64,000 bases of DNA from an uncultured Pelagibacteraceae bacterium. GTDB lineage: Bacteria; Pseudomonadota; Alphaproteobacteria; Pelagibacterales; Pelagibacteraceae. This document shows positions 1 to 64,000 of the stretch, piece after piece. The stretch spans positions 62,001-126,000 of the forward strand of contig CACJBA010000002.1 of the NCBI GenBank assembly GCA_902591535.1, given 5' to 3'. The notes beneath the pieces are model-generated. The model was not told the origin of the DNA. It did not search any database and was given only the letters and a program-made list of their open reading frames with translations. The position numbers were made by a program, and so were the translations under genes. Every line of letters starts with the position of its first letter. Within the stretch, counting starts at the first letter, position 1.

Positions 1-101
1 TCCAAAATTGTCTTAGTTTCTTTTTTTGACATTCCTGTTTCATTTGAAAGTTCAACAATTGTTTTTAAATACTGTGTAATAAATTTTTGATCTTGATTCA
101 T
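1..101 (-). CDS. Partial CDS (N-terminus MNQDQKFITQYLKTIVELSNETGMSKKETKTILD...), product unknown
   Basis: Open frame from ATG (cat at 99-101, minus strand) running off the left edge. Confidence 0.45.
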   Translation of the reverse strand, partial: MNQDQKFITQYLKTIVELSNETGMSKKETKTIL

Positions 102-105
102 AATA

Positions 106-324
106 TTATTCAATAACTATTGCTACCATTCCAGGCTCAACTGCCTCCTGATCGTTATGAATATTAACCTGGACTACTTTGCCATCAACAGGTGAACTAT
201 GATGCACCTCAGTCTTCATAACCTCCATGATAAATAAATTATCATCTTTTTTAACCTCATCTCCTTCCTGAACTAACACTTTCCATATATTTCCAGGGAC
301 TGTTGTTTTAACTTCTGTAGTCAT
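106..324 (-). CDS. Biotin/lipoyl-attachment carrier protein (BCCP-like)
   Basis: 72 aa with single-domain biotinyl fold pattern and EVMKTE biotinylation-type motif; last gene of an AccC/Pxp operon. Confidence 0.85.
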   Translation of the reverse strand: MTTEVKTTVPGNIWKVLVQEGDEVKKDDNLFIMEVMKTEVHHSSPVDGKVVQVNIHNDQEAVEPGMVAIVIE

Positions 325-339
325 AATTTATGATTTAAT

Positions 340-1464
340 TTAAAAATATTTTACCTTGATGTCTTTCATTCCTTTTTTTTCAATAATTTTTTCTCTAATT
401 TTTTTATCTCTATTTATCTTATCAAAATCTACAATTTTTATTTTATCAACCTTAATATTAGATTTTTTATTTTCATTTAGAAAGTTTTGATCAGATTTAG
501 CTATACTTTTTTCACTACAAATGAGAGTTTGCTCTAATCTCATCTCTTGAGCTTTCTCGAGTGGTATTTCTTTAAACTTTAACATGTCACCAGGTTTTGC
601 TTGTCCCAATTTCCAAAAAGCAGCTGATGGAACTGTATATGGTACTATAAATCCTCCCATACTAGGTCCATCGTTAACTAAAATAATTGGAGTTTGCCCA
701 GCAATATTAATTGCACCAATAGGATATCCTTGGTCTATAATATTTGATGGTTCGGCTCCGTGTTCTAAACCTTTATTGGTTGCTTTTTCAGTGAATGTCC
801 AATTGGGACCTTCTAATCTATATCCTGTTCTATCGCTTTTAGATTGTAGTTTCCAATTCGTATTTAAAAACATTTTATGACCATTATCATCTATCCAATC
901 ATCGTTTGGTCCTTTTACTACTTCTACTTCCCAAGTTTTATCTTTTGAAAATTTAGGAATAAATTCATTTTTAATTTTTCTTCCAATCTCTGATTTTGAT
1001 TTATTAATTTTAATTTCTTGGCCATCCTGAATAGCTTTTCCGTCTATACCTCCGACTCCAGCTTTATGAAAAGTAGATCTTGATCCAAGCCAAGGCTTGC
1101 TATCGATACCTCCTGAAAAAGCAATATAGGATCTTGCTCCTATAGTCGCAAAACTCATTTCTAATATTTGGTCCTTTTCCACCTTAATACTTTCCCAAAG
1201 AGATATAGGTTTTCCATCAATCTTTGGATCCATATTTGCCCCAGTAATTGCTATAACTGCATCATTTTCAAATTTCAGGCTTGGACCCATAAACTGACAT
1301 TCTAAAGCGGGTGCACCAGGATCATTTTGTACTAGAACGTTTGCAAGTCTAAATGACCAACTATCCATAGGACCTGATGGAGGAAAACCTTGATTTAAAG
1401 TTCCTATTCTTCCTGGATAATCTTGAACTGAAGTTTCTAAACCTTTTTTAATTACTTTGATCAT
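340..1464 (-). CDS. pxpC: PxpC/KipA-like biotin-dependent carboxyltransferase (5-oxoprolinase subunit C family) with charged C-terminal tail
   Basis: SVQDYPGRIGTLNQGFPPSGPMDSWSFRLAN, GPNDDW, SDRTGYRLEGP, DGPSMGGFIVPYTVPSAAFWKLGQAKPGD; extra tail at aa ~310-374. Confidence 0.88.
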   Translation of the reverse strand: MIKVIKKGLETSVQDYPGRIGTLNQGFPPSGPMDSWSFRLANVLVQNDPGAPALECQFMGPSLKFENDAVIAITGANMDPKIDGKPISLWESIKVEKDQILEMSFATIGARSYIAFSGGIDSKPWLGSRSTFHKAGVGGIDGKAIQDGQEIKINKSKSEIGRKIKNEFIPKFSKDKTWEVEVVKGPNDDWIDDNGHKMFLNTNWKLQSKSDRTGYRLEGPNWTFTEKATNKGLEHGAEPSNIIDQGYPIGAINIAGQTPIILVNDGPSMGGFIVPYTVPSAAFWKLGQAKPGDMLKFKEIPLEKAQEMRLEQTLICSEKSIAKSDQNFLNENKKSNIKVDKIKIVDFDKINRDKKIREKIIEKKGMKDIKVKYF

Positions 1465-1466
1465 TG

Positions 1467-3956
1467 TTAAAATCTCTTATTTGAATCTATCGTAGTTAAC
1501 CATTTTTTATAATTCTTCACAGAAAATTTTTGATAATCAACAATATTGTAGTCATAAGACCCATCTTCAATTTTATTATATACATGATCAAACTCTTCAT
1601 AACTTGTTGGAACAAATTTAACTCTATCGCCAGGTTGAAATAAACAAATATTATTTTCAAAAACTGGAAAACTTTTTTTTGTATCCCAAATAGGTACAGG
1701 AATTATTCCAAATATTTGATAACCACCGGGCAATCTATCGGGATATATACAAGTAGAAGCACCTCCCATTCCTACTGTGCCTTTAGGTGTCCATGTCCTT
1801 GGAGGATTATATTTAGGAACTGTTAATTTACATCGAGGGTCTAACGCCATCATAAATGGTAAGCCAGGCCAAAATCCAATTGCAGCAACCCAATATTCTG
1901 TTGATGAGTGAACTCTAACAAATTGTTCAGTGCTTTCTAATTCATTTAGTTCTGCAATAAGTTCTGGATCTGGCTTTTTTTTTGCAATTTTTTTGGAGTA
2001 ATCTTCAATACATTCTTGTGTCCATTTATCTAAGTAAACAGTTGGAAAAGAAAATACTCTACTATTTATTTCTATGTCATCAGTAGGCCCGAGAGACTCA
2101 ATAAGGTTAAATAATTCTTTTTTTAATTCATGAAATTTAATTTCTTCAGGTTCGTAGTGAACTATCATAGACGCAAAGCATGGAGATGTTTCATACACAC
2201 CTCTAATTTTATGGTCTTTTATCGCTTTAGCTAAATTTTGAGCTGTAAAATTAAGCTCTAAGTTCATTACATTTCCAAATTCTATTAGCATATATTTATC
2301 TCCAGCAGGCAAAAACTTTGGGGTATCATATATTTTTCCAGGAACATTATTGATCTTAGTTTTTGGAATTTCTTTAACTTCTTTTTTTGGAGAAACAATA
2401 TTTTCAAACGCTTTTAGGTCTTTTTCAGAATAGTTTTGGCCATTTAATTTTTTTGGTGCTTTTGAAATAATATTTTCAAAGGCTTTAACATCTTTTTCAG
2501 TATAGTTTTTATTCTCTGATTTTTCTTTTTTAATTTCCTTTTTTTCTTGAGTTTTAATAGATTTAACTATTTCTTCTTTAATTTCTTTTTTATCCTCATA
2601 TTTTGTAAAAATTGATAGGTTGTTTTCAATAAATTTTGTATTGAATTTAGCATCATTAAAAGAATTATTTTTTAAGACTTCAATTAAAAATTCTTTATTT
2701 GTTTTTATTCCCTCAATTTGCATGCTTTGAAGAAAATCAGTCATTTTTCTAATAACGTCTGTTCTAGAATTTCCTTTACAAATAATTTTTGCTATCATCG
2801 GATCATAGTAAAAAGAAATTTCATCTCCTTCACCTACACCAATATCAATTCTTATATCTTTAGAAACTTCAGGAAATCGTAATTTAGAAATTTTTCCAGG
2901 CGAAGGTAAAAAGTTTTTTTTGGGATCTTCGGCATAAAGTCTACATTCCATTGTATTCCCATTTTTAGAAATTTTAGATTGTGAAACTTGGTTAGAATCA
3001 AGGTTTAAAGCGTATTTTAACTGTAATTCTACCAGATCAATACCAGTTATTTCCTCTGTTACCGGGTGTTCGACTTGAATTCTAGTATTCATTTCAAGAA
3101 AATAAAATTTTTTTTGATCAATATCGTAAATAAATTCAATTGTACCAGCTCCCTCATATTTTTGGTCTGATGCAAATTTTACAGACATTTGTGCCATTTC
3201 ATTAATAATAGATTGATCAACTTTTGGCGCTGGGCTCTCTTCAATTATTTTTTGAAATCTTCTTTGAATTGAACAATCTCGTTCATAGAAATGAACCGAA
3301 TTTCTTTCTCCATAACCAAATATTTGAATTTCTATGTGTCTTGAATTTCTTATAAATTTTTCAAGGAAGATATCACTATTACCAAAAGCTTTTTTGGCTA
3401 GATTTTTTGTTTTATCAACTGCAGTTTTAAGTTCATTGAAGTTGTTGACAATCTGCATACCAATACCACCACCACCAGCACTTGCTTTGATTAATATTGG
3501 ATAACCTATTTCCATACATTTTTTTTCTAAATCACTTGATTCTATTTCGTCATTTTTAAGACCAGGGCAAATCGGTAGATTACTTTTTATCGCAAGTTCT
3601 CTTGCAATATCCTTATTACCCATTGATGTTATGTTGTTTGGTTTTGGTCCTATCCAGGTAATTCCTGAGTCCATAACGCTTTGAGCAAATTCTGCATTTT
3701 CAGATAAAAAACCATAACCTGGATGAATTGCATCAGCTTTTGAACTTAGCGCTGCATTAATTATTTTTCTTGTTGATAAATAACTTTCTTGGGCTTTCGA
3801 CTCTCCAATATGAACAGCTTCATCTGCTATTCGCACGTGTTTACTTTTTTTATCTGCATCTGAGTATACTACTATTGTATGCAAATTTAGCTTTTTACAA
3901 CTCTCAATTATTCTACAAGCTATTTCTCCTCTATTCGCAATTAATATTTTCTTCAT
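1467..3956 (-). CDS. Biotin carboxylase (AccC-like) fused to PxpB/KipI-like domain, joined by a repeat-containing linker
   Basis: N-term ILIANRGEIACRII, HPGYGFLSENAEFA, KASAGGGGIGM, EMNTRIQVEHPVTEE; C-term PxpB/KipI: GVYETSPCFASMIVHY, FWPGLPFMMALDPR, GTVGMGGASTCIYPDRLPGGYQIFG. Confidence 0.9.
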   Translation of the reverse strand: MKKILIANRGEIACRIIESCKKLNLHTIVVYSDADKKSKHVRIADEAVHIGESKAQESYLSTRKIINAALSSKADAIHPGYGFLSENAEFAQSVMDSGITWIGPKPNNITSMGNKDIARELAIKSNLPICPGLKNDEIESSDLEKKCMEIGYPILIKASAGGGGIGMQIVNNFNELKTAVDKTKNLAKKAFGNSDIFLEKFIRNSRHIEIQIFGYGERNSVHFYERDCSIQRRFQKIIEESPAPKVDQSIINEMAQMSVKFASDQKYEGAGTIEFIYDIDQKKFYFLEMNTRIQVEHPVTEEITGIDLVELQLKYALNLDSNQVSQSKISKNGNTMECRLYAEDPKKNFLPSPGKISKLRFPEVSKDIRIDIGVGEGDEISFYYDPMIAKIICKGNSRTDVIRKMTDFLQSMQIEGIKTNKEFLIEVLKNNSFNDAKFNTKFIENNLSIFTKYEDKKEIKEEIVKSIKTQEKKEIKKEKSENKNYTEKDVKAFENIISKAPKKLNGQNYSEKDLKAFENIVSPKKEVKEIPKTKINNVPGKIYDTPKFLPAGDKYMLIEFGNVMNLELNFTAQNLAKAIKDHKIRGVYETSPCFASMIVHYEPEEIKFHELKKELFNLIESLGPTDDIEINSRVFSFPTVYLDKWTQECIEDYSKKIAKKKPDPELIAELNELESTEQFVRVHSSTEYWVAAIGFWPGLPFMMALDPRCKLTVPKYNPPRTWTPKGTVGMGGASTCIYPDRLPGGYQIFGIIPVPIWDTKKSFPVFENNICLFQPGDRVKFVPTSYEEFDHVYNKIEDGSYDYNIVDYQKFSVKNYKKWLTTIDSNKRF

Positions 3957-4675
3957 TGATTTTTAATTGCATTTTTAAGCTTTGTAATTATTTCAACAGC
4001 ATTTGGAGTATCAGAATGTACACAAATAATATCACATCCTACATCAATATCTGTACCTGACGTAGTTGTAACTTTTTTTTCCCTTATAGCTTTTAAAGTT
4101 CTTTCAGCCGCAAGATCACTATCATAAAGAGAGTTTTTTCCTTTTGCTAATACCAATTTACCAGTTTCGTCGTAGTCAAGATCAGCATAAAATTCTGCAA
4201 TAAAATTTAATCCTCTTTCATGTTTATAAACCTTTTCGTGAACAGTGTTTGCCATTCCAAATATACCTACATTAAAAGGTGCAACGGCATCAGCAATTGC
4301 TCTTGCTATCTCTTCATCTTTAGATGCCATAACATATAAAGCACCATGAGGTTTTATATGATTTAGAGGCATTTCCATCTCATCTAAGAAAGCTTTTAAG
4401 GCTCCTACCTGATACATAATATTATTTTTTAATTCTAGCTTTGACATTTTCATTTCTCGTCTTCCAAAACCTTGTAAGTCTGGAAATGAAGGGTGGGCAC
4501 CAACCTTAACATTATTTTTTTTTGCAAGCTCAACAGTTTTTCTCATATGATTTGGGTCAGATGCATGAAAACCACATGCTACATTCGCAACATCAATAAG
4601 AGGCATTATTTCGTCATCATTACCAGCTTGATAAATTCCAAAACTTTCGCCCATATCACAGTTTAGTTTTGTCAT
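3953..4675 (-). CDS. pxpA: LamB/YcsF family protein (5-oxoprolinase subunit A-like)
   Basis: LNCDMGESFGIYQAGNDDEIMPLIDVANVACGFHASDPNHM; HIKPHGALY; CVHSDTPNA. Confidence 0.92.
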   Translation of the reverse strand: MTKLNCDMGESFGIYQAGNDDEIMPLIDVANVACGFHASDPNHMRKTVELAKKNNVKVGAHPSFPDLQGFGRREMKMSKLELKNNIMYQVGALKAFLDEMEMPLNHIKPHGALYVMASKDEEIARAIADAVAPFNVGIFGMANTVHEKVYKHERGLNFIAEFYADLDYDETGKLVLAKGKNSLYDSDLAAERTLKAIREKKVTTTSGTDIDVGCDIICVHSDTPNAVEIITKLKNAIKNQ

Positions 4676-4687
4676 AATTACTCTCCT

Positions 4688-6088
4688 TTAAATTTGACTT
4701 CTAATATGTGGTGATCTTGCATAAAGAGCCACCATTGGAATAATTAATAGACCAAGAATAAATTGCTGCGCTTCCCAGCTTAAACCCCAACCTATTAAAA
4801 CTGTTGTTATAATTTGTAAAATCAACACACCTATGACGCTTAATCCATAACCACCATATCCACCTAGAAGGGACGTTCCTCCAATTACAACTGCTGCTAA
4901 TGTTGTAAATAGATATATATCTCCAGCTCCTACAAATCCTCCACCACTCCATCCTAAAAGAAGTGCACCAGTTAACGCAGCAAAAAAACCACTAATAACA
5001 TATGCACCAATCCAATAACCTTTTTCAGAGATTGAAAGTCTTGAAGATGATAATCGACTACCACCTAGTGCATACAAGTGCCTTCCCCATTTTGTTAACC
5101 TCAAACCAATTATAATTAAGATACTTGCTACTATCCAAATAATAATTACTGGTGGAATTGGAAGGCCTATAGTTTTACCATTCATTGAAGCCAAGTTCGT
5201 CATCCATGGTGGGACAACTCCAAATACAGTACCTGCAGAAAATGTACCTAACGCAACTAATATTTGCACTCCACCTTTAACAAAAAATCCAACTCCTAAA
5301 GTTAAAATTAATGCCTGTCCCTGAAGTCTAAAACTTAATATTCCATTAACCAGTCCTATCAATGCTCCTAGTAACAGCACAGCTAAACAAGCAAGCCATG
5401 GCGGAACACCTTTAGATATTAGAGACATTAGAGCAACGTTTACTGATCCAATCACAAATGGTATTGATAAATCCAATCCCCCAAGAAGAGCCACAAAAGT
5501 TTGACCAACGGTTGCTAACCCTAAAAAAGCAGCAAACACCAGCATTGACTTCATGTTAAGTAATGTAAGAAATCCTGGAATTGTCAGTGATCCAATTATA
5601 AATAAACCAATTAATACTGATATCCCAATAAATACACTTTTAGTTCCTTTGATATACCTGCTTATAACCCCCATGAAGATTACAAAGCCTAAAAATATTA
5701 AAAAAGAAACTAAGGTTCTTCCTGAGAAAAAACCATCAGCGATAAAAGATACGAAAATAAAAATAAGTATAATCCCTAGAAACGCAACAGTTTTCCATTT
5801 ATGTTCTTTTATATTTTTAAAGAAGAAATTTTCTTCGTTTTCATCTTCTATAGGCTTTTCATCTTTTGGAAATTTAGTAAAAATATTTTGTTTTAATTCT
5901 TCATTTATCCATCGTACTGAAAAGTGGTACCATCCCCAAAGTATAAGACCAGTGACCGCTAGTGAGAAGGTTACTATATTCATCCAGTCAGCACCATCGT
6001 ACCAACCTAAAACAGCGGTACCAATTCCACAAAGTATTGCAAAAATTAAACCCAATCCTTTAAAAAATAAAAAAGCGGAACGTTTCAT
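4688..6088 (-). CDS. Sugar-type (RbsC/BPD_transp_2 family) ABC transporter permease
   Basis: Multiple TM segments, LGGLDLSIPFVIGSVNV, VIGGTSLLGGYGG; follows second permease. Confidence 0.85.
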   Translation of the reverse strand: MKRSAFLFFKGLGLIFAILCGIGTAVLGWYDGADWMNIVTFSLAVTGLILWGWYHFSVRWINEELKQNIFTKFPKDEKPIEDENEENFFFKNIKEHKWKTVAFLGIILIFIFVSFIADGFFSGRTLVSFLIFLGFVIFMGVISRYIKGTKSVFIGISVLIGLFIIGSLTIPGFLTLLNMKSMLVFAAFLGLATVGQTFVALLGGLDLSIPFVIGSVNVALMSLISKGVPPWLACLAVLLLGALIGLVNGILSFRLQGQALILTLGVGFFVKGGVQILVALGTFSAGTVFGVVPPWMTNLASMNGKTIGLPIPPVIIIWIVASILIIIGLRLTKWGRHLYALGGSRLSSSRLSISEKGYWIGAYVISGFFAALTGALLLGWSGGGFVGAGDIYLFTTLAAVVIGGTSLLGGYGGYGLSVIGVLILQIITTVLIGWGLSWEAQQFILGLLIIPMVALYARSPHIRSQI

Positions 6089-6089
6089 A

Positions 6090-8411
6090 TTACTTTACCT
6101 CATCCCATTGACTTAATTGTTTATCACGAGCAATTTTCTCTCTGTATATTGACATAAATTGCCAAACGAGAGGTGTTAAAGGTATTCCAATAATAAATAC
6201 AGCTAATATTTTATAAAAAGAATAACCTATTGAGTAAAATATTGCTGACCAAAGAGCAGCAGCAATAATTACTATATACATGTAAGGAGCAAAACGTTTG
6301 TAACTTCCCTTGTGCCCCATATTTAGAAATAAAAAATATTGAACTAAGAATACTGCTAAAATACTAAATGCTAACTGTGAATATCCAGAATTAACAGTCT
6401 CGTAGAAAAATCTTTTTGTTGCTTCATATTTTACTTGAGACAAGTCTCCTATAGACAATTCAGAAATTATTTTTGGCTGATAAAGAGATGGATCATCTGG
6501 AATAAATGTATTACCTCCAACAAAATATGTTGCTATAATTGCTAATACACCAAATCCAAATATATAGACATTTGTTAAGTTTTTAATTCTAGAATGAGCA
6601 AATGGTGCGGTTATAACAAATAGCAGCAATACAACAAGTATTACACCATATCCCTGTATTCCAAAAAAGCTACTTTCTGTGCTTTCAATTAAATTGTTAT
6701 AGGAAATTCCTTTAAGGATAATCAGAGAGAGAGCAGCAAGGAAGAACAGCATCGCTGTAGATTTAGTTCTAGCACTAAACTGAGGAAGCATCGCGACAAC
6801 AATTAGCGAAGCTAATAGCACAACTCCAGCAAAATAAATTATACTATATGTAGTTCCTGAAATTATTGCTCCGTCTGAAATATTTGAAAGATAATTTAAT
6901 TTTTCCAAGCTAAAATATTGTGGAGAAGAAGTCTCAATACTACTAACCTGATTTGACTGGATAGATATTCTTTCTGTGTCCGTTAGAAGGTCTTTTTCTT
7001 TATCTTCTGGATCAAAAATTAATCCAGCAGCAAGAATAACCACAACTATTGCAAATGTTATAGTTGACGGACTCCTGTGAACCGTTAATAAATACAGTAG
7101 TAAAGCAACACCTGCGATACCTATAATTATGTAAAATACAATGGTTCCTGGTGTTTCAGTAAGTTGCACAACTCCATGACCAGCAAGAGAACCTCCTTTG
7201 GCAGTTCCCGTTCCTGTCGTTGAACCACCTTCATCTTCTACTATAATATTTCCAGTCGCATCAATTTTTCTAACCTTTTTTCCTCTTGTATCTTTGACTT
7301 CAACTTCTTTTTTTACTTCTTGTTCAATGACAATTGGTTGATCGTAAACTTGATGAATGATAACAAAAGATCCTGCAAATGCCATTAATATAAAGAACAC
7401 CATTACTGACAATCCTTTTGTTATTCTTGTTACATAAGGAAGTATTAGACTTACTAACAAAGCTATTACTAGCACTGCTCCATAAGACAAATCAGACACA
7501 AAGCTTTGTAATCTTTCAAATTTAAATGTTACTAAAATATAGTTGATCAAATATAAATTAAGTGCTCCTAGTATTGCACCGAATGCTCCTCCACGTCCTC
7601 CTGCTAAGCTTGCTCCACCAAGGACTAAAGCAGTAATACCCAGCAATGTATATTTAGTTCCTTGTAAAGGGTCACCAGAACCAACAAGCGCGGTAAAGCA
7701 TATAGCTGATAAAGCAGCAAACAAACCTGCTATTAAATGCGCAACGATCCTAACTAAATTGATTTTGACCCCACTTGTAAAAGCTGCACGTTCATCTGCC
7801 CCCATTAATTTAAGATGACCCCAAAATGCAGTATGAGTAATTATATAAAACAAAATTGTAGCTAATATCATCAAAAGAAAGATTTCATTAAAAATAGTAA
7901 ATCCTTCACCCCATGGTATTAACCAGTCAGGTGCTATACCACCTGGTCTAGGTAAAATTACAATGTTAATACCTGCAAATGCCAAATATCCTGCTAGGGA
8001 TACAATTATTGGAGAAACTCGAACGAAACATACAATAATTGCGTAGAAAAATTGCCATATCAAACCCATTGCAAAAGCATAAATAAACCAACCTACTGGA
8101 GACTGTAAAAATCCTGCAGCATACAATTGTATACTGCTTACATTTATAAATCCCATAAAAGGACCAATAGATAAATCAACACCACCTCTTCCTGCCATGG
8201 CAATAAAAGTTAACGCATAAGTCGTTAATATTAATGGAGCTGTAAGCATTATGGCGCTACCAATACCTGACTGAGATATCAATATTGGACTTCTAATTAA
8301 CGCAAATATAAGTAATGCAAAAAAGATAAATATAGGGACCATCAAATATTTGTTTGATGATGTATCAACGCTTGATCTGAATATTTTTTTAATTTTTTCT
8401 GCTGTTTCCAT
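6090..8411 (-). CDS. Sugar-type ABC transporter permease with ~430-aa extra multi-TM C-terminal region
   Basis: N-terminal half AGRGGVDLSIGPFMGFINV, LVLGGASLAGGRGGAFGA (RbsC-like); C-terminal half has additional hydrophobic helices. Confidence 0.82.
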   Translation of the reverse strand: METAEKIKKIFRSSVDTSSNKYLMVPIFIFFALLIFALIRSPILISQSGIGSAIMLTAPLILTTYALTFIAMAGRGGVDLSIGPFMGFINVSSIQLYAAGFLQSPVGWFIYAFAMGLIWQFFYAIIVCFVRVSPIIVSLAGYLAFAGINIVILPRPGGIAPDWLIPWGEGFTIFNEIFLLMILATILFYIITHTAFWGHLKLMGADERAAFTSGVKINLVRIVAHLIAGLFAALSAICFTALVGSGDPLQGTKYTLLGITALVLGGASLAGGRGGAFGAILGALNLYLINYILVTFKFERLQSFVSDLSYGAVLVIALLVSLILPYVTRITKGLSVMVFFILMAFAGSFVIIHQVYDQPIVIEQEVKKEVEVKDTRGKKVRKIDATGNIIVEDEGGSTTGTGTAKGGSLAGHGVVQLTETPGTIVFYIIIGIAGVALLLYLLTVHRSPSTITFAIVVVILAAGLIFDPEDKEKDLLTDTERISIQSNQVSSIETSSPQYFSLEKLNYLSNISDGAIISGTTYSIIYFAGVVLLASLIVVAMLPQFSARTKSTAMLFFLAALSLIILKGISYNNLIESTESSFFGIQGYGVILVVLLLFVITAPFAHSRIKNLTNVYIFGFGVLAIIATYFVGGNTFIPDDPSLYQPKIISELSIGDLSQVKYEATKRFFYETVNSGYSQLAFSILAVFLVQYFLFLNMGHKGSYKRFAPYMYIVIIAAALWSAIFYSIGYSFYKILAVFIIGIPLTPLVWQFMSIYREKIARDKQLSQWDEVK

Positions 8412-8413
8412 AT

Positions 8414-8923
8414 TTAATCAAAATAAACAATTTTAATTTTTTCTATCCCAACTTTATTTTTAATTTTCTTATTACTTTCATTTAATTTGTTGTAATCAAT
8501 GACTTTGACTTTTTTATTTTTAGCTTCGACTTGATTTTTTTCTTGATTTTCAGTTTTTATTATTTTGTTAAACTGACTATAATCATCTTTTGAATAATTA
8601 GTTTCACTATTCTGGTTTTCATTATTATTTTTCAATTTTAAATTGTATTCTTGAAAAGTATCTAGAGTCTCAAATTTATCAAAATCTGAATTATTATAAT
8701 AATTTAACTCTTTTTTAATATTTGGCTCATTCAACAAGTCGAAATCTTCATTGGTTTTTAAAATACCATTAAAATTATTTTTATCAGTATTTGAGTATTT
8801 AACATTTTGATTTTTTTCAGATTTATTGACTTTAATATTTTTGTTAAATTTTCTAAAGTCATCTAGTTTCTGAAATTGAATTTCGTCTTCCGTATTATAG
8901 TAATTAATTTTATTTTCTTTCAT
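8414..8923 (-). CDS. Asn/Lys-rich repeat protein of unknown function (four ~34-aa repeats plus C-terminal bipartite tail motif)
   Basis: ATG overlaps the stop of the upstream ATPase gene (TAATG); repeats at aa 7-40, 41-73, 74-107, 108-138; tail KVKVIDYNK...KIKIVYFD. Confidence 0.8.
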   Translation of the reverse strand: MKENKINYYNTEDEIQFQKLDDFRKFNKNIKVNKSEKNQNVKYSNTDKNNFNGILKTNEDFDLLNEPNIKKELNYYNNSDFDKFETLDTFQEYNLKLKNNNENQNSETNYSKDDYSQFNKIIKTENQEKNQVEAKNKKVKVIDYNKLNESNKKIKNKVGIEKIKIVYFD

Positions 8924-10674
8924 TAAAATGTTTTAATTTTTATTTTTTTACTGTTGTCATTATTATTATCTTTTTCAAAATCTATTACTTTAATAATTTT
9001 ATTTTCTGCGACATTTTTATTTTCAGAGAATTTAACTTGTTTATTATTTATATCTGTATTTTTTAATGATGAAATTTTTGTCTCACCTATTCCAGCAGTC
9101 TGACCAAACATACCCTCTAATAAAGTATCTGCATTTATCTTTTCATTTTCAAAAATATCAAAAACTGTTCCATTTCTAAAAACTATAACTTTTGGACATA
9201 GGCCTATAAATTCCTCTAGTTCACTAGATAAAAAAATTACTGTATTTCCTTCTTCCACAAAGTTTCTTAAATGAACATAAAGATCTCTTTTGGTGCTAAC
9301 ATCTATTCCTCTTGCCGGATCGTTTAAAATTAAAACTTTAGGATGTTGAGCAAATGATCTTGCTATCATCACCTTTTGCTGATTCCCACCACTCAGCGAA
9401 GTAATTAAGTTATCTCTTGGGCCAGTTTTGATGCTTAACCTATCTACTTCCCAATCAAAAATTCCATTTAACTCTAGCCAATCAACAAAACCTAAGAAAC
9501 CAGCTCTGCTTGTTTTTTTATATAAAGGAACTACTAAATTTTCATAAATACTTAAGTTTGGAAGAATTCCCTCTTTTTTTCTATCGCCTGAAACAAATGA
9601 TATCCCATTTTTTTTTGCATCATCTAAAGTATTATATTTTATAAATTTTCCATTTCCGTCTGATATTTGTGTAATGCCTCCATGAGATTCTTGAACCCCA
9701 GCTAAAATTTTAACAAAGTCATCTTGTCCATTTCCGTCTAGTCCAGTTACTCCAACAATCTCTCCACGTTTAACTTCAAAATTAACGGGCTTACTTTCAG
9801 GCCAAACGACTAGATTTTCTGCTCTCATAACTACATTTTCCGTTTTTGTTTGTACTGCAACAGATTTAGATTTTTCTCCACTTTCGGCTCTTCCAGTCAT
9901 TAAGCCTATAAGATTTTTTTCGTTAAGATCTTTTTTTTCTAAAACCCCAACATCTTTTCCATCTCTCATAACCGTAGCCTTATCACTAATTCTAACCAAT
10001 TCTGCAATTCTGTGTGTTACGATAAAAACTGCTACTCCATTCTCTTTTAGCTCGCGCATTTTTTTGAATAGTCTTTCTGTTGAGTCAAAGTCTAAAGCTG
10101 CAGAAGATTCATCTAAAATTAATAATTTTGTATTTTCTCTTAGAAAGGCTCTAGCAATTGTTATCCATGCTTTTATTGGTAAAGAAAGATTAAAAGCTTG
10201 CGTATATGGGTCTACATATTCACCAACAAGATCTTCCATAATTTCTTGGGCTTTAATTACTTTTTCTCTTTGTGTTAAGTTTTTATACCAAAAATCGTCA
10301 GAACCAACGAACAGGTTATCTACTACAGATGCCTCTTCAGCAATCATAACTTCTTGAAATACTGTAGCTATACCCATGTTTCTGGCCATAACAGGCGAAG
10401 TAGGGGTCTGACCCATTACCGAAACTTTACCTTTATCTATTGGTAAAACTCCTGATAAAACTTTAGCTAGTGTACTTTTACCACAACCATTTCCTCCAAC
10501 GATTGCATGTATCTCACCAAAATTTGCACTAAAATTTACACCGTTTAATGCTTTAGTAACTCCAAAATATTTATGAACATCTTGAACGTAAATATCACCA
10601 ACTACTGCATTAGAATTATTTGACAGCGCCTCTTTTTGTGAGGCGCTGTTCATATTGTTTTTTTCTGCACTCAT
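8923..10674 (-). CDS. Sugar-type ABC transporter ATP-binding protein (two ABC domains, RbsA/MglA-like) with C-terminal tail
   Basis: Walker A GGNGCGKST; LSGGNQQKVMIARSFAQHPKVLILNDPARGIDV; C-terminal extension KIIKVIDFEK...KKIKIKTF. Confidence 0.9.
   Translation of the reverse strand: MSAEKNNMNSASQKEALSNNSNAVVGDIYVQDVHKYFGVTKALNGVNFSANFGEIHAIVGGNGCGKSTLAKVLSGVLPIDKGKVSVMGQTPTSPVMARNMGIATVFQEVMIAEEASVVDNLFVGSDDFWYKNLTQREKVIKAQEIMEDLVGEYVDPYTQAFNLSLPIKAWITIARAFLRENTKLLILDESSAALDFDSTERLFKKMRELKENGVAVFIVTHRIAELVRISDKATVMRDGKDVGVLEKKDLNEKNLIGLMTGRAESGEKSKSVAVQTKTENVVMRAENLVVWPESKPVNFEVKRGEIVGVTGLDGNGQDDFVKILAGVQESHGGITQISDGNGKFIKYNTLDDAKKNGISFVSGDRKKEGILPNLSIYENLVVPLYKKTSRAGFLGFVDWLELNGIFDWEVDRLSIKTGPRDNLITSLSGGNQQKVMIARSFAQHPKVLILNDPARGIDVSTKRDLYVHLRNFVEEGNTVIFLSSELEEFIGLCPKVIVFRNGTVFDIFENEKINADTLLEGMFGQTAGIGETKISSLKNTDINNKQVKFSENKNVAENKIIKVIDFEKDNNNDNSKKIKIKTF
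10623..10649 (-). other. 10-bp perfect inverted repeat (ACAGCGCCTC / GAGGCGCTGT, 7-nt loop) inside the 5' end of the ABC ATPase ORF
   Basis: acagcgcctc tttttgt gaggcgctgt. Confidence 0.9.
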
Positions 10675-10692
10675 ACCCTTTTTGCAAAAGTA

Positions 10693-11910
10693 TTAGTGTG
10701 AACTTATATCGTATTTTTCTGGGTCAGAAGGATTATCAAAGAACGCTTCGATATATGATCGAGGTGCCCATTTATCCATTCCTGGGTTATCCCAACCTGT
10801 AGAATTTCTATCACAATCTTCATTTAAGATTTGTTTAATTTCATCGAAATTCTTAGTTGCCGGACCAACCAGTATTGATTGGATTCTAGGACCTTGACCT
10901 TGAAGTGTTCTCATCATTACTTCCATTCCTAACTCGATTTCATCTCCTGGAGGCCATGCATATATTGCTTCATCAATATATCCTGGGTTTTGTCTCCAAT
11001 AACAAAGTGCACCCAATTCACCTCCTAAAGCAATTGGTGGAATAGGGTCTCTTCCAGATTGAAGTAATGCTTGAAGAGTTCCTGTTTCTCCAGATGATTG
11101 AACTGCAATACCATCAACTTTTTTAGTATTAGTTGATAGCCATTGTGAAAGTTCTTTCTGAGCAATTTGTGAAGTCCAGTTGTGCGCTAATTGTCCAACA
11201 ACATTTACATCTGGGTACTCTGCTAAAGCAGCTAATACACCTTTGTTTTGTTGGTCAGAAGCTGAATAGCCTGGAATTCCTTCCATTACTATAACATTCC
11301 CTTTTTCACCAATTAACTCAGCCATCCAAGCACCCACATAATAACCAACTAATCTATAATTTACAGATGTGTTGATTGAATAAGGTGATGTTGTAAAGCC
11401 AGTAAATGAAAGTGTAGGTATACCTTTTTCCCAACCATATTTAATGGTTGTGTTAAGAGCAGTAATGTTTGAACAACAAATAATGATAGCATCAACTTTT
11501 CCTCCATCTATCATTTGTCTCATTTGTTGAATTTGAAGTGAATCGTCTAAGTTTGATTGAGTAATGACTATTTCATCAACCATTCCAAGAGCTTTCCATT
11601 TCGGATAAACAACTTCCATTAATCTTTCCATGGCACCTTTACGCCATGTGTTACCTGCATAAGTACTAGCATAACCAATAGTCCATGGTGGTTTTCTAGG
11701 ACTTTTCCAGTTTCTCATGACAGCTTCCCCTAAAGGCTGATCACTATCCATGAAATCCATGTTATATACATAATCTCTCATATCTTGAGGCACTTTACTT
11801 AGACATTCGGTACAAACTTCTTGCGACGACGCCGTAGAAAAAATACCCATAAACCATGAGAAGAGAATGACATAAATATATTTTCTTATTTTCATAGTTT
11901 CTCCTTTCAA
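10693..11910 (-). CDS. Periplasmic substrate-binding protein, sugar ABC type (Peripla_BP_4/RbsB-like)
   Basis: Signal peptide; GGKVDAIIICCSN, GNVIVMEGIPGYSASDQQNKG; first gene of the transporter operon. Confidence 0.85.
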   Translation of the reverse strand: MKGETMKIRKYIYVILFSWFMGIFSTASSQEVCTECLSKVPQDMRDYVYNMDFMDSDQPLGEAVMRNWKSPRKPPWTIGYASTYAGNTWRKGAMERLMEVVYPKWKALGMVDEIVITQSNLDDSLQIQQMRQMIDGGKVDAIIICCSNITALNTTIKYGWEKGIPTLSFTGFTTSPYSINTSVNYRLVGYYVGAWMAELIGEKGNVIVMEGIPGYSASDQQNKGVLAALAEYPDVNVVGQLAHNWTSQIAQKELSQWLSTNTKKVDGIAVQSSGETGTLQALLQSGRDPIPPIALGGELGALCYWRQNPGYIDEAIYAWPPGDEIELGMEVMMRTLQGQGPRIQSILVGPATKNFDEIKQILNEDCDRNSTGWDNPGMDKWAPRSYIEAFFDNPSDPEKYDISSH

Positions 11911-12097
11911 ATTTATTTATCTTCTCACTTATAAATTAAGATATCCAGGATTTATTAATTTCTAGTTTTTATATATAAATTTTATAACTAAAATTTTTGT
12001 TTGTTTTTAACAATAAAAATATACTAAGTTTAATGATAAACTATTTAATAATATTTTCTAATTAGAGTTGTATCTATAGAATAATATTAATTTTTTT

Positions 12098-12409
12098 ATG
12101 AAAAAATATTTTTTTAGCTTAATAATTTTTTTATCTTTTTTTTCAGTTTCGTTTGCAGATTACAAATTAGAACCAACAAATTGTACTGCAAAGAAAAAAG
12201 ATAATTGTGGAGCTTATCTTTATAATATTAAAACTGGTTCAACTTTTTTTTGTACTTCAGATAAGTGTACAGAAATTTTAGAAGCTTTGGAGGGAGAAGT
12301 TGAAGTGGAAGCATCAGGAAAAAAAGAATCAAAAAAATCTAAAATTCCTAAATTTGGAAAAAAGGAAAAGAAAAAATCTAAAATTCCAAAATTTAAAAAA
12401 TCAAATTAA
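12098..12409 (+). CDS. Small secreted protein with duplicated polycationic C-terminus (KKSKIPKF repeats)
   Basis: Signal peptide MKKYFFSLIIFLSFFSVSFA; 4 Cys; repeat KKSKIPKFGKKEKKKSKIPKFKK. Confidence 0.7.
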   Translation: MKKYFFSLIIFLSFFSVSFADYKLEPTNCTAKKKDNCGAYLYNIKTGSTFFCTSDKCTEILEALEGEVEVEASGKKESKKSKIPKFGKKEKKKSKIPKFKKSN

Positions 12410-12867
12410 TTATTTTTTTTAGTTTCAGAAATAGTTGTTTCAATAGCAGCTCTGATCTCGTTACAAAAATTTAAATCATCACCAATGAAGGTCCCTTTAA
12501 AGAAACTTTTATTTATAACACCATTAACTCTCATAAAATCCATATAATCCTTGGTTAAGGTATCTACATCGAAAAAATATTTTTTTTCAGCATCTTGTTG
12601 TGAAATATTATCGATCTTCATTAAAACTAGCACACCAAAAGGATATAAATAATTTGCTGATTTATAAAATTCTTCTGCTAAATCTTTATGTTCAGTTTTG
12701 ATTAATTCTGTTACAGCAGAATTTATAGATACGCATCCTTTTATTATCTTATACGTTAATTTATCATCTTCTAGTATCTCTTGTAAATTGTAGAAACCTA
12801 ATCTTTCTATTTTTTCAGCTGATAATGGGGTGGTTAATAAAAAAAAGATAATTAATATTTTTCTCAT
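12406..12867 (-). CDS. Putative secreted protein, unknown function
   Basis: Signal peptide MRKILIIFFLLTTPLSA; stop codon overlaps the convergent gene stop. Confidence 0.7.
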   Translation of the reverse strand: MRKILIIFFLLTTPLSAEKIERLGFYNLQEILEDDKLTYKIIKGCVSINSAVTELIKTEHKDLAEEFYKSANYLYPFGVLVLMKIDNISQQDAEKKYFFDVDTLTKDYMDFMRVNGVINKSFFKGTFIGDDLNFCNEIRAAIETTISETKKNN

Positions 12868-12868
12868 A

Positions 12869-13603
12869 TTAATTCCTATAACTTATATCTTCCATATCTA
12901 GTATTTTTTTTATTTCATTAAAATATTGTTCGCCCATGTTTACAGGGTAATTCTCCCATTCTTGAGCAGTTTTTTCTGCAGTTTTTGAGTCAACAATATT
13001 TAATTCTTTATTTGTTGATAATGCTGTTAAATAAGTTTCACAGGCCTTTTCAAAGTAATATAATTTATCAAAAGCTTCAGCTACAGTTTGTCCAACACTC
13101 AATATCCCATGATTTGCTAAAAGTAACATTGAATTATTTCCAATAGCTAAAGCCATTTTATTAGACTCTTCCTCAAAACCAAGACCTCCAAACTCGTTAT
13201 AAATAGAAATTCTATTATAAAATCTCATAGTATTTTGATCTATTGGTTTTAAAGTAGGATCTTTTAAAGCTGATAAAGCTGTCGCATATTTTGAATGCAC
13301 ATGAAGAATGCAACGTGCATGGGGAACTTTTTTATGAATTGTACCGTGAATATTAAGAGCAGTTGGATCAACTATCTCAGGTTTATTTTTCAAGTCTTTA
13401 AAATCATCTTGTTTAACTAAAACTAAATCACTTGCTTTAATTTTGCTAAAATGTAATCCAGATCCATTAACATAAAAATCATTTGAATTGGGAAGACAAA
13501 CACTAAAATGATTAGCAATTCCCTCATTCATATTTAATCTTGCAGTCCATCTAAATGCTGCGGCTAAGTCATGTTTTAATTCATTTATTTTCATTTTTAT
13601 CAA
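12869..13603 (-). CDS. Class II aldolase/adducin family protein
   Basis: NEGIANHFSVCLP, HGTIHKKVPHARCILHVHSKYATALSAL, LLLANHGILSVG. Confidence 0.88.
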   Translation of the reverse strand: MIKMKINELKHDLAAAFRWTARLNMNEGIANHFSVCLPNSNDFYVNGSGLHFSKIKASDLVLVKQDDFKDLKNKPEIVDPTALNIHGTIHKKVPHARCILHVHSKYATALSALKDPTLKPIDQNTMRFYNRISIYNEFGGLGFEEESNKMALAIGNNSMLLLANHGILSVGQTVAEAFDKLYYFEKACETYLTALSTNKELNIVDSKTAEKTAQEWENYPVNMGEQYFNEIKKILDMEDISYRN

Positions 13604-13628
13604 TCTAGAGTATATTTTTAATTATCAA

Positions 13629-14516
13629 ATGAACAATAAAGTATTTATATCTTGCGCTGTTACTGGATCAGGAGATACAGCAAGTAAGCATCCAGATTTA
13701 CCAAAAACACCTGAACAAATTGCAAGAGCATCAATTGAAGCTGCAAAAGCAGGAGCAGCCATAGCACATATACATGTAAGGGAAGAAGATGGAACACCGA
13801 GTAGAAGATTAGAATTATATAAAGAAGTTGTGGATAGGGTTCGCTCAAGTGATACAGACGTAATTCTAAATTTAACAACTGGTATGGGTGGCGATTTAGA
13901 TATAGGCCAAGGCAAAAATCCTTTAGAATTTGGACCTCTGACTGATATGGCAAATGTAATGGAAAGAATTGCAAACGCAGAACAATTTTTACCTGAAATA
14001 TGCACACTAGATTGTGGAACTTTAAATTTTGGTGACAGTTCAGTTATAACAGTCAACACGCCTAACGATTTAAGGAAGGCTGCAAAACGATTGAAAGAAA
14101 TTAAAGTTAAACCAGAAATAGAAGCATTTGATTTAGGAAATATGTGGTTTGGAGCACAATTATATAAAGAAGGTTTACTAGATGATCCACCAATGTTTCA
14201 AATGTGTTTAGGAATTCCTTGGGGCGCACCTGCAACACCATTAGCAATGCAAGCAATGAAAGATATTATGCCGAAAGAAGGTGTATGGTCAGGCTTTGCA
14301 ATTTCAAAAAATGAAATGCCATTTGTAGCGCAAACTGTAATAATGGGAGGTAATCCTAGAGTGGGTCTAGAAGATAATTTGTATTTATCTAAAGGAAAAT
14401 TAGCAACAAATGCTCAATTAGTTGAAAAAGCAATCAGAATTGTTGAAGATCTAGGTATTTCGACAATGACGCCAGCAGAAACAAGAGAGAAGTTAAAACT
14501 TGTTAAACACAAGTAA
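13629..14516 (+). CDS. Beta-keto acid cleavage enzyme (BKACE/DUF849), probable 3-dehydrocarnitine cleavage
   Basis: FISCAVTGSGDTASKHPDLPKTPEQIARASIEAAKAGAAIAHIHVR; adjacent carnitine dehydrogenase-like gene. Confidence 0.88.
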   Translation: MNNKVFISCAVTGSGDTASKHPDLPKTPEQIARASIEAAKAGAAIAHIHVREEDGTPSRRLELYKEVVDRVRSSDTDVILNLTTGMGGDLDIGQGKNPLEFGPLTDMANVMERIANAEQFLPEICTLDCGTLNFGDSSVITVNTPNDLRKAAKRLKEIKVKPEIEAFDLGNMWFGAQLYKEGLLDDPPMFQMCLGIPWGAPATPLAMQAMKDIMPKEGVWSGFAISKNEMPFVAQTVIMGGNPRVGLEDNLYLSKGKLATNAQLVEKAIRIVEDLGISTMTPAETREKLKLVKHK

Positions 14517-15457
14517 TGTCGAGTATTAAAAAAGTTGCAATAATTGGCACAGGTGTAATCGGAACAGGGTGGATCATCCGTTGTTTAGCTCATGATAAAA
14601 TTGTTTATGCGTACGACAAAGATATTAAGTTAAAAAAAAATTTAATATCAGAAATAAAAAGAACTTGGCCATTTGTAAAAAAACTTTTTAATAAAAAAAA
14701 ATTAAATCTAAAAAATTTTCATTTTTTCACCTCAATTGAAAAAACACTTAAAGATGCAGATTTTATTCAAGAATGTGCAACAGAAAATTATTTGTTAAAA
14801 ACTAAATTGATGAGTATTATTGGAAAATACGCAAAATCTAATTCAATAATTGCTTCAAGTTCATCTGGTTTATTACCAACAAGAATTTATTCAAAATGCA
14901 AAAATCCAGAGAGAGGTATAATTGGACACCCTTTTAATCCTGTTTATCTTTTACCTGCTGTGGAAATTGTTCCAGGTAAAAAAACCTTAAGAAAAAATTC
15001 AAATTTGGCTAAAAAATTTTATAAATCAATTTCAATGAATCCAATTATGTTAAAGAATGAATTACCTGGATATTTGTCTGATAGATTACAGGAAGCTTTG
15101 TGGAGAGAGGGGCTTCATATTATAAATGAGGGATATGCAACTACAGAGGAATTAGATAGAGCAATTGAAGATGGTCCTGGATTAAGATGGTCATTAATGG
15201 GAACATTCTTAACTTTTCATCTTGCCGGTGGAAAAACAGGAATGAAACACATGCTTGAGCAATTTGGTCCTGCTTTAAAATTACCTTGGACTAAACTAAA
15301 AGCACCAAAACTTACAAAAAAACTATCGTCAAGACTTATTTCAGGAACAAAGAAACAAGCAAAAGGAAAATCTATTATAAAAATATCAAATATAAGAGAT
15401 CAATACTTAGTGGATCTTCAAAAACTTAGAAAGAAGTACGAAAAAAACCTAAGATAA
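14516..15457 (+). CDS. 3-hydroxyacyl-CoA dehydrogenase family, probable carnitine 3-dehydrogenase
   Basis: VAIIGTGVIGTGWIIRCLA, IGHPFNPVYLLPAVEIVPG; start overlaps BKACE stop (TAATG). Confidence 0.82.
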   Translation: MSSIKKVAIIGTGVIGTGWIIRCLAHDKIVYAYDKDIKLKKNLISEIKRTWPFVKKLFNKKKLNLKNFHFFTSIEKTLKDADFIQECATENYLLKTKLMSIIGKYAKSNSIIASSSSGLLPTRIYSKCKNPERGIIGHPFNPVYLLPAVEIVPGKKTLRKNSNLAKKFYKSISMNPIMLKNELPGYLSDRLQEALWREGLHIINEGYATTEELDRAIEDGPGLRWSLMGTFLTFHLAGGKTGMKHMLEQFGPALKLPWTKLKAPKLTKKLSSRLISGTKKQAKGKSIIKISNIRDQYLVDLQKLRKKYEKNLR

Positions 15458-15458
15458 A

Positions 15459-16247
15459 TTAATCGTTTCTCTCTGTATTGCCGTCGACAGAAATCACTTG
15501 TCCTGAAACTTTACTTGAATCATCTGAAATTAAAAAAGCACACATCTTTCCAATATCTTCTTCAAGAATCCATTTTTTCATCGAGCTCATTGAAATAAAA
15601 TCTTTTTCTATTCTTTTAGATGAAACCCTAGTAAATTTTGCTTTATCTCTTATTACTCTTTTCATTCTCTCACCTTTTATTGAACCAGGGCATACTGCGT
15701 TAACTCTTATATTGAATTTTCCAAGTTCCATAGCGAGTGTTTTGGTAATTCCAATAATTGCCCATTTACTCGCAGCATAAGGAGATCTTAAAGGAAAACC
15801 TAGTATTCCAGCAGTAGATGAAATATTTATTATTGAACCATTTTTAGATTTTTTTAATAGAGGTATAGTTTTTTTAGTAAAATAAAAATGACTATTAACA
15901 TCTACTTGAATAGTTCTTTCCCAGTCTTGAGATTTTAATTTTTCTAGAGATCCAGTTGGTCCAGCAATCCCAACATTATTTATTAAAGCATCAATTTTTT
16001 TTGTTTTCTTACTTATTTTTTTAAACAAATCCATTACTTGGGTTTCATCTGCAGCATCACAATAGAATGTAAATAGTTTTTTATTTATAAGAGGATGTTT
16101 GTTTAGTTTATTTAAGGATTTATTATCAATATCACAAAGATACACATATGCTCCACGTGAAAGACAAATCTTAGCAGTTGCTAAACCAATACCAGATGCA
16201 CCCGCAGAAATTATTATTTTTTTATTCTTTAATGATTGATTAATCAT
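15459..16247 (-). CDS. SDR family oxidoreductase
   Basis: ISAGASGIGLATAKICLSRGA, LINNVGIAG, YAASKWAIIGITKTLAMELG. Confidence 0.88.
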   Translation of the reverse strand: MINQSLKNKKIIISAGASGIGLATAKICLSRGAYVYLCDIDNKSLNKLNKHPLINKKLFTFYCDAADETQVMDLFKKISKKTKKIDALINNVGIAGPTGSLEKLKSQDWERTIQVDVNSHFYFTKKTIPLLKKSKNGSIINISSTAGILGFPLRSPYAASKWAIIGITKTLAMELGKFNIRVNAVCPGSIKGERMKRVIRDKAKFTRVSSKRIEKDFISMSSMKKWILEEDIGKMCAFLISDDSSKVSGQVISVDGNTERND

Positions 16248-16250
16248 TAA

Positions 16251-17276
16251 TTACGATTTTGTTAATGATGTCTGTAATTCTTTATTAGATATATAACCTT
16301 TAACATTTCCACTTTTGTCAACTACTTCACAATTAGAATTGGAGCATACAATTTGCGGTAAAAATTCCTCTATAAATTGATCTTCATTTACTTTTATTAA
16401 GTTAGATTTATCAATGTCATTAGCTTCATTAATGCTCTTCATAATAATTTTAGCTTTAATTACTTTTGCTCTATTCACATCTTTTACAAATGCTTTAACG
16501 TAATCATCAGCTGGATTCATAATGATATCAACTGGAGTTCCTACTTGAACTAATTTTCCAGCATTTAATATTCCAATATGGTCTCCAAGTCTTAAAGACT
16601 CATCCAAATCGTGAGTAATAAATACAATTGTTTTTTTTAATTCTGATTGAAGATCTAGCAATTGTTTTTGCATATCACTTCTTATTAATGGGTCTAATGC
16701 ACTAAAAGCTTCATCCATTAACATTATATCACTGTCTGTTGCTAAAGCTCTTGCAAGACCAACACGCTGCTGCATACCACCTGATAATTGATTTGGAAAT
16801 TGATTTTCAAAACCATTTAAACCAACTGCCTCAATTTTTTCCATGGCAGTCTTATTTATTTCTTCCAATGGTTTTCCTTGCATTTCTAATCCATAGCCAA
16901 CATTTTGAATAACTGTTTTATGTGGAAATAGACCGAACCTTTGAAAAACCATACTCATCTTATGTCTTCTAAAATCAATTAGTTGTTCTTTATTGAAAGA
17001 CATAACGTTATTTCCTTCTACTATTATTTCACCATCAGTAGGATCGATTAATCTATTTAAATGTCTAATTAGTGTTGATTTTCCAGAGCCAGACAAACCC
17101 ATACAAACAAAAGTTTCACCTTCTTCTATTTTTAATGAAACATTATCAAGCCCAACTGTATGACCAGTTTGTTCTAATACCTCTTCTTTATTTGCACCAT
17201 TCTTTACCATTGGCATTACTGATTGAGGATTGCTACCAAAGATTTTATAAACATTATTAATCTCAATTTTAGACAT
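16251..17276 (-). CDS. proV: Glycine betaine/proline-type ABC transporter ATP-binding protein
   Basis: GLSGSGKSTLIRHLNRLIDPTDG, LSGGMQQRVGLARALA, C-terminal CBS-like region. Confidence 0.9.
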   Translation of the reverse strand: MSKIEINNVYKIFGSNPQSVMPMVKNGANKEEVLEQTGHTVGLDNVSLKIEEGETFVCMGLSGSGKSTLIRHLNRLIDPTDGEIIVEGNNVMSFNKEQLIDFRRHKMSMVFQRFGLFPHKTVIQNVGYGLEMQGKPLEEINKTAMEKIEAVGLNGFENQFPNQLSGGMQQRVGLARALATDSDIMLMDEAFSALDPLIRSDMQKQLLDLQSELKKTIVFITHDLDESLRLGDHIGILNAGKLVQVGTPVDIIMNPADDYVKAFVKDVNRAKVIKAKIIMKSINEANDIDKSNLIKVNEDQFIEEFLPQIVCSNSNCEVVDKSGNVKGYISNKELQTSLTKS

Positions 17277-18307
17277 TATTTACCTTTCTTTGTATTTGGT
17301 GCTGTTCTCTCTTGTAGAGTTTCTCCATAAGATTGAGTTATCCTATCAAGAACTATTGCTAAAAGTACAATTGCAATTCCAGCCTCAGCAGCCCTTCCTA
17401 CATTTAATTGTTGAAGACCAAGTAAAACTTCATCTCCCAAACCTCTAGTACCTATCATCGATGCAATAACAACCATTGCTAAAGCCATCATTGTGCACTG
17501 ATTTATACCTTGCATTATATTTGGTAAAGCTAATGGCATTTGTACGCCCCATAGCTTTTGTTTTTTACTTGCACCAAATGCATCTGCAGCTTCAATTACC
17601 TCAGTATCAACTAGCCTTATTCCTAAATCTGTAAGTCTTACTAAAGGAGGAACTGCATAAATAAATGTTGCTATAATCGCTGGAACTGCACCTAAGCCGA
17701 ATAACATAATACCTGGAATTAAGTAACAGAAACTAGGAATAGTTTGCATTAAATCTAAAACCGGTAAAATCACATTTCTTGTTCTTACACTTCTTGCCAT
17801 CGCTATTCCCAATGGGATGCCTGCAACAACACAAAGAAATATTCCAATTAACATTATAGCAGTTGTTTCAATTGCTTTTTGCCAAAATATTGGGTGAAGA
17901 AAACCTATAAAAAAAGTACAAAACCCTACAAACACTGTCGTTCCAACTTTTCTACCACTTGCAAAATAAGTTAGAACTACGACACCAAGTATAACCAATG
18001 GCCATGGAGCTTGAATTAAAAAGTTTTTTACAAGCATTAACATATATAAAAGAACATTATTAATAGCTTCAAATATGTACCCATATTTTTCGTTAAGTGT
18101 TTTAAAACCAACATTGATCCAATTCATTAATGGTAAATCTAACCACTTTGGCCATTTACCCCCTAACCAAGAAAAATCATTTAATAATTCTCCAATATTG
18201 TCAGGTTTTCTTTTTGATTGAGAATAGCTAGTTATTAATAACCACACAAAGATAACAAGCAAACCAATATTAAAAAATATTTTTTTATTTTTCTTTAATG
18301 CTTCCAT
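17276..18307 (-). CDS. proW: Glycine betaine/proline-type ABC transporter permease
   Basis: PLGIAMARS, LDLMQTIPSFCYLIPGIMLFGLGAVPAIIATFIYAVPPLVRLTDLGIR. Confidence 0.9.
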   Translation of the reverse strand: MEALKKNKKIFFNIGLLVIFVWLLITSYSQSKRKPDNIGELLNDFSWLGGKWPKWLDLPLMNWINVGFKTLNEKYGYIFEAINNVLLYMLMLVKNFLIQAPWPLVILGVVVLTYFASGRKVGTTVFVGFCTFFIGFLHPIFWQKAIETTAIMLIGIFLCVVAGIPLGIAMARSVRTRNVILPVLDLMQTIPSFCYLIPGIMLFGLGAVPAIIATFIYAVPPLVRLTDLGIRLVDTEVIEAADAFGASKKQKLWGVQMPLALPNIMQGINQCTMMALAMVVIASMIGTRGLGDEVLLGLQQLNVGRAAEAGIAIVLLAIVLDRITQSYGETLQERTAPNTKKGK

Positions 18308-18328
18308 ATTTATTTTTTACTTAAAGAA

Positions 18329-18346
18329 AGAGCCCCGAAGGGCTCT
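18329..18346 (-). terminator. Stem-loop with UUCG tetraloop between proX and proW
   Basis: Minus strand AGAGCCC-TTCG-GGGCTCT then TTTCTTT. Confidence 0.75.
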
Positions 18347-18369
18347 ATCTTATAAATTTAATTTAGTGA

Positions 18370-19386
18370 TTATAATGCTGCTGAAACTTTTTTAGCAACA
18401 TCAGCTGGTACCCAGTCTTTCCACATAGTTTCTGTTTTCAAGAACTCTATTGCAGTAGCTTCCATATCACCACCTGACTCATCTTCATAGAATGCTAACA
18501 TTTTGTTAACAGTAGCTGTTGGAACTGTATATTTTCCAATAAACTCATTTTCTTTTGGATGAGCTTTTGCCCATGTTGCAAGTACAGACTTAGTTAAAGC
18601 CATATCTCTATATTCACATGCGCATGAAGGTTTATAAGCATCTGGTCCGTTAGCTTTGATATCTTCAACAACTGCAGACATATTATCCCAGCAAGTTTGA
18701 TCGAATTTCGGTTCGGTTAATCTTACTAGATCAACTTTACCCATCAAACCAGTTGGTGCCCAGTAGTAAGTGAAGATTGGTTTTTTCTTAGCAAATGCAC
18801 CTGCTATGGCAGCATCTAATGCACCTCCTGAACCCGGATCAAAGTTTGTATAGTATTTATCTAAACCATACTCTTTTTGTTTAACCAAGTTAACAGTGTA
18901 GCAAGTCCAACCAGATATACAGCTAGTCATTCTGCCTTTTGAAGGATCTTCTGGATCTTTAAATAGCGCAGCTATTTTTGGATCTTTCATATCATCAACA
19001 GATTTTAAATTGTATTTATCAGCAGTAGCTTTATCTACATAGAATGCTTGCTGAGAGTCTGGTGTGTTTGTTCCCATATGGATAATTGTACCCGCTTCTT
19101 CATGAGGCTTATAATTACCAATTATATTATCGTACCAAACTTCAGTAATAACATCTAATTGACCATCGTAATGAGCGGCCATAATAGGTGTAGTACTTCC
19201 CTTAGTTACAGACACTTCACAACCATATCCTTTTTCAAGTATGAAAGTAGTTATAGCTGTGTGGATGTTAGCACTACTCCAGTCAAAATCTCCCAATCTT
19301 GCCTTACAATCACCAGCGTTTGCATTACTTACAATCAAAGATGAAAGAAGGAAAATTGAAATTGTTAATCTCTTTAAAAACTTCAT
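18370..19386 (-). CDS. proX: Glycine betaine-type ABC transporter substrate-binding protein
   Basis: Signal peptide; DFDWSSANIHTAITTFILEKGYGCEV, ITEVWYDN; OpuAC family. Confidence 0.9.
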   Translation of the reverse strand: MKFLKRLTISIFLLSSLIVSNANAGDCKARLGDFDWSSANIHTAITTFILEKGYGCEVSVTKGSTTPIMAAHYDGQLDVITEVWYDNIIGNYKPHEEAGTIIHMGTNTPDSQQAFYVDKATADKYNLKSVDDMKDPKIAALFKDPEDPSKGRMTSCISGWTCYTVNLVKQKEYGLDKYYTNFDPGSGGALDAAIAGAFAKKKPIFTYYWAPTGLMGKVDLVRLTEPKFDQTCWDNMSAVVEDIKANGPDAYKPSCACEYRDMALTKSVLATWAKAHPKENEFIGKYTVPTATVNKMLAFYEDESGGDMEATAIEFLKTETMWKDWVPADVAKKVSAAL

Positions 19387-19517
19387 TAAATTATCTCCTT
19401 AAGGTTAAGTTTTAATACGGAGATTTAATAATGAATGTAGATAAAAAACAAGCTTTGAATTATTAATACAACCATTAATTGAGTTGATTTGATTACTCTT
19501 TTATATAAAAATTAAGT

Positions 19518-20645
19518 GTGAGCTCAATTTCTAAACTAGAAAAAAATTCAACGTATTTAAAAGTTATTTGGAATGATGGTGAAGAGAGTAAGTTTAATTA
19601 CCTTTGGCTAAGAGATAATTGTCCAACTGCTCATGATAAAGATTCAAGACATAGAATGTTTAATATTCTGGAAGTCTCACAAAACATTAATCCCGCAAAA
19701 TATTCTATAAATTCTGATGGAAAATTAGAAATTGAATGGAGCGAAGGAAACCATACAAGCTATTATGATCCTAAATGGTTAAGAGAAAATTGTTATACTT
19801 TAAAAAATAAGCAAAAGTATGTCTCACCTTACAAACTTTGGGATAGTTCTTTAGAAAATAACTTAAAATCTATTCATATTGATCATGATGAAATTATAAA
19901 CTCTGATGATGGTTTGATTAAATGGTTGGAGCTTTTACATTATACTGGAATAGCAATTGTTAAAAATGCTCCAGTAGAAAAAAATTCTGCATTAAAAGTT
20001 TTAAACCGTATAAGTCATACTCGAGAAACTTTTTTTAAAACACCTTTTGAAGTAATTAATATTCCAAAACCAAATAATTCTGCATATACAGCGCATGCTT
20101 TAAGAAATCATATGGATTTGCCTTGGTTTGAAAATCCTCCAGGATATCAATTTTTACACTGTTTGGTAAATTCAGCGAAAGGGGGAGATTCATCCGCAGT
20201 AGATGCATTTGCTGTAGCAGATTATTTAAAAAAAAATGAAAAGGATACTTTTGATATATTGGTAAATACTCCACTTAAGTTTAGAGATAAAGACTATACC
20301 CAAGAAGCAGTCAGAAGTGTCTATGGTACAGCAATATCACTGACTAAAGACGGAGATTATAACGATATTCGTTATAGTATTGCAACACTAGATGCTCTTG
20401 ATTGCCATCCAGATATAATGGACTCAGTTTATAAAGCTCATCATCGATTTGGAAATTTATTACATGATGCTAAATTTCAAATTAATTTCAGACTAGAGCC
20501 AGGCGATATTTTTTCATTTAACAATAGAAGATTACTTCATGGAAGAACTGAGTTTGATCCTAATTCAGGTCATAGACATCTCCAAGGCTATTACATGGAT
20601 AGAGATGAAATAATAGGAAGGTTAAAATACCTTAAAAGTTATTAA
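19518..20645 (+). CDS. Gamma-butyrobetaine dioxygenase-like TauD/TfdA oxygenase (GTG start)
   Basis: DUF971-like N-terminus FNYLWLRDNCPTAHDKDSRHR; HMDLPWFENPPGYQFLHCL; NNRRLLHGRTEF. Confidence 0.88.
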   Translation: MSSISKLEKNSTYLKVIWNDGEESKFNYLWLRDNCPTAHDKDSRHRMFNILEVSQNINPAKYSINSDGKLEIEWSEGNHTSYYDPKWLRENCYTLKNKQKYVSPYKLWDSSLENNLKSIHIDHDEIINSDDGLIKWLELLHYTGIAIVKNAPVEKNSALKVLNRISHTRETFFKTPFEVINIPKPNNSAYTAHALRNHMDLPWFENPPGYQFLHCLVNSAKGGDSSAVDAFAVADYLKKNEKDTFDILVNTPLKFRDKDYTQEAVRSVYGTAISLTKDGDYNDIRYSIATLDALDCHPDIMDSVYKAHHRFGNLLHDAKFQINFRLEPGDIFSFNNRRLLHGRTEFDPNSGHRHLQGYYMDRDEIIGRLKYLKSY

Positions 20646-20723
20646 CAGATACAACCTGATTTAGAAAATTTATATATTTTAATATTTAAGTAATTTTAAT
20701 TTAACGTTATCTTAAGATTTAAA

Positions 20724-20741
20724 TTTTACATTATTGTAAAA
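20724..20741. promoter_or_regulatory. Palindrome TTTTACA-TTAT-TGTAAAA upstream of ugpB-like gene, candidate operator
   Basis: 7-bp perfect arms, 25 bp before the start codon. Confidence 0.35.
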
Positions 20742-20765
20742 CATAAATTAATAAGAGAGGGAAAA

Positions 20766-22073
20766 ATGAAAAAAATACTAAGTATTTTAACGATCCTATT
20801 TACATTCTCTTTTACATCACACAGTTACTCAAAGACAGAAATTCACTGGTGGTATGGAAACAGTGGTTTTCTTGGTGATGTAATTATTGAAATTGCAAAT
20901 AGATTTAATGCTTCACAAGATCAATATACGGTCATTCCTACAGGTAAAGGAAGTTATGAAGATAACATGGCGGCAACTATTGCTGCATTTAGAGCAGGAG
21001 ACCAACCACACTATTCACAGGTTTATGATGCTGGTGCTGCGATAATGGTGGCACAAGTAAAAAATGGTGTTGTCATTGGTTTTGAAGAAATGGCAGAGAA
21101 ATATGGAATTAAAGTCGATGCAGACAATTACATTCCAGGAATTAAAAATTTCTATGCTGACTCTGATGGAAAAATGATTGGTGTTCCATTTAATAGTTCA
21201 ACTTGTTTAATGTATGCAAACATGGACATTTTGAAAGAAGTTGGAATTGAATCAGTTCCAAAAACTTATGAAGAGTTTGAGGCTATGGCTCCAAAAATTA
21301 AAGCTGCTGGATATATTCCTTTAGTTCAAAGTCACTTTCCTTGGATATGGACAGAAAATTTCTTTTCAAGACATAATCTACTTATGACTGACGGAAACAA
21401 TGGTTACGATGCTGTTCCAACAAAAACTTTATTTGCTGAAACAGATGCATTTGTAATGCATTGGAAGAAAGTTAAGGAATGGTATGAAAAAGGCCTTTAT
21501 GGTTATAAAGGAAGAGCATGGGGAGATAACCAAGCTCCATTTATAGCTGGTGAAGCTGCGTTTTGGTTTGGTTCAGCTGCATCGTTCGGTGGAATGAAAG
21601 GTGTTGTACCTAACTTTACAGTAAATCATATTCCTTACTGGGACTCTGTAACAGGCGGTAAAGAGTATCCAACATTTATCGGTGGTGCTGCTAACTGGAT
21701 ATTAAATGGTCATACAGAAGAAGAGTACAAAGGACTTGCTAAATTTATAGAATTTATGGGTTCTCCAGAGATGGATCTGTATTATCACAACATGACTGGT
21801 TACTCTGCGGTAACTAAAGGTGGTATAGCTTTAGCTGAAACTATAAACTTCTATAGAGCTTCTCCTTACCATAAAGCAGTTGGTGAACAATTAAGCTTAG
21901 AAGGTTCGACTATTCCTGGTGGATATAGAGCTGGTAACTGGCCACAAATTCGTGAAGTAATTTACGAAAATGTTGAGCCAATGTTAAACGGCAAAATATC
22001 AATCGAAAAAGGATTGAAGAACATGGATAAAGGTGCAGCTAAATTGTTAAAACAATTTGCTAAAACTTTATAA
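20766..22073 (+). CDS. ugpB: Glycerol-3-phosphate-type ABC transporter substrate-binding protein
   Basis: Signal peptide; EIHWWYGNSGFLGDVIIEIANRFNASQDQYTVIPTGKGSYEDNMAATIAAFRAG. Confidence 0.87.
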   Translation: MKKILSILTILFTFSFTSHSYSKTEIHWWYGNSGFLGDVIIEIANRFNASQDQYTVIPTGKGSYEDNMAATIAAFRAGDQPHYSQVYDAGAAIMVAQVKNGVVIGFEEMAEKYGIKVDADNYIPGIKNFYADSDGKMIGVPFNSSTCLMYANMDILKEVGIESVPKTYEEFEAMAPKIKAAGYIPLVQSHFPWIWTENFFSRHNLLMTDGNNGYDAVPTKTLFAETDAFVMHWKKVKEWYEKGLYGYKGRAWGDNQAPFIAGEAAFWFGSAASFGGMKGVVPNFTVNHIPYWDSVTGGKEYPTFIGGAANWILNGHTEEEYKGLAKFIEFMGSPEMDLYYHNMTGYSAVTKGGIALAETINFYRASPYHKAVGEQLSLEGSTIPGGYRAGNWPQIREVIYENVEPMLNGKISIEKGLKNMDKGAAKLLKQFAKTL

Positions 22074-22083
22074 TTAATAATTT

Positions 22084-22117
22084 AAATAAGGAGGGTATTG
22101 ATTTACCCTCCTTATTT
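22084..22117 (+). terminator. 14-bp stem-loop between ugpB and ugpA
   Basis: AAATAAGGAGGGTA-ttgatt-TACCCTCCTTATTT followed by T-rich tract. Confidence 0.85.
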
Positions 22118-22130
22118 TTTATTTACTTAT

Positions 22131-23009
22131 ATGAAAAAAGTCCAATTTAAATCTAGCTATTCACAATATTTATTCTTAGCGCCTCAGTTAGGAATTTTAT
22201 TAATTTTTTTATATTGGCCAATCATACAAACATTCAGAGATGCATTTACAATGCAAGATGCTTTTGGATTTGGAGCGCAGTTTGTGTGGTTTGATAATTT
22301 TTTATTTATTTTTGATGATCCAGCTTATTTCATAGCTTTCAAATTTACTATTATTTATAGTTTTGTAATTACGTTAATTACAGGCTCAATTGGATTATTA
22401 CTTGCCGTCCAGGCTAATAATGTAATGCATGGTAAAAGCACTTACAAAACACTTTTAATTTGGCCTTATGCAATCGCGCCTGCGGTAGTTGGTGTAATGG
22501 CAAATTATTTTTTTAGTGAAAGATTTGGACTTCTTTATCATTTATTTCACGAACTTTGGGGATTTAATTGGTACGAAAGTGTTTTTGACTCTTATATTTA
22601 CGTAATAATAGCTGGTTCTTGGAAGCAAATCAGTGCTAATTTCATTTTCTTCTTGGCAGGTCTTCAAGCTATACAAAAATCCGTAATTGAAGCATCAATG
22701 ATTGACTGTAAAAATAGTTTTAGAAGATTTTGGACAATTACATTTCCATTATTAATGCCAACTACGTTCTTTTTAATAATTATTAATATAACCTATGCTT
22801 TCTTTGATACATTTGGAATTATTGATACCACAACAATAGGTGCTCCTTCAGGTGAAACAAGAACTCTAGTTTATAAAGCCTATATGGATGGATTTAGAGG
22901 ACTAGATTTAGGAAGTGCAGGAGCTCAATCAATAATGATGATGTTGATTGTATTAGTAATTACAATTTTTCAATTTAGATACATTGAAGGGAAAATACAT
23001 TATAATTAA
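22131..23009 (+). CDS. ugpA: Glycerol-3-phosphate-type ABC transporter permease (start corrected from 22098)
   Basis: ATG at 22131 (MKKVQFKSSYSQYLFLAPQ); the ORF-track TTG at 22098 lies inside the terminator hairpin. Confidence 0.87.
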   Translation: MKKVQFKSSYSQYLFLAPQLGILLIFLYWPIIQTFRDAFTMQDAFGFGAQFVWFDNFLFIFDDPAYFIAFKFTIIYSFVITLITGSIGLLLAVQANNVMHGKSTYKTLLIWPYAIAPAVVGVMANYFFSERFGLLYHLFHELWGFNWYESVFDSYIYVIIAGSWKQISANFIFFLAGLQAIQKSVIEASMIDCKNSFRRFWTITFPLLMPTTFFLIIINITYAFFDTFGIIDTTTIGAPSGETRTLVYKAYMDGFRGLDLGSAGAQSIMMMLIVLVITIFQFRYIEGKIHYN

Positions 23010-23830
23010 TGACTAGATTTATCACATCAAGTTTTTCACATTTAATCTTATTCATTGGAATACTTATCATGGTAGTTCCTGTATGGATGATCTTTGCTAG
23101 TTCAACGCACACAAGCTCAATGATTAATATGAATGGTCTTCAAATGTTTTTAGGAGATAGCTTCTACGAAAACTACTTAAGGGTTTTATTATATCAGGGT
23201 GGTTTTTTTAAAGAGATAACTGCATTAAAAATGTTTTTTAACAGTTTTATAATGGCTACAGGAGTTGCAATATTATCTGTTGTTACATCTTTAATGGCTG
23301 CCTATGCTTTGGTTTATTACAGAATAAAACATGCAACATTATTATTTTGGATAATATTCATTACAATTTTAGTTCCATTAGAGTTAAGAATTTTTCCTAC
23401 CTATTCAGTAATGGCTGAACTCAATTTAGTGAATTCTTATTTTGGATTAATAGTTCCTATTTCAGCCTCAGCCATAGCAACCTTATTCTTTAGACAATTT
23501 TATAAAACTGTTCCAGATGAATTGCTTGAGTCTGCAAAACTTGATGGGGCAAATACTTGGAGATTTTTTGTTGATTTTTTAATTCCTTTGTCAAAAACGA
23601 TGATTGTAGCGATGTTAATATTTATGTTTGTCTTTGGTTACAACCAGTACTTATGGCCACTATTGGTAACAACTTCAGAACAATATTGGACAGTGGTTAT
23701 GGGACTAAAAATGATGTCAGGTTCTATTGTTCATCGTTTTGCTTTTGTGATGATGTCTATGGTTCCACCAATTTTAATTATAATTGTATTACAGAAACAT
23801 TTTATTAAGGGAGTTTTTCAAGATAAATGA
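23009..23830 (+). CDS. ugpE: Glycerol-3-phosphate-type ABC transporter permease, copy 1
   Basis: FRQFYKTVPDELLESAKLDGANTWRFFVDFLIPLSKTM. Confidence 0.87.
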   Translation: MTRFITSSFSHLILFIGILIMVVPVWMIFASSTHTSSMINMNGLQMFLGDSFYENYLRVLLYQGGFFKEITALKMFFNSFIMATGVAILSVVTSLMAAYALVYYRIKHATLLFWIIFITILVPLELRIFPTYSVMAELNLVNSYFGLIVPISASAIATLFFRQFYKTVPDELLESAKLDGANTWRFFVDFLIPLSKTMIVAMLIFMFVFGYNQYLWPLLVTTSEQYWTVVMGLKMMSGSIVHRFAFVMMSMVPPILIIIVLQKHFIKGVFQDK

Positions 23831-24678
23831 AATTTAAACCACTTCAAATAATTGCTCATATTATTTTAATATTAGGAGTCTTGTTAATGGTAGTTCCTAT
23901 TTGGATATCTTTTGCAAGTTCCTCACATGACTCTGTAACTATTCTTACCGAAGGTATGAAATTTCATATAGGGGATCAACTTGCAAGAAATTATAACGAA
24001 GTTTTAAATGAGAAAGGTGGCTGGTCTGAGGAGGTCACTGCTGCAAAAATGTTTATTAATAGTTTTATAATGGCATTAGGAATTGCAACACTTAAAGTAG
24101 TTATTTCAGCAATGTCAGCATATGCTTTGGTTTATTATCGATTTAAATTAGCTGTACCAATTTTTTGGTTAATCTTTATTACTCTACTTGTTCCTTTGGA
24201 GGTAAGAATTTTTCCAAGCTATAAAATTGTATCTGATTTAGGTTTAACAAATTCATATACAGGTCTTATTCTTCCGTTAGTTGCTTCAGCTACAGCAACT
24301 TTTTTCTTCAGACAATTTTACAAAACAATTCCAGATGAACTTTTGGAGTCAGCAAAATTAGATGGAGCAAATGCTTGGAGTTTTTTCATAGATTTCTTGG
24401 TACCACTATCAAAAACTATGATAGCAGCAATGTTTATCTTTATGTTCGTATATGGATATAGCCAATATTTATGGCCGCTAATAATGACAACTGCAGAAGA
24501 ATATTGGACTGTTGTAATGGGAATGAAAATTATTTACACAGAAAGCTATGAAGGAGTTGCTCTACCAAGAACAGCAGAAAGATTTGCATATATTATTTTG
24601 TCAATGATCCCACCAGTTTTAGTAGTGGTATTTTTACAAAAATGGTTCATAAAAGGATTAATTCAAACGGAGAAATAA
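23827..24678 (+). CDS. ugpE: Glycerol-3-phosphate-type ABC transporter permease, copy 2 (tandem paralog)
   Basis: FRQFYKTIPDELLESAKLDGANAWSFFIDFLVPLSKTM; overlaps copy 1 by 4 bp. Confidence 0.87.
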   Translation: MKFKPLQIIAHIILILGVLLMVVPIWISFASSSHDSVTILTEGMKFHIGDQLARNYNEVLNEKGGWSEEVTAAKMFINSFIMALGIATLKVVISAMSAYALVYYRFKLAVPIFWLIFITLLVPLEVRIFPSYKIVSDLGLTNSYTGLILPLVASATATFFFRQFYKTIPDELLESAKLDGANAWSFFIDFLVPLSKTMIAAMFIFMFVYGYSQYLWPLIMTTAEEYWTVVMGMKIIYTESYEGVALPRTAERFAYIILSMIPPVLVVVFLQKWFIKGLIQTEK

Positions 24679-25731
24679 ATGAGTTTTTTAGATTTAAAAA
24701 ATGTGACAAAGATTTACCCAAATGGAACTAAGGCTGTTCACGAAACCTCATTAAGTGTAGATGAAGGAGAGTTTATGGTTTTTGTGGGACCTAGTGGATG
24801 TGGAAAATCAACTTTATTAAGAATGGTTGCAGGTTTAGAAGATATTACAGAGGGTGATATCAATCTTGATGGAAAATTAATGAATGAAGTTGATCCATCT
24901 GAAAGAGATGTAGCAATGGTGTTTCAAAACTATGCATTATACCCACACATGAATGTTTATAATAATTTAGCATATGGTTTAAAAAATAGAGGAATTGACA
25001 AACAAACAATCGAGCAAAAAGTAAATGATGCAGCAAAGCTGTTACAAATTTCAGATTATTTACAGAGAAAACCTTCAATGTTATCTGGAGGTCAAAGACA
25101 AAGAGTTGCAATGGGCAGAGCAATTGTAAGAAATCCAAAAATATTCTTATTTGACGAGCCTCTTTCAAACTTAGATGCAAAATTAAGAATTCAGATGAGA
25201 CTTGAAATCAAAAAACTTCAGCAGAAAGTTGGAGTAACAAGTATATTTGTTACGCATGATCAAGTTGAGGCCATGACACTTGCTGATAGATTAGCAGTAA
25301 TTAATAATGGAATTATTGAGCAGCTTGGTACTCCTATAGAGATATATGATAATCCAAAATCCTTATTTGTTGCTGGTTTTATTGGCTCACCGCAAATGAA
25401 TTTTTTAGATGGTAATTTAAAAAATAAAACATTATCTGCAGAGGGTTTTGAAATTAAAGATATTAATAGTGACCATGAGGGAGAAGTTACATTAGGAATA
25501 AGACCTGAGCATTTAAGTCAAACTGAAAATGGTTTAATTAATTTAAAAGTAGACTTAGTGGAACAACTTGGTTCAGATAATCTTGTTTATGGTCAATTGA
25601 AAGATAAAAAAGACTTTTGTTATAGGTGTCCAGGAAATCAAACAATTGAAAAAAATTCTAACCTAAGTTTGAATATTGATAATAACAAATATTATATTTT
25701 TGATAAGAGTACTGGCAAAAGAGTTAATTAA
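24679..25731 (+). CDS. ugpC: ABC transporter ATP-binding protein (UgpC/MalK-like)
   Basis: GPSGCGKSTLLRMVAGLEDI, LSGGQRQRVAMGRAIVRNPKIFLFDEPLSNLDAKLR. Confidence 0.92.
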   Translation: MSFLDLKNVTKIYPNGTKAVHETSLSVDEGEFMVFVGPSGCGKSTLLRMVAGLEDITEGDINLDGKLMNEVDPSERDVAMVFQNYALYPHMNVYNNLAYGLKNRGIDKQTIEQKVNDAAKLLQISDYLQRKPSMLSGGQRQRVAMGRAIVRNPKIFLFDEPLSNLDAKLRIQMRLEIKKLQQKVGVTSIFVTHDQVEAMTLADRLAVINNGIIEQLGTPIEIYDNPKSLFVAGFIGSPQMNFLDGNLKNKTLSAEGFEIKDINSDHEGEVTLGIRPEHLSQTENGLINLKVDLVEQLGSDNLVYGQLKDKKDFCYRCPGNQTIEKNSNLSLNIDNNKYYIFDKSTGKRVN

Positions 25732-25733
25732 AT

Positions 25734-26657
25734 TTGATTTTAAGTAAACCAAATCACATAAAAATTTATGGTCACCGAGGAGCAAGAGGAGATCTTCCTG
25801 AAAACACTCTAGAAAGTTTTAAATACTTATTTGAAAATAATATTAATGCATACGAAACAGATATTTTGATTTCAAAAGATCTTATTCCTGTGATTACTCA
25901 CGACTTTAGATTAGAACCAAGTTTTACAAAAGATAGTGAGGGAAATTGGATAGAGGATGAAAATATAAAAATTTTTGATTTAACTTATGAAGAACTTTTA
26001 AAATTTGATGTAGGTTCTATTAATAAATTATCTAGATATGGAAGAAGATTTGTTAATCAAAAACCTTTAGAAAATCAGAGAATACCAAAACTATCTGAAT
26101 TATTGGACTTGTCTTCAAAAAATAAATCTGAAAATTTATTAATAAATTTAGAAATTAAATCTACGCCAGATGAAGAAAATTTAACACCTGCTCCGGAAGA
26201 TACCGTAAAATTAATTGTCAATGAGATAAACAAATCAAATTTAAAAGATCAAATAATTGTTTCTTCATTTGATTGGAGAACTTTGACAGAAATAAAAAAT
26301 CAGTATCCTGAAATATCAAGAGCATATTTAACTTATCAACAGGTGAGGGGAATGAAAATTAAAAAAACTATATATAATAGATCCCCATGGATGAGTTTTT
26401 TACCTTTTTATGAAGATCATGAATTACCAAAAATTATAAAGTCTCAAGGTGGAAAAGCTTGGCATCCATACAGAAAAGACATTACAAAAAAACTAGTCGA
26501 TATTTCTCATCAAGAGGATTTGCCAGTTAATGTATGGACTGTAAATGAAGAGTACGAAATGTTAAAAATGATGGAGTTCGGTGTAGATGGCATCATGACA
26601 GATTACCCACTAAGGTTGAAGGAACTTTGTGAAAAAGAAAATATAAACTGGTTCTAG
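25734..26657 (+). CDS. ugpQ: Glycerophosphodiester phosphodiesterase (TTG start)
   Basis: IYGHRGARGDLPENTLESF, VNVWTVNEEYEMLKMMEFGVDGIMTDYPLRL. Confidence 0.88.
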   Translation: MILSKPNHIKIYGHRGARGDLPENTLESFKYLFENNINAYETDILISKDLIPVITHDFRLEPSFTKDSEGNWIEDENIKIFDLTYEELLKFDVGSINKLSRYGRRFVNQKPLENQRIPKLSELLDLSSKNKSENLLINLEIKSTPDEENLTPAPEDTVKLIVNEINKSNLKDQIIVSSFDWRTLTEIKNQYPEISRAYLTYQQVRGMKIKKTIYNRSPWMSFLPFYEDHELPKIIKSQGGKAWHPYRKDITKKLVDISHQEDLPVNVWTVNEEYEMLKMMEFGVDGIMTDYPLRLKELCEKENINWF

Positions 26658-26666
26658 TTTATTTTA

Positions 26667-27386
26667 ATGGATTTAAACATAATCAATAATGAGGAAAAAT
26701 TTTTAGCAGGGGAACTTGATGGGTATACTTTAAAAGGTGCAGAAAATAAATTCGACAACAAAGGAAATGCTTTACCATTTCCAGGATGCACAATAATTAG
26801 TAATATTCCTTTGAATACTGATTTATCAGACCAGATAATTAGTCTTCAAAAAAAAATAAAAAATTTTAATCCTGAAAAAACTTATTTCTATTTACCTCCT
26901 TCCAGTTTTCATATGACATTATTTGATTGTTGCAATTTTAATACAAAAAACACCAATAATTGGCCATCAGATATAGATCCTGATATGGATTACAAAGATA
27001 TAGCTATTGAATTAAATAAAAGAATTCAGAACTATATCTTTCCAGAAGAATTTAATCTTAAACTAAAAATGTTTTTTGGTGGTTACAGTATTATTTTAGA
27101 ACCATATTCTGAAAAGGATGAAAAAATATTAAGAAATTGTAGAGATGAATTAAGCAGTTTATTAAAAATTAAATTTGAAAACCATCAAAGATATACTTTC
27201 CATATTACTTTGGCATATATCCTGAGGGAACTTAATCAAATTGAAATAAAAAATTTAATTGAATTTAATAAAAAACTATCTTTAGACTTTAGTAAAAAAT
27301 TTCCAAAAATTTCTTTTACAAAACCTGAAATGTGTACTTTTGAAGATATGTTGGAGTTTAAAACTATTAATCCTTCCAGCCTGTAA
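26667..27386 (+). CDS. 2H phosphoesterase superfamily (DUF1868/LigT-like) protein
   Basis: Two HxTL motifs: SFHMTLFD and TFHITLAY. Confidence 0.7.
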   Translation: MDLNIINNEEKFLAGELDGYTLKGAENKFDNKGNALPFPGCTIISNIPLNTDLSDQIISLQKKIKNFNPEKTYFYLPPSSFHMTLFDCCNFNTKNTNNWPSDIDPDMDYKDIAIELNKRIQNYIFPEEFNLKLKMFFGGYSIILEPYSEKDEKILRNCRDELSSLLKIKFENHQRYTFHITLAYILRELNQIEIKNLIEFNKKLSLDFSKKFPKISFTKPEMCTFEDMLEFKTINPSSL

Positions 27387-28800
27387 CAGTTTTTACTTCT
27401 AAATATTCTTCAAGCCCCCAAACTCCACCTTCTCTTCCATTTCCTGATTGTCTATATCCTCCAAATGGTGTTCCAGCATCGGCTGCATTTCCATTGATAT
27501 AAACACATCCTGACCTTAGTTTTTTTGCAACTCTATGAGCTTTCTGTCTGTCCTCAGTTTGTAAATAATTTCCTAGACCATACGATGTATCATTTACAAT
27601 ATTAACTGCTTCATCCTCATTTTCAAAAGGTATAATTGAAAGTACTGGTCCAAAAATTTCTTCTTTGGCAATTCTCATTTCATTTGTAACGTTTGTGAAA
27701 ATAGTTGGCTTAATAAAATAACCTTTATTTAATCCATTAGGTAGCTCGGGCCCTCCTGCAGATAATGTTGCTCCCTCTGATATTCCACTTTCAATTAAAT
27801 TTATAATTTTATCATACTGTGTTTTAGAAATAACTGGACCAATATGATCTCCTTTTTTTGATGCTTGATCTACTTTTATCTTATTGGCTTCATCTACTGC
27901 CTCATCCACTGCTCTTTTATAAATTGATTTTTCAACCAACATTCTTGTTGGAGCATCACATGACTGACCAGAATTACTCATTACATTTCTTATGCCATCT
28001 CTAACTGCATTTTTATAACTATCTGCAAAAACTATATTTCCACCTTTGCCACCAAGTTCTAAGCAAACTCTTTTTATTGTTTCGGCTGCATTTTTCGAAA
28101 TTAGTCGTCCAGCACGTGTTGATCCTGTAAATGAAACCATATCTATATCTGGATGACTAGATATTTGTGTTCCAACTCCAGCACCATCTCCATTAACAAG
28201 GTTAAATACTCCTTTTGGGAAACCAACTTCATCAATCATTTCTGCAAACAACATTCCAGAAATAGGTGCTATCTCAGATGGTTTTAGTATCATTGTACAT
28301 CCAGTAGCAAAAGCAGGAACAACCTTAAGAGCTATTTGGTTGATTGGCCAGTTCCAAGGCGTAATTAGACCACAAACTCCGATTGGTTCATAATAAATGT
28401 GGTTATTAGATTTTTGATCAAAATGTTCATCAAATTTAAAATCTTTAAGTCTTAAAATAAAGTCTTCTAAGTGTGTTTGTCCAGATCCAGTTTGAACATC
28501 TGTTGCCCAATCCATTGGTGCACCCATTTCAAGAGAAATAGCTTCTGCCATTTCTCCGAACCTTTTTTTATAAACTACTAGCAATTTTTCGAGAAGTTCT
28601 AACCTTTCTTCTTTGCTAGTTTCTTTCCAAGTTTCAAATGCTGTTTTTGCGGCTGTAACCGCATTATCTGTATCTTTTTTGGAGCCTAATGAAATAATTG
28701 CAAAGGGATCTTCATTACAAGGGTTAATTACCTCAAAGTCATTTTTTTCTATTGGATCAACCCATTTACCATTTATATAAAATTTTCTTTTATCTAGCAT
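27367..28800 (-). CDS. NAD(P)-dependent aldehyde dehydrogenase
   Basis: ITPWNWPINQIALKVVPA, FTGSTRAGRLI, ELGGKGGNIVF, SGQSCDAPTRMLV. Confidence 0.92.
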   Translation of the reverse strand: MLDKRKFYINGKWVDPIEKNDFEVINPCNEDPFAIISLGSKKDTDNAVTAAKTAFETWKETSKEERLELLEKLLVVYKKRFGEMAEAISLEMGAPMDWATDVQTGSGQTHLEDFILRLKDFKFDEHFDQKSNNHIYYEPIGVCGLITPWNWPINQIALKVVPAFATGCTMILKPSEIAPISGMLFAEMIDEVGFPKGVFNLVNGDGAGVGTQISSHPDIDMVSFTGSTRAGRLISKNAAETIKRVCLELGGKGGNIVFADSYKNAVRDGIRNVMSNSGQSCDAPTRMLVEKSIYKRAVDEAVDEANKIKVDQASKKGDHIGPVISKTQYDKIINLIESGISEGATLSAGGPELPNGLNKGYFIKPTIFTNVTNEMRIAKEEIFGPVLSIIPFENEDEAVNIVNDTSYGLGNYLQTEDRQKAHRVAKKLRSGCVYINGNAADAGTPFGGYRQSGNGREGGVWGLEEYLEVKTVTGWKD

Positions 28801-28821
28801 TTAATAATCTTAGCACATTAA

Positions 28822-29763
28822 TTAAATTTCATGTCCTTTTTCTTCAGGTTCATTATCAACTAATTCTTCTGGGAAACCTTCTGCTCTAAAATCAATTTTA
28901 TTTAAGTCCTCCATTCTTTTAACAATCATCGATGACCATGCTCTTGATCCGTATTTCTTTTGACCATCTTTAAAGATTTCAACAACTTTAGGAGAAATTT
29001 CCAAAGGAGCATCTAATTTTTTTGCCAAGTCATCAAATAGTCCAGTATCTTTTAAAACAAGATCCATTGTAAAATTGATATTATATGACCCATTTAAAAT
29101 TACCTGACTTTCAGTTTCATGAACAAATGAATTTCCTGATGAAACTGCAATTCCTTTATAAGCTTTTATAAGATCTAAATTTGATTTTTTTGCTACGGTC
29201 CATGCTTCTCCAAGAGCAATCAAATGAACAGATGCTAAATAATTTGTAATTACCTTTAAAATTGAAGCTGAACCTAATTCACCAGTATGTAATATTTTTC
29301 TTCCCATTACTGTTAGGGCGGGTAAGATTTTTTCAAAAGCTTTTCTTTCTCCTCCAACAAAAATTGCAATATTTCCTGTAGCCGCTCTATGACAGCCTCC
29401 ACTGACAGGACCGTCTAGGGGTATAGCTTTTTTTTCAATAACTTTCTGACCAATTCGTTTTACTTCAGCTTCATCAGTTGTACTCATTTCTAACCAAATT
29501 TTATTTTCAGAGAGGCCATTTAATATTCCGTCTTTTCCTTCCATTACTTCAGAACAAATCTTAGGAGAAGGAAGACAAGTAATAATCAAATCTACTTGTT
29601 CAGCTAATTCTCTGGAAGAACTTACTACTCTGGCACCTAAGTTTTCAAAAGGTTTTGTTAAATTTTCATCTAAATCCCTTACAATTAAATCGAAATTATT
29701 TCTTAATAAACTCCCCGCAAGTTTTCCTCCTACGTTTCCTAACCCAATAAAACCTATTTTCAT
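28822..29763 (-). CDS. 3-hydroxyisobutyrate dehydrogenase-like NAD(P)-dependent oxidoreductase
   Basis: IGFIGLGNVGGKLAGSLLRN, PLDGPVSGGCHRAATGN. Confidence 0.88.
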   Translation of the reverse strand: MKIGFIGLGNVGGKLAGSLLRNNFDLIVRDLDENLTKPFENLGARVVSSSRELAEQVDLIITCLPSPKICSEVMEGKDGILNGLSENKIWLEMSTTDEAEVKRIGQKVIEKKAIPLDGPVSGGCHRAATGNIAIFVGGERKAFEKILPALTVMGRKILHTGELGSASILKVITNYLASVHLIALGEAWTVAKKSNLDLIKAYKGIAVSSGNSFVHETESQVILNGSYNINFTMDLVLKDTGLFDDLAKKLDAPLEISPKVVEIFKDGQKKYGSRAWSSMIVKRMEDLNKIDFRAEGFPEELVDNEPEEKGHEI

Positions 29764-30626
29764 TTTTTTACCTCAGCTTTTGATTTATATAATATCATAA
29801 TCACACCAATAATAATCACCAGACCACCGATAAATAACTCAGCTGTAGGTTCTTCTCCTAATAAAAAAATTGCAGCTAATAATCCTGTTGGAGGAATTCC
29901 CATTGTTACTACTGGCAATACTTTGTACATAGGATTGTTTTTTAAAACATAATAAAAACATCCATAAGTAATTGGCTGCATGAAGAAACCTAAATAGATT
30001 GCAATAATCCAATGATCAAATTTTGCAGAATTTATATAATTAAAAGTATTACCATCAATTATTGATGAGACCCCAATCAAAATAGGACCTGAAAAGAAAG
30101 CTAACCAGGCAACTAATGCTAAAGGATGAATTTCTTTACTTAAAGGTTTAACCACAACTTGACCAAGCGCCCAAACCGCAGAACCAAGTATAGTTAAAAA
30201 TATTCCTAAAAATTTTCCATCTAAGTTTGGTGAACCAGTTAAAATATAAACTCCAACAAAAGCTATACCAATTCCAATTATTGATCTTAAAGTTGGAGTT
30301 TCTTTAAGTATAAAGTAAGCAAATATTACTCCAAAAGGGACTTCTGTTTGAACTAATAGAACTGCAGCAGAAGCATCAATTAAATCTAATCCAGTATAAG
30401 TTATGCTGTATTGCAAAGTATTTGCTATGAAAGACGCTATAAAAATTTTCTTTAAATAACCTCTTGGTACCGGAAACCACCAAATCAAAATTGATGCTGC
30501 AAAAGTAAATCTTAAACCCATTAATAAAACAGGTGGAAAAGATTCAAACGCAGGCTTTGCAATTACAAAACCAAATCCTAAAAATATAGGTACTAAGGAA
30601 GCAACCAAAGTGTCTTTTAAATTCAT
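29760..30626 (-). CDS. EamA/DMT family transporter
   Basis: Ten hydrophobic helices; GLRFTFAASILIWW, duplicated EamA pattern. Confidence 0.85.
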   Translation of the reverse strand: MNLKDTLVASLVPIFLGFGFVIAKPAFESFPPVLLMGLRFTFAASILIWWFPVPRGYLKKIFIASFIANTLQYSITYTGLDLIDASAAVLLVQTEVPFGVIFAYFILKETPTLRSIIGIGIAFVGVYILTGSPNLDGKFLGIFLTILGSAVWALGQVVVKPLSKEIHPLALVAWLAFFSGPILIGVSSIIDGNTFNYINSAKFDHWIIAIYLGFFMQPITYGCFYYVLKNNPMYKVLPVVTMGIPPTGLLAAIFLLGEEPTAELFIGGLVIIIGVIMILYKSKAEVKK

Positions 30627-30684
30627 ACAGCCTTTTAATATTAATGATAATTAAAGAACTTATGATATATTCACTTTTTAAAAT

Positions 30685-31431
30685 ATGAATTCAACAAAAA
30701 TAGAACCTAAGTACATTAATAAGTCTAACCCTAGAGTCGGGCTTATTGCTCTTGCAAGTGATTTTATGATTGAGCGAGATTTTATAAATGTATTAAAAGA
30801 TCAAGAAATTGATTTTTTTGTTAATAGAATAGAATGCTATAATCCTTTGACTAAAGAAAACCTAATTAAAATGTCTAACAAAGTAACAGAAGTCACAAAA
30901 GATATTTTACCCGATCAAGATATAGATTGTGTAGTTTATGGGTGTACTTCCGGTACAATAGCTGCAGGATATAACTCTATTGAAAAAAAAGTAAAAGCCG
31001 CAAAACCTATGGCAGAAGTAACAACACCAAGCACAGCAGCTATTAAAGCATTAAAAAAATTAAATATTAAAAAAATTTGTTTATTTACCCCATATAGCAA
31101 AAAACTTAATGACGAAGTATTAGATTATTTTAAATCTGAAGGCTTTGAAATAACTTCGAACTCTTACTTTGACATAGAGTCAGATTATGACATTGGAAAA
31201 GTAGATCAAAATTATTTATATGATGTTTTATCAAACTTAGATTTAAATGGTGCTGAAGCTTTATTTGTTTCTTGTACTGCTCTACCAGTTTTACCGATCA
31301 TTGATAAATTAGAAAAGGAATTAAATACATTAGTTTTATCTAGCAACCAGGCATTAATCTGGGATACATTAGTTCAAATAAATAAAAATAATTCAATAGA
31401 AGGATTTGGTAAATTATTCCAAACAAATTAA
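30685..31431 (+). CDS. Asp/Glu racemase-maleate isomerase family (EutA-like)
   Basis: DCVVYGCTSGTIAAGY, PSTAAIKALKKLNIKKICLFTPY, ALFVSCTALPVL. Confidence 0.75.
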   Translation: MNSTKIEPKYINKSNPRVGLIALASDFMIERDFINVLKDQEIDFFVNRIECYNPLTKENLIKMSNKVTEVTKDILPDQDIDCVVYGCTSGTIAAGYNSIEKKVKAAKPMAEVTTPSTAAIKALKKLNIKKICLFTPYSKKLNDEVLDYFKSEGFEITSNSYFDIESDYDIGKVDQNYLYDVLSNLDLNGAEALFVSCTALPVLPIIDKLEKELNTLVLSSNQALIWDTLVQINKNNSIEGFGKLFQTN

Positions 31432-32601
31432 ATGCTTTTCACAAAAGATGAATACAAACAAAGATTAAAGAAAGTTCAAAAAATGATGCAAGAAAAAGGC
31501 ATCGAACTTTTAATTTCACACGATACTAATAATATGAATTACTTAACTGGATATGATGCATGGTCGTTTTATTATGCACAATGTGCAATTGTACATGTAG
31601 ATGCAGATGAACCATTGTGTTTTGTTAGAGCGCAAGATGCAGGAGGCGCATACATCAAATGCTATATAAAGAATGAAAATGTAATTGTTTATGATGAAAA
31701 TTATATTCATACTTGGCCAAAACATCCTTATGATTATTTGGTTGAAATAATTAAAGAGAAAAAATGGGATAAACTCTCTATTGGTTTAGAGATGGATGCA
31801 CATTATTTCACTGCGTATTGTTACGAAAAAATAAAACAAGGATTACCAAACGCACAAATAAAGGATAGCGATCGTTTAGTTAACTGGGCCAGATTAGTTA
31901 AATCAGATGCTGAAATAGGTTTCATGAAATCTGCGGCAAAAATTTCAGAAAAAGGAATGAAAACTGCAATGGAAGTAATTAAACCAGGTGTTAGACAGTG
32001 TGATGCAGTTGGCGAAATTCAAAAGACTTTATTTTATGGTACTGAGGAATTTGGAGGGGAATACTCAAGTATTGCAACTTTGCTTCCAACAGGAAAAGGA
32101 ACTTCTGCATCACATTTAACCGCTACCCAAGACAAATTTGTTGAGGGGGAGGCCACAATAATTGAATTATCTGGAGTTTATAAGAGATACCATGCGCCAA
32201 TGGCCAGAACAGTTTTGCTAGGAAAACCTAATCAATTAAAAATTGATACAATGAACAAAACAATTGAAGCATTAAATGCTGGAATTAGTGCGATTAAACC
32301 AGGCAATACAGCAGATGACGTTGCACAAGCCTTTTGGAAAATTTTAGATAAGTACGGAATAGAAAAAAAATCTAGAACAGGTTACTCTATTGGAATTGGT
32401 TATCCTCCTGATTGGGGTGAGCATACTCTGAATATATATAAAGGAGACATGACAGTTCTTGAACCAAATGTTTGTTTTCATATGATAGCTGTTATGCAGT
32501 TTGGTGATTGGGGTGTTGAGGCATCTGAAGCAATTAGAGTTACTGAAAATGGATCAGAACTATTTTGTAATTTTCCAAAAGAGCTTCATATTAAGAGTTA
32601 A
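31432..32601 (+). CDS. doeA: M24 family peptidase-like, probable ectoine hydrolase
   Basis: NYLTGYDAWSFYYAQCAIVHVDADEPLCFVRAQDAGGAYI; M24 fold; neighbour is EutA-like. Confidence 0.75.
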   Translation: MLFTKDEYKQRLKKVQKMMQEKGIELLISHDTNNMNYLTGYDAWSFYYAQCAIVHVDADEPLCFVRAQDAGGAYIKCYIKNENVIVYDENYIHTWPKHPYDYLVEIIKEKKWDKLSIGLEMDAHYFTAYCYEKIKQGLPNAQIKDSDRLVNWARLVKSDAEIGFMKSAAKISEKGMKTAMEVIKPGVRQCDAVGEIQKTLFYGTEEFGGEYSSIATLLPTGKGTSASHLTATQDKFVEGEATIIELSGVYKRYHAPMARTVLLGKPNQLKIDTMNKTIEALNAGISAIKPGNTADDVAQAFWKILDKYGIEKKSRTGYSIGIGYPPDWGEHTLNIYKGDMTVLEPNVCFHMIAVMQFGDWGVEASEAIRVTENGSELFCNFPKELHIKS

Positions 32602-32646
32602 TTAGCTATTGAAATCTATTTACACAAATGTTTTATATTCACCTTT

Positions 32647-33732
32647 ATGTCTAAAAATCCAGAATTCGTTAAATTCGATAAAGTAGATAAAAGTTATGAC
32701 GGTAAAGTTCTTGTCGTCAAAGATCTTCAATTAGATATTGCAGAAGGTGAATTTATAACAATGCTTGGTCCGTCTGGATCAGGTAAGACAACATGTTTAA
32801 TGATGTTGGCTGGATTTGAAACTCCAACTCATGGTGAAATATTATTAGACGGAAATATAATTTCAAATATCCCTCCTCATAAAAGAGGAATTGGAATGGT
32901 GTTTCAAAACTATGCATTATTCCCACATATGACAGTTTATGAAAACTTAGCTTTCCCTTTAAGAGTAAGAAAAGTTGAAAAAGACGAAATTGATAAAAAA
33001 GTTGATAAGGCTTTGTCGATGGTTTCATTAAACGGATTTGAAACTAGAATGCCAGCCCAACTTTCAGGTGGTCAACAACAAAGAGTTGCTGTAGCAAGAG
33101 CTTTAGTATTTGACCCAGCAGTTGTTTTAATGGACGAACCTTTAGGAGCGTTAGATAAAAATTTGAGAGAAAGTATGCAATATGAAATTAAACATATTCA
33201 CGAAAGTATTGGAGTAACGGTTGTTTATGTAACTCATGATCAAAGTGAAGCTTTGACAATGTCCAATAGAATTGCAGTTTTCAATGATGGAAAAGTTCAA
33301 CAATTATCAGACCCAGCTGAATTATATGAAAAACCTGTAAATTCGTTTGTCGCTGAATTTATTGGTGAGAATAATACTTTTAATGGAGAAGTTACAGATA
33401 TTGATAAAGATAAATGTAAAGTTAAACTTGCGAATTCAGAAATATTAGCCAATCCTATTTCAGTTAAATCCAAAGGAGAAAAAACTACAGTTTCATTAAG
33501 ACCCGAGAGGGCACTAATAAATCCAAAAGATAAAATGGATAATATGTTTACTGGAAAGATAGAGGAAGTTATTTATCATGGTGACCATACAAGAGTTAGG
33601 TTAAATCTTTTAGGTAGCTCAGAATTTATTTTAAAAGTTCCAAATAGCACGTCCAATCTAGAGCTAAAAGTAAGTCAGGATATTAAAATTGGATGGAACA
33701 GCTTAGATGCTAGGGCTTTAGACCCAAAATAA
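32647..33732 (+). CDS. potA: Spermidine/putrescine-type ABC transporter ATP-binding protein
   Basis: GPSGSGKTTCLMMLAGFETPTHGEILLDG, LSGGQQQRVAVARALVFDPAVVLMDEPLGALD, TOBE-like C-terminus. Confidence 0.9.
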   Translation: MSKNPEFVKFDKVDKSYDGKVLVVKDLQLDIAEGEFITMLGPSGSGKTTCLMMLAGFETPTHGEILLDGNIISNIPPHKRGIGMVFQNYALFPHMTVYENLAFPLRVRKVEKDEIDKKVDKALSMVSLNGFETRMPAQLSGGQQQRVAVARALVFDPAVVLMDEPLGALDKNLRESMQYEIKHIHESIGVTVVYVTHDQSEALTMSNRIAVFNDGKVQQLSDPAELYEKPVNSFVAEFIGENNTFNGEVTDIDKDKCKVKLANSEILANPISVKSKGEKTTVSLRPERALINPKDKMDNMFTGKIEEVIYHGDHTRVRLNLLGSSEFILKVPNSTSNLELKVSQDIKIGWNSLDARALDPK

Positions 33733-33765
33733 ATATATTATTACTGTAAAGACAAAAAAGAGCTG

Positions 33766-33794
33766 TTGACTTAAGTTAGTCTATTTGTTGTAAT
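33766..33794 (+). promoter_or_regulatory. Candidate sigma70-type promoter upstream of potD-like gene
   Basis: TTGACT, 17-bp spacer, TGTAAT; SD ggagg just before ATG 33841. Confidence 0.5.
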
Positions 33795-33840
33795 TTTGTT
33801 TATATAAATTAATTTATATCAACGTTTAAACGGAGGAATA

Positions 33841-34962
33841 ATGAAGAAATTAAGTAAATTATTACTAGCTCTTTCTTTTGCTCTATCTATAACTTCATCA
33901 GCATTTGCAGTAACTGTTGCATCTTGGGGTGGAGCTTATACAGAGTCTCAGAAGTTAGGGTATGGTGATCCGACTGCTAAAGCACTAGGAATAGAAATCA
34001 ACTGGGTTGACTATTCTGGTGGTTTATCAGAAATCAAAGCACAAAAAGAAGCAGGTGCTATTACTTGGGATATCATAGATTTATTTGCATTCGATACTAT
34101 TAATGGATGTGATGAAGGTTTATTTGTTAAATTTGATTTTGACAAAGACTTCCCAGCTGCACCAGATGGAACTCCTGCAAGTGAAGACTTCTTCACAGGT
34201 ATGCCGAGTGAATGTGCTGTAGGTAACATTTTATATTCTTGGAACTATGCATATGACACAAGAAAATTTAGTGGTTCAAAAGCTCCTACAAAAATTAAGG
34301 ACTTTTTTAACACTAAAAAATTCCCAGGAAAAAGAGCAATCTATACTAGTGCTTTAACTAATTTAGAAATTGCATTAGCTGCGGATGGTGTGAAATTAGG
34401 TGACGGCGGAACTAGAGTTTATAGAAAACTTTTAGAAGACGGTGGAATCGAAAGAGCGATGAATAAAATCAAAGCTTTATGTACAGATCCAAATGGTGGA
34501 TGTGTTTTCTGGTCTGCAGGTGCTCAACCACCTGAACTATTAGTTGCTGGTGAAGTTGTAATGGCAACTGGTTGGAATGGAAGATTCTTTAACGCTGAAG
34601 TTGGAGAAAACGCTCCAATTAAACAAGTATGGGATGGTCAAGGTTTAGACTACGAATATTTTGCACTTGTTAAAGGTGGACCAGATGAAGCAAATGCTAA
34701 AAAAGCTTTAGCTATGATGACTAACACAGAAATGTTAGCTGGTAGCGCGAAGTATATTGCATATGCTCCATGGAGAAAATCATCTCTTGATGTAATTACT
34801 GCTGGTGAGCCTTGGTACAAAGATGGTAAAACAAATATGATGCCACAAATGCCAACTGCTCCTGCAAACACTAAGAACTATTTCTTAGTAGACCCATTCT
34901 TCTGGGCTGATAACAATACTGAAATCAGTGAGATGTGGGAAGCAATGAAAGCAGGCCTATAA
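33841..34962 (+). CDS. potD: Spermidine/putrescine-type ABC transporter substrate-binding protein
   Basis: Signal peptide; VASWGGAYTESQKLGY; flanked by potA/potB/potC-like genes. Confidence 0.85.
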   Translation: MKKLSKLLLALSFALSITSSAFAVTVASWGGAYTESQKLGYGDPTAKALGIEINWVDYSGGLSEIKAQKEAGAITWDIIDLFAFDTINGCDEGLFVKFDFDKDFPAAPDGTPASEDFFTGMPSECAVGNILYSWNYAYDTRKFSGSKAPTKIKDFFNTKKFPGKRAIYTSALTNLEIALAADGVKLGDGGTRVYRKLLEDGGIERAMNKIKALCTDPNGGCVFWSAGAQPPELLVAGEVVMATGWNGRFFNAEVGENAPIKQVWDGQGLDYEYFALVKGGPDEANAKKALAMMTNTEMLAGSAKYIAYAPWRKSSLDVITAGEPWYKDGKTNMMPQMPTAPANTKNYFLVDPFFWADNNTEISEMWEAMKAGL

Positions 34963-34997
34963 TTTCAGTTTTAAACACTGAATTTATATAATATATT

Positions 34998-35031
34998 TAG
35001 GGCGGTTATTTTATAACCGCCCTATTTTTTT
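34998..35031 (+). terminator. 12-bp stem, 3-nt loop plus T7 tract between potD and potB, abutting the ATG
   Basis: TAGGGCGGTTAT-ttt-ATAACCGCCCTA then TTTTTTT then ATG at 35032. Confidence 0.9.
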
Positions 35032-36297
35032 ATGAGCTCTGAAACAAAACAAATTTTAACAACTGACGGAATACCTTTAGAGGTCAGTCTAAAAAAAGCA
35101 GAAAAGAAGAATAAGATAAAGGCATTTCTTCTTGTAGCTCCATTGCTATTATTTCTTATAATTACTTATATTTTTCCAATAGGAGATATGTTTATGAGAA
35201 GTGTTGACGACAAAATGGTTACCAACATGCTTCCTAAAACTTTTAAAGCTATGGAAAAATGGGAAAATTTAGATGAGTTGCCCCCAGAGGAAGTTTACCG
35301 GGGTTTTTATGAGGATTACAAATTACTTGCTGAAAATCAACAGCATGGAAAGTTAGGTCAAAGATTAAATAAAGAGAAAAACGGTTTTAACACCATCACA
35401 AAAAAACTTTTTAGACAAATAAAAAGAAACAAAATTGATGAGAGTGCCAGCATAAAAGAGCAAATTAATAAAATCCATAAAAGATGGAGAAACGTAGAAT
35501 ATTGGCAAGCAATTAAAAGAACTGCGCCTCCTTATACAATGGCAAAGTATTTAAAGGGTATGGATATGTATTTTGCTGCAGATGGTAGTATCGCACAAGT
35601 AGATGAGGATAGAAGAATTCATAGAATTCTATGGCTTAGAACATTAGAAATAGCTTTTTTTGTTACACTTTTTTGCTTTTTTATGGGTTACCCGATAGCT
35701 CATTTACTGGCAACACTTCCGATGAAGTACAGCAACTTATTAATGATCTGTGTACTTCTTCCATTTTGGACTTCTTTACTAGTTAGGACAGCAAGTTGGA
35801 TGATCTTGTTACAACAGCAAGGATTAGTTAATGATTTCTTTGTAATGATCGGTTTAGTCGGAGACGATAACCGACCAGAAATGATGTATAATAAGGTTGG
35901 AACTTACGTTGCAATGACACAAATCTTATTGCCATTTATGGTTTTACCTTTGTACAGTGTAATGAAAACAATTTCACCAAGTCTGATGAGAGCTGGTAAG
36001 TCTTTGGGCGGTACACCTTTCGTTGCGTTTTGGAAAGTTTACTTTCCATTAACAATACCAGGAATTGGTGCTGGATGTTTATTAGTTTTCATTTTAGCGA
36101 TAGGATACTACATAACCCCAGCTTTAGTTGGAGGTGCATCTGGAACGTTGATTAGTAATCAAATTGCATTTCATATGAAAACAACCTTAGATTGGAGCTT
36201 TGCTTCAGCAATGGGATTAATGTTGTTATCTGGAGTTTTAGTTATCTATTGGATTTATAATAAATTAGTTGGAGTTGATAATATTAAATTAGGATAA
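35032..36297 (+). CDS. potB: Spermidine/putrescine-type ABC transporter permease with large N-terminal insertion
   Basis: TM segments; PFWTSLLVRTASWMILLQQQGLVNDF; MRAGKSLGGTPFVAFWKVYFPLTIPG. Confidence 0.87.
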   Translation: MSSETKQILTTDGIPLEVSLKKAEKKNKIKAFLLVAPLLLFLIITYIFPIGDMFMRSVDDKMVTNMLPKTFKAMEKWENLDELPPEEVYRGFYEDYKLLAENQQHGKLGQRLNKEKNGFNTITKKLFRQIKRNKIDESASIKEQINKIHKRWRNVEYWQAIKRTAPPYTMAKYLKGMDMYFAADGSIAQVDEDRRIHRILWLRTLEIAFFVTLFCFFMGYPIAHLLATLPMKYSNLLMICVLLPFWTSLLVRTASWMILLQQQGLVNDFFVMIGLVGDDNRPEMMYNKVGTYVAMTQILLPFMVLPLYSVMKTISPSLMRAGKSLGGTPFVAFWKVYFPLTIPGIGAGCLLVFILAIGYYITPALVGGASGTLISNQIAFHMKTTLDWSFASAMGLMLLSGVLVIYWIYNKLVGVDNIKLG

Positions 36298-36298
36298 T

Positions 36299-37153
36299 AT
36301 GGCATTACCAAGTTATACAGAGACAAGATATAGAGTTTGGCATTACATATATATTGCTATTTGTACATTTGTTTTTTTCTTTTTGATTGCACCTCTATTT
36401 GTAATTTTTCCTTTGTCTTTCAATGCAGAAGAATTTTTAGTTTTTTCTGAAGGAATGAAAAATCTCGATCCAGATGCATTCTCTTTAAGATGGTATAAAG
36501 ATATGGTTTATGGAACAAAAAATCCGTGGGGATTAGCTGCAAAAAATAGTTTTATTATTGCAATATTTGCAACTATTGGATCAATTATTTTAGGAACTTT
36601 GGCAGCATTAGGTCTAAGTAGTAGACATATGCCATATAAGGGAATTATCATGGCAACCTTAATATCACCGATGATTGTTCCATTAATTATTTCTGGTGTT
36701 GCAATCTTCTTTTTTATGGCAAAAGCTGGTTTAGCAGCAACTCACACAGGAATAGTATTGGCTCATATAATACTAGGAACACCATTTGTAGTTATAACAG
36801 TAACAGCCACATTATCTGGATTCGATCACAGTGTTACAAGAGCTGCTGCAAGCTTGGGCAGTAATCCAGTAAATACTTTTATGAAAATTACTCTACCATT
36901 AATATTACCAGGAGTAATTTCTGGAGGATTGTTTGCTTTTGTAACTTCATTTGATGAAGTAGTTGTTGTTTTATTTCTTGCAGGATTAGAAAACACAACA
37001 ATACCAGTTCAAATGTGGACAGGTTTAAGGGAGCAACTAAGCCCAACAATTCTTGCTGTAGCCACATGTCTTATTCTTCTGTCTACATTGATATTATTAA
37101 GTGCAGAGCTTCTTAGAAGACGATCAGAGAGATTAAGAGGAATTAATAGATAA
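36299..37153 (+). CDS. potC: Spermidine/putrescine-type ABC transporter permease
   Basis: VTRAAASLGSNPVNTFMKITLPLILPGVISGGLFAFVTSFDEVVVVLFLAG. Confidence 0.88.
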   Translation: MALPSYTETRYRVWHYIYIAICTFVFFFLIAPLFVIFPLSFNAEEFLVFSEGMKNLDPDAFSLRWYKDMVYGTKNPWGLAAKNSFIIAIFATIGSIILGTLAALGLSSRHMPYKGIIMATLISPMIVPLIISGVAIFFFMAKAGLAATHTGIVLAHIILGTPFVVITVTATLSGFDHSVTRAAASLGSNPVNTFMKITLPLILPGVISGGLFAFVTSFDEVVVVLFLAGLENTTIPVQMWTGLREQLSPTILAVATCLILLSTLILLSAELLRRRSERLRGINR

Positions 37154-37158
37154 AATAT

Positions 37159-38286
37159 TTATATTTTCTCTATAATTGTTGCAATACCCATACCTAAACC
37201 AATGCATTGAGTTGAAAGAGCGTATCTTTTATCCTCTCGTTTTAATAATTCTGCAGCTTTACCAGTAATCCTAGCTCCTGTTGCTCCTAAAGGATGCCCG
37301 AGCGCAATAGCACCACCATCTATATTTATTTTTTGTTTTTCCATGCCTAATTCTTTAATACAAGCTAAAGATTGTGAGGCAAAAGCTTCGTTTAACTCAA
37401 TAATGTCTATATCTTTAATTGTAAGATTTGCTCTTTTAAGAGCCTTTTTAGTTGCTGATATTGGTCCTAAACCCATAAAATTCGGGTCACAACCCTCTAC
37501 CGCTGTAGATTTAATTCTACCAAGAATTTCTAAATTATTTTCTTTGGCAAAATTTTCCTCACATATTAATGTTACAGCCGCACCATCCGTAAGTGGCGAT
37601 GAAGTAGCTGCAGTTACAGTGCCATTTTCATCAAAAGCTAATTTTAGACTATCTAATTTTTCCATTGTACTATTCGGCCTTATATTGCCATCAACTTCAC
37701 AATTAGCAATTTTTGTAATTTCATTTTTAAAATTTCCATTCACTTGTGCTTTATTTGCTTTGGAGTGACTTTCAAGAGCAAATTCTTGTTGTTCGTTTCT
37801 CGAAATTTTGTATTTTTTTGCAACATTCTCTGCAGTAAGTCCCATTGAAAGATATAGGTGTGGGTTTTGTTTATCAGTGTCGGAATAAGGGTATGGCATA
37901 GGTTCAAAACCAGTTCTAACTCTTGTCATACTTTCAACTCCGCCACATAAAAAAACTTTACCAGATCCCATTGAAATTTTTCCTGCTGCAATATGAATTG
38001 CTTCCATTGAAGAACCACACCATCTATCAACAGTCATGCCTGAAGTTTTTATTTTTAAGTCAGATAAAAAAGTTACTAATCTTCCAATATTAAAACATTG
38101 TTCACCTACCTGAAAAGCACAACCAACTATCACATCCTCTATAGTTTCAGGATTTATTTTTGATTTCGATACAAGATTTTTAATAACATCTGCCAATAAA
38201 TTTACTGGTTTTACATCAATTAGCTCTCCTTTATTTGCCATCGTAAATGGAGATCTTGAATAACCAGCAATTACAGAATTATACAT
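37159..38286 (-). CDS. Thiolase (acetyl-CoA acyltransferase)
   Basis: VDRWCGSSMEAIHIAAGKI, ELNEAFASQSLACIKELG, NIDGGAIALGHPLGATGARI, STQCIGLGMG. Confidence 0.92.
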   Translation of the reverse strand: MYNSVIAGYSRSPFTMANKGELIDVKPVNLLADVIKNLVSKSKINPETIEDVIVGCAFQVGEQCFNIGRLVTFLSDLKIKTSGMTVDRWCGSSMEAIHIAAGKISMGSGKVFLCGGVESMTRVRTGFEPMPYPYSDTDKQNPHLYLSMGLTAENVAKKYKISRNEQQEFALESHSKANKAQVNGNFKNEITKIANCEVDGNIRPNSTMEKLDSLKLAFDENGTVTAATSSPLTDGAAVTLICEENFAKENNLEILGRIKSTAVEGCDPNFMGLGPISATKKALKRANLTIKDIDIIELNEAFASQSLACIKELGMEKQKINIDGGAIALGHPLGATGARITGKAAELLKREDKRYALSTQCIGLGMGIATIIEKI

Positions 38287-38394
38287 TTTTAACTTTAAAA
38301 TTTTCTTTATTTATATACTTTATTAAAATTAATTAAGCAGGAAATTTGTCTTATTTCAAGTTTTTGATTGATGAACTAAAAAGTTAGAATATTT

Positions 38395-40617
38395 ATGGAT
38401 ATAAAAAAAGTAGTTGTAATAGGCTCTGGAACCATGGGTAGTGGTATAGCAGCTCATTTATGTAATGCAGGCATACCGGTTACTTTACTAGATCTAACCA
38501 CAGAAATAAGTGAAAAAGCTAGAGAAAGAATTCATAAATCGAGACCTCCGCTGTTAATAGATAAAACCAAAATCAACAATATCAATGTTGGAAACATTAA
38601 TGAAAATTTTGATGTTGTAAAAGATGCAGATTGGATTGTAGAGGCAGTGGTAGAAAGAATAGATATAAAACATAATATTTATGAAAAAATATTTAAGAAT
38701 AGAAAAAAAGGGGCAATAGTTTCGTCAAACACCTCATCAATTCCAATTAAAGTTTTATCTGAAAAATTATCTAATGAAGAAAAAAAAGATTTTTGCATAA
38801 CCCACTTCTTTAATCCTGTAAGATATATGGGATTATTGGAAATTGTTAAAAATGAAAATAACGATTTAAATAAAATCAATTCTCTAAAGAAATTTTGTGA
38901 AGTTGAACTTGGAAAAGGAGCTATAGTTTGTAACGATACTCCAGGTTTTTTAGGCAATAGGATTGGTGTTTATGCGATGCAGGTTGCAATGACAGAAGCT
39001 TTTAAAATGAAACTTACTATAGAAGAAGCAGACGCAGTTTTTGGTAGACCAATGGGTATACCCAAAACTGGAGTGTTTGGTTTATATGATCTAATAGGGA
39101 TTGATTTGATGGCTGATGTATTGAAAAGCTTTATGAAAGAATTATCAGATCAAGATGAATTTAAAATTGTTGCGAAAGAAATTCCACTTGTAAAAAAATT
39201 GATCGATACAGGTTATACAGGCCGTAAAGGAAAAGGTGGATTTTATAGAATGAATAAAAATGGAGATCAAAAAATTTTAGAAGCTATAAATCTAGAAACA
39301 GGCGATTACTCACCATCGAAAAAAATAGAGTTAGGAATTGATACAGTTGATATAAATAGTTTAATAAACCGAAAAGATAAGTTTGGAGAATATGCTTGGA
39401 TAGTTACTTCTAAAATAATTAAATATGCATCCTCACTTGTTCCTGGAATCACAGATAAGTTTAATGATATCGATGAAGCTATGAGATTGGGTTTCAACTG
39501 GGCGATGGGTCCGTTTGAAATGTTGAGATCAATAGGAGTAAAGAATTTTTTTAATAGAATTGATAATTTTGAAAATAATAAATTTTTAGAAAATTTATCA
39601 AAAACAAAAGATGAAAATTTTTATGGAGAAAGACAACTTTATACAAGTATTCAAACTTTAGGAAAAATAAGACCATCAGCGATTAAACTAGATAAAAACA
39701 ATTCTGCAGAAATTCATCGATTTAAAGATTTTAATATTGTTGAGTTTACGACAAAAGCTTGTGCATTAGATTATGACTCTATGGATGCTTTAAAAAATGC
39801 AACCGATAAACCTTTAATTGTAATGAATGAAAGTATGCAATTTTCAGCAGGTGTAAACTTAAGTTATACAATGAATTTCGCTGATAAAGGTGATTTTAAA
39901 TCAATTGAAAAATTTATTAAATATTTTCAAGATACTTGTAAAACTTTAAAATATTCTAAATATCCTGTTGTGTCAGCTCCATCTGGACTCACTCTAGGTG
40001 GAGGTTTTGAAGTTTTAGTGCAAAGTAATTTCGTTGCTTCGCATACAAATTTAGTAATTGGTTTAGTTGAAACTATTGTTGGATTAGTTCCAGCAGGTGG
40101 AGGTTGTAAAGAAATGTTATGGAGATGGTCTCAAACCGAAGAGGCAAAATCAGATCCTGACTACGCCCCACTAAAAGTTTTTGATATAATTGGATATGCT
40201 AAAACTGCCACATCACCAATAGAGGCTGAACCTTTGAAGTATTTAAAACGTGAAGATAGAAAAATAATGAATAGAAATAGTCTTTTCGAAGAAGCAAAAA
40301 AACTAATCGATGAAAATTCTACATTTATTCCTCCAGAGGAATGTAGGTTTAACCTTTCTGGACAACCATTGAAAAATAAAATGGTTAAGATTTTAGAAAA
40401 ATTATATAACGAAAAGGTAATTTTAGATCATGGGATGCATGTGGGAACTGAACTTGCCAATGTTTTAAGCGGTGGTGATACAACTATTGAAAAAGTTCTA
40501 ACAGAAGATGATCTATACAAATTAGAATTAGAATCTTTTATGAGGTTGATAGAAACAAAACAAACTCAAGAAAGAATTAAGCATACATTATCAACCGGAA
40601 AACCTTTAGTTAATTAG
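38395..40617 (+). CDS. fadJ: 3-hydroxyacyl-CoA dehydrogenase / enoyl-CoA hydratase multifunctional protein
   Basis: VVVIGSGTMGSGIAAHLCNAGI, TPGFLGNRIGVY, C-terminal crotonase-like SGLTLGGGFEVLVQSN. Confidence 0.88.
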   Translation: MDIKKVVVIGSGTMGSGIAAHLCNAGIPVTLLDLTTEISEKARERIHKSRPPLLIDKTKINNINVGNINENFDVVKDADWIVEAVVERIDIKHNIYEKIFKNRKKGAIVSSNTSSIPIKVLSEKLSNEEKKDFCITHFFNPVRYMGLLEIVKNENNDLNKINSLKKFCEVELGKGAIVCNDTPGFLGNRIGVYAMQVAMTEAFKMKLTIEEADAVFGRPMGIPKTGVFGLYDLIGIDLMADVLKSFMKELSDQDEFKIVAKEIPLVKKLIDTGYTGRKGKGGFYRMNKNGDQKILEAINLETGDYSPSKKIELGIDTVDINSLINRKDKFGEYAWIVTSKIIKYASSLVPGITDKFNDIDEAMRLGFNWAMGPFEMLRSIGVKNFFNRIDNFENNKFLENLSKTKDENFYGERQLYTSIQTLGKIRPSAIKLDKNNSAEIHRFKDFNIVEFTTKACALDYDSMDALKNATDKPLIVMNESMQFSAGVNLSYTMNFADKGDFKSIEKFIKYFQDTCKTLKYSKYPVVSAPSGLTLGGGFEVLVQSNFVASHTNLVIGLVETIVGLVPAGGGCKEMLWRWSQTEEAKSDPDYAPLKVFDIIGYAKTATSPIEAEPLKYLKREDRKIMNRNSLFEEAKKLIDENSTFIPPEECRFNLSGQPLKNKMVKILEKLYNEKVILDHGMHVGTELANVLSGGDTTIEKVLTEDDLYKLELESFMRLIETKQTQERIKHTLSTGKPLVN

Positions 40618-41260
40618 AATTTAACATTTTAAAGGTGTTAATATAATCAGGTCTTAAAACATAAATCGCTTTATTGCCTGTTTTAATTTTTGTTAAAATA
40701 TCCAATCCATGAATTACTTTACCAATTGGTGTGTATTCGCCTTGATAGATTGGAATTTCTTTCAAAGTAATAAAGAATTCACTATCCTCTGTATCAAATT
40801 CAGATGCTCTAGCAAAACCTACGCTTCCTTTTGTAAATACAAAATCATCACTTAGTTCAGACTTTAATAACCCTAATCCTGATTCACCGCTACCAATTTT
40901 GGAATAATCTAAATTATTTATATTTCCATATTCAATATCTCCAGCTTGTACAAAAGTATTTTCAGCAACTTTATAAAAGGCAGAACCATCATACATTTTT
41001 TTTTCAATTAAAATTTTAAATCTTTCAACAGATTTAGGAGAAATATCCGGATAAAGCTCAATAATTACATTTCCACATTCAACATTCATTACAGCAATAT
41101 TATTTGGTTTATTAAATTTTAGTTTACTTAAATTATTTTTTTCAACAAATAGACATTTATTTTTTAACAAAAAAAAAGATATTAATGTAAAAATTGAAAT
41201 ACTTATTAAAAATAAAAATAAAATTTTTTCTGACTTTGAAGCTTTTATTTTTTTAATCAT
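40610..41260 (-). CDS. Membrane-anchored cyclophilin-type peptidyl-prolyl isomerase
   Basis: N-terminal TM; GNVIIELYPDISPKSVERFKILI, GSAFYKV, GSVGFAR. Confidence 0.82.
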   Translation of the reverse strand: MIKKIKASKSEKILFLFLISISIFTLISFFLLKNKCLFVEKNNLSKLKFNKPNNIAVMNVECGNVIIELYPDISPKSVERFKILIEKKMYDGSAFYKVAENTFVQAGDIEYGNINNLDYSKIGSGESGLGLLKSELSDDFVFTKGSVGFARASEFDTEDSEFFITLKEIPIYQGEYTPIGKVIHGLDILTKIKTGNKAIYVLRPDYINTFKMLNSN

Positions 41261-41985
41261 AAAATATTTTTATCTATTTTAGCTAAATTTAATTTTATAA
41301 AGTTCACCTTGTTATAAAGGACTTTGTCATTATTGATTTTTTTTTCAATTATTTCTTTATCAGTCATTAAAAAAGAAAAAATTTCAGCCATATCCTCAGA
41401 TGGAATAGATTTTGAATATTCTGTTAAAAAACCACTAGTATTTTCATAAAGATCTAAATTTAATCTATCTGAACAAGTTGAACAATCAGCGTAATTAAAA
41501 GATGTTTGATTAAATGAAGAAAATTCTTCTTCATTAAAATATTTAATGTGGCTATTTTGAATCATATGAAAAACTTCATGGTGTATCATTCTTTCAAAAT
41601 ATTTTTGGTTAAAATTAATATCTAAAATTAATGTTCTATTTTTGTTATCAGGTATTCCTCCTGTATTTATCTCAGAGATGAATAAATTTTCACAAAATAC
41701 AACATACTTTAGTTTTATTTTATTTAGAAAATTTGAATTATATCGATTAAGATTTTTTTCAATTATTTGAAATTTTGTATTTAAATTTTTTTTATTAGTC
41801 TTGTTACAAGTAATATTTTTATTTACACCAATGTTAAAATTACCTTTAGCATTCAAATAACGAATATTATTATCATTTTTTAATTTATAAATTTCTAAAT
41901 TTGGAATTTTTATCAGATTATAAATTTCATCAGCTTTTACATATGAAATTTGAAATATAAGAATAAATAAAAGTAATATTTTCAT
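41257..41985 (-). CDS. Putative secreted zinc metallopeptidase-like protein
   Basis: Signal peptide; HExxH motif in MIHHEVFHMIQNSH. Confidence 0.6.
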   Translation of the reverse strand: MKILLLFILIFQISYVKADEIYNLIKIPNLEIYKLKNDNNIRYLNAKGNFNIGVNKNITCNKTNKKNLNTKFQIIEKNLNRYNSNFLNKIKLKYVVFCENLFISEINTGGIPDNKNRTLILDINFNQKYFERMIHHEVFHMIQNSHIKYFNEEEFSSFNQTSFNYADCSTCSDRLNLDLYENTSGFLTEYSKSIPSEDMAEIFSFLMTDKEIIEKKINNDKVLYNKVNFIKLNLAKIDKNIL

Positions 41986-42038
41986 TAAATTATTATAGAC
42001 GAATTAGATAAGATAATATTATCTTAGATTATTAAAAA

Positions 42039-42998
42039 ATGAAAAAAGAAAGAAATAAAAATCCAATTCAACCAGTAAGTGGAACCAAAGTTCCAAGATT
42101 TGCTGGACCAAATACTTTTGCAAGACTTCCTGAACTAAGAGATGTGGAAAGTTGTGATGTGGCAATCGTTGGAATTCCTTTTGATGCTGGCACAAGTTAC
42201 AGACCAGGAGCACGATTTGGTCCACAAAGCATTAGGCAGGCTTCAAGACATTTAAGAACAAATTATCATCCTAATTATGATGTTGAGCCATTTAAGATCC
42301 AGCAAGTTGCTGATGCTGGCGATATTGCTTGCAATCCTTTTAGCATAGACGAAGCAATTAAACAGATTGAGGTGGGGGCAACAGATTTATTAAATAAAGT
42401 TGGAGGAATTATAAGTTTGGGAGGTGATCATACTATTGCTGTGCCTCTGTTGAGAGCGATCAATAAAAAAAACAAAGGACCTGTATCATTGGTTCATTTT
42501 GATGCTCATCTAGACACTTGGGATACTTATTTTGGAGCACCTTATACTCACGGTACTCCATTCAGAAGAGCTAGAGAGGAAGGTTTATTTTTAGATGATG
42601 CATCAATGCATGTGGGTATCAGAGGTCCACTCTACAGTAGAGATGATATTAAAAATGACGAAAGTTTTGGATTTAAAATAATTCATTGTGATGAATTTCA
42701 AACTGAAGGAACTGATAAGATTGCTGAAAGAATTAGAAAGAGAGTAGGAGATAACCCTCTTTATTTATCTATAGATATTGATGTATTGGATCCTGCTTTT
42801 GCACCTGGTACAGGTACACCAGAAATTGCAGGTATGACAACTAGAGAAATGGTAAATGTATTAAGAGGATTGTCAGGTCTAAATTTAGTTTCAGCAGATG
42901 TAGTCGAAGTTTCGCCAGCGTATGATCATGCAGAAGTAACATCACTTGCAGCTGCAACTATTGTATACGAGCTAACTAATTTATTTGCAAAATCATAA
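42039..42998 (+). CDS. speB: Agmatinase/ureohydrolase family
   Basis: GGDHTIAVPLLRA, HFDAHLDTWD, SIDIDVLDPAFAPGTGTPE. Confidence 0.9.
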   Translation: MKKERNKNPIQPVSGTKVPRFAGPNTFARLPELRDVESCDVAIVGIPFDAGTSYRPGARFGPQSIRQASRHLRTNYHPNYDVEPFKIQQVADAGDIACNPFSIDEAIKQIEVGATDLLNKVGGIISLGGDHTIAVPLLRAINKKNKGPVSLVHFDAHLDTWDTYFGAPYTHGTPFRRAREEGLFLDDASMHVGIRGPLYSRDDIKNDESFGFKIIHCDEFQTEGTDKIAERIRKRVGDNPLYLSIDIDVLDPAFAPGTGTPEIAGMTTREMVNVLRGLSGLNLVSADVVEVSPAYDHAEVTSLAAATIVYELTNLFAKS

Positions 42999-43018
42999 AG
43001 AAAGGATATTTTTTAAAT

Positions 43019-44452
43019 ATGTTAGATAAAAAAAATTTTTATATTAATGGACAGTGGATCAAGCCAAATAGTTCTGATGAAATTAATGTAATTGATCCTG
43101 CAACAGAGGATAATTGTGCAGTTATAACTTTAGCAAATAAAGCTGACGTTGATATGGCTGTTAAAGCAGCTAAAAATGCATACGAAAGTTGGGCGTTCTC
43201 CTCTAAAGATGAAAGAATTGGATTATTAGAAAAATTGTATGAAAATTATAAGAAAAGATGGCCAGATATTGCAGAGGCTATAACTCTTGAAATGGGTGCC
43301 CCAAAAGATTTTGCATCAAAATTACAAACAGGTACAGGCGCAAGTCATATTAAATCTTTTATTAGATATTTAAAAAATTTTGAATTTGAAAAACCATTAG
43401 GTGAGCATGCTCCAAATCAAAGATTAATTTATGAACCAAAAGGTGTCTGTGCATTAATCACTCCGTGGAATTGGCCAATGAATCAAGTATGTTTAAAAGT
43501 AATGCCAGCAATTGCCTCTGGATGCACTATGGTTTTAAAACCTTCAGAATTAGCACCGTTATCTTCGATGATACTTGCAGAAATTATTCATGAAGTTAAA
43601 TTTCCTAAAGGTGTGTTTAATTTGATCAATGGGGATGGAGATACCACAGGTGATGCGCTAACAAGTCATCCAGATATTAATATGATTTCTTTCACTGGAT
43701 CTACTAGAGCAGGAGCATTAATTTCACAAAATGCAGCAAAAGATTTCAAAAGAGTCAGTCTTGAACTTGGAGGTAAGGGAGCAAACATTATTTTTAAAGA
43801 TGCTGATCCTGAAGCAGTTGAAAGAGGCGCTTTGAGATGTTTTAGAAATTCTGGTCAATCATGTAATGCACCAACAAGAATGCTAGTTGAAAAGTCAATG
43901 TATGACGATGCAATTGAGAGATTAAAAAAATATACTGAAAATTTTGAGGTTGCTGATCCTAAAAAAGAAGGTGAACATATCGGTCCTGTTATTTCAGAAA
44001 CACAATACAATAAGATTCAAACTTTAATTCAAAAAGGTATAGATGAAGGTGCACAATTGATTGCAGGCGGAACAGGTAAGCCAGAAGGATTAGATAAAGG
44101 TTATTTTGTTAAACCAACAGTATTTGCCGATGTTAATAATGATATGGAAGTAGCAAGAACAGAAATTTTTGGACCTGTTTTATCTGTCATTCCATTTGAA
44201 ACAGAGGAAGACGCAATAAAAATTGCAAACGACACTTCTTATGGATTAACTAATTATATTCAAACACAAGACCCTGAAAAAGTGAAGAGAGTTGCAAGAA
44301 AATTAAGATCCGGAATGGTAGACGTAAATGGGGCAGGTATTGCAGTTGATGCACCTTTTGGAGGTTTTAAACATTCCGGAATTGGTCGAGAGGCAGGTGA
44401 GCATGGACTTGAGGAATTTTTGGAAGTAAAAGCCGTAGGTGGCTGGAGTTAA
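43019..44452 (+). CDS. NAD(P)-dependent aldehyde dehydrogenase
   Basis: ITPWNWPMNQVCLKVMPA, FTGSTRAGALI, ELGGKGANIIF, SGQSCNAPTRMLV. Confidence 0.92.
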   Translation: MLDKKNFYINGQWIKPNSSDEINVIDPATEDNCAVITLANKADVDMAVKAAKNAYESWAFSSKDERIGLLEKLYENYKKRWPDIAEAITLEMGAPKDFASKLQTGTGASHIKSFIRYLKNFEFEKPLGEHAPNQRLIYEPKGVCALITPWNWPMNQVCLKVMPAIASGCTMVLKPSELAPLSSMILAEIIHEVKFPKGVFNLINGDGDTTGDALTSHPDINMISFTGSTRAGALISQNAAKDFKRVSLELGGKGANIIFKDADPEAVERGALRCFRNSGQSCNAPTRMLVEKSMYDDAIERLKKYTENFEVADPKKEGEHIGPVISETQYNKIQTLIQKGIDEGAQLIAGGTGKPEGLDKGYFVKPTVFADVNNDMEVARTEIFGPVLSVIPFETEEDAIKIANDTSYGLTNYIQTQDPEKVKRVARKLRSGMVDVNGAGIAVDAPFGGFKHSGIGREAGEHGLEEFLEVKAVGGWS

Positions 44453-45639
44453 TTTAAAATAGACTTTTGTTTAATTCCCTCAAGGAGTTTTAAACATTTT
44501 TTTAATTCATCTAAAACAATAAACTCATCAATTTTATGTGCCTGTTCAATGGAGCCTGGCCCGCATACAACAGTACTAATACCAAGTTCTTGAAATAAAC
44601 CTGCTTCAGTTCCAAAAGAAACTACTTGTCTAGAATTATCTCCAGTTAAACTAGAAATTAGCTCACATGCATCTGACTTTTCATCCCTATCAAACCCAAC
44701 TATTTCACCAATAATATCTTTTTCTATTGAAGAGTTAGGAAAAACTTTTTTCATTTCAGGTAACAAAACTTCATTTGCGTATTTATCTAATTCTTGATTT
44801 AGAAAAATTGCATCTTCTTTTATAACAGGTCTCGTTTCCCAATTTACATGACATTTGTCTGCAATAACATTGTGAGCTATTCCCCCAAAAATTCCACCAA
44901 TTGATAAGGTGGAATGAGGAGGATCAAAAATAGAATCTTTAGGCGATCTTTCTTTAAGTTTTTCTCTTAATTCAATTAATTTATTTACATACCTAGATGC
45001 ATACTCGACTGCACTAACACCTTTATGAGGTGCTGAGCTATGTCCTGCTAATCCTTTGAAATAAGTTGTGTATTCATAGCATCCTTTGTGCGCATCAATA
45101 ATTTTCATGTTAGTTGGTTCACCAACAATACAAATTCCATCTTTTATATTTCTCTTTTTTAATTCTTCAATTAATATAGGTGCACCTTGGCATGCAGTTT
45201 CTTCATCAAAAGTAAATGAGAAATGAATATCTCTATCTAGATTTGATTTAGAGTATATAGGAGCAAAAGCTAGTGCGCATGCAATAAATCCTTTCATATC
45301 ACATGAACCTCTTCCATAAAGTTTATTATCTTTAATAGTTGCAGTGAATGGATCTGTTGCCCACCCTTTAGATACAGGAACAACATCAGTGTGTCCTGAT
45401 AAAATTATTGGTTTTTTATGACTTGAATTTTTTGCTTTAAGAGTAGCAAATAAATTAACTCTTTTTTTATCATCATCAAATGTTCTAAATGAAGTGGCCC
45501 CAAGATTAATTAATATGTCATCACAATAATCAATCAAAGAATTATTATCCTCTCCTGAGATTGTTTTAAAACCAATCAAGTCAGTTAATATTTTTACTGA
45601 ATTTTTAAACAAAAGTTCTGAATTATTTTCTGTACTCAT
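44449..45639 (-). CDS. argE: Acetylornithine deacetylase-like M20 peptidase
   Basis: LSGHTDVVPVSKGWATDPF, LYGRGSCDMKGFIACALA, GEPTNMKIIDAHKGCYEY. Confidence 0.87.
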   Translation of the reverse strand: MSTENNSELLFKNSVKILTDLIGFKTISGEDNNSLIDYCDDILINLGATSFRTFDDDKKRVNLFATLKAKNSSHKKPIILSGHTDVVPVSKGWATDPFTATIKDNKLYGRGSCDMKGFIACALAFAPIYSKSNLDRDIHFSFTFDEETACQGAPILIEELKKRNIKDGICIVGEPTNMKIIDAHKGCYEYTTYFKGLAGHSSAPHKGVSAVEYASRYVNKLIELREKLKERSPKDSIFDPPHSTLSIGGIFGGIAHNVIADKCHVNWETRPVIKEDAIFLNQELDKYANEVLLPEMKKVFPNSSIEKDIIGEIVGFDRDEKSDACELISSLTGDNSRQVVSFGTEAGLFQELGISTVVCGPGSIEQAHKIDEFIVLDELKKCLKLLEGIKQKSILN

Positions 45640-45666
45640 ATTTATCTTCCATTATATATTAATTAT

Positions 45667-46008
45667 ATGAAAGAACAAATCACCTATGACATTTTTGATA
45701 AAGTTGATATTAGAGTCGGCACTGTAATTTCAGTAAAAAAAAATGAAAAGGCAAGAAAACCTTCCTTAGTCGTTCAAGTAGATTTTGGAAAAGAAATTGG
45801 AATTAGACAATCTTCTGCCCAAATTACTCACTATTATAATGAGGAAAATCTAAAAGGAAAACAAGTAATAGGTGTTTGTAATTTTCCAGAAAAAAATATA
45901 GCTGGTGTAGTTTCTCAAGTACTTATTCTTGGATCTATAGACAAGGAGGGTAAAGTAATTTTGGTTCATCCATCTCAGAAATCTGAAGATGGCTTACCTA
46001 TTGCATAG
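45667..46008 (+). CDS. CsaA-like tRNA-binding domain protein
   Basis: FDKVDIRVGTVISV, RQSSAQITHYY, VIGVCNFPEKNIAG. Confidence 0.88.
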   Translation: MKEQITYDIFDKVDIRVGTVISVKKNEKARKPSLVVQVDFGKEIGIRQSSAQITHYYNEENLKGKQVIGVCNFPEKNIAGVVSQVLILGSIDKEGKVILVHPSQKSEDGLPIA

Positions 46009-46010
46009 AA

Positions 46011-46604
46011 ATGCATCCAGAAATTCTATCGATAACATTATTTGGAATTGTTGCTGCTTATTCTCCAGGGCCAAATAATTTTGTAGCGTTTTATTCTGGA
46101 TTTAATTTTGGTATTACAAGAACTCTTCCACATATAATTGGAGTTACTTTAGGTTTCCCATTTCTATTATTGTGTGTAGCATTAGGTTTAATAAATGTTT
46201 TTAAACTTTATCCATTAATTCAAGAAATATTAAAGTATCTTGGAACATTATTTTTAATTTACTTGGCATATAAAATTTCTTTCTCCGGTTCTCAAAATCA
46301 AGAAAACAAAAATAAAAATCCAGTAAAATTTATAGAAACATTTGTTTTTCAATTTTTAAATCCAAAAGCTGTAATTGCATCAATTATAATTGTATCAACA
46401 TATATTAAAGTAGGAGAAAATTTTGTAAGCCATACGACTCAAATTGTTATATTGGCTCTGTTAGTTTCAGTAACCAGTATTACCTTATGGACATTTTTAG
46501 GTAAATTCTTTAGGAAATTCGCGACAAATCAGAAATTTATTAATTATTTTAATTATGTTATGTCACTGCTTCTTTTATTAAGCATAATAACTTTTTACTT
46601 ATAA
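46011..46604 (+). CDS. LysE family transporter
   Basis: AAYSPGPNNFVAFYSGFNFGI; six TM-like segments. Confidence 0.85.
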   Translation: MHPEILSITLFGIVAAYSPGPNNFVAFYSGFNFGITRTLPHIIGVTLGFPFLLLCVALGLINVFKLYPLIQEILKYLGTLFLIYLAYKISFSGSQNQENKNKNPVKFIETFVFQFLNPKAVIASIIIVSTYIKVGENFVSHTTQIVILALLVSVTSITLWTFLGKFFRKFATNQKFINYFNYVMSLLLLLSIITFYL

Positions 46605-46605
46605 T

Positions 46606-49275
46606 ATGACGCCTGGAAATAAAAATAGCTACAAATCCCTAAAAAAGATTTCTATCAACAGTAAAAACTATAATTACTACTCTCTTAAAGAGGCAGAAAA
46701 AAATGGACTTAAAGGAATTGGCAAACTTCCAAAATCATTAAAAGTTTTATTGGAAAACTTACTTAGATATGAAGATGGTTTAAGTGTTACTCAATCTCAA
46801 ATTGAATCAATAAAAGAATGGTTAAAAACAAAAAAGTCAAAAACAGAAATAGCATATAGACCAGCAAGAGTTTTACTTCAAGATTACACAGGTATACCAG
46901 CAGTTGCAGATTTAGCAGCTATGCGAGAGGCGGTAAAAGAAAAAAACAAAGATCCAAATACAATTAATCCTTTATCAGCAGTAGATCTTGTAATTGATCA
47001 TTCTGTCCAAGTTGATCAATCAGCCAAAAATGACTCATTTGAAAAAAATGTGGATATTGAATTTGAAAGAAACGGCGAAAGATATTCTTTTTTAAAATGG
47101 GGACAAGAGGCATTTAATAACTTTAGAATTGTTCCTCCAGGAACAGGTATTTGTCATCAAGTAAATTTAGAATATTTATCTAAAGTGGTTTGGTCTGAAG
47201 AGTTTAAAGGTGAAAAATATATTTTTCCAGATACTTTAGTGGGCACCGATAGTCATACAACAATGGTAAACGGATTATCAGTTTTAGGATGGGGTGTAGG
47301 TGGAATTGAGGCTGAGGCTGGAATGCTAGGTCAGCCAATTTCAATGCTAATTCCAGAGGTAATAGGCTTTGAGGTAAAAAATAAATTACCAGAGGGTACT
47401 ACTGCAACAGATTTAGTCTTAACAGTAGTAAAAATGTTAAGAGACAAAGGTGTTGTTGGAAAGTTTGTAGAATTTTACGGCGAAGGATTAAAAAATTTAA
47501 CTCTTGCAGATAGAGCTACGATTGCAAACATGGCCCCAGAATATGGCGCTACATGTGGGTTTTTTCCAATTGATGAAGAAACATTAAAATATTTAAAGTT
47601 TTCAGGTAGAGATCAACAAACAGTAGATATTGTAGAGAGCTACGCAAAAGAACAAGGTTTATGGTCAAGCAATGAAATAGAATTTACTGATATAATTTCT
47701 TTAGATATGTCTACTATTGTTCCAACTATTTCGGGTCCTAAAAGACCTCAAGACAAAGTTCTTTTAACAGATGCACCTAATTCATTTAGAAAAGTATTAC
47801 AGGACTCAGCAAATAAAAATGATAAATCATTTTCAAAAGTTGAAAACACAGAATATGAGATAAGTGATGGTTCAATCTTAATTGCGGCAATTACTTCTTG
47901 CACGAATACATCAAATCCAAATGTCTTAATTGGAGCAGGATTACTTGCAAAAAAAGCTGTTGAACTAGGTTTAGACGTAAAACCTTGGGTAAAAACTTCT
48001 TTAGCTCCGGGATCTCAAGTCGTAACTGATTATTTAGAAAAAGCTGGATTAAATGTATATTTGGATAAATTGGGATTTAATTTAGTAGGTTATGGATGTA
48101 CCACATGTATAGGTAATTCTGGACCACTGCCAGAAAATATCGTTAAGGCTATACAAAAAGAAAATATTTATGCAGTTTCAGTTTTATCTGGTAATAGAAA
48201 TTTTGAAGGAAGAATCTCTCCACATATAAAAGCAAACTATCTAGCTTCACCACCATTAGTAGTTGCATATGCTATTGCAGGTCATATGGAATTTGATCTA
48301 TACAAAGACGCATTAGGCAAAGATAAAAAGGGAAATGAAATTTTTTTAAAAGACATATGGCCATCAAATAAAGAGATAGAGCAAACTCTAAAACAATCGC
48401 TTAACCCAGAAATGTTTGTTGAAAGATATTCTAATGTTTCAGAAGGACCTAGTCAGTGGCAGAAAATTAAAACTGAAAAAAGTAGTATATATAATTGGGA
48501 TGAAGGCTCAACCTATGTAAAAAAACCTCCTTTCTTTGAGTCACTACCAGATGAACCGGAGGGGTTTAAAGAAATTAAAGATGCAAGACCATTATTAATT
48601 TTAGGAGATATGGTGACCACAGATCATATATCACCAGCTGGAAGCATTCAAAAAGATAGCCCAACAGGTGAATATTTTATGAAAAATCAAATTTTGCCCA
48701 AAGATTATAATTCATATGGTTCAAGAAGAGGAAACCATGAGGTGATGATGAGAGGAACATTTGCAAATATTAGAATAAGAAACGAAATGGCTCCAGGTAC
48801 TGAAGGTGGATTTACGAAATTGTACCCAGAGGAAAAAATTCTTCCTATATATGATGCGGTTGTAGAATATAAAAAAAGAGGAACAGATTTAGTTGTAATT
48901 GGAGGAAAAGAGTATGGAACTGGTTCCTCAAGAGATTGGGCAGCAAAAGGAACAAAATTACTTGGAATTAAAGCTGTAATAGCAGAAAGTTTTGAGAGAA
49001 TACATAGATCTAATTTAATAGGGATGGGCATCTTGCCGTTGCAATTCATTAACGAAGTTAATAGAAAGAATTTAAAATTAATAGGATCTGAATTAATTAG
49101 TATAATTGATATAGAAAAGGGAATTAACCCTTCAGATGAATTAATGGTGGAAATTAAATATGCTTCTGGTGAAATGAAAAAAATTAAAACTTTGTGCAGA
49201 ATTGATACGAAAAATGAATTAGAGTATTATAAAAATGGAGGAATTCTCCAATATGTATTAAGGAATATGATTTAG
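46606..49275 (+). CDS. acnA: Aconitate hydratase
   Basis: TDSHTTMVNGLSVLGWGVGGIEAEAGMLGQP, AAITSCTNTSNPNVLIGAGLLA, KEYGTGSSRDWAAKGT. Confidence 0.96.
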   Translation: MTPGNKNSYKSLKKISINSKNYNYYSLKEAEKNGLKGIGKLPKSLKVLLENLLRYEDGLSVTQSQIESIKEWLKTKKSKTEIAYRPARVLLQDYTGIPAVADLAAMREAVKEKNKDPNTINPLSAVDLVIDHSVQVDQSAKNDSFEKNVDIEFERNGERYSFLKWGQEAFNNFRIVPPGTGICHQVNLEYLSKVVWSEEFKGEKYIFPDTLVGTDSHTTMVNGLSVLGWGVGGIEAEAGMLGQPISMLIPEVIGFEVKNKLPEGTTATDLVLTVVKMLRDKGVVGKFVEFYGEGLKNLTLADRATIANMAPEYGATCGFFPIDEETLKYLKFSGRDQQTVDIVESYAKEQGLWSSNEIEFTDIISLDMSTIVPTISGPKRPQDKVLLTDAPNSFRKVLQDSANKNDKSFSKVENTEYEISDGSILIAAITSCTNTSNPNVLIGAGLLAKKAVELGLDVKPWVKTSLAPGSQVVTDYLEKAGLNVYLDKLGFNLVGYGCTTCIGNSGPLPENIVKAIQKENIYAVSVLSGNRNFEGRISPHIKANYLASPPLVVAYAIAGHMEFDLYKDALGKDKKGNEIFLKDIWPSNKEIEQTLKQSLNPEMFVERYSNVSEGPSQWQKIKTEKSSIYNWDEGSTYVKKPPFFESLPDEPEGFKEIKDARPLLILGDMVTTDHISPAGSIQKDSPTGEYFMKNQILPKDYNSYGSRRGNHEVMMRGTFANIRIRNEMAPGTEGGFTKLYPEEKILPIYDAVVEYKKRGTDLVVIGGKEYGTGSSRDWAAKGTKLLGIKAVIAESFERIHRSNLIGMGILPLQFINEVNRKNLKLIGSELISIIDIEKGINPSDELMVEIKYASGEMKKIKTLCRIDTKNELEYYKNGGILQYVLRNMI

Positions 49276-49276
49276 T

Positions 49277-49918
49277 ATGGAAGATTTATCGACTTTAAAT
49301 GCAAGTAATAGACAAGAAAAAATAAAGAATTTTTTTGGAAATCATAAAAATAAAATAATTTCTGGAATAATTATTTTAATCATAATAGTTATTGGTGTTT
49401 ATAGTTATGACAAATATCTCATAAATAAAAAAAAAGAAATATCAGATAATTTTAATTCAATAACTATAAAATTTAAAGAAGACAACAAGGAATCAACCGC
49501 AAATCAGTTAATTGAAATAATAAATAAAAAAGATCCAACATATTCTCCTTTATCACTTTACTTTATAATTGATAATAATCTTGTAACTGATCAGAATATA
49601 GTTAATTCATTATTTGATACTTTGATTGAAAATACTTCTTTAGATAAAGAAATAAAAAATTTAGTTATTTATAAAAAAGCACTCTTTAACGCGGATCAAT
49701 TTAAAGAGGAAGATCTTTTGAGTATATTGAATCCAATAATTAATTCAGAAAGTGTTTGGAAATCTCACGCACTTTATCTTGTGGCTGAGTATTTTTATTC
49801 AGGAAACCAGAATCAAAAAGCCAAAGAGTTTTTCAATCAAATTATTAGCTTAGAAAATTCCAACCCAGATATAAGACTACAAGCAGAGAAAAGATTGAAC
49901 AGAGATCTTAGTGAATAA
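49277..49918 (+). CDS. Membrane-anchored TPR-like (YfgM-type) protein
   Basis: Single N-terminal TM, TPR-like C-terminus, precedes BamB-like gene. Confidence 0.65.
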   Translation: MEDLSTLNASNRQEKIKNFFGNHKNKIISGIIILIIIVIGVYSYDKYLINKKKEISDNFNSITIKFKEDNKESTANQLIEIINKKDPTYSPLSLYFIIDNNLVTDQNIVNSLFDTLIENTSLDKEIKNLVIYKKALFNADQFKEEDLLSILNPIINSESVWKSHALYLVAEYFYSGNQNQKAKEFFNQIISLENSNPDIRLQAEKRLNRDLSE

Positions 49919-51209
49919 ATTAATAATTATATTAATAGCATTTATTTTTCTTAATAATTGTTCATTTAATGAGGACTCAAAAATTTGGAAAAATAAAGAT
50001 CAAGATTTATCTCAAGACCAAAATATTAAACAAATTTATGCCGATGAAAAAACAACAGTTACAGAATTTAACAAAGTCTTAAAATTAGATTTATCAAATT
50101 TAAAAACTAATAATAAAATTAATGATGATAAAAATAATTTAAGCTCACAAACTTATGGTGGAAATTTAAATAAAATTGGAAATTACAAATTTTCAAAATT
50201 TGAGGAAATTAACACTATAAATTTTGAGCCATTATTTTTATCAGACGGAATAATTTTTTTCGATAAAAAAGGGTCAATCATAAGATATGATAGTAATAAA
50301 AAAGTTTTGTGGAAACAAAATCATTATTCTAAATCTGAAAAAAAACTTAGTCCTAAACTAAATTTTATTTTAGAAGATAATTCAATTATAGTAACAGATA
50401 GTATTGCAAAATACTATTCAATCAGTTTAGAAACAGGCAATTTGAATTGGTCAAAAAATAATATTTATCCTTTTAATTCTAATATTAAAAATTTTAAAAA
50501 TAAAATCTTTGTGGTTGATTATAAAAATACTTTGAGATGTTATAACGTTAAAGATGGTTCTGAATGCTGGAATTTGCAAACTGAAGACTCTTTTACAATT
50601 TCAAATTCGAAATATTCATTATTAATTATCGATGAAATGGTAGTTTTTAGTAATTCAGTTGGTGATATTACTTCTGTAGATATTGAAACAGGGCTTATTA
50701 TATGGCAATTGCCAACACAAAGTAGCAATATAATTAATGAAACTTACAATTTTAAAATATCAAAACTTGTATCTGACGGAAATTCCATTTTTTTCTCAAA
50801 CAATAAAAATGAAATTTATTCTGTAGATGCAAAAACAGGTATTGTTAAATGGATTAATAACTTAAATTCTAATATTAAGCCGGTCATAGTTGGTAACTTG
50901 ATTTTTACTGTTTCTGATGAAGGATATTTATATGTAATTGAGAAAAATAAAGGAAATATAATTAGAGTTACAGATCTTTTATCAAATTACAAACCAAGAC
51001 AAAGAAAAAATATTCAACCCATAGGTTTTGTTATAGGTGATAAGAATTTGTATTTAACAAATTCTGACGGTAAAATTATTGTGGCTGATTTAAGTGATGG
51101 TAAGATTACAAAGATTGAAAAAGTCTCAGGTGGTTTGGTTTCAGAACCTTTTATTTTTGATAATAATTTATTTGTAGTAAGAAATGGTTCTATCGTACAA
51201 TATAACTAA
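49911..51209 (+). CDS. BamB-like PQQ beta-propeller lipoprotein
   Basis: Lipobox-like FLNNCS; repeated GxxxW / DxxTGxxxW propeller blades. Confidence 0.75.
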   Translation: MNKLIIILIAFIFLNNCSFNEDSKIWKNKDQDLSQDQNIKQIYADEKTTVTEFNKVLKLDLSNLKTNNKINDDKNNLSSQTYGGNLNKIGNYKFSKFEEINTINFEPLFLSDGIIFFDKKGSIIRYDSNKKVLWKQNHYSKSEKKLSPKLNFILEDNSIIVTDSIAKYYSISLETGNLNWSKNNIYPFNSNIKNFKNKIFVVDYKNTLRCYNVKDGSECWNLQTEDSFTISNSKYSLLIIDEMVVFSNSVGDITSVDIETGLIIWQLPTQSSNIINETYNFKISKLVSDGNSIFFSNNKNEIYSVDAKTGIVKWINNLNSNIKPVIVGNLIFTVSDEGYLYVIEKNKGNIIRVTDLLSNYKPRQRKNIQPIGFVIGDKNLYLTNSDGKIIVADLSDGKITKIEKVSGGLVSEPFIFDNNLFVVRNGSIVQYN

Positions 51210-51211
51210 TT

Positions 51212-51643
51212 ATGATCTTAAAATTTTTAGAAAAGATCGGAAGAAAAAAAATAGTATTAGACAGAGGACCTTCTCATCCCAAGTTTCATGAAGCTAAACC
51301 ATGGATGAACCGATACTATGTTCTTATGAGACATCGTCCAAGATGGTTTCCTTTCAATATTTTAATTCATGAAATGCTTGCAGATGATCATGGTGAGGGT
51401 GTTCATAATCATACATTTCCTTATATAACAATCATTTTAAGAGGTGGTTACTGGGAAACATTAAGCAAAGGAAAATTTTGGAGACCACCAGGTTATATTG
51501 GGTTTAGATCAGCAAATAATTTGCATCGTGTAGATCTTGAGCCGGGAACAAAACCATTAACTTTATTTATTTCTGGTCCTTTTGGTTTAAGAAAAGGACC
51601 AAGATCAGAATATGGCATCGATTTTAAAACAAAAAAAAATTAA
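51212..51643 (+). CDS. Cupin-like small protein
   Basis: HNHTFPYITIILRGGYWE metal-binding-like cupin motif. Confidence 0.55.
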   Translation: MILKFLEKIGRKKIVLDRGPSHPKFHEAKPWMNRYYVLMRHRPRWFPFNILIHEMLADDHGEGVHNHTFPYITIILRGGYWETLSKGKFWRPPGYIGFRSANNLHRVDLEPGTKPLTLFISGPFGLRKGPRSEYGIDFKTKKN

Positions 51644-52692
51644 TGGCAAAAAACTTTCAAAAAGATTTTTTAATTTATTGTAATAGACAAGACTTAGAAA
51701 TTAATCCAAATCAATTAGAGGTTATTAAAAAGTTAGAGCAATATTATAAAAGTAATTTTAAATCATTTTTTTCAAAGTTGTTTTCAAATCAATCATCTCA
51801 AAAAGGTTTTTATTTATTTGGTGACGTTGGGGTTGGCAAAACTATGATTTTAAATTTTTTTTTTGATTGTATAGATGAAAAAAAATTAAGACTCCATTTT
51901 AATGAGTTTATGTTAGATTTTCATGACTTTGTGCATGAAAGAAAAGAAAAAAATGAAGAAAATATAATTAATATATTTGTAAAAAATTTAAAATCAAAAG
52001 CAGCTTTAATTTATTTTGATGAATTTCAAGTAACCAATATAGTTGATGCTATGATTTTAGGAAAATTATTTGATCAGATATATAAAGAAGGTATTAAAAT
52101 TATCTTAACCTCTAATACAAAAATTTCAGAATTATATAAGGATGGCCTTCAAAGAGATCAGTTTAAGCCTTTTATAAAAATTATGCAGGATCAATCTATT
52201 GAATATGAACTCAAAATAGATGATGACTATAGAAAATCAAACAACAATGAAATTCAAAGATATTATTATCCTCTTAATCAAGAAACAAATTTTAAAATAA
52301 ATAAATTTTTTAGAGTCATCACAAAGGATAAAAAGAAAACATTAAAAATTATTAATATTAAGGGTAGGGAGTTTAAAATAGAAAATTTTTATGAAGGTGT
52401 TGCTAAATTTAATTTCAGTGAGTTGTGTGATCAAAATTTAGGTGCTGAGGATTACCTGGAAATAATTAAAAATTGCTCATTTATAGTAATCAATCAAATT
52501 CCTCAGTTTAATAATACCAATTCAAATCAACAACAGCGATTTATTACTTTGTTAGACATTATTTACGATAAAAATATTTCAATCGCCGTAACAGCTAATC
52601 AAAGTTTAGAGTCGTTTACGTCATCAAGATCATTAGAAAAACCATTTAAACGTACCATTAGTCGTTTATATGAATTAACATCAAAAAAATAA
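51643..52692 (+). CDS. zapE: AFG1/ZapE-like ATPase
   Basis: GFYLFGDVGVGKTMILNFFFD, YFDEFQVTNIVDAMILGKLF, LTSNTK. Confidence 0.9.
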   Translation: MAKNFQKDFLIYCNRQDLEINPNQLEVIKKLEQYYKSNFKSFFSKLFSNQSSQKGFYLFGDVGVGKTMILNFFFDCIDEKKLRLHFNEFMLDFHDFVHERKEKNEENIINIFVKNLKSKAALIYFDEFQVTNIVDAMILGKLFDQIYKEGIKIILTSNTKISELYKDGLQRDQFKPFIKIMQDQSIEYELKIDDDYRKSNNNEIQRYYYPLNQETNFKINKFFRVITKDKKKTLKIINIKGREFKIENFYEGVAKFNFSELCDQNLGAEDYLEIIKNCSFIVINQIPQFNNTNSNQQQRFITLLDIIYDKNISIAVTANQSLESFTSSRSLEKPFKRTISRLYELTSKK

Positions 52693-52695
52693 TTT

Positions 52696-53115
52696 ATGAA
52701 ACAAGTATTTTATAATCTTCAAATAAATACTAACGGTCAAAAATTATATGAATTTACAGATAAAATAATTGACTGGATTAACAAAAATAATTTCAAAAAT
52801 GGTATAATTAATTTAAGTATTCAACATACAAGCGCATCACTGATTGTTCAGGAAAATGCTGATCCAGATGTCCAAACTGATCTAATAAATTATTTTGATA
52901 AAATGGCACCCATGGATAAAAATTTATATATTCACACAACAGAAGGAAAGGACGATATGCCTGCACATATCAAGTCTGCATTAACCAATAATCAAATTTC
53001 TCTAAGTATTAAAGATGGTCATTTATTACTTGGCACCTGGCAGGGTTTATTTTTATTTGAACACAGATTAGAAGCTCAAAAAAGGATAATAATTCATCAT
53101 TATATTGGCGATTAA
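52696..53115 (+). CDS. YjbQ/UPF0047 family protein
   Basis: IQHTSASLIVQENADPDVQTDL, EGKDDMPAHIKSAL, LGTWQGLFLFEHR. Confidence 0.9.
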   Translation: MKQVFYNLQINTNGQKLYEFTDKIIDWINKNNFKNGIINLSIQHTSASLIVQENADPDVQTDLINYFDKMAPMDKNLYIHTTEGKDDMPAHIKSALTNNQISLSIKDGHLLLGTWQGLFLFEHRLEAQKRIIIHHYIGD

Positions 53116-54545
53116 TTACCAATTTTATTTTTTTTCAAAGACTGAAAGGCTTCAAGGGCAGATGCTCTTGCTTTTTCATGTATTACTATAGGATTTGGAT
53201 AATCTTTACCAATAATGGTATTAATTGCTTGTTGATATTTTTGCTCCATTTCCCAGGGTTTGTGGATAAATTTATTTGGTACTTTTTTAAGTTCTGGTAC
53301 CCATTTTTTTACATAAATTCCTTCTTTATCAAACTTTTCACCCTGAAGTATTGGATTGAATATTCTAAAATATGGAGCTGCGTCAGCACCACAGCCCGCA
53401 ACCCATTGCCATTGAGCGATATTATTAGCTTTATTAAAATCCAACAAACAATTTCTAAAATGTTTTTCTCCCTCTACCCAAGTAATTCTTAAGTGTTTGA
53501 CTAAGAAAGAACCAACCACCATTCTTATTCTATTATGCATCCAACCAGTTTCATAAAGTTCTCGCATTCCTGCATCTACAATTGGATAACCTGTCATACC
53601 TGCTTTCCATGATTTTAAAAATTTATCATTTTTAACCCAAGGAAACTTATCAAATTCTTTTCTAAAATTGCCTTTTAAAAATTCTGGAAAATAATTAATT
53701 AAACTATGAGAAAACTCTCTCCAACCAAGCTCGTTGATATATTTTCTGTAACCAATACCCTTTGATTTTATTTCTGAACACTTTTTCCAAATGTTGCCAA
53801 CATGTATTTGACCATGCTTAATATACGGGGATAATTTAGAAGTTCCATCAATTGAAGGAATGTCTCTAGCAGTACCATAATCCTTAATTTTATTTTCTAA
53901 AAGGTTTTTAAGAATTTTTTTTGAGCTACTTTCTGAAACTTCCCAATAGTTTTCGAATTTTTTATACCAATTTTTTTTTGGTAAAATATTTTCTGGTTTT
54001 ATACAATTTTTAAAAAATGAGCTCTTCTTATTTTTCTTTTTAACTACATAATTTTTACTTGGTGGTTGATTTAAATAAATTTGTTCAGCATTTCTCCAAA
54101 ATGGTGTAAACACCTTGAAAGGTGTACCATCATTTTTTGTTACTTCTTGAAATTCATTTAATATATTTCCTTTAAAATATTTATAATTTATTTTATTTTT
54201 AATAAACAAATCACGAATTTTTTTACCTTTTGAAATAACATCTGGTTCATAAATTTTATTCCAGTAGATAGAAATATTATGTTTTTTATTTAGCTTAGAA
54301 AAAATATCTAGTTCATCCCCTTTAACTATTTCAAGATTAATTTTATAAAGTAATAATTCTTTTTTAAGTGACTCTAATGATTTAAAAACCCACCATTTTT
54401 GAGCCTCTCTTTTGTTATCAAATTCATTATTATTATAAATATACAATGCAATTACATTTTCGTGATTTTGGGATGCAAAAGAAAGAGCTGGGTTGTTCTC
54501 AATTCTAAAATCTTCTCTAATCCAAAAAATACCCGTACTACTCAT
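53112..54545 (-). CDS. Deoxyribodipyrimidine photolyase/cryptochrome family
   Basis: WIREDFRIENNPAL, GWMHNRIRMVVGSFLVKHLRITWVEGEKHF, QWQWVAGCGADAAPYFRIFNP. Confidence 0.95.
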   Translation of the reverse strand: MSSTGIFWIREDFRIENNPALSFASQNHENVIALYIYNNNEFDNKREAQKWWVFKSLESLKKELLLYKINLEIVKGDELDIFSKLNKKHNISIYWNKIYEPDVISKGKKIRDLFIKNKINYKYFKGNILNEFQEVTKNDGTPFKVFTPFWRNAEQIYLNQPPSKNYVVKKKNKKSSFFKNCIKPENILPKKNWYKKFENYWEVSESSSKKILKNLLENKIKDYGTARDIPSIDGTSKLSPYIKHGQIHVGNIWKKCSEIKSKGIGYRKYINELGWREFSHSLINYFPEFLKGNFRKEFDKFPWVKNDKFLKSWKAGMTGYPIVDAGMRELYETGWMHNRIRMVVGSFLVKHLRITWVEGEKHFRNCLLDFNKANNIAQWQWVAGCGADAAPYFRIFNPILQGEKFDKEGIYVKKWVPELKKVPNKFIHKPWEMEQKYQQAINTIIGKDYPNPIVIHEKARASALEAFQSLKKNKIGN

Positions 54546-54549
54546 TAGA

Positions 54550-55680
54550 TTAATTTTGGTTTATTAATTTCTTATACATTTCTTGGTCTGTGTCTCCTTC
54601 ACAACCAAATACCAAAACGTTAGACTTTTCATTGAGCTCTAATTTTTTCTTAATTACTTCATCTTCACAACTTGAGATTAAACTAATTACTCCAGGTGCT
54701 GAGTTTTCTCCTGCAATTATTTTTTCCTCACTAAAGCTTGAATTTCCAAGTAATTTCATAGTTTTTGCAATATCATCATCTGGTAAACTTATGCAGTGTT
54801 TAACCGAATTTTTTAATATTTCCCATGGGACCAAAGATACCTCCCCACAGGACATTCCACCCATCAAACTTTCTCTTTTAATATCAATTTTTTCTATCTT
54901 TCCAGTTTTAATACTTTCCATAACGCATGCTGCGCTATCCGGCTCCACCACTACAATGGTTGGTACGTTTTTTAAATATCTTGCTATACCAGCCACCATC
55001 GCAGCAGCCATTCCACCCACACCTGCTTGTAATATTATATGTGTAATTTTTTCATCTTTTATTTGATCAGCAATCTCTCTCATCATAACAGTGTAGCCAG
55101 CCATAGTATATTTTGGAACGATCATATAATCTTTCCAAGCAACATCCTGAACAATTTGCCAATTATTTTCTGTTGATTGCTTTATACATTCTATTAGAGA
55201 CTTTTCATAATTTCCTTTAACTTTTACAACATCTGCACCAAGTTTAGACATAGCTTCACCTCTTGCATCACTGACAAATTCACTTATAAAAATTTTACAT
55301 TTTAGACCAAGTCGTTTAGCTCCCCAGGCAACAGATCTTCCATGATTACCTGCTGTAGCGGTTGCTACGATTATATCTTTATTCCCTTTAGAAACTTTTT
55401 CTACAGCATATGCACCACCTAAAGCTTTAAATGATTTTAAATTAAATCGTTTATGTTCATCTTTATAAAAAATATTTTTTAAATTTAATTCTTTAGAAAG
55501 TTTATTTAGAGAAATTAGAGGAGTAGGCGCATACCCTTTCCATTTTGAAATACTGCCGTATGCATCATCTATATCTTTTGATGATAAAGATTTGAATATC
55601 TGATTTTTATCAAAAGAATAATTAGCGTTGTCGGTAAATTCAGAATATTTCCATTGGTGTCCATTGGATAATATTGTCAT
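54550..55680 (-). CDS. Diaminopropionate ammonia-lyase-like PLP enzyme
   Basis: KDEHKRFNLKSFKALGGAYAV, ATAGNHGRSVAWGAKRLG, LQAGVGGMAAA. Confidence 0.82.
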   Translation of the reverse strand: MTILSNGHQWKYSEFTDNANYSFDKNQIFKSLSSKDIDDAYGSISKWKGYAPTPLISLNKLSKELNLKNIFYKDEHKRFNLKSFKALGGAYAVEKVSKGNKDIIVATATAGNHGRSVAWGAKRLGLKCKIFISEFVSDARGEAMSKLGADVVKVKGNYEKSLIECIKQSTENNWQIVQDVAWKDYMIVPKYTMAGYTVMMREIADQIKDEKITHIILQAGVGGMAAAMVAGIARYLKNVPTIVVVEPDSAACVMESIKTGKIEKIDIKRESLMGGMSCGEVSLVPWEILKNSVKHCISLPDDDIAKTMKLLGNSSFSEEKIIAGENSAPGVISLISSCEDEVIKKKLELNEKSNVLVFGCEGDTDQEMYKKLINQN

Positions 55681-55683
55681 AGA

Positions 55684-57009
55684 CTAGCAATCTAAAGTAT
55701 TATCTTTTTCCCATTTTGTAATACTTCTATTTTTACTAAAAATATTTTTTGATTTAAATTCATTGATTTCTGAATTTCTCAATTTTATATAACTTTCAAT
55801 TACGTCTTTACCAAAAGCATTGTTAATATCTTTATTATTTTTTAACAAACTTAAAGACTGACCAAGTTCATCGGGAAGTTTAGGTAAATTTGGATATTTT
55901 TTAAAGTCTTCGTACATATTACAATATAAAGGTTTACCTGGATCGATTTTATTTTTTAAACCATAAAGACCAGCCGCCAAAACACTTGCTTGCAATAAGT
56001 AAGGATTTGCAGATCCATCCATCAATCTTAATTCAAATCTTCCTGGATCAGGAATTCTGATCATGTGAGTTCGGTTATTACCTGTATAAGAAATACTACT
56101 TGGCGACCATGATGCTCCAGATTTTGTGGGTGGTGCATTTATTCTTCTGTAACTATTTATTGTTGGATTGAAGAAAGCAGATAATGATGAAGCATTATTA
56201 ATAACTCCACCTAAAAAATTATAAGCCATTTTACTTAAACCCAATTTATCTTTTTTATCTAAGAATTTATTTTTGTTACCTTGCCAAACAGATATATGAG
56301 CATGACATCCATTGCCTGTTAAATTTTCAAATGGTTTAGGCATAAATGTTGCTCTTAATCCGTGTTTTTCAGCGATTGTTTTGACCATGAATTTAAAAAA
56401 TGTATGTCTATCTGCTGTTTTAAGACATTCTGAATAATCCCAATTCATTTCAAATTGTCCATTAGCATCTTCGTGATCATTTTGATATGGGCCCCATCCC
56501 ATTTCAATCATACAATCGCAAATTTCCCTTATTAAATCATATCTTCTCATTAATGCAGATTGATCATAGCAAGGTTTAGATTGAGTGTCTCTTGGGTCAG
56601 CGATCGAGTTGCCATCAGGAGAGATTAAAAAATATTCGCATTCGACACCTGATTTCATTGTTAAATTTTGTTTCTTTAGTTTTTTTATTTGATTTTTTAA
56701 CATTACTCTTGGAGACGCTTCAACAGGCTTACCATTCATCCATAGATCAGAAGCTAACCAACCAACTTCTTTATTCCAGGGTAGTTGAATTAAACTATCT
56801 GGATCAGGAATTCCAAACATATCTGAATCGGCCGGTGTCATATCCAGCCATGCAGCAAATCCAGCAAAACCAGCGCCCGCACTTTGCATTTCTTTGATTG
56901 CATGAGCGGGTACCAACTTTGATCTTAAGACACCAAATAAATCTACGAAACTAATTAAAAAATATTTAATTTTTTTTTGTTTAGCAATTTGAAATAGATT
57001 TTTAGACAC
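55684..57009 (-). CDS. Glutamine synthetase family protein (GlnT-like)
   Basis: NDHEDANGQFEMNWDYSE, FMPKPFENLTGNGCHAHISVW, PGRFELRLMDGSANPYL. Confidence 0.85.
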   Translation of the reverse strand: MSKNLFQIAKQKKIKYFLISFVDLFGVLRSKLVPAHAIKEMQSAGAGFAGFAAWLDMTPADSDMFGIPDPDSLIQLPWNKEVGWLASDLWMNGKPVEASPRVMLKNQIKKLKKQNLTMKSGVECEYFLISPDGNSIADPRDTQSKPCYDQSALMRRYDLIREICDCMIEMGWGPYQNDHEDANGQFEMNWDYSECLKTADRHTFFKFMVKTIAEKHGLRATFMPKPFENLTGNGCHAHISVWQGNKNKFLDKKDKLGLSKMAYNFLGGVINNASSLSAFFNPTINSYRRINAPPTKSGASWSPSSISYTGNNRTHMIRIPDPGRFELRLMDGSANPYLLQASVLAAGLYGLKNKIDPGKPLYCNMYEDFKKYPNLPKLPDELGQSLSLLKNNKDINNAFGKDVIESYIKLRNSEINEFKSKNIFSKNRSITKWEKDNTLDC

Positions 57010-57026
57010 AACTTAAATTAACACAA

Positions 57027-57179
57027 TTATTTAAAAAAAGATAAAATTGTTTCTTTATAATAAATTAAATTTACAACAATAATTACAATTATAGCTAGTA
57101 TTACACCATACTTGGCCTTAGGAAAAGCCACACCTCTCATTTTAGTAGGTCTTAGTTCTTCGTTATCTTTATCAGTCAT
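57027..57179 (-). CDS. Small single-TM protein (start corrected from 57224)
   Basis: ATG at 57179 (MTDKDNEELRPTKMRG...); upstream 15 codons of the ORF-track version are a terminator. Confidence 0.6.
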   Translation of the reverse strand: MTDKDNEELRPTKMRGVAFPKAKYGVILAIIVIIVVNLIYYKETILSFFK

Positions 57180-57198
57180 ATTGTTCTTTAAAAAAAAA

Positions 57199-57222
57199 GG
57201 GCGCCACAATAAAGTAGCGCCC
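57199..57222 (-). terminator. Strong intrinsic terminator downstream of amt-associated small gene
   Basis: Minus strand GGGCGC-TACTTTATTGTG-GCGCCC then T9. Confidence 0.88.
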
Positions 57223-57237
57223 AAATTTTAATTTAAA

Positions 57238-57468
57238 TTACCAATCGGTAATATTGCTTTTATGGTCATTAGCACTAGGTCTTTTTCTAGCAAGTCTAGA
57301 AAGCTCTTCACTTTCAGCTCTTGCTGTCAAAATGTGCCAACCAACCCATAAGATCACAGCAATGATTACCAGTATACCTTCACTAGATCCAGCACCAGGG
57401 TAAATTGCACCAGCAACTTCTTCTGCCGGCTTATTAAGGTGATCTATCCAGTTTGTAACTGTAGCCAT
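57238..57468 (-). CDS. Small single-TM protein co-transcribed with ammonium transporter
   Basis: 76 aa, central hydrophobic segment GILVIIAVILWVGWHILTA; 11 bp after amt stop. Confidence 0.7.
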   Translation of the reverse strand: MATVTNWIDHLNKPAEEVAGAIYPGAGSSEGILVIIAVILWVGWHILTARAESEELSRLARKRPSANDHKSNITDW

Positions 57469-57479
57469 ATTTTCCTCCT

Positions 57480-58880
57480 TTACCTGGTTGCAGATGAAAC
57501 TGCTTTTTCATCTTCTTTAGCAGATTCCATCATTTCATAGTCTAATCCAGCTATCTCAACTTCACGAGGGATTCTTAATTTACCCATACCGTTAAGAACT
57601 TTAGCTATGATGTAGCCTGGTATTAGTCCAAGAACAACGAACATTATTAATGCTCCGATGAACTGTCCTAATGGATTAATTGTTGCATAAGTTGTTCCGT
57701 CCCACATAGCACCAACACTGTAACCAGATGATGGATAACCATTTAAGACAAAACCACAAATAACAAGACCTACAAATCCAGCATAACCATGTACTGCTAC
57801 GGCACCAACTGCATCATCAATTTTGAACTTACGTTCAACCCAGTAATGTAGTTTGTATGCAATTACAACACCGATCATACCAATGATCATTGCTTGAATT
57901 GGATGATATAAATCATTTCCAGCCGAAGCACAGATCACGCCTGCTAGACCACTTGAGTAAGTCCAGAAAGGATCTCCTTTAGCTATCCAGTATCCAGCTA
58001 ATAATCCTCCTGATAATGACATCAAGAAGTTAAATGTAATACCACTAAGTGTAGTAGGCGTTACGTAGATATTAGTAGCTGTCCAGTAAGATATTCCTTC
58101 CATACCATACTCAGGTCCTAGGTCGAAAATAGGTATGTTACATGCTGCGTAAAATCCCCAGAAACCAGTATAAATTAAAAATAATCCCACTGTTACTAAC
58201 CAAGGATTTCTTGGCCCAATGTTTCTTGGTTCTCCGCTAGACGAAAACTTACCAATTCTTGGTCCTAAAACCATTAGAACACCTAAAGCAAATCCACCCG
58301 CAATCGCGTGAATTACTCCTGATGCGTATGCATCGTGGTATCCTAGAAGTTTTAACATCCAACCATCGAAGTGCCATCCCCATGCAGCATCAATTGTCCA
58401 AAATACAGAACCAATTGCAATTGCTAAAATCCCAAATGCAAAAGTTGTAATTCTTTCAATTATTGCTCCAGAAACGATAGAAGCAGCTGTCCAAGAGAAA
58501 AGTAAAAAGGCAGCCCAGAAGACACCAGAAATATGGTCTCCTAAATTGACAGCCATTAAATCACTTGTAGCCGTATACCATGTAGCACTAAATGCAGACT
58601 CATCTGTGATAAGCGCAGTGCTTTCATTCATTATTGATGGTGCTAATCCAGGTCCTGTAGGAAAAGCCCAGTAAATCCACCAACCAAATAAAAACCATGT
58701 TACTGTTACCAGAGGTATCAGCATCGTGTTTTTCATAAGAGTATGTTGATGGTGTTTGTATCGAGAAGCTCCAACTTCATACATACAGAAACCGACGTGA
58801 ATTAAAAACATCAGTACTACCGTTACCCAATAGTAAAACTCTGTAAATATGGTTGTAAGAGCAGCCAACTGATCAGTCAT
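57480..58880 (-). CDS. amtB: Ammonium transporter
   Basis: Amt family: VHAIAGGFALGVLMVLGPRIG, VHGYAGFVGLVICG; 11 TM-like segments. Confidence 0.9.
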   Translation of the reverse strand: MTDQLAALTTIFTEFYYWVTVVLMFLIHVGFCMYEVGASRYKHHQHTLMKNTMLIPLVTVTWFLFGWWIYWAFPTGPGLAPSIMNESTALITDESAFSATWYTATSDLMAVNLGDHISGVFWAAFLLFSWTAASIVSGAIIERITTFAFGILAIAIGSVFWTIDAAWGWHFDGWMLKLLGYHDAYASGVIHAIAGGFALGVLMVLGPRIGKFSSSGEPRNIGPRNPWLVTVGLFLIYTGFWGFYAACNIPIFDLGPEYGMEGISYWTATNIYVTPTTLSGITFNFLMSLSGGLLAGYWIAKGDPFWTYSSGLAGVICASAGNDLYHPIQAMIIGMIGVVIAYKLHYWVERKFKIDDAVGAVAVHGYAGFVGLVICGFVLNGYPSSGYSVGAMWDGTTYATINPLGQFIGALIMFVVLGLIPGYIIAKVLNGMGKLRIPREVEIAGLDYEMMESAKEDEKAVSSATR

Positions 58881-58950
58881 ATTCTCTCTCCATATTTGTT
58901 TTATGAAACCCTATTAAATTTTATGATTCGATACAAACATAAAAGAAAGT

Positions 58951-58980
58951 TAAAAACCTACTATGAACAGTAGGTTTTTA
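58951..58980 (-). terminator. 12-bp stem-loop, terminator of the Mgs-like operon
   Basis: TAAAAACCTACT-atgaac-AGTAGGTTTTTA. Confidence 0.85.
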
Positions 58981-59006
58981 AAATAAATCAACTATCGATT
59001 GTAAAT

Positions 59007-59411
59007 TTAAAATTTTAAGTAAGCCTTTTTCAAATCAACAAGTGGATGCTTCGGAGACATTTGGAACTTAACTAAAAGCTCTCTTGCAATCATGTCTCTA
59101 TCCTGTTGGTTGTTAGGTAATTTTATTGATTTAGGAATAGTAACCCAACCGTTCGCATTTCTGCAAAATACAGCAGGTCTATCCTCTTCGTACCCCATAT
59201 GAACATCTTCCAACCAATTTAAATCATCCCATCCCATTGCTTCTATATATTTTTTTAGAAATGGAGTGAGTTTGCTATAATCAGGTAAAAGGTTTACATC
59301 ATATCGATAACCAATCGATTGACCGATCATCTTTTCCCTAGCTGTTTCTTTCTTTTTACCTAATTGGCCTTTTATCTCTTTAACTACTTTTTTACTTTTT
59401 TTCTTTGCCAT
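59007..59411 (-). CDS. Conserved-looking protein of unknown function in Mgs-like operon
   Basis: 134 aa, Lys-rich N-terminus MAKKKSKKVVK; tightly linked to FMN glutamate synthase-like gene. Confidence 0.75.
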   Translation of the reverse strand: MAKKKSKKVVKEIKGQLGKKKETAREKMIGQSIGYRYDVNLLPDYSKLTPFLKKYIEAMGWDDLNWLEDVHMGYEEDRPAVFCRNANGWVTIPKSIKLPNNQQDRDMIARELLVKFQMSPKHPLVDLKKAYLKF

Positions 59412-59422
59412 AGTTATTACCC

Positions 59423-60835
59423 TTATATTTTATGATAGTTATCAACTCCTACAGTGTAATTTGTTCCAGCTAATGGAACTTTTGCTAAAGCTGAGGCTTC
59501 AGATGTTAATGCAGCTAAATCTTCAGGCTCTAGAGAGTGGATATTTGTTTTACCACATGCTCTTGCTAAAAGTTGAGCTTCTAATGTCATAGAGTGTAAA
59601 TAATTATATACTCTAAGAGCGGCATCATCTGGATTTAATCTAGCTCTCAATTTTGGATCTTGAGTAGCAACACCTACTGGACATCTTCCAGTATGGCAGT
59701 GATAACATTCACCAGCTTTTACTCCCATTTCTTTTTCAAAGTTTGCCTCTGGAATATCTTTATTACAATTTAAAGCAATCATAGATCCAGTACCAATAGC
59801 TATTGCATCAGCTCCAAGAGCTAAAGCCTTAGCCATGTCAGCACCATCTCTTACTCCGCCTGCATAAATTAATGTTACTTTTCCAGTTTTACCAACATCG
59901 TCGATTGCTCTTCTAGCCTCTCTAATTGCAGCAATACCAGGTATACCAGTGTTTGCAGCAGCGATATGTGGACCAGCACCAGTTGATCCTTCCATTCCAT
60001 CTAAATATATAGAGTCAGGATCACATTTTGCAGCCATACGTACATCATCATAAACTTTAGATGCACCTAATTTTAATTGAATTGGCACTTTGTTTTTTGT
60101 TAATTGTCTTAACTCTTCAACTTTAAGAGCTAAATCATCTGGACCAAGCCAGTCTGGGTGTCTTGCAGGGGATCTTTGATCAATTCCAGATGGTAATGAT
60201 CTCATTTCAGCTACTTGGTCGGTAACTTTTTGACCCATTAAGTGTCCACCCATACCTACTTTTTGACCTTGTCCAATAAATACCTCAATACCATCTGCTA
60301 ATTGCGCATGATGTGGGTTAAAACCATATCTTGATTGAATACATTGGTAGTACCATTTTTCAGAATATCTTCTTTCATCAGGTATCATTCCACCTTCACC
60401 AGAACACGTGGCACTTCCAGCCATAGTTGCTCCTCTTGCTAAAGCAGTTTTTGCTTCATAAGAAAGTGCACCAAAACTCATTCCTGTAATATAAACAGGA
60501 ATATCTAACTCAATTGGATTTTCACATCTTGGACCAATAACAGTTTTAGTTTCACATTTTTCTCTATAACCTTCAATTACAAATCTAGTTAGTGTCCCTG
60601 GCAAGAATACCAAATCATCAAAAGTAGGAATTTTTTTCATTAGCGCCATACCACGCATTCGGTATCTTCCTAATTGAGATTTAATATGAATATCGTCTAT
60701 TACCTCAGGAGTAAAAATAGCATTGTGTCCTAATAAACTTTTGTTTCTTTTACCCTCTTCATGGACGTGAACATCTGCTTTTCCTCCAACACCTTTTCCA
60801 TTTTTTTTAATTTTTTTTGTTTTTTTCTTAGGCAT
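59423..60835 (-). CDS. FMN-binding glutamate synthase-like protein (MgsC/GlxD-like)
   Basis: GMSFGALSYEAKTALARGATMAGSATCSGEGGM, CYHCHTGRCPVGVATQDP. Confidence 0.9.
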   Translation of the reverse strand: MPKKKTKKIKKNGKGVGGKADVHVHEEGKRNKSLLGHNAIFTPEVIDDIHIKSQLGRYRMRGMALMKKIPTFDDLVFLPGTLTRFVIEGYREKCETKTVIGPRCENPIELDIPVYITGMSFGALSYEAKTALARGATMAGSATCSGEGGMIPDERRYSEKWYYQCIQSRYGFNPHHAQLADGIEVFIGQGQKVGMGGHLMGQKVTDQVAEMRSLPSGIDQRSPARHPDWLGPDDLALKVEELRQLTKNKVPIQLKLGASKVYDDVRMAAKCDPDSIYLDGMEGSTGAGPHIAAANTGIPGIAAIREARRAIDDVGKTGKVTLIYAGGVRDGADMAKALALGADAIAIGTGSMIALNCNKDIPEANFEKEMGVKAGECYHCHTGRCPVGVATQDPKLRARLNPDDAALRVYNYLHSMTLEAQLLARACGKTNIHSLEPEDLAALTSEASALAKVPLAGTNYTVGVDNYHKI

Positions 60836-61689
60836 TAAATTGCTCCCTTCTTCTCTGTAGGTTCCAAATTGTCATAATTCCAAAGTTTTTTACCTGCTAC
60901 AATTTTTTTCATTTTACTTACGTCAAAATTTTCACCAATTTCTGCAACCTTTAATTTTCTCTTAAGCCAATCTTGGTCACTCGATGTTAATTCTGCATCT
61001 ACAGCATCACTACCATAAGAACCAATTTCTCCACCTACGAAAATTGTCCCATCGTACATTGAGTCGCCTAGGTTTATTCCAACATCTCCAAGTATAATTA
61101 TTCTACCTCTTTGCATCATAAAACCTGTAAAAGCACCAGCATCACCACCAATTATGATAGTTCCACCCTTCATATCAATACCAGTTCTGGCACCAACACT
61201 ACCTTTACAAATTAAATCTCCGCCTCTGATCGCTGCACCAAAGCAAGATCCAGCATTTTTTTCGATAACTACTTTACCAGCCATTAGGTTTTCTGCACAT
61301 GACCATCCAACTCTACCGTTAATTCTAACTATGGGACCATCACATGAACCCATACCAAAGTAACCTAAGCTTCCTTCAAAAATTAAATTTAATTTGTTTA
61401 AGATACCAACACCAAGACTGTGTTTACCTTGTGGGTTTTTGATTACTATAGTTCCATATCCTTGGCTCATTAAGTTGTCTATTTCTTTATTGGCCTCGGG
61501 AGCAGTCATATCTAAAACATCTAACTCAGTTCTTTTGTTGAAATCAACATCGTAAGTGCCAAAATAGTAAAAGTTTTCTGCTTCATCAGGGTTAAAAAAC
61601 TTTTGCTGAGTTCTTCCTGTTAATACCTCAGTGTGCATACCCATTGATTGGGCTTTTGATTTTTTAGATACTGTTTTTAGATTTGCCAT
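60835..61689 (-). CDS. GXGXG (glutamate synthase C-terminal domain) protein (MgsB/GlxC-like)
   Basis: Repeated GG-type beta-helix: KGSVGARTGIDMKGGTIIIGGDAGAFTGFMMQRGRIIILGDVG. Confidence 0.9.
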   Translation of the reverse strand: MANLKTVSKKSKAQSMGMHTEVLTGRTQQKFFNPDEAENFYYFGTYDVDFNKRTELDVLDMTAPEANKEIDNLMSQGYGTIVIKNPQGKHSLGVGILNKLNLIFEGSLGYFGMGSCDGPIVRINGRVGWSCAENLMAGKVVIEKNAGSCFGAAIRGGDLICKGSVGARTGIDMKGGTIIIGGDAGAFTGFMMQRGRIIILGDVGINLGDSMYDGTIFVGGEIGSYGSDAVDAELTSSDQDWLKRKLKVAEIGENFDVSKMKKIVAGKKLWNYDNLEPTEKKGAI

Positions 61690-62621
61690 ACTTTTACCTC
61701 CCCATCAAATGGATCATATGTATCAATTTCTTGTGGTAATACAGATCTAATAGCAATTTCCTCAGATCCCATTGCTACTAAATCGTCAGACTCATATAAA
61801 ACTAATGGTTTTGCAGCCATAGTATCTTTTGCCATCCCTAAGGAGTCTTTCGTTGCAACAAAATAAGTAAATACTCCGTCAAGTCCTAATAAAGAGTCTT
61901 TCATTCCTTCCTCAAGCGTTGCACCTTCTCTCATTTTTTGAGCAATATAAACAGCAATAAGTTCTGAATCACATTCAGACATAAATCTCATACCCTTGTT
62001 TTCTAATACTCTTCTATTGTTCCAGTAATTTGTAAGTTGTCCATTATGAACTACAGAAACATCACTAAAAGGATAACCCCAAAAAGGGTGAGCTGATTTA
62101 ATATCAACACCAGACTCTGTAGCCATTCTTGCGTGACCTATAGCGTGAGTTCCTACAAGTTTATCTAATGAGTATCTATCGCAAACAGCTTTAGCATTTC
62201 CAAGATCTTTAATAACCTCTAATGATTTACCCATTGAAAGGATTTCAACACCAGGTATAGCCTCAACAGTTTGTGAAAAATTAAGAAGATCTTTAGCATC
62301 ATACTCTAATTCATACCTTAAAGAGTAGGGCAGTGTCCTTTCCTCTTTAATTATTTTAGCACCTATGTCTGCTAAAGTTTGATCAACTACTTTTTTTCTT
62401 TCATCATATACAGAAACATCTTCCATTACTGAAGAACTACCTTCTCCAACATTTTCACCTACTTTAAATCGCATGATAAAGTTTTTACCATCTGTATCAC
62501 CATACAAAGCGTAACCAGTTGAATCTTCTCCTCTGTGTTTTAATGCTTGAAGCATACCTTGCAACTCACTTCCTACATTAGAAGATTTTCCTCTATGAAT
62601 TAAACCTGCTATTCCACACAT
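61677..62621 (-). CDS. Class II glutamine amidotransferase (MgsA/GlxB-like)
   Basis: MCGIAGLIHRGK with Cys2 nucleophile, ALKHRGEDSTGYALYG, VVHNGQLTNYWNNR. Confidence 0.9.
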   Translation of the reverse strand: MCGIAGLIHRGKSSNVGSELQGMLQALKHRGEDSTGYALYGDTDGKNFIMRFKVGENVGEGSSSVMEDVSVYDERKKVVDQTLADIGAKIIKEERTLPYSLRYELEYDAKDLLNFSQTVEAIPGVEILSMGKSLEVIKDLGNAKAVCDRYSLDKLVGTHAIGHARMATESGVDIKSAHPFWGYPFSDVSVVHNGQLTNYWNNRRVLENKGMRFMSECDSELIAVYIAQKMREGATLEEGMKDSLLGLDGVFTYFVATKDSLGMAKDTMAAKPLVLYESDDLVAMGSEEIAIRSVLPQEIDTYDPFDGEVKVWQI

Positions 62622-62649
62622 ATATTTATACCCTTTCTATTTCTGTGAC

Positions 62650-64000
62650 CTACGGTAGACAATCAAGATAAGTATCCAGATCCCATTGTGTTGTTGCACC
62701 AAGGAATCTTTCCCACTCATCGTTTTTGTACCAATGGAAAACTTTATACATTTCATCTGGCATTGCAGATTTGATTACTTCATCTTCTGCCAGTCTATCC
62801 AAAGCTTCACCTAAACTTAATGGAAGTTTTTTAACATCTTTACCAGCTTTTTGAGCTTCATAAATATTTCTAGATTCTGGAGCTGCTGGTTTCATTTTTT
62901 TACTAATTCCTTCGTCACAAGCTTTTAATAAAGCTGCACCTAATAAGTAAGGATTATGCATTGAGTCTACCGATCTATACTCAAATCTTCCTGGAGCAGA
63001 AACTCTTAATCCACAAGTTCTGTTTTGATATCCCCAGTCAGCGTATACAGGAGCCCAAAATCCTTGATCCCATAATCTTCTGTAAGAGTTCACTGTTGAA
63101 GAACCAAGAGCAGTAAGTGCAGGCAAGTGTTTCATAATGCCTGCAATTGATTGTAGTCCAATTTTTCCTGGTAACTGCATATCCTTTGTGTCAGGCATAA
63201 ACGTATTTGTTCCACCCTCAACATAACTAAATACTCCATCAACTCCTGGCAAAGATTTATGACCAAGTTTATTTACTTTAACTTTTCCACCTTTCCATAA
63301 AGACATATTAGTATGACAACCACTTGCAGAAACACCCATAAATGGTTTTGTCATAAAGCAAGCAATTAAATTATTTTCTCTAGCAACTTGTGCACATATT
63401 TGCCTATATGTAGATAATCTATCTGCATTTCTTAGAACGTTATCATATGTCCAGTTTAGCTCTAATTGACCAGGCGCATCCTCATGATCACCTTGAATCA
63501 TATCAAGCCCCATTGCTGTTGCGTATTCAATAACTTTCATGAAAACTGGCCTTAATGATTCAAACTGATCAATGTGATAACAGAAAGGCTTAGAAAAACC
63601 TTTTCCAGTTGGAGTGCCATCATCATTTCTAGTTAACCACATCATTTCAGGTTCAGTTCCAACTCTTAATTCCAAACCATGTTTCTTTTTAAATTCATCC
63701 ATGAAAATTCTTAAATTTCCTCTGCAGTCTGAAGTTAAGTGACCACCCGGATTTACTCTTTCTTCTCTATTTCTAAAACAAGTACAAAATACTCTTCCAA
63801 CTCTTTTGTCCCAGGGTAGTTGAACAAAAGTTTCAGGATCAGGAATACCTACAAGCTCCATAGCTTCTGGTCCGTATCCGATATAATTATTATGACGATC
63901 TAAAAATAAGTTTGCTGTTGAACCATAGACTAATTGAAAACCTTTTTCTGCAGTTCTTTCCCAATGGTCAGCAGGTATACCTTTTCCAACAACTCTTCCA
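62650..64000 (-). CDS. Glutamine synthetase family protein (GlnT/GmaS-like), truncated by window edge
   Basis: GDHEDAPGQLELNWTYDN, FMTKPFMGVSASGCHTNMSLW; frame stays open upstream of the listed Met (GRVVGKGIPADHWERTAEKGFQLVYGSTANLFLDRHNNYIGYGPEA) to the window end. Confidence 0.88.
   Translation of the reverse strand, partial: GRVVGKGIPADHWERTAEKGFQLVYGSTANLFLDRHNNYIGYGPEAMELVGIPDPETFVQLPWDKRVGRVFCTCFRNREERVNPGGHLTSDCRGNLRIFMDEFKKKHGLELRVGTEPEMMWLTRNDDGTPTGKGFSKPFCYHIDQFESLRPVFMKVIEYATAMGLDMIQGDHEDAPGQLELNWTYDNVLRNADRLSTYRQICAQVARENNLIACFMTKPFMGVSASGCHTNMSLWKGGKVKVNKLGHKSLPGVDGVFSYVEGGTNTFMPDTKDMQLPGKIGLQSIAGIMKHLPALTALGSSTVNSYRRLWDQGFWAPVYADWGYQNRTCGLRVSAPGRFEYRSVDSMHNPYLLGAALLKACDEGISKKMKPAAPESRNIYEAQKAGKDVKKLPLSLGEALDRLAEDEVIKSAMPDEMYKVFHWYKNDEWERFLGATTQWDLDTYLDCLP

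Follow-up and report, generated by a model that had tools for sequence, protein, structure and literature searches.

A spaced motif of 15 residues is present in two copies in the linker that joins the biotin carboxylase (BC) and PxpB domains of a fusion protein and in four copies in a disordered protein of 169 amino acids (the 169-aa protein) encoded in the same operon, and a separate motif is found at the C-terminal tails of defined operon proteins, namely the importer ATPase, the 169-aa protein and PxpC. Both the motif common to two operon proteins and the separate set of tails had been put forward in the original prediction and stood up to the analysis, while the recent duplication that it had also proposed for the linker copies did not. 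The reading that we favour, with a probability of roughly 0.6, is that the motif acts as a docking helix and that helix and tail would form a two-tag code by which the carboxylase is tethered to the importer, the 169-aa protein serving as the bridging scaffold.

The window, that is, the whole stretch of 64,000 nucleotides analysed, comes from an uncultured marine SAR11 bacterium and carries on its minus strand an operon with the order periplasmic binding protein, ATPase, 169-aa protein, long permease, second permease, PxpA, BC-PxpB, PxpC and biotin carrier. PxpB and PxpC score below the NCBIfam equivalog cut-offs, so that the enzyme domains do not fix the substrate. The fusion protein, its linker and the PxpC gene map as follows:

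340-1464, minus strand: PxpC-like CT_A_B subunit with a C-terminal tail
1467-3956, minus strand: BC-linker-PxpB fusion protein of 829 aa (Biotin_carb_N / CPSase_L_D2 / Biotin_carb_C / CT_C_D)
2337-2612, minus strand: disordered linker, residues 449-540, between the biotin carboxylase and PxpB domains
2463-2507, minus strand: linker motif copy 1, NYTEKDVKAFENIIS, fusion residues 484-498
2391-2435, minus strand: linker motif copy 2, NYSEKDLKAFENIVS, fusion residues 508-522

The Pfam domains of the fusion stop at residue 444 and resume at residue 547, and in orthologs the linker measures about 79-92 aa. Its composition classes it as disordered by a charge-hydropathy rule, a call which carries little weight because roughly half of the AT-rich proteome is flagged in the same way; a helix is predicted for each motif, with low overall confidence. 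At the DNA level, the direct repeat between 2392-2437 and 2464-2509 is exactly as claimed, with a period of 72 bp and 6 mismatches in 46 positions. A DNA- or RNA-level cause of this repeat was ruled out, since the codons for Y, D, F and I vary and the residues do not, which indicates that selection acts on the protein. The two copies cannot be of recent origin, as both are present, with identical spacing, in 17/17 aligned Pelagibacterales fusions and differ within other species by up to 18 of 45 bases. The duplication thus predates the group and the copies are ancestral; their low divergence here is, on this comparison, lineage-specific.

The gene of the 169-aa protein lies directly downstream of the ATPase gene:

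8923-10674, minus strand: RbsA/YtfR-type ABC importer ATPase with a C-terminal tail
8414-8923, minus strand: 169-aa disordered 'scaffold' protein with four motif copies and a tail; start ATG and ATPase stop codon overlap (TAATG)
8858-8902, minus strand: scaffold motif 1, YYNTEDEIQFQKLDD; AF2 helix 11-32, pLDDT 86 over residues 11-20
8756-8800, minus strand: scaffold motif 2, KYSNTDKNNFNGILK; AF2 helix 45-54
8657-8701, minus strand: scaffold motif 3, YYNNSDFDKFETLDT; AF2 helix 78-87
8555-8599, minus strand: scaffold motif 4, NYSKDDYSQFNKIIK; AF2 helix 112-121

The four copies start at residues 8, 42, 75 and 109. The shared spaced core that had been described for the two proteins is indeed present, but its pattern needs a small change: because the quoted copy KYSNTDKNNFNGILK ends in I-L, the core is better written as Y-x3-D-x3-F-x2-[IL]. 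Following 20,000 shuffles of each sequence, the linker gave on average 0.001 motif matches and never 2, and the 169-aa protein gave 0.005 and never 4. The searches of Pfam, NCBIfam and PDB returned no relative of the 169-aa protein; among its 22 orthologs, the matches were weak and confined to single members. A nucleic-acid or known-domain explanation of this protein was also considered, and these family searches matched none.

The specificity of the motif was assessed on 1.086 Mb of the 1.146 Mb genome (about 95%), corresponding to 351,220 aa. Specifically, the strict pattern Y[ST]xxDxxxF[END]x[ILM][IVLM] gave 4 matches, all within the BC-PxpB linker protein and the 169-aa protein, and the loose pattern Yx3Dx3Fx2[ILVM] gave 14, of which six belong to the same two proteins and the other eight occur singly elsewhere. 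When a position-specific model was trained on the 169-aa-protein copies alone, which avoids circularity, linker copies 1 and 2 ranked 5th and 6th in the proteome, directly behind the four training copies. Copy 1 stands clear (21.6 bits; 20.1 bits with 82 training copies). The margin of copy 2 over the best unrelated window is narrow, with 17.8 vs 17.6 bits (0.2 bit), or 16.8 vs 15.9 bits (0.9 bit) with 82 training copies. The reverse model, built on four linker copies from two distant orthologs, found the linker and missed the 169-aa-protein copies in the proteome, pointing to the linker copies as a specialised subset. Proteome scan, model ranking and shuffles therefore all speak against the motif being equally frequent in unrelated proteins.

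When 85,462 genomes were scanned for relatives of the 169-aa protein, 30 loci were obtained, all but one of which are labelled Pelagibacteraceae, Pelagibacterales, Pelagibacter or alphaproteobacterium. By regular expression, nearly all these 169-aa proteins hold four motif copies (L096 has three), and the fusion linkers (23/23) hold exactly two. The expected conservation in linker orthologs was borne out, Y, D, F and I being invariant in 16/16 distinct Pelagibacterales linkers. In these non-redundant fusions (n=16), the entropy is 0.000 at the eight core positions, Y485, D489, F493 and I496 of copy 1 and Y509, D513, F517 and I520 of copy 2, vs a mean of 1.34 bits in the other linker columns. 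None of 20,000 random draws of eight linker columns reached the conservation of the motif core, a figure that is not a true probability because the sequences are related and were treated as independent. The 16 core residues of the 169-aa protein show 0.07 bits vs 1.84 bits elsewhere, and across 22 aligned proteins, down to 28% identity, none of the four copies shows a change at Y, D or F. In addition, the linker copies are spaced by exactly 24 aa in 17/17 Pelagibacterales fusions, with a total linker length that varies, and an invariant proline, P501, lies between them; fixed spacing and proline suggest that the two linker motifs form one bivalent unit.

With these data, the probability that the shared motif arose by chance or merely reflects the composition of AT-rich disordered proteins becomes practically nil. 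Such a coincidence could account for the eight unrelated matches of the loose pattern and would fit a proteome half of which is flagged by the charge-hydropathy rule, but not the absence of equivalent matches in 20,000 shuffles, the restriction of the strict pattern to two proteins or its conservation across lineages, and for practical purposes the conservation data refute a chance origin.

Three loci of the collection deserve a separate comment. L178 carries an F to L change in the first linker copy, which counts against the favoured reading. Together with L179 (G738) it belongs to one bin, probably a mixed one, in which a BC-PxpB fusion of the Pelagibacterales type occurs along with a PxpB/ATPase pair of the HIMB59 type. 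L090 (PAKE01000017.1), titled Flavobacteriales bacterium SAT77, contains a full Pelagibacterales-type FArhodopsin-cluster importer/Pxp operon, probably through an error of binning or labelling.

In helix-capping grammar, the N' residue and a hydrophobic residue at N4 form a staple, and an S/T/N cap with D at N3 forms a capping box. The motif fits this scheme, as an autonomous helix would, with Y at N', S/T/N at the cap, D at N3, a frequently hydrophobic N4, and F and I/L on one face. The repeated motif would then be a short N-capped docking helix, with a tyrosine/hydrophobic staple around an S/T-x-x-D capping box and with F and I/L offering one hydrophobic face. In AF2 models of the 169-aa protein and of the fusion, all of low confidence, a helix begins exactly two residues past every motif tyrosine, the position expected from a staple combined with a capping box. 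The model of the 169-aa protein has a mean pLDDT of 60 and shows short strands in the tail; in the fusion, low-confidence helices span residues 487-498 (copy 1) and 511-521 (copy 2), and the model of the whole 829-aa protein (17 sequences, pLDDT 41) is too poor to reveal whether the linker docks on BC or PxpB. As overall confidence is low, we take these helices, which do not bear on the choice of partner, as supporting evidence only.

The operon belongs to a larger cluster. On L058, a rhodopsin ORF (9736-10440, 234 aa), about 10 kb beyond the window start, and a flotillin-like ORF (10454-12436, 660 aa) lie on the same strand with a 13-nt gap; both (L058:9736-12436 = C2:49736-52436, outside the window) were identified from their sequence and from the published layout. 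The window thus represents the importer/Pxp half of the cluster, and the rhodopsin/flotillin half is outside it. Read by eye, the rhodopsin of this genome (...IDWLLTFPLTILT...) has a DTT triad; the published account of the rhodopsins of the FArhodopsin (FAR) cluster assigns DTT to Pelagibacterales and DNI to HIMB59 (PMC10308929). Judging by gene content, the locus is this FAR cluster, which places a rhodopsin beside flotillin, importer and Pxp/biotin carboxylase genes and has been described as membrane-microdomain related (PMC10308929). One of our loci, L102, derives from SAG AG-390-L03, the reference genome in a figure of the same paper. Unlike our analysis, its description of the cluster does not include the disordered repeat protein, the linker motif or the tails, as far as the main text goes, in which the words 'disordered' and 'repeat' do not occur. 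A literature search for Pelagibacter together with disordered linear motifs found none.

A side observation concerns the first permease (window 6090-8411), which at 773 aa is far longer than an ordinary RbsC-type permease; Pfam covers its residues 54-317 and the rest is without a family.

The second tag was located at three C-termini:

8926-9000, minus strand: tail of the ATPase, KIIKVIDFEKD...KKIKIKTF, also on HIMB59-type ATPases
8417-8515, minus strand: tail of the 169-aa protein, KKVKVIDYNKL...EKIKIVYFD
343-447, minus strand: tail of PxpC, DKIKIVDFDKI...KDIKVKYF, absent from HIMB59-type and outgroup PxpC

The tail is bipartite and strand-like, of the form [KR]IK[IV][IV][DN][FY]... K[IM]K[IV]xxF, and in the 169-aa protein it is the most conserved region apart from the motifs. 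In the proteome, the models of the two tail halves agree on their three best matches, which are PxpC, the ATPase and the 169-aa protein. At 36 loci, comprising FAR clusters with their flanking regions, tails were counted on 33 169-aa proteins, 29 ATPases and 21 PxpC proteins, and no other protein of these loci had a tail above the threshold, below which the more divergent tail of the HIMB59-type BC falls. The two tags co-occur in every complete tagged operon examined, a pattern that direct pairing of tail and helix would fit, as would a common receptor or the bundling of helices.

According to the reading that we favour, docking helix and bipartite strand-like tail would together constitute a two-tag assembly code in the FAR cluster. 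This code would tether the biotin carboxylase / PxpB-PxpC enzyme of the cytosol to the importer on its cytoplasmic face, and tethering would allow the imported substrate to be handed to the enzyme. The 169-aa protein, with its four helices and its tail, might act as a multivalent bridge contacting the ATPase (through its tail), PxpC (through its tail) and PxpB (through the two linker helices). The conservation of the tags in otherwise variable disordered regions and their move between proteins in a related lineage suggest that they physically assemble importer and carboxylase into one complex. What the sequences show is the presence of the motifs, how specific and how conserved they are, and that they are redistributed in a second lineage; binding to partners, the resulting importer-enzyme complex and the choice of direct partner are inferred. 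As to the binding mode, the data would fit a tail that pairs with the motif, motifs that bundle with one another, or a separate receptor. We regard as doubtful a fully portable code, in which the strand-like tail would bind the capped helix directly, any tailed protein could dock on any helix-bearing protein and the complex would be rewired by moving tags between subunits.

The genome G630, from another order of the same class, also carries a FAR cluster, and its rhodopsin (...IDWFLNFPMLVLI...) has a DNI triad when read by eye; since this is the triad reported for HIMB59 in the published account (PMC10308929), we consider G630 to be HIMB59-type. Here BC (500 aa) and PxpB (420 aa) are encoded separately. 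A disordered extension at the N-terminus of PxpB bears two motifs of the form Y...[DE]...F..[ILM] along with a single degenerate copy, and the C-terminal end of BC, RIKIVETDKL...GGIKVVYFD, resembles the tail of the 169-aa protein. The ATPase keeps its tail and PxpC is without one; no separate gene for a 169-aa protein was seen within the stretch read. The first two motifs are present in 30/30 distinct HIMB59-type PxpB extensions, down to 56-67% overall identity. The model of Pelagibacterales 169-aa proteins places at least one copy above the 99% level of shuffled extensions in 7/7 HIMB59-type representatives, the second copy often being under that level. That both tags are placed on other proteins in the HIMB59-type cluster provides strong independent support for the putative tag system, of which there are, on these gene arrangements, two wiring schemes: the Pelagibacterales BC-PxpB fusion with a separate 169-aa protein, and the HIMB59-type genes for a tailed BC and a helix-bearing PxpB. 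In the outgroup operon of G377, BC, PxpB, PxpC and carrier are separate genes and BC, PxpB and PxpC have neither tag, which likely shows the starting state.

With regard to gene orientation, in the HIMB59-type FAR clusters L137/L138 and L171-L182 the genes for PxpA, BC and the permeases are divergently oriented, and the tags are on the PxpB N-terminal extension, the BC C-terminus and the ATPase.

A third arrangement was found in G737, from another family of the order of G630, with a BC-PxpB fusion whose linker lacks the motif, a tagged disordered protein of 207 aa, and tagged ATPase and PxpC:

L180:12932-15328: BC-PxpB fusion of G737
L180:19256-19876: 207-aa protein of G737

As the fusion is without the motif and the other proteins are tagged, the linker motif is dispensable in G737. 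This arrangement bears on two alternatives. The first is that the 169-aa-protein and linker copies would self-associate as amphipathic-helix bundles, clustering the carboxylase with the 169-aa protein. The occurrence of the same helix in both proteins, in several copies and with a fixed 24-aa spacing in the linker, is in line with such bundles, and encapsulation peptides have been reported as trimeric bundles that co-assemble cargo (PMC12339742); we nevertheless consider self-association rather unlikely, given that G737 carries the motif on its 169-aa-type protein only and that the constant co-occurrence of the tail would be left unexplained. The second, which we judge very improbable, is that the linker or the PxpB extension acquired a copy of a repeat domain from the 169-aa protein and that this copy persists as an inherited passenger, now a mere flexible spacer with helical propensity. 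Linkers often hold helical K/E/N-rich sequence, and the G737 fusion does exist without the motif; however, a spacer would account neither for zero entropy at eight core positions and exact spacing in a fast-changing linker nor for the motif in PxpB of the HIMB59 type, which is not fused, so that there are no domains to be joined.

Some clusters comprise an importer and a 169-aa protein with both tags, and no FAR-type PxpB was found in the corresponding (incomplete) genome. On this basis the tags cannot exist only for the carboxylase, and would belong first to the importer, with the carboxylase as an added client. That tagged operons without Pxp still retain all tags is also what one would expect if a separate receptor of the FAR cluster, for example flotillin or the cytosolic parts of the permeases, read both tags and the proteins met at a membrane platform. 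This is a possible, though not a probable, alternative: the locus lies near FArhodopsin and flotillin and the published cluster is described as related to membrane microdomains (PMC10308929), but flotillins and permeases of FAR clusters carry neither tag, a reader of the motif among FAR-cluster proteins is only putative, and flotillin relatives are widespread in the phylum. In the sample used for a phylum-wide flotillin search, the Pseudothioglobus FAR cluster was not clearly found.

The two-tag code that we propose resembles some known assembly systems. In the Chlamydomonas pyrenoid, the short Rubisco-binding motif of the disordered repeat protein EPYC1 recurs on other proteins of the assembly and is thought to gather them (PMC10473226). 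Here, too, a motif is repeated in a disordered protein and found on client proteins, a resemblance for which homology is not claimed; EPYC1 is eukaryotic and directed to Rubisco, whereas the present motif is a different one, set among an ABC importer and a carboxylase, with a second, strand-like tail tag. Encapsulation peptides of bacterial microcompartments (PMC12339742, PMC11157265) are short helices that are attached to enzymes via disordered linkers and act in co-assembly, an arrangement to which the predicted helices of the putatively disordered linker may correspond. Here, some copies separate two enzyme domains and others belong to a repeat protein, in the neighbourhood of an importer. 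The shell family PF00936 had no match in this genome (79% complete), with positive controls. The enzyme domains are those of the PxpABC 5-oxoprolinase with biotin carboxylase/carrier subunits, except that here BC and PxpB form one protein, joined by a tagged linker, and PxpC is tailed, whereas the genes of the outgroup G377 are separate and untagged.

Few cases appear to be documented in bacteria in which an ABC importer is directly and physically coupled to the cytosolic enzyme acting on the imported substrate. The sequence record predicts such a coupling, names the residues concerned (Y, D, F, I/L and the tail) and offers two natural wirings. In addition, the tags make part of the function of the FAR cluster testable by short peptides and recombinant proteins, without cultivation of SAR11. 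If helix and tail do pair directly, they would represent a native bacterial docking pair coupling nutrient uptake to the first catabolic enzyme, and such a pair could serve as a small new tool for enzyme scaffolding.

Finally, a small protein encoded on the plus strand (window 12098-12409) seems to carry a signal peptide and repeats the sequence KKSKIPKF in a C-terminus rich in lysine. Its orthologs beside the importer (L014, L117, L180) keep SKIPK-type repeats in varying number, and this protein is possibly another repeat-type tag, on the periplasmic side.
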